From an uncultured Bacillota bacterium (GTDB taxonomy: Bacteria; Bacillota; JAAYKD01), in NCBI GenBank assembly GCA_937897315.1, contig CALCNS010000025.1:1-14398 (forward strand): a DNA stretch of 14,398 nt, in the 5' to 3' direction. Shown piece by piece: positions 1 through 14,398 of this stretch. The number at the start of each line of letters is the position of its first letter. The stretch's first letter is position 1. The position numbers were made by a program, and so were the translations under genes. A model generated the notes under the pieces. It saw nothing but the letters and a program-made list of their open reading frames with translations. It had not been told where the DNA came from and did no database searches.

Positions 1-821
1 CACTCTTACAAAAGACCTTTTGTGCAGACTTCCTCACGAAGAAGACGGTAAAGAACCAAGGTCAAGTACAACAGTATTACATTGAAGAAAGCCATCCAGC
101 GATCATTGATCCGGAAGAGTGGGACCTGGTTCAATATGAAATGGAACGACGCAAGAAGATGAATATTCCTGGTCGCTGCAAAGGACCCATGGCGGGTAAG
201 TTAGTGTGCGGTGATTGCGGAGGGTATTACGGTAGAAAGGTTTGGGCGAGCTACAAAGAAAACAAAACCTACCGCCAAGAGGTTTACCAATGCAATGACA
301 AATATAAAGGGAAGGATAAGTGCAGAACCACATTTGTCAAAGAGAATAGAGTAAAAGCCGGATTCTTAAAAGCATTCAACGCTCTTATGGCAGACAGAAA
401 AGGCTTGATTGAAGACTGTAGACTTGCACAAACCACCATTTGTGATACGACCGGCATCGAGAATGAGTTAGCTAAACAACTAGAAGAAGTAGAAGTCGTT
501 GCTGAGTTATCCAGGAAAGCCATTGCAGAGAATGCTCGCGGCGGGTTGAATCAGGAAGCCTTCCATAAGCAAAATGACAAATACCTAAACCGTTACACTC
601 AAGCGAAGGCAAGGAGCGACTTCTTGGAGTTGGAAAAGCAACGATTAGTGGCTAAGTCGAAGATACTGGGTCGATTCATTGATGATATTAAGGATAGATC
701 TTTGGTTATCAATGAATGGGATGAGTCACTCTGGATTGCGGTAATAGAGAAAGTCGTAGTGAACCTTGATGATACGATAAGCTATGTGTTCAGGAATGGG
801 AGCAAAGTGGTTGTGAGTTAA
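1..821 (+). CDS. Large serine recombinase, C-terminal part (partial at 5' end)
   Basis: The reading frame is open from base 3 and runs off the left edge, so the catalytic N-terminal domain is not visible. What is seen is the end of the Recombinase domain, with an ESHPAIIDPEEW segment typical of this family just before the zinc ribbon. Next comes a zinc-ribbon half (KLVCGDCGGYYGRKVW), then a second Cys pair around YQCNDKYKGKDKC. After that lies a charged helical, probably coiled-coil stretch and a short beta-rich end. Large serine recombinases of this type integrate or excise phages, ICEs and genomic islands by site-specific recombination with short att sites. The gene lies at the edge of an AT-rich accessory region that contains a peptide-biosynthesis cluster, so it may be the integrase of an island. 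I see no matching att pair. Family assignment is firm; element identity and integrity of the N-terminus are unknown. Confidence 0.9.
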   Translation, partial: LLQKTFCADFLTKKTVKNQGQVQQYYIEESHPAIIDPEEWDLVQYEMERRKKMNIPGRCKGPMAGKLVCGDCGGYYGRKVWASYKENKTYRQEVYQCNDKYKGKDKCRTTFVKENRVKAGFLKAFNALMADRKGLIEDCRLAQTTICDTTGIENELAKQLEEVEVVAELSRKAIAENARGGLNQEAFHKQNDKYLNRYTQAKARSDFLELEKQRLVAKSKILGRFIDDIKDRSLVINEWDESLWIAVIEKVVVNLDDTISYVFRNGSKVVVS

Positions 822-1086
822 TAACGCAGAGGGATTGAACCATGTTATTCAGCTTATTGGTCCACATTTAAGGTAAATAATCGAGAATAATATTGATTTA
901 AAATGTATCTTTTTAGTGGCGAGAGAAAACCAGAAAGTGAAATTTTCGCAGTTATCAAGGAATTTTGATTAAAATTTCGATAAAACAATTTAAAAACGTT
1001 ATATAATGAGAGATATGCGAACGAAACCATAGAAAAATTGCACGATGTAAATATGAATTTATTGTGCATTGTAGAATTAAGAGTAA

Positions 1087-1115
1087 TTGACAGGTTTGGT
1101 TGTCTGAGTTATGAT
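1087..1115 (+). promoter_or_regulatory. Sigma-A promoter, TTGACA-N17-TATGAT
   Basis: The -35 hexamer TTGACA lies at 1087-1092 and the -10 hexamer TATGAT at 1110-1115, with an ideal 17-base spacer. This is six of six and five of six to consensus. Transcription would start near 1122 and run toward the acetyltransferase gene at 1543, which would give an unusually long leader of about 420 bases. Confidence 0.7.
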
Positions 1116-1268
1116 TACATTGAAATCTAATAGAATTAAGTTTATTGCTGCATTTTATATTTTGAGTAATCGCTACGGATTTTTCTTAGTGCCGGACTTT
1201 TAAGCTTGGTAACGGTGAAATATGCAATCGGAAGTAATTGAGTAACTTCTAAATTTTAACGAGTATCT

Positions 1269-1321
1269 AGTATAACTGCTTAGTAGGTATACTCAGCAAA
1301 GAAGATCTTTTACCACTGAGT
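1269..1321 (+). promoter_or_regulatory. Two overlapping, mutually exclusive hairpins in the leader
   Basis: AGTATA (1269-1274) can pair with TATACT (1288-1293). ACTCAG (1291-1296) can pair with CTGAGT (1316-1321), enclosing AAAGA/TCTTT (1298-1302 with 1306-1310). The two stems share bases 1291-1293, so only one can form fully. They would lie in the long leader made from the promoter at 1087. I recognise no known riboswitch class. Short AT-rich stems arise by chance, so this is only a candidate. Confidence 0.25.
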
Positions 1322-1542
1322 CACCCCGCTCGGAATAAAAAACTTGTGGTGATTAAGCAAAACTCCTAATTGTTAGTCATAATTTGAATTTGATAGCGTA
1401 CAATCAGCATAAGAACACTATAATAAGTATGTTGTATAGGGGCAAACTTTAAGCCCTGCTACCGGGAATTTTTCTGGTTTCAGGTTTCAATTTTAGGAAA
1501 TATTTTATTGAGATTAACAACGATTTATTTCGTTAGAAGGCA

Positions 1543-2751
1543 GTGGTTAATTTGCAAAATTATTCAGTTAAGAAAATGGAAGACAAGGATTATTTTCAAG
1601 TTTTGAATATCTGGTCGGGCTCGTATCAATTCTCTGTTTCGAACGAAATGCTTAAAGAACCGAAGGAATTGAATATAATTGTACTAAAAGATGAAAGTGA
1701 AAGGATTTTGTCATGTGCAGATTTTGTAACAACGAGAGTTATATTTTGTGATCGTGAAATAGAAGTAGTGAAGATTTATCGGGTAGCTACGCTGTTGTCG
1801 GAAAGAAGGAAAGGCTACTCCAAAAGACTCATTATTGATTCCCTGAGAAATGAAAGGTCAAATGGAAGAGCAATAGCATGGTTAAAAACTAAATCGGACG
1901 AGATATATAGCGGGATAGGCTTCGTTTCTGGATTAGTATGTAGTAAAGCCCGTATAAACATAAGTGATTTAGTATCTATTAAACCCCAAGGTAAAATTCT
2001 TCAATTGGAACCATGGTTAATTGGTTCAATTCAAAATATATGTGAGGGTTTGGAAAGCACGTACAGTGCTTTTGCAAAAACATACAATTTCATGGCAATT
2101 AGAGAAAAAGAATACTGGGAAAAACTCATTAATAACAAAAATTTCTTTAAGTATCATCGTTTATTTGTATTGTATGATGATAAAGATAAAATTCAGGGTT
2201 ACCTAATTACTTCAATATCAAGTGAAAAGTTGTTGAGTATTAGGGAGTTTTGTTGGAACGGAATAAATGCCTTTCAAAGTGCTCTAGGGTTTTTTCGATC
2301 ACTAATTGGACAGTTTAACCAGATTGAGATCAATTTACCGTTTGAAGTTCCTATGCACCACTCGCTTGTCAATATTGATAGTAATCAAATCTCACTAAAA
2401 AGTTTAGGTCTCGTTCGAATTTTAAACGTTGAGGTAATACTGACTAGTATTCATTTATCCAGTGACTTTGCAAGAACCGTTTTCTATGTATATGATGATT
2501 TATTTGATGAGAATACTGGTATTTATACTATAGAACGAGATTCTGCTCAGAGGGCAAGCGTCATGTTCACTCACAGTAAGACTGAACTCAAGAATAAGTT
2601 GTCTGTAAAGTTATTGACAAAGCTAGTTATATTTGGCTATAATCCACTTTTTTTTAGTGATACGATTTTAGACTCCGAATTTGAAAAGCAATTGAAGGAG
2701 TTATTTCTTCCAAGACCTACTTTCTACATAGATGGGGTTGAAAACATTTGA
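1543..2751 (+). CDS. Eis-like GNAT-family N-acetyltransferase (402 aa)
   Basis: The protein resembles the Eis family, which has two GNAT-fold domains and an SCP2-like C-terminal domain and acetylates lysine or aminoglycoside amines with acetyl-CoA. The first domain shows VATLLSERRKGYSKRL (about 81-96), matching the acetyl-CoA-binding V-x-x-x-x-x-R-x-x-G-x-x motif. It also has IYSGIGF (121-127), in the place of the Eis YGRFGY segment that carries the catalytic Tyr. A degenerate second GNAT part follows (about 155-300), then an SCP2-like end (about 305-402). The GTG at 1543 is only 2 bases after AGAAGG. TTG at 1552 is better spaced at 11 bases and in frame; ATG at 1576 would cut into the first strand. 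The gene sits 72 bases before a candidate RiPP precursor, so it may acetylate that peptide or protect the host. The family is likely; the substrate is inference. Confidence 0.75.
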   Translation: MVNLQNYSVKKMEDKDYFQVLNIWSGSYQFSVSNEMLKEPKELNIIVLKDESERILSCADFVTTRVIFCDREIEVVKIYRVATLLSERRKGYSKRLIIDSLRNERSNGRAIAWLKTKSDEIYSGIGFVSGLVCSKARINISDLVSIKPQGKILQLEPWLIGSIQNICEGLESTYSAFAKTYNFMAIREKEYWEKLINNKNFFKYHRLFVLYDDKDKIQGYLITSISSEKLLSIREFCWNGINAFQSALGFFRSLIGQFNQIEINLPFEVPMHHSLVNIDSNQISLKSLGLVRILNVEVILTSIHLSSDFARTVFYVYDDLFDENTGIYTIERDSAQRASVMFTHSKTELKNKLSVKLLTKLVIFGYNPLFFSDTILDSEFEKQLKELFLPRPTFYIDGVENI

Positions 2752-2757
2752 CTGTTG

Positions 2758-2796
2758 TATATCAATTTGGTAGTTTGGTATATCAAATTTGATATA
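2758..2796 (+). promoter_or_regulatory. Candidate operator: 18-bp perfect palindrome plus an upstream repeat
   Basis: TATATCAAATTTGATATA at 2779-2796 is a perfect palindrome. Its left half, TATATCAA, recurs at 2758-2765, exactly 21 bp (two helical turns) upstream. The pair fills the gap between the acetyltransferase stop and the ribosome binding site of the peptide gene. This is the usual place for a regulator controlling a precursor peptide. I see no strong promoter with it; a weak TATAAA lies at 2793-2798. The site could instead form a weak hairpin in the transcript. Confidence 0.45.
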
Positions 2797-2823
2797 AATG
2801 ATACTATTGAGGAGGTGAAAAAT

Positions 2824-2943
2824 ATGGTGTTGTCTTCAGGAGCAAAACTTACCGCAGATGCGAGAGTGAAGTTCGTTACTTGCTGTTGCCCAGATTACAA
2901 TTATCCGAGTTTTAATGTTGATTCAACAAAGACACAAGAGTAA
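2824..2943 (+). CDS. Candidate RiPP precursor peptide, 39 aa, with Cys-Cys-Cys run
   Basis: The peptide starts at ATG 2824 behind a very strong GAGGAGGTG ribosome binding site (2809-2817), which argues against the longer in-frame TTG start at 2755. Residues 1-19 (MVLSSGAKLTADARVKFVT) look like a short, charged leader. Residues 20-30 (CCCPDYNYPSF) form a compact Cys/aromatic core, and NVDSTKTQE follows. There is no signal peptide, membrane segment or double-Gly cleavage site. It lies between an acetyltransferase and a SPASM-type radical SAM enzyme with a dedicated ABC exporter, the classic setting of a sactipeptide, ranthipeptide or cyclophane-type precursor. A hairpin directly follows the stop. 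I do not recognise the peptide family. Precursor status is a strong inference from context; the chemistry is unknown. Confidence 0.75.
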   Translation: MVLSSGAKLTADARVKFVTCCCPDYNYPSFNVDSTKTQE

Positions 2944-2949
2944 TTTCGG

Positions 2950-2978
2950 AACAGGGCTACTTTTTTTGTAGCCCTGTT
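2950..2978 (+). terminator. Perfect 11-bp hairpin directly after the precursor gene
   Basis: AACAGGGCTAC (2950-2960) pairs perfectly with GTAGCCCTGTT (2968-2978) around a loop of seven Ts, six bases after the precursor stop codon. The bases after the stem (TGCTAATCTTTG) make only a poor U tract, so termination may be partial. Such hairpins between a precursor and its enzymes commonly keep precursor transcript in excess of enzyme transcript, by partial termination or by protecting the 3' end. Confidence 0.7.
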
Positions 2979-3568
2979 TGCTAATCTTTGTACAAGATAC
3001 TACTTTAAGAAAGTGTCTTAATAATAGAAATGGATTAGCTATCAATGTTATCTGCAGCTGTGGAGATACCGAGAAATGAATCTGACAGAATATTCTGGCA
3101 GTTACCCTTCGGGCCGGAGTTTGGTTCCAATCAATCCGGTGTTTCGTTCCAAGGAGTCAGGGACCATGTCCCAGTATTTCCCGAAAGTTTCAGATGCATT
3201 TATATTTGAAGAGAACAAGACCTCTATGTATAAAGAGATTGTACGTAGAACAAATGTAATACATCGAAAGTTAATATTCCGTTGAAAAAAACCAACCGGA
3301 ACGTTAGCCCTGACAGGATGGATATTTTGAACGGAATACTCATCTGATTTCAGACTTCTAACTGGCTTCAGATTTGAGTAAAATGTGACTATTACGCAAA
3401 TCCATTTAAAGTCAACAATTGGTGGGGTTAAGTCAATTACATTCTTAGAAGCATGGGCATCTTCTTCTATTTCTCTTAGGTAGAGATGGAATCATAGAGT
3501 TTAGAGATCTTTGCTTTTTAAAATATTTAGATTGGGTTTACAAACTAATAGTAAAGAGAGGTGCTTTT
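2979..3568. other. 590-base spacer with an unassigned 3076-3285 open frame
   Basis: Between the precursor hairpin and the maturase there is no confident gene. A 69-codon plus-strand frame at 3076-3285 (MNLTEYSGSYPSGRS...) has a weak start. The overlapping minus frame is open through a YWDMVPDSLERNTG segment. The core, about 3100-3200, is clearly more GC-rich than its surroundings, which suggests a fragment of something inserted, such as a degraded transposon. A near-perfect 20-bp palindrome centred on CAGAATATTCTG (3086-3097) and the inverted pair GGGAC/GTCCC around 3160-3172 lie inside. I see no consensus promoter for the maturase. Confidence 0.35.
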
Positions 3569-4870
3569 ATGAAGCTAACAAAATATTGCTCAGCAACGAA
3601 GCTGAATGATTTTCCAGAGCTCACGGTTCTTTTGACATTTTTGGAGCAAGGTATGATGATTCTTCCAACTTCCAAAATTGATAAGTTATTCAGCGGTGAA
3701 TTAAATGTACTTACCGAATATGAACAGAAAAAATTACAGGAAATCGGAGCTTTAATTCCAGACAGTTTGGATGAGGTTAGCAAAATTGCTTATTACTATA
3801 GTAAGATTCCTTATTCCAATTCTATTGGAAAATTGACAGTCTTAACTACCTACGACTGCAATTTGAAATGTTATTACTGTTTACAAAACCCGCTTACATT
3901 GATACACACGTTTGACAACCAATATGATTCTTTTTTAGTCTGGCTATTGAGGTGGATAACGGATAATTGTCTTTCTGAGGTTAATATTGAATTCATTGGT
4001 GGAGAACCTTTATTGAATGTAGATTGTATTAGAAAAGTATGTTCGACAGTAATTAAGACCGGAGTAAAATTCAAAGCAAGTCTTATAACCAATGGGCTTT
4101 TGCTTACCGACGAGATAATTAAAGAATTGGCTATTTTAGGCCTGCGAAGTGTACAATTAACCTTTGATGGGCCTAAGGAGCTACATGATAAAGTAAAGTT
4201 TTGTAGTGAATTCAGTTGTTATGATCACAATAAGGAGCTAATAAAGAAGCTAAAAGATAGAAATATCAAGGTGGATATAAGGATAAATTTCTTAAAAGGG
4301 GATTATGCAACGGCTATAGCAACAGCCAAATCCTTAGTTGATATCGAAGAAAAAAGAGATATTACAATGTACTTTTCAGAAATATTCGGACTAGATACAA
4401 GTAGCTGTGCGTATAATTATGAAAGCGAAGTAGAAATCAAGAAAAAATCCGAGTTACTTAAACTTGTAAAGTCTCTAGGGTTTTCGGTACCGTATCCTTT
4501 AGGATCTATCTTATGCAAAGCGGAGTCTGATGTGAATTTTGTTATAACTCCAAATTTAGATATATATAAGTGCTATTTACTCGTTGGAAACGAATCCCAA
4601 AAAATCGGAAGCATTGTTGATGGCCGACTAGATGTTATGAACTTCTCTCCTCTTATTAGAACTCTTAGGACAGAGTGTGAAGAATGCTACTTATTACCAA
4701 TATGTAAAGGGGGATGTAGAGCCAATAATATTCTAAACTCTACAACAAATCAGAGAGCGCTTTGTGGAAAGAGCATAATCGAAACAGTTCTCGCGGAATT
4801 TTTGCCAACCTTTTACGAATCTAACTTTTCTGCTCAGATAAAGAAATTTTATGAGAATTTGGCAAAATGA
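3569..4870 (+). CDS. Radical SAM/SPASM peptide maturase (433 aa)
   Basis: The SAM cluster motif is C97-x3-C101-x2-C104 (CNLKCYYC), followed by GGEP at 144-147 (SAM binding). The C-terminal SPASM domain shows seven ordered cysteines: C316, C335, C370, C373, C379, C383 and C399. Their C-x2-C-x5-C-x3-C spacing is typical for two auxiliary 4Fe-4S clusters. Residues 1-85 precede the barrel, and the segment around ALIPDSLDEV is typical of peptide-modifying members. This part may bind the leader peptide. Enzymes of this architecture make Cys-thioether or C-C bonds in RiPP precursors, here most likely the CCC peptide encoded upstream. The start at 3569 has a GAGAGGTG site with good spacing. The stop is 10 bases before the next gene, so coupling to the transporter is likely. 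The class is firm; the bond formed is unknown. Confidence 0.9.
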   Translation: MKLTKYCSATKLNDFPELTVLLTFLEQGMMILPTSKIDKLFSGELNVLTEYEQKKLQEIGALIPDSLDEVSKIAYYYSKIPYSNSIGKLTVLTTYDCNLKCYYCLQNPLTLIHTFDNQYDSFLVWLLRWITDNCLSEVNIEFIGGEPLLNVDCIRKVCSTVIKTGVKFKASLITNGLLLTDEIIKELAILGLRSVQLTFDGPKELHDKVKFCSEFSCYDHNKELIKKLKDRNIKVDIRINFLKGDYATAIATAKSLVDIEEKRDITMYFSEIFGLDTSSCAYNYESEVEIKKKSELLKLVKSLGFSVPYPLGSILCKAESDVNFVITPNLDIYKCYLLVGNESQKIGSIVDGRLDVMNFSPLIRTLRTECEECYLLPICKGGCRANNILNSTTNQRALCGKSIIETVLAEFLPTFYESNFSAQIKKFYENLAK

Positions 4871-4880
4871 GGTGATATAT

Positions 4881-6371
4881 TTGTTTTTTCAACTTGGAGC
4901 AAAGAATGCGTGGCGAAACTTAGCAAGAAGTCTTTTGGCAATCATTTCGATGGGATTTGCTTCTGCTTTTCTGGCCTATGTATTAACGCTCGGACGCGGA
5001 TATAGTCAAGGCGCCGGCCAGCCATTGAGACAAATGCTGGGGGGCGAAATTAGTGTGTACCAACAAAAGCTGGTGAGCGAAATTCCTAGTAATCCTACGG
5101 ATTTCGAATTTTCTATTGAGACTCTGAACCCATTTACAGACCTAAGCTTCTTTTATACTGGTTATGAGCAAAAAGGGTATATGACCGGTTCAAGCATGGA
5201 CGATGAAAATTGGCTACATTTAGAGCAGCAGCTCCTTGATCAACCTAGTATCTCTGGAGTTTATCCTGTTTATCGATTACCTGCTTTTGAGCAATTCATT
5301 GAAGGAAGCGGGGAATCTTCTATTGTTTCAAAGGTTTCACTCTATGGTAAAGACCTGAATCAGGAGAATATGGCTGAAAGGTCTCTCGCATCCTATGTTG
5401 ACTCTGGAAGATGGTTTGAAGACTCTGATGATAATAGACATGTTGCTGTTATTTCTACGAACCAAGTTTTACCACCCGGAGTTGCTGGCCATAAAGTTGG
5501 GGATATGGTGCAAATCGAAATACCTCGAATTGTCGAGACGGTCAAAGGGAAGGAAATCGATTGGCTAAATCCGATAACTGTTGACTTCGAAATCATCGGT
5601 TCAGTGGCGCTTCATACCAGGGATGTAGATTTTTTTGTTGTGGGAGAATTGAAAACCGAACAGATTCACGGATATCATAATGACATCTACATTCCTTTAT
5701 CTACTTGGAAGGAAATTTGGGGAACGGTTGCCCTTGAACAAACGTACTTACCTGGAGAGTATATTTTGCAGGTTGACACTCTGACATATCTTGAAGATAT
5801 TGTTTACACATTGCGTGAGCAGTATCCCAATATTCAAGTCAATAGTATCCCTGTGCAAAATGAGTGGATGCTAAATCAATTCCTCATAGAACCGGAGCAA
5901 GCTTTTAGCAGAGTACCTGCAGCTCGCTTAAGTGCACTTAAGGAAACCAAACAGGCCAACACCCAAGGGGTTATAATAGCAGACTTAAGGGTGCCCATTG
6001 TAACACTTGTCTTATTTAATGCGGCCTTGTTACTTACAGCGAATATCTTAATTCTGATTATTGAACGAAAACGAGAAATGGCTGTTTTGAAATCCATTGG
6101 AGCTAAAAAGGCAGATATTGTCACAATGATCATGTCTGAAGCGGTTTTGATTACATTTCTCGGAGCAAGCAGTGGGTATCTCATTGTGAGTATACCAAAC
6201 ATTTTGAACCAATTCAGCAATTCGGTAAGTGGTCTTCAAATTGTATGGGGTGTTTTAGTAAACAGCGCCTATGTCTTAACAATTACATGCGGTTGTGCAG
6301 CGCTCTTTTCATTCGTACCAGGGCTGCAGATTGCCTCTAAATCGGTTATGGAGGTATTGCGCGATGAATAA
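4881..6371 (+). CDS. FtsX/MacB-type ABC transporter permease 1 (496 aa)
   Basis: This is a membrane subunit of a MacB/LolCE-type exporter. One N-terminal membrane helix (about 18-37) is followed by a large extracytoplasmic domain (about 38-370). Three more helices follow (about 371-394, 414-438 and 455-480). ERKREMAVLKSIGA (395-408) is the hallmark FtsX coupling segment that contacts the ATPase. I chose TTG 4881 because GGTGA (4871-4875) sits 5 bases before it and the protein then opens with FFQLGAKNAWRNLARS, the usual FtsX start. An in-frame ATG at 4851 would overlap the maturase by 20 bases and lacks such a site. It forms a pair with the next permease and the ATPase. The likely role is moving the modified peptide across or out of the membrane. 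Confidence 0.85.
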   Translation: MFFQLGAKNAWRNLARSLLAIISMGFASAFLAYVLTLGRGYSQGAGQPLRQMLGGEISVYQQKLVSEIPSNPTDFEFSIETLNPFTDLSFFYTGYEQKGYMTGSSMDDENWLHLEQQLLDQPSISGVYPVYRLPAFEQFIEGSGESSIVSKVSLYGKDLNQENMAERSLASYVDSGRWFEDSDDNRHVAVISTNQVLPPGVAGHKVGDMVQIEIPRIVETVKGKEIDWLNPITVDFEIIGSVALHTRDVDFFVVGELKTEQIHGYHNDIYIPLSTWKEIWGTVALEQTYLPGEYILQVDTLTYLEDIVYTLREQYPNIQVNSIPVQNEWMLNQFLIEPEQAFSRVPAARLSALKETKQANTQGVIIADLRVPIVTLVLFNAALLLTANILILIIERKREMAVLKSIGAKKADIVTMIMSEAVLITFLGASSGYLIVSIPNILNQFSNSVSGLQIVWGVLVNSAYVLTITCGCAALFSFVPGLQIASKSVMEVLRDE

Positions 6372-7971
6372 AAGTAGCATTAATAACCTGCTTGCAATTC
6401 TGCAGTTGGTACAGAAAAATATCAAGCGTTGGTGGGGTAGATTATCCGTAATTGTAATTCTAGTGATGTTGACAACTACCTTGAGCATTTTCTATCATAG
6501 TATGTTGATCAGTGAACAAACGAAAGCAACAATAGAAATGCAGAGATTGGAACTCCCATATGACTTATTGGTGAAATTGCCGAAAGGAACACCACCGTTG
6601 CTGCTGAATCAACTACCAAAACCTCTTGATTCTACGCTCATGCGAAAAACAGTACGATCTTGGGAGCAAAATCAATGGAAGGAAATCACATATGAAGTAC
6701 CGAGTGTACCTCTGAGTTTTACTTATGCTGAATCTGCTGCAGGCGGTGTAGTGGAAACAAAACAGGGCAGCTGGGAGGTATTGGGGATTCAAGCAGATTC
6801 CTTGTTTTACCAAGATCTTAAAATAGAACTAGAAGGAGCTTGGCTAAGTTCACCCGGAGATATAATCCTTCCTCAGGAGCTTGCGCAGGTAAATCAATTT
6901 AGTTTAGGGGAAAATATCAAATTAAGAGCAACGACAGAAACAGGGAATCGAATTCTTCGTGAATATCGCGTTGTAGGTGTTTTTGCCAATAAATACGACT
7001 TAGAGCAGCCATTAATCTTGATTCAAGATGCAATGACCTTGTTTTCTTTGAAAGTTCCTAACCGTCAGCTTCTTCAAAACAACGAGCTTCTTACTCATGC
7101 TACTGGATTAGAGCAAAATATGAGTCGGGTTTATCCGGGGGCTTCGTTTCTGTACGAGTGGATTGGGCAAAATCGAATGTTCCAATTAACAAATGCAGTC
7201 CAATCTCCATCCTCGTGGGTTCTCTTGCTGATCTATTTATTCATGAGTTTTGGTGTGTTGACCTTATCTCTCATCACATTTTTGGAACGGAGAAAGGAAT
7301 TGGCAATACTAAAATCCATAGGGGCAAGGAACTCTATGATTGTAATTCTTTTAGTCATGGAATATGCCATAGCTGCCTTTGTTGGGTTAGCAAGCAGTTA
7401 TATTGCTTTGCGAATTCTAATTCCTCAATTTAGTTGGTATCAGAATCTACCCACTGGTACCTTGACAAAACTTAGTATTCAGAATATGTTGGTCACCGTC
7501 TTCGCCTTGACGTTAAGTTTGCTATACCCCATACTTTTAGCCAAATTAGCCACGGTCAACCAGTTGATTTATAAGAGGAAGATTCCATTAATAACAGAAC
7601 GCTGGGACCATATTGCAAAACCAACCTATGAGCATCTTCTAATTGAGAAAACAAAAAATGTTAGTGTTCTTCAATTGGAAAATGAAGATGGAAAGCTTTT
7701 CGGTAGCTTCTTACGGAAGCCGGGTGAGCATGCAAAAAAAGGGGAAGTGCTGTTCATACAAGAAAAACTTTCGGGTTTTGTTTATAGAGAATGGATTTCT
7801 CCTTGTGATGGAGTCATAGAATACGATCCATATTCAGGTATACTGACCATCGTTCCTGATGATCCTGAGGCGGAGCGATATCATTATCCGGAACGGATTT
7901 TAGAAGAGTTTGAAAGGCGTAAAGCAGGAACAATAAAGAAAGAAGTGGTGCAAAATGAAGACCATTCTTGA
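6364..7971 (+). CDS. FtsX/MacB-type permease 2 with fused C-terminal lipoyl-like domain (535 aa)
   Basis: Starts at ATG 6364, overlapping the previous gene by 8 bases, with GGAGGT at 6350-6355. Layout: one membrane helix (about 27-48), an extracytoplasmic domain (about 50-280), then three helices (about 284-307, 325-348 and 374-398). ERRKELAILKSIGA (308-321) is the FtsX signature. After the last helix, where most members stop, the protein continues for about 135 residues. Residues about 430-500 resemble a barrel-sandwich (biotinyl/lipoyl-like) fold, with LRKPGEHAKKGEVLFIQ and SPCDGVIEYDPYSGILTIVPDD matching the two halves seen in HlyD/MacA adaptors. No attachment lysine is evident. By FtsX topology this part should be cytoplasmic. 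The fusion is unusual, and I infer it contacts the cargo peptide or the maturase. Confidence 0.82.
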   Translation: MNKSSINNLLAILQLVQKNIKRWWGRLSVIVILVMLTTTLSIFYHSMLISEQTKATIEMQRLELPYDLLVKLPKGTPPLLLNQLPKPLDSTLMRKTVRSWEQNQWKEITYEVPSVPLSFTYAESAAGGVVETKQGSWEVLGIQADSLFYQDLKIELEGAWLSSPGDIILPQELAQVNQFSLGENIKLRATTETGNRILREYRVVGVFANKYDLEQPLILIQDAMTLFSLKVPNRQLLQNNELLTHATGLEQNMSRVYPGASFLYEWIGQNRMFQLTNAVQSPSSWVLLLIYLFMSFGVLTLSLITFLERRKELAILKSIGARNSMIVILLVMEYAIAAFVGLASSYIALRILIPQFSWYQNLPTGTLTKLSIQNMLVTVFALTLSLLYPILLAKLATVNQLIYKRKIPLITERWDHIAKPTYEHLLIEKTKNVSVLQLENEDGKLFGSFLRKPGEHAKKGEVLFIQEKLSGFVYREWISPCDGVIEYDPYSGILTIVPDDPEAERYHYPERILEEFERRKAGTIKKEVVQNEDHS

Positions 7972-8641
7972 AACAATCAACTTAAACAAAGCTTTTTATT
8001 TAGGGGAAGCTGTGTATGCAGTCAATAATGTGAATCTGCAAATAATGGCTGGAGAAATTGCGATGATCGTGGGTCCTTCGGGAAGTGGCAAGAGTACTCT
8101 CTTAAGCTTACTAGGAGGATTAGATCGCCCAATAAGCGGAGACATTAAGATCAATGGAAAATCAATTGTAACGCTCTCAGAAGATCAACTAGCCGTTATG
8201 CGCAGAAAAAGCATTGGATATGTGTTTCAGTTTTTTAATCTGATTCCACATTTGTCGGCATTGGAAAATGTGGAGTTGCCGATGAAAATTACTGGTGCTA
8301 GTAGAAAAGAAGCCCGTGAACGTGCAGAATACTTGCTGAATGAGGTAGGACTATCCCCGAGGGCACACCATAGACCAGATCAGCTCTCCGGCGGAGAACA
8401 GCAGAGGGTTGCGATTGCAAGGTCATTAATCAATAAACCAGCTGTCGTTTTAGCCGATGAACCCACCGGTAATCTCGACAGCAAAACCCGAGATATTGTC
8501 ATATCGTTGTTCCAGAAGTTTCGAGAAATCGAAAACCAAACCTTTGTCATTATCACCCATGATACGGGGTTAACCCAGTACGCTCAGCGAGTCGTTCGCT
8601 TGCGCGACGGGAAAGTTGAATCGGTTGTGGTTGCTTCGTAA
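7955..8641 (+). CDS. LolD/MacB-type ABC transporter ATPase (228 aa)
   Basis: Complete nucleotide-binding subunit of the exporter. It has a Walker A GPSGSGKST (40-48), a Q-loop at FQFFNLIPHLSALENVELPM (91-110), a signature LSGGEQQRVAIARS (144-157), a Walker B VVLADEPTGNLD (164-175) and an H-loop ITHD (200-203). The FQ-x-FNL-IP-LSALENVELP wording and the length are characteristic of the LolD/MacB/FtsE-like subfamily that partners FtsX-type permeases. The gene overlaps permease 2 by 17 bases, so the three transporter genes are translationally coupled and end the operon. ATP hydrolysis would drive conformational export of the peptide rather than transport by a classical C39-peptidase exporter. 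No peptidase domain is fused. Confidence 0.95.
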   Translation: MKTILETINLNKAFYLGEAVYAVNNVNLQIMAGEIAMIVGPSGSGKSTLLSLLGGLDRPISGDIKINGKSIVTLSEDQLAVMRRKSIGYVFQFFNLIPHLSALENVELPMKITGASRKEARERAEYLLNEVGLSPRAHHRPDQLSGGEQQRVAIARSLINKPAVVLADEPTGNLDSKTRDIVISLFQKFREIENQTFVIITHDTGLTQYAQRVVRLRDGKVESVVVAS

Positions 8642-8659
8642 AGGAGTATGCAAGACAGG

Positions 8660-8692
8660 GTAGGGAGTTCTTTGCTCCTACTGCTTGGTTTC
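8660..8692 (+). terminator. Possible terminator after the transporter operon
   Basis: GTAGGGAG (8660-8667) pairs with CTCCTAC (8675-8681) with one bulged G around a 7-base loop. It is followed by TGCTTGGTTTC, a weak U tract. The hairpin is 18 bases after the ATPase stop codon, the right place for the end of the operon. Confidence 0.5.
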
Positions 8693-8985
8693 TAGTTTAC
8701 CATACACATTTATTCTCATGTCATTATATTTAATGAATGTAAATAGCGGCGTTTATAATCAATGGTTTGTAAAGAAACTGAAGTTGTGAGAGGGTGTGTG
8801 CATCTTTTAACGATTTGCCTATCTTTTAACGATTACACTCTGCTAAATCAAGCATTTCCTGAAAAGCACCAATTCGATCCCGATTTCAGCATAAAGGACC
8901 ACATCAACCTCCAAAATTATCAACCATTCAACCAACAAAACAGCCGAATTTCACCCTCAAACCCCATCCAACCCCCAATTTCAAG
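8693..8985. other. Noncoding spacer between RiPP cluster and tRNA pair
   Basis: I see no credible gene. The 82-codon plus-strand frame at 8762-9010 has no ribosome binding site, has odd composition (rich in Asn, Pro, Gln and Ser) and ends inside the tRNA terminator hairpin. A TATAAT at 8754-8759 lacks a -35 partner. The stretch 8937-8980 is strongly C/A-biased on the plus strand. Confidence 0.55.
8802..8834. repeat. Two direct copies of ATCTTTTAACGATT
   Basis: The 14-base word ATCTTTTAACGATT occurs at 8802-8815 and again at 8821-8834, a 19-base pitch. It contains the sub-palindrome TTAA. It may be a duplicated protein-binding site or a local duplication; no function is evident. Confidence 0.6.
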
Positions 8986-9035
8986 CAAAAACATAACCAC
9001 CTACGGATAAAATTATTTTATCCATAGGTGGTTAT
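8986..9035 (-). terminator. Terminator of the tRNA-Gln/tRNA-Glu transcript
   Basis: A long inverted repeat, ATAACCACCTA (8993-9003) with TAGGTGGTTAT (9025-9035), continues inward as GGATAAAAT/ATTTTATCC with a single mismatch and a minimal loop. On the minus strand the stem is followed by GTTTTTG (from 8991-8987), which fits an intrinsic terminator 5 bases beyond the tRNA-Glu CCA end. Confidence 0.7.
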
Positions 9036-9040
9036 AGATT

Positions 9041-9116
9041 TGGTAGCCCCTAGGGGCTTCGAACCCCTGTTACCGCCGTGAGAGGGCAGCGTCCTAGACC
9101 ACTAGACGAAGAGGCC
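9041..9116 (-). tRNA. tRNA-Glu (anticodon CUC)
   Basis: The minus strand folds as a 76-base cloverleaf. The acceptor is GGCCTCT/AGGGGCT with a G1-U72 wobble. The T arm is AGGGG-TTCGAAG-CCCCT and the anticodon stem CTGCC/GGCGG. The loop CTCTCAC gives anticodon CTC (9080-9082). The 3' CCA is encoded (9041-9043). It is the minor Glu isoacceptor, reading GAG, and is co-transcribed with tRNA-Gln just upstream. Confidence 0.95.
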
Positions 9117-9125
9117 ATGTATGCC

Positions 9126-9199
9126 TGGTTGGGGAAGAAGGATTTGAACCCTCACAAACAGATCCAGAGTCTGCTGTCCTACCGTTAGACGATTCCCCA
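9126..9199 (-). tRNA. tRNA-Gln (anticodon CUG)
   Basis: A 74-base minus-strand cloverleaf with acceptor TGGGGAA/TTCCCCA, discriminator A and encoded CCA (9126-9128). The anticodon stem is GCAGA/TCTGT with loop CTCTGGA, giving anticodon CTG (9165-9167). The T1-A72 first pair is typical of tRNA-Gln. It is the CAG-reading isoacceptor and first gene of the two-tRNA transcript; 9 bases separate it from tRNA-Glu. Confidence 0.95.
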
Positions 9200-9211
9200 G
9201 CGTCGTTACCC

Positions 9212-9240
9212 ATTATAACCAATCTCGACGAATTTGGCAA
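9212..9240 (-). promoter_or_regulatory. Promoter of the tRNA pair, TTGCCA-N17-TATAAT
   Basis: On the minus strand TTGCCA (9240-9235) is followed after 17 bases by a perfect TATAAT (9217-9212). The predicted start, near 9205, is a few bases before the mature tRNA-Gln 5' end at 9199. Confidence 0.8.
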
Positions 9241-9358
9241 GTCCCTGCAAAGATTTTTTTGTGAAGGATCATGAATCCATAACAGTAGCTCTGGCAGGTA
9301 AAAACAAAGCAGTTGCCGAATTCTTCCAAGGTTACCTATAACAGATCGGAGTGAGCTC

Positions 9359-10279
9359 ATGAAAGATGTCAATTCACATTATATACGTCCATACCTTGCG
9401 AGTGATGATCAAACATTCATCGCCCTATTGCGCCAGCCTGGGGGATACTACCTGACCTCTGAAAATCTTAGTCTCGATGACTATGCTGAAAAATACGTTT
9501 ATGAACTAGACGGTAACCCCGTGGGTTTTCTCCTTTTGGAAATGGATGCACGCATTTCACAAATCATCATCTATGTTGCACCCGCATTCCGCCGCCAAGG
9601 CATTGGCTCCCTTTTGCTGCAATATGGTAAAACCTGCTTAGAGAAGCTTGACCCCAATACTACTTGGGTATTCTTCCGAAGCGATATCGGCTCTGCCAAG
9701 GAGTTTTATGCCAAGCGCGGTGCCCAAAACTGGTATTCGTATCACTTCATGGAGTGTGAAGCAAAGCCCGCCACAACAAAGCAGCCTGAGCTATCGTTTG
9801 ACCGAGTCATCACCTACGCCACGGCTCAAATGGAAAATCCGGATATTTTCACGGGATACTTAGAGAAACGCGCCGCCGCTTTCCTGGTCACCAACAAGAT
9901 GATCGATTCACGACCTTACGACGAACGCGAGAGAAGCACCGCCATTGAAGCGTGGTGTAATAAATACAAAGAGGATCTTTGGTTGTTTTACCGCCAGGAC
10001 CGCCTAATCGGTTCAGTATGCATTAGCGAAGGCTTTTTCGACGAAGTTTTTGTTGAACCGGCACAACAAGGCAAGAATATTGGCTCAGAAATTGTGCGTT
10101 GGGGACTAAAGAAGTGCCAAGAAAAAGGATGGAAACCGTCGCTCTGCGTTGTCAACGGCAACCTCCCAGCCACCAAATGCTACCTTAATGCGGGGTTTGA
10201 AATCAAACAAACCTTGGAAATGATGCGGATGTTCAACGATCATAAAGAACCCGATTTTCGCGGACCCATTGGCAGATAA
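9359..10279 (+). CDS. Tandem double-GNAT acetyltransferase (306 aa)
   Basis: Two GNAT domains are joined in one chain. The first (about 5-130) has the acetyl-CoA loop RRQGIGS (78-84). The second (about 148-292) has QGKNIGS (237-243) and the usual N-x-x-A-x-x-x-Y-x-x-x-GF end (268-280). GNAT enzymes transfer acyl groups from acyl-CoA to amines; the substrate cannot be read from the sequence. ATG 9359 is preceded by GGAGTGA at good spacing. The gene is the first of a tightly spaced unit (44 and 37 bases to the next starts) with a cysteine-synthase-like enzyme and a radical SAM protein, which suggests a shared pathway. The base composition is clearly less AT-rich than in the region left of the tRNAs. 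Confidence 0.85.
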   Translation: MKDVNSHYIRPYLASDDQTFIALLRQPGGYYLTSENLSLDDYAEKYVYELDGNPVGFLLLEMDARISQIIIYVAPAFRRQGIGSLLLQYGKTCLEKLDPNTTWVFFRSDIGSAKEFYAKRGAQNWYSYHFMECEAKPATTKQPELSFDRVITYATAQMENPDIFTGYLEKRAAAFLVTNKMIDSRPYDERERSTAIEAWCNKYKEDLWLFYRQDRLIGSVCISEGFFDEVFVEPAQQGKNIGSEIVRWGLKKCQEKGWKPSLCVVNGNLPATKCYLNAGFEIKQTLEMMRMFNDHKEPDFRGPIGR

Positions 10280-10323
10280 AACCGAGAAATGCATCAGAGT
10301 CTACTTTGGAATGGAGTGAGAGC

Positions 10324-11241
10324 ATGAAATTTGCAAATACCATGGCGGACCTAATTGGGAACACCCCTTTGGTCAAGCTTCAGAAAATATCGAGCGGAGC
10401 CAATCTTTTTGCTAAATGTGAGTTTATGAACCCCATCAGTATTAAAGACAGACCGGTATTGCAAATCATTAATCACGCGGAAGCTACCGGTGCACTCAAA
10501 CCCGGAGATACCCTCATAGAGATGACCAGCGGTAACACTGGCATGGCCATTGCCTATATTGCAGCGGTACGGGGATATAAGGCAATCTTGGTGATGTCGG
10601 AAATCCAAAGCGTGGAACGACGCAAAATCATGAAAGCTTTTGGCGCAGAGTTCATCTTAACCCTAGCTGCTTTAGGCACCGTCGGAGCAAGAGATAAGTT
10701 GCATGCCATATTGGCGGAGCATCCGGAATATTTTTATGTGGGCCAGCACAAAAGCCCCGAAAACCCTAATTCGCATTATCTCAGCACCGGTCCGGAACTT
10801 TGGCGCGACCTCGATGGAAAGATTGACATCCTAGTGGCGGGTCTTGGCACGGGTGGTACGTTATGTGGGGCCGGGAAGTACCTCAAAGAGCAGAACCCCA
10901 ACGTTCAACTCGTTGCAGTGGAACCGTTTGATGCGCCCTATATCTCTCAAGGTATCTTTAAGCCACATAGAATCATGGGAACCGCCCCGGGTTTTTACCC
11001 CGATACCCTCGACCGAGAGATCATCGATGAGATTTTGCTAATCAAGGAAGAAGATGCCTTTGAAATGTGCCGGCAGTTGGCAGCCCGTGAAGGAATGATG
11101 GTCGGGATTTCCTCGGGAGCTGTAGCGCATATTATGGTAGAGCTTGCATCACGCCCGGAGAATACGGGGAAGAACATTGTCGGTATCTTTGCCGACTCCG
11201 GTCAGCGATATTTGAGTGTGGAGGGATTGTTCAACGTATAA
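10324..11241 (+). CDS. Cysteine-synthase-like PLP enzyme (305 aa)
   Basis: A fold-type II PLP enzyme close to O-acetylserine sulfhydrylase. Visible motifs are the PLP lysine in SIKDR (K41), the substrate loop TSGNTG (68-73), the phosphate-binding GTGGT (175-179), GISSGA (261-266) and DSGQRYLS near the C-terminus. The stretch before the lysine is NPISIKDRP, one residue shorter than the usual NPxxSVKDR. The loop where CysK has TMPETMSLERR reads VMSEIQSVERR. So it may use a substrate other than O-acetylserine, for example as a cysteine-synthase homologue in a specialised pathway. I chose ATG 10324 with GGAG at 10313-10316 over the TTG at 10306. Neighbours are a GNAT protein and a radical SAM/SPASM protein in the same unit. 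The family is firm; the precise reaction is uncertain. Confidence 0.85.
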   Translation: MKFANTMADLIGNTPLVKLQKISSGANLFAKCEFMNPISIKDRPVLQIINHAEATGALKPGDTLIEMTSGNTGMAIAYIAAVRGYKAILVMSEIQSVERRKIMKAFGAEFILTLAALGTVGARDKLHAILAEHPEYFYVGQHKSPENPNSHYLSTGPELWRDLDGKIDILVAGLGTGGTLCGAGKYLKEQNPNVQLVAVEPFDAPYISQGIFKPHRIMGTAPGFYPDTLDREIIDEILLIKEEDAFEMCRQLAAREGMMVGISSGAVAHIMVELASRPENTGKNIVGIFADSGQRYLSVEGLFNV

Positions 11242-11278
11242 ATGAGACTCAGTTGATTGGAAGATAGGGTGCGACGAC

Positions 11279-12169
11279 ATGAGAAAACTGAAGAAAATCT
11301 ACATTGAGATCACCAATATTTGTAATCTTGCTTGTGAGTTTTGCCCTCCAACAAAACGCAAAGCGAAGTTCATGGAATACGAAACTTTTGTTAAGATATT
11401 GGATCAAATCAAGCAGCATACCGATTATGTGTATTTGCATGTGAAGGGGGAGCCCCTTATGCATCCGGATTTGAGTCGATTCTTAGATTTGTGCAAGGTA
11501 AAAGGGTTTCATGTGAACATCACGACCAATGGCACCCTCATTGCACAAGTTGGGGAGATGCTTTTAAGCAAATCGGCGGTGCGGCAAATCAATTTTTCTC
11601 TGCATAGCGTCGAGAGCACATCCAGCAAGCAGAACCGAGAAGAGTATGTTAAGCAAATCACTACGTTTACCAAAGAAGCGATGCAAAAGACCTCTATGCA
11701 GGTTTCTTTGCGGTTATGGAATCTTCAGGAGAACGAAGAAGGGAAATTGGAGCATGGTGTCAACCGCGAACTGCTGGAACTCATAGCGAAAGAATTTTCT
11801 TGGGCAGGGGTAGAGCACATAGAAGCCAATGGATTAAAGGGGATTGCCTTAGCCGAGAGGGTTTATTTAAATCAAGATGTGCAGTTTGCTTGGCCCGATC
11901 TATCTTTGGAAGAGGAAGACAAAACAGGCTTTTGCTACGGGTTGCGTCACCAGGCGGCAATATTGGTCGATGGTACGGTGCTACCTTGTTGCTTAGATTC
12001 GGACGGGGTCATTGCTTTAGGAAATATTCATAAGAACACGTTTTCGGAGATTATGGAGAGCGAAAGAGCCCTGCAGTTGGTGGAGGGCTTTTCCAAAAGG
12101 CAAGCCGTGGAGGAACTTTGCCGAAAATGTGGGTACAGAAAAAGGTTTGACAACCCATATTCTTCCTGA
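11279..12169 (+). CDS. Radical SAM protein with SPASM-like C-terminus (296 aa)
   Basis: The radical SAM motif is C15-x3-C19-x2-C22 (CNLACEFC), followed by KGEP (56-59). C-terminal cysteines C219, C237, C238, C281 and C284 occur in a context typical of a short SPASM/twitch domain, with ILVDGTVLPCCLDSDG and LGNI before the final CRKC. The protein is short for a peptide maturase, lacks an N-terminal extension and starts directly with the barrel. The target may be a protein, a peptide or a small molecule; I cannot assign it. It is the last gene of the GNAT/cysteine-synthase-like/radical SAM unit. Its last codons overlap the -35 element of the promoter for the tyrS leader, so readthrough from this unit could also feed tyrS. 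Confidence 0.85.
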   Translation: MRKLKKIYIEITNICNLACEFCPPTKRKAKFMEYETFVKILDQIKQHTDYVYLHVKGEPLMHPDLSRFLDLCKVKGFHVNITTNGTLIAQVGEMLLSKSAVRQINFSLHSVESTSSKQNREEYVKQITTFTKEAMQKTSMQVSLRLWNLQENEEGKLEHGVNRELLELIAKEFSWAGVEHIEANGLKGIALAERVYLNQDVQFAWPDLSLEEEDKTGFCYGLRHQAAILVDGTVLPCCLDSDGVIALGNIHKNTFSEIMESERALQLVEGFSKRQAVEELCRKCGYRKRFDNPYSS

Positions 12170-12175
12170 TATAGT
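12147..12175 (+). promoter_or_regulatory. Sigma-A promoter of the tyrS leader, TTGACA-N17-TATAGT
   Basis: A perfect -35 TTGACA (12147-12152), an ideal 17-base spacer and a -10 TATAGT (12170-12175) predict a start near 12182. That is about 22 bases before the leader-peptide ATG. A second -10-like TATAAT is at 12179-12184 without a matching -35. The -35 overlaps the end of the radical SAM gene. Confidence 0.75.
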
Positions 12176-12203
12176 AGGTATAATATTTCGAGGGGGTAGC
12201 GAT

Positions 12204-12293
12204 ATGAGCAACTGCGGTTCTAACGTCACTGTGAACTTCAGCAAGCCGGTTTCTTATTATTACGGAAACAGGCTTGAGTTGCTATGCCCGTAA
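12204..12293 (+). CDS. Tyr-rich leader peptide of tyrS (29 aa)
   Basis: A short open frame starts at ATG 12204 behind a strong GAGGGGG site (12190-12196). It encodes MSNCGSNVTVNF, then SKPVSYYYGNRLELLCP. Three Tyr codons in a row (TAT TAT TAC, 12255-12263) lie upstream of a tyrosyl-tRNA synthetase gene. A 10-base antiterminator arm (12273-12282) begins 9 bases after the last of them, and an intrinsic terminator lies beyond the stop. This is the classical design in which a ribosome stalled on Tyr codons for lack of charged tRNA-Tyr permits readthrough into tyrS. The peptide itself probably has no function. The alternative reading is a small Cys-containing RiPP precursor for the adjacent radical SAM enzyme; the terminator and antiterminator fit makes this less likely. 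Confidence 0.75.
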   Translation: MSNCGSNVTVNFSKPVSYYYGNRLELLCP

Positions 12294-12349
12294 ACAAAGT
12301 TATAGGCAGTTTGGCGGCTCAAGGCAATGCGCTTTGGGCTGCTTTTTTT
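12273..12349 (+). promoter_or_regulatory. Tyr-responsive transcription attenuator (antiterminator and terminator)
   Basis: Terminator: GCGGCTCAA (12314-12322) pairs with TTGGGCTGC (12334-12342) and is followed by seven Ts (12343-12349). Antiterminator: CTTGAGTTGC (12273-12282) can pair over all 10 bases with GCGGCTCAAG (12314-12323), with two G-U pairs, using up the terminator's left arm. A further TGCC/GGCA pair (12285-12288 with 12304-12307) can stack inside. A ribosome stalled at 12255-12263 leaves the antiterminator arm free. One reaching the stop at 12291 covers it and lets the terminator form. No T-box consensus is present. Confidence 0.75.
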
Positions 12350-12371
12350 ATTGGGAAAGGGGGAAAATCAA

Positions 12372-13538
12372 ATGCAAGAGACGCTATTTGAAGTCATTCG
12401 ACGCCATGCGGTGGAGATGTACTCAGAAGAAGGGTTGCAAAATCGTTTTGAGGCAGGGAAGAAGTTGAGAATCAAGTTGGGGGCCGATCCATCTCGTCCC
12501 GATTTGCACTTGGGGCATACCGTGCCTTTGCGCATGTTGCGGCGTATGCAAGATGCGGGGCATGAAATCATCTTTGTGATTGGAGATTTTACCGGCATGA
12601 TAGGCGACCCCACCGGCAAAAGCAAAACGCGTGTGCCGCTCACCTTTGAGCAAACACGTCGCAATGGACAGAGTTACTTTGAGCAGGTCACCAAAATTCT
12701 CGACCCGGCTAAGACGCAAATCACTTACAACTCCGAGTGGCTGAGTGCCTTGAACTTTGCCGATGTGCTGTCATTAACGGCGAAATACACCTTGGCACGT
12801 ATTTTGGAGCGCGATGACTTCGCAGGGAGATTTGCCAATAACCAGGCGATTGGGTTGCACGAGTTATTGTACCCTCTCATGCAAGGGTACGATTCGGTAG
12901 CTTTGGAGGCCGATATCGAAGTAGGTGGCACGGATCAGACGTTTAATTTGCTGGTAGGAAGAGCGCTGCAGAAAGATTATGGGCAGGAACCGCAAGAGGT
13001 GATTACATTTCCTCTGCTGCCTGGGCTCGATGGCAAAGAGAAAATGAGCAAATCTCTCGACAATTACATTGGCATTGACGAACCGGCTGCAACCATGTTT
13101 GAAAAATGCATGCGCGTGCCCGATGAAGTGTTGCCCGAATACTTCCGATTGACGACCGATTTACCGTTGGAACAGGTTGTAGAAGTGATGAATTGCGATA
13201 TGCACGAAGCTCACCGCGTATATGCCTTAGAAATTGTTCGATTGTATCATAGTGAGAAGGCAGCGAAAGAGGCAGAGCGGCACTATGACGATGTAGCGAA
13301 GGGAACGGTGCCAAATGAAATACCCGAACTGCTCTTTGTGCAAGGGCAAGAGGTACCGCTCATTGAGTTGCTGAAGCAGGCCGGATTTGCTGCATCGAAC
13401 TCCGAAGCGCGCCGACTTATTGAAGGACGTGGCATACAACTCAACGGGGAAGTCGTCACCGACATTCACCTTGTCATCTCTCAACCAGCCATAGTTAAAC
13501 GCGGCAAAAACCGTTTCCTCCGCCTCCGCTTCTCCTAA
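12372..13538 (+). CDS. tyrS: Tyrosyl-tRNA synthetase, type 2 (388 aa)
   Basis: A class I synthetase that charges tRNA-Tyr with tyrosine using ATP in the cytoplasm. It has the HIGH motif as HLGH (46-49) inside GADPSRPDLHLGHTVPLR and a GDFTGMIGDPTGKSKTR block (71-87). GGTDQ occurs at 185-189, KMSKS at 224-228, and a C-terminal S4 RNA-binding domain at about 325-388 (SEARRLIEGRGIQLNG). The sequence style is the second TyrRS group (like Bacillus subtilis TyrZ) rather than the TyrS group. ATG 12372 follows a GGGGG-type site at 12359-12363; an upstream in-frame start at 12327 would lie inside the terminator hairpin. The gene is preceded by a leader peptide with three Tyr codons and an attenuator, so expression should rise when charged tRNA-Tyr falls. 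The stop codon abuts a 35-base palindrome. Confidence 0.96.
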   Translation: MQETLFEVIRRHAVEMYSEEGLQNRFEAGKKLRIKLGADPSRPDLHLGHTVPLRMLRRMQDAGHEIIFVIGDFTGMIGDPTGKSKTRVPLTFEQTRRNGQSYFEQVTKILDPAKTQITYNSEWLSALNFADVLSLTAKYTLARILERDDFAGRFANNQAIGLHELLYPLMQGYDSVALEADIEVGGTDQTFNLLVGRALQKDYGQEPQEVITFPLLPGLDGKEKMSKSLDNYIGIDEPAATMFEKCMRVPDEVLPEYFRLTTDLPLEQVVEVMNCDMHEAHRVYALEIVRLYHSEKAAKEAERHYDDVAKGTVPNEIPELLFVQGQEVPLIELLKQAGFAASNSEARRLIEGRGIQLNGEVVTDIHLVISQPAIVKRGKNRFLRLRFS

Positions 13539-13573
13539 TTTACCACATAGGGGACAGTCCCCTATGTGGTAAA
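13539..13573. repeat. 35-base perfect palindrome with GGGGACAGTCCCC core
   Basis: TTTACCACATAGGGGAC (13539-13555), a single A, then its exact complement (13557-13573) begin on the base after the tyrS stop. The form resembles REP-like dispersed palindromes common in Clostridia, often mobilised by REP-associated transposases. It would also make a stable hairpin at the 3' end of the tyrS transcript, though no U tract follows. Confidence 0.85.
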
Positions 13574-13655
13574 TATTCACCAGTGAGGGGACTGTCCCCT
13601 AAGTGGTAAGTATTCGCCTGTGAGGGGACGTCTCGCGTTTTCACAGCAAAAACGC
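13574..13655. repeat. Further, decaying copies of the GGGGAC repeat
   Basis: A second imperfect palindrome spans 13579-13607 (ACCAGTGAGGGGAC against GTCCCCTAAGTGGT, two mismatches). Its left part recurs 37 bases later: TATTCACCAGTGAGGGGAC at 13574-13592 and TATTCGCCTGTGAGGGGAC at 13611-13629. The third copy lacks the right arm. A small hairpin, GCGTTTT/AAAACGC (13635-13641 with 13649-13655), follows. The cluster looks like successive insertions or duplications of one REP-like unit. Confidence 0.75.
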
Positions 13656-13743
13656 TTACCCTACCCTGTAAAAAACAAAGGAAGTTGGCGAAAAAGGGAG
13701 AATATAGCGGTAGGGATGAATACATCGAAAGAAGGTTTTGGTC

Positions 13744-14190
13744 ATGACAGCAAAGCCACTGAAAACGGTTGTTTTGCCCATTCTTTGCATCACCTTGTTC
13801 GGGGTTCTTATGCTCGCCGCCAGTTTTATGCTCTACTACGGCTTTTATTTGTTCGTAGAACGCTTTTTCTATGCCGGACAAACCCAAAATGTGCGCATGG
13901 ATTCGCTCCGCCGCCTTTTTGCGGTGCTCTATGGCTGCCTTTACCTGCTACTTCATCGTATTAAAAAGTGGGAACTCGCCAAAGCTACACTCATGGTCGG
14001 CCCCTTAGGCACCATTATTGTGACGATTGTCCTAAGTTATTACACACGGATGCCTTTGGCGCTGCTCTACTCGGGAATTTTTCTCGCTCTAGTCATCGCA
14101 TTCTTGTACCTATTTAAAAAACCGTGGTACTATTACTATGCCATCGTAGTGACCTTGGTGCCCGCACTTTGGTATGCTTGGCCCCGGTAA
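13744..14190 (+). CDS. Small integral membrane protein, four helices (148 aa)
   Basis: I do not recognise the family. The protein has four hydrophobic segments, at about residues 7-35, 58-69 (short), 79-97 and 103-120 with a further one at 128-143, separated by short charged loops. It has no soluble domain, so it should sit entirely in the cytoplasmic membrane. ATG 13744 has AAGAAGG (13729-13735) at 8 bases; the in-frame TTG at 13738 is too close to that site. It is a single gene between the repeats after tyrS and a strong terminator, so it is probably its own transcription unit. No catalytic motif is seen. Confidence 0.7.
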   Translation: MTAKPLKTVVLPILCITLFGVLMLAASFMLYYGFYLFVERFFYAGQTQNVRMDSLRRLFAVLYGCLYLLLHRIKKWELAKATLMVGPLGTIIVTIVLSYYTRMPLALLYSGIFLALVIAFLYLFKKPWYYYYAIVVTLVPALWYAWPR

Positions 14191-14205
14191 TCTTTCATCT
14201 ACCCA

Positions 14206-14242
14206 GGGTCCGTGAAATTTTTTTTCGCGGACCCCATTTTTT
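14206..14242 (+). terminator. Intrinsic terminator after the membrane protein gene
   Basis: GGGTCCGTG (14206-14214) pairs with CGCGGACCC (14226-14234) with one G-U pair, followed by CATTTTTT ending at 14242. It separates the membrane protein gene from the sigma-I-like gene. Confidence 0.88.
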
Positions 14243-14253
14243 CTAAGCCCTGC

Positions 14254-14270
14254 TCCGTAATATATACGGA
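14254..14270. promoter_or_regulatory. Small inverted repeat before the sigma-I-like gene
   Basis: TCCGTA (14254-14259) and TACGGA (14265-14270) flank ATATA, 24 bases before the ATG at 14294. It could be an operator or part of an alternative-sigma promoter. The evidence is positional only. Confidence 0.3.
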
Positions 14271-14293
14271 ACGTCAAAGAAGGGAGGCCCCTC

Positions 14294-14398
14294 ATGCGAG
14301 AGCTCGACCACAAAGCCAAACGCGCCGCGAATGACCCCGAATTGCTCGAAGCTTTCATTGTAGAGTCGGAACCCTTCATTATTAAATCTGCATCCAAG
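14294..14398 (+). CDS. Start of a sigma-I-like RNA polymerase sigma factor gene (partial)
   Basis: The first 35 codons are visible before the window ends: MRELDHKAKRAANDPELLEA and then FIVESEPFIIKSASK. The pattern of a short charged start followed by E-x-x-PFI-x-K-x-A-S matches the opening of the sigma-70 region 2 helix in SigI-type factors, which respond to heat or, in clostridia, to envelope or polysaccharide signals. A strong AGGGAGG site (14281-14287) supports the start. With only 35 residues the family is probable, not certain. A sporulation or general sigma-70-family protein would be the alternative. Confidence 0.55.
   Translation, partial: MRELDHKAKRAANDPELLEAFIVESEPFIIKSASK

Follow-up and report, generated by a model that had tools for sequence, protein, structure and literature searches.

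The tyrosyl-tRNA synthetase gene (tyrS) of the window, the 14,398-nucleotide stretch of DNA from an uncultured Bacillota bacterium that was analyzed here, is very probably controlled by a tyrosine-specific, ribosome-mediated transcription attenuator of the trp/phe/his kind, which is predicted from its sequence to sense Tyr-tRNA. The short leader frame upstream of the gene has the appearance of a translated sequence, with clustered Tyr codons, and the frame, the Tyr cluster, the second pairing arm (arm 2), and the terminator are conserved in eight leaders, that is, the window and seven relatives. Arm 2 has two possible partners: arm 1, in a hairpin that encloses the Tyr codons, and the downstream arm 3, which the terminator (3:4) also uses.

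Organization of the tyrS leader

All of the parts lie on the forward strand. A sigma-70-type promoter (TTGACA-17-TATAGT, 12147–12175), read from the sequence, matches 11 of the 12 consensus bases, with the -35 element TTGACA at 12147–12152, a 17-base spacer, and the -10 element TATAGT at 12170–12175, which is preceded by TG; the whole promoter lies inside the radical SAM gene upstream, at its 3' end. The promoter scan, which covered the window only, recovered a single further promoter-like site between 11800 and 14398, with a score of 9 versus 11 for the leader promoter, at a threshold (9) for which shuffled sequences yield 2.7 sites. A second TATAAT is found at 12179–12184, with no visible -35-like hexamer at the right spacing.

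The promoter is followed by a G-rich ribosome-binding site, GAGGGGGT (12190–12197), 6 bases before the ATG of the leader frame, and by the frame itself (12204–12293), whose 29 sense codons encode the peptide MSNCGSNVTVNFSKPVSYYYGNRLELLCP before the stop codon, an assignment based on its translation and on the Tyr-rich frames found at the same place in the seven relatives. The putative regulatory codons, TAT TAT TAC (Tyr-Tyr-Tyr, 12255–12263), are followed after 9 bases by a 10-base arm (12273–12282), complementary to 12314–12323 in the left arm of the terminator, and the stop codon lies 8 bases beyond this arm. The intrinsic terminator is composed of a stem (12313–12325/12331–12343) followed by seven Ts (12343–12349), and the tyrS gene, which encodes a protein of 388 amino acids (Pfam PF00579, 8.2e-75; S4 domain, PF01479; PF22421), begins with the ATG at 12372 and ends at 13538. 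A preliminary description of this sequence had proposed a consensus promoter, a strong ribosome-binding site, a 29-codon frame with three Tyr codons, the 10-base arm, the seven-T terminator, and the two distances, all of which agree with the present annotation. Its inventory of the arms captured the antiterminator arm and the terminator, but overlooked arm 1.

Arm 1 (12242–12254) pairs in the folds with 12264–12276, through 12 pairs, including one G-U, and one mismatch, and the 9-base loop of this 1:2 hairpin is exactly TATTATTAC, i.e., the three Tyr codons. Arm 2 (12264–12288) is shared: 12264–12276 pairs with arm 1, and 12273–12283, extended to 12288, forms the antiterminator by pairing with arm 3 and the bases immediately preceding it. 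Arm 3 (12313–12325) is common to the antiterminator and the terminator, where it provides the left arm, with arm 4 (12331–12343) and the T-tract occupying 12331–12349. Both of the alternative structures are unusually stable, with -20.9 kcal/mol (z -3.7) for the terminator segment (12305–12351) and -26.2 kcal/mol (z -4.15) for the antiterminator segment (12264–12326), and in each case, none of 200 shuffles was as good.

Conservation in related leaders

The same order of parts was found at seven other tyrS loci (L001, L002, L011, L093, L096, L089, and L090), all of which retain the Tyr codons, arm 2, and the terminator, which supports the interpretation of the preliminary description, that this is a leader peptide that senses Tyr-tRNA. 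Short leader frames are present in all eight leaders, although no ribosome-binding site was obvious by eye in L001. The frames contain four to seven Tyr codons in the relatives (three to seven over the eight leaders), and tyrosine is the most enriched residue in seven of the eight, the window being the exception. In the window, Tyr accounts for three of the 28 residues after the Met (P 0.07), which is not significant alone, so that the evidence of tyrosine enrichment comes from the seven relatives.

An intrinsic terminator separates the leader from tyrS in all eight cases (-14.2 to -28.5 kcal/mol). In the alignment of the eight sequences, 86.9% of the terminator cells are paired and nine of the 13 pairs have changed on both sides, with a covariation score that was reached by none of 500 shuffles. 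The antiterminator is paired in 88.0% of cells, versus 31–58% when slid by 1–3 columns, and its covariation is not clearly above that of the shuffles (score reached by 64/500, paired cells by 70/500). The hairpin with the Tyr codons in its loop is clear in the window and L093, replaced by hairpins of another form involving arm 2 in L001, L002, L011, and L096, and with no equivalent in the folds of L089 and L090.

A covariance model (R1) of these leaders scores its eight members at 64.9–89.3 bits, values that are high by construction, and the next best match in 85 sources at 19.7 bits. When R1 was run over 398 genomes of the phylum with stricter filters, a strong score was obtained only for G001, a training member; seven other matches (27–33.5 bits) had no Tyr-rich leader by eye. 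A filter for stop-to-stop Tyr-rich frames with a T-run, applied to 80 loci, returned 16 frames in 11 loci, and those besides L001, L002, and L011 are taken as chance: T-boxes are present instead in L003, L006, and L010, inspection of the printed sequence revealed no leader in L051, and the assessment of L050, L064, L066, and L074 is based solely on the frames returned by the filter.

Ribosome position and the rival explanations

In the proposed mechanism, a ribosome supplied with ample Tyr-tRNA(Tyr) would pass the Tyr codons and reach the stop codon, covering arm 2, which would leave arm 3 free to form the terminator, and transcription would end near 12349. A shortage of charged Tyr-tRNA would stall the ribosome on the Tyr codons, which would break the 1:2 hairpin, and the exposed arm 2 would capture arm 3 ahead of the synthesis of arm 4, in which case no terminator would form and tyrS would be transcribed.

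This behavior was modeled by folding a transcript that extends as far as the terminator loop (the cotranscriptional version), with the downstream edge of the ribosome placed at the codon start +12, an assumed value. With one of the main Tyr codons in the A site, arm 3 is sequestered in all eight leaders (means of 0.73–0.94), and with the stop codon in the A site, it is mostly free in all eight (sequestered 0.00–0.25), the sequestration first falling below half within one to five codons after the last main Tyr. The difference between these states exceeds both controls in seven of the eight leaders, where neither the random synonymous replacement of the codons beyond the Tyr run nor dinucleotide shuffling reaches the observed value in more than eight of 200 draws; L090 is not above the controls (71/200 and 28/200). 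Sequestration climbs again past the Tyr run, ahead of the stop codon, in L001 (0.66), L093 (0.53), L002 (0.51), and L096 (0.47). The main run leaves out some early Tyr codons and one that lies beyond arm 2 in L001; this last codon gives 0.61, and codon 3 of L089 gives 0.26.

When no ribosome is present, arm 3 is often sequestered too (0.24–0.96), which indicates that arm 1 preempts arm 2 only partly. Equilibrium folding with the whole terminator failed to distinguish the states in four of the eight leaders, given that the terminator is favored at every ribosome position in L001, L093, L089, and L090, whereas it dips to 0.06–0.5 at or near the Tyr codons in the window, L002, L011, and L096. The cotranscriptional version does separate the states, and this equilibrium preference implies that the model needs the antiterminator to be formed first, during transcription.

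Other explanations account for some of these features. The arms could work as in attenuation while the ribosome is stalled by the nascent peptide, with the residues R-L-G/E-L-L after the Tyr run responding to a small-molecule signal (free tyrosine, for example). This motif or its near form R-P-G-L-L is indeed found in five of the eight peptides (window, L002, L011, L093, and L096). However, the codons for these conserved residues lie in arm 2 itself, and synonymous recoding there weakens the pairing in seven of the eight leaders, so that RNA pairing can explain their conservation. The peptides of L089, L090, and L001 differ, while the pairing of arm 3 with the upstream RNA is kept, and the number and spacing of the Tyr codons vary as those of regulatory codons do, which together make peptide arrest improbable. 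Even less probable is a simple intrinsic terminator that lets some transcripts through, with a Tyr-rich frame and a complementary sequence lying beside it by chance. The unremarkable tyrosine count of the window on its own would fit this, as would L159, in which a hairpin and Ts precede tyrS with no Tyr leader, but chance would not be expected to bring together a leader frame, clustered Tyr codons, arm 2, and a terminator in eight leaders, nor to produce position-dependent switching above the controls in seven of them.

A similarly small probability is assigned to translational attenuation, in which stalling in the leader would mainly govern access to the ribosome-binding site of tyrS. It is suggested by L092, the closest relative compared (69–70% identity), where a frame of 24 codons, five of them for Tyr, ends 6 bases before tyrS with no terminator between them. 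In the window and its seven relatives, by contrast, a T-tract terminator does lie between the leader and tyrS, and the ribosome-binding site of tyrS in the window falls outside the switching arms. The least probable of all, to the point of being negligible, is a T-box or other tRNA- or metabolite-binding riboswitch. This is the usual control of tyrS in the phylum, and T-boxes are present at eight sister TyrS genes (L003, L004, L006, L007, L008, L010, L097, and L140), whose leaders match the T-box model when searched in a comparable way. No family of Rfam 15, including the T-box (RF00230), has a match in the eight leaders at E up to 0.05, however, and of the five matches that the window gives with the E limit raised to 1, none falls in its leader, which measures about 170 bases and is occupied for the most part by the coding frame and arms 1–4. 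The transcription attenuator read by the ribosome is the favored explanation.

Distribution, known systems, and significance

The tyrS gene is a classic T-box gene in Bacillota, and a 1992 paper by Henkin names the tyrS gene of B. subtilis in its title. The signal of the tyrS T-box is the uncharged tRNA-Tyr, which is sensed directly, without translation. Other T-boxes occur in the same genomes as the attenuator-bearing tyrS genes. In the TyrS clade, nine of the 25 rows have neither a recognized T-box nor this attenuator. These rows can be read as loss or replacement, yet they count against a universal association. The attenuator is also missing from L158, L092, and L094, which fall within the main attenuator clade. 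The sister of two attenuator-bearing genes, L159, whose hairpin is absent from the listing of the terminator scan, is one candidate for a terminator kept without Tyr codons, a combination that the preliminary description had named as contrary to its interpretation, while the seven relatives keep both.

Among the second TyrS genes (L085–L087 and L152–L157), none of nine has an Rfam T-box, and no Tyr leader with a terminator was found upstream of L085, L086, and L152–L156; short stop-to-stop stretches containing Tyr in L152, L155, and L156 were judged to be chance. Three TyrS loci were found on viral contigs (L141–L143, 44–48% identity), of which L141 has a T-box motif, L142 has neither a T-box motif nor a Tyr-rich frame, and L143 has a sequence that begins at the gene, and there are three TyrS records on plasmids (48–51% identity).

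On the question of a single origin of the attenuator, the trees require four and five label changes, but a single clade of ten rows (with an attenuator, an intron, or a Tyr-rich frame) is not rejected (p-AU 0.21). One tentative scenario, which we hold to be possible though somewhat less than evenly probable, is that, in the second-TyrS clade, the tyrS T-box gave way to a Tyr leader peptide read by the ribosome, either on several occasions or with losses that recurred, while T-boxes were kept elsewhere, and that the attenuator of L092 turned into a terminator-less Tyr-rich frame acting on translation. If so, the same tyrS gene would show several sensors of one signal being swapped within a clade.

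Classical ribosome-mediated attenuation is found in the trp, pheA, and pheST operons of E. coli (PMC11802643) and in the his leader (PMC9413887), which share with the present system the cognate codons in a leader peptide and the alternating antiterminator and terminator, and, in pheST, the control of a synthetase, although their amino acids are Phe, Trp, and His, rather than Tyr, and the gene here is tyrS, in Clostridia-type genomes. In bacilli, His leader peptides lie upstream of the hisS/hisZ paralogues, replacing T-boxes at hisS (PMC2965389), and in some Firmicutes, they lie upstream of his operons (PMC9413887). These cases also place a leader peptide where a T-box is expected, at a Gram-positive synthetase gene or pathway, with histidine in the place of tyrosine. 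The tyrS gene is absent from the main text of PMC2965389, and its one occurrence in PMC9413887 refers to an Enterococcus gene cluster, not a leader peptide.

Cognate-codon leader peptides also precede synthetase genes in Streptomyces (trpS and leuS; PMC1262725) and Rhodobacterales (cysS, the uORFC-8-2 motif; PMC8632094), although the amino acids there are Trp, Leu, or Cys and the lineages are Actinobacteria and Alphaproteobacteria. According to PMC1262725 (2005), no Firmicutes synthetase gene was under classical attenuation. The aroR leader of C. glutamicum (Phe-Tyr-Phe), before aroF, likewise combines a Tyr-containing leader peptide with transcription attenuation, but it answers to the limitation of Phe, not Tyr (PMC11802643), and, unlike the eight tyrS leaders, it has one Tyr codon and precedes a biosynthetic gene. 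Searches of an open-access library yielded no Tyr-specific leader-peptide attenuator at tyrS. The arrangement thus looks like a new specificity of a known mechanism, and the novelty suggested by the preliminary description is narrowed accordingly, given that leader peptides at hisS in bacilli had already been reported, so that what looks new is limited to the specificity for Tyr, the gene, and the lineage.

If this interpretation is correct, tyrosine would join the amino acids whose own synthetase is controlled by a leader-peptide attenuator, and leader peptides at the synthetase genes of Gram-positive bacteria need not be confined to hisS. The presence of a T-box in some cases and a leader peptide in others on the same gene would, in turn, provide a natural comparison of two sensing solutions.

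Anatomy of the tyrS leader

The gene that follows the leader (12147-12372) is tyrS (12372-13538, forward strand), as the preliminary description had proposed, with a PF00579 match at 8.2e-75 and the S4 and SYY C-terminal domains. Inspection of the sequence also located all the leader elements listed there, from the promoter and ribosome binding site to the Tyr codons and terminator, at the positions and spacings claimed. The promoter lies inside the final bases of a gene for a radical SAM/SPASM protein (11279-12169), which is preceded by the gene of a PLP-dependent enzyme (PF00291), cysteine-synthase-like by eye. One arm had been overlooked, at 12242-12254, which pairs with 12264-12276 through twelve pairs and one mismatch, and the nine-base loop of this hairpin is precisely TAT TAT TAC. 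With this extra arm, the leader therefore has all four arms of classical attenuators, namely arms 1 (12242-12254) and 2 (12264-12288) around the Tyr codons, arm 3 (12313-12325), which pairs with arm 2 as the antiterminator, and arm 4 (12331-12343), which pairs with arm 3 as the terminator. The folding of the separate segments gave -26.2 kcal/mol for the antiterminator and -20.9 kcal/mol for the terminator, and the entire leader, folded without a ribosome, adopts the hairpin of arms 1 and 2 together with the terminator, which is the terminated state. Backed by eight such leaders, it is very probable that tyrS is controlled by a leader-peptide attenuator sensing Tyr-tRNA, whose physiological response we infer.

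Elsewhere in the window, its start cuts into a gene for a large serine recombinase (PF07508, PF13408), of which the 3' portion is present at 3-821. The consecutive genes at 1543-8641 encode a double-GNAT protein, a 62-residue frame with Cys-Cys-Cys, a radical SAM protein, two FtsX permeases, and an ABC ATPase, a row with the look of a cluster for modifying and exporting a peptide. Genes for tRNA-Glu (CTC) and tRNA-Gln (CTG) are found on the reverse strand at 9041-9199. Directly 3' of tyrS (13539-13630) are palindromic repeats based on GGGGACAGTCCCC/GGGGACTGTCCCC, where a weak Rfam microRNA match falls under the gathering score.

Conservation and folding of the eight leaders

When genome contigs were scanned with TyrS as the query, 80 loci were retained, all of which were filtered for Tyr-rich frames and, in a second filter, for a Tyr-rich frame followed by a T-run; 13 upstream regions were inspected by eye. 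Three of the 80 combine a Tyr-rich leader frame with a similar arm and a terminator (L001, Clostridiales bacterium Rs511_bin13; L002, Acetivibrio sp. MSJd-27; L011, Christensenella sp. UBA7707), and whole-genome searches provided four further attenuator loci (L089, L090, L093, and L096). Including the window, the eight leader peptides extend 25-37 residues past Met and contain 3-7 Tyr. The genomes searched whole were taken from G003's order or G001's class, and the nearest TyrS among the genomes searched (genome G164) shares 70% identity with that of the window. A protein search gave closer matches, with 99% identity for one entry and 82-84% for eleven (sources jgi, lgn, and ena).

Covariation is clear in the terminator, in which 9 of 13 pairs have changed on both sides in the alignment of the eight leaders, with a covariation score reached by none of 500 shuffles; that of the antiterminator is weak, its score being equalled by 64 of 500. 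The terminator is paired in 86.9% of 99 cells (30-61% when slid along the alignment) and the antiterminator in 88.0% of 83 cells (31-58% when slid), comparisons that favour the unslid structures because the structures counted derive from the window. These counts do not prove covariation between arms 2 and 3, and a sequence with two partners would be expected to vary little.

The RNA ahead of the ribosome was folded up to the terminator loop with each codon in the A site, on the assumption that the downstream edge of the ribosome lies 12 bases beyond where this codon begins. The main Tyr codons were taken as those within eight of the last Tyr, omitting early Tyr codons and, in L001, one beyond arm 2. 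In all eight modelled leaders, arm 3 pairs with upstream RNA while the A site holds the main Tyr codons (means 0.73-0.94), and is mostly free once it holds the stop codon (paired fraction 0.00-0.25). Sequestration first falls below half one to five codons past the last main Tyr, and rebounds before the stop in L001 (0.66), L093 (0.53), L002 (0.51), and L096 (0.47); with no ribosome modelled, arm 3 is still often sequestered (0.24-0.96). As controls, the codons following the Tyr run were randomly recoded with synonyms 200 times, and the stretch up to arm 3 was dinucleotide-shuffled 200 times. The Tyr-versus-stop difference was equalled by at most eight recodings and four shuffles in seven leaders, and the Tyr-stalled value by itself by at most 12 shuffles in the same seven; in L090, the difference was not above the controls (71/200 recodings, 28/200 shuffles). 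In equilibrium folds with the terminator complete, the terminator forms at every ribosome position in four leaders and dips at or near the Tyr codons in the other four. From these folds, the scheme hinges on the order in which the arms are synthesised, as in classical attenuators.

T-boxes and the TyrS tree

The T-box is the usual control RNA of tyrS in this phylum and is present at some sister genes, and an Rfam search found none in the eight leaders, in agreement with the preliminary proposal. At E up to 0.001, the seven searchable attenuator genomes have 5-12 T-box matches each. In every genome one or more of these exceed the Rfam cut-off, and all lie on contigs other than that carrying the attenuated tyrS. 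Relatives that keep the terminator and lack the Tyr codons would argue against a Tyr-sensing leader, and one locus, L159 (tyrS 1501-2646, reverse strand), is a candidate, with a hairpin then Ts upstream, no Tyr leader, and no T-box, and the terminator scan gives no entry for this hairpin.

The TyrS clade holding the window has 25 rows, eight with the attenuator, eight with a T-box, and nine with neither recognised, L092, L094, and L159 being among these nine. Six attenuator rows fall within one nine-row clade (92/80) shared with L092, L094, and L158, and L089 and L090 are placed elsewhere, together with L159 (94/89). Uniting in a single clade the ten rows that have the attenuator, the intron, or the Tyr-rich frame is not rejected (p-AU 0.21), and the tree of the 25-row clade does not distinguish whether the attenuator was gained from a T-box ancestor, lost, or transferred. 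In L092, the nearest tyrS relative among the genomes searched, a frame of 24 codons with five Tyr codons (2692-2766, reverse strand) stops 6 bases before the tyrS start, with no terminator in between, and is a possible translational attenuator. In L094, from a genome that sits inside the attenuator clade, a group II intron ends directly 5' of tyrS (2681-2761, reverse strand; RF00029, 47.5 bits), on a contig that stops approximately 1.3 kb upstream of the gene.

Published attenuators and the TyrS pair

Published leaders for His precede paralogues of hisS in bacilli (PMC2965389) and, as attenuators, his operons in Firmicutes (PMC9413887). Attenuators are also described at trpS and leuS in Streptomyces (PMC1262725) and a Cys motif at cysS (PMC8632094), and the Phe-Tyr-Phe leader of aroR answers to Phe (PMC11802643); a 2005 statement placed classical attenuation at no Firmicutes synthetase (PMC1262725). 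In contrast with these closest published leaders (hisS, his, trpS, leuS, cysS, and aroR), that of the window would be Tyr-specific and is located at tyrS. Searches of the open-access literature yielded no Tyr-specific leader peptide at tyrS, an absence that is not proof, with most subscription papers outside the scope of the search. As far as these searches show, the attenuator is new in its specificity and place, and its mechanism is known.

A second TyrS, with 29-33% identity, was recovered by whole-genome searches (L085-L087, L152-L157) in 9/9 genomes with either an attenuated tyrS (seven) or a gene of the L092/L094 type (G164 and G354); in G003 and G195 it is limited to fragments where contigs end. 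The T-box relative G004 has a single TyrS. Rfam recognised a T-box at none of the nine second loci, and no attenuator of this type was seen in the seven upstream regions inspected. The attenuated tyrS may therefore be the inducible gene of a TyrS pair.
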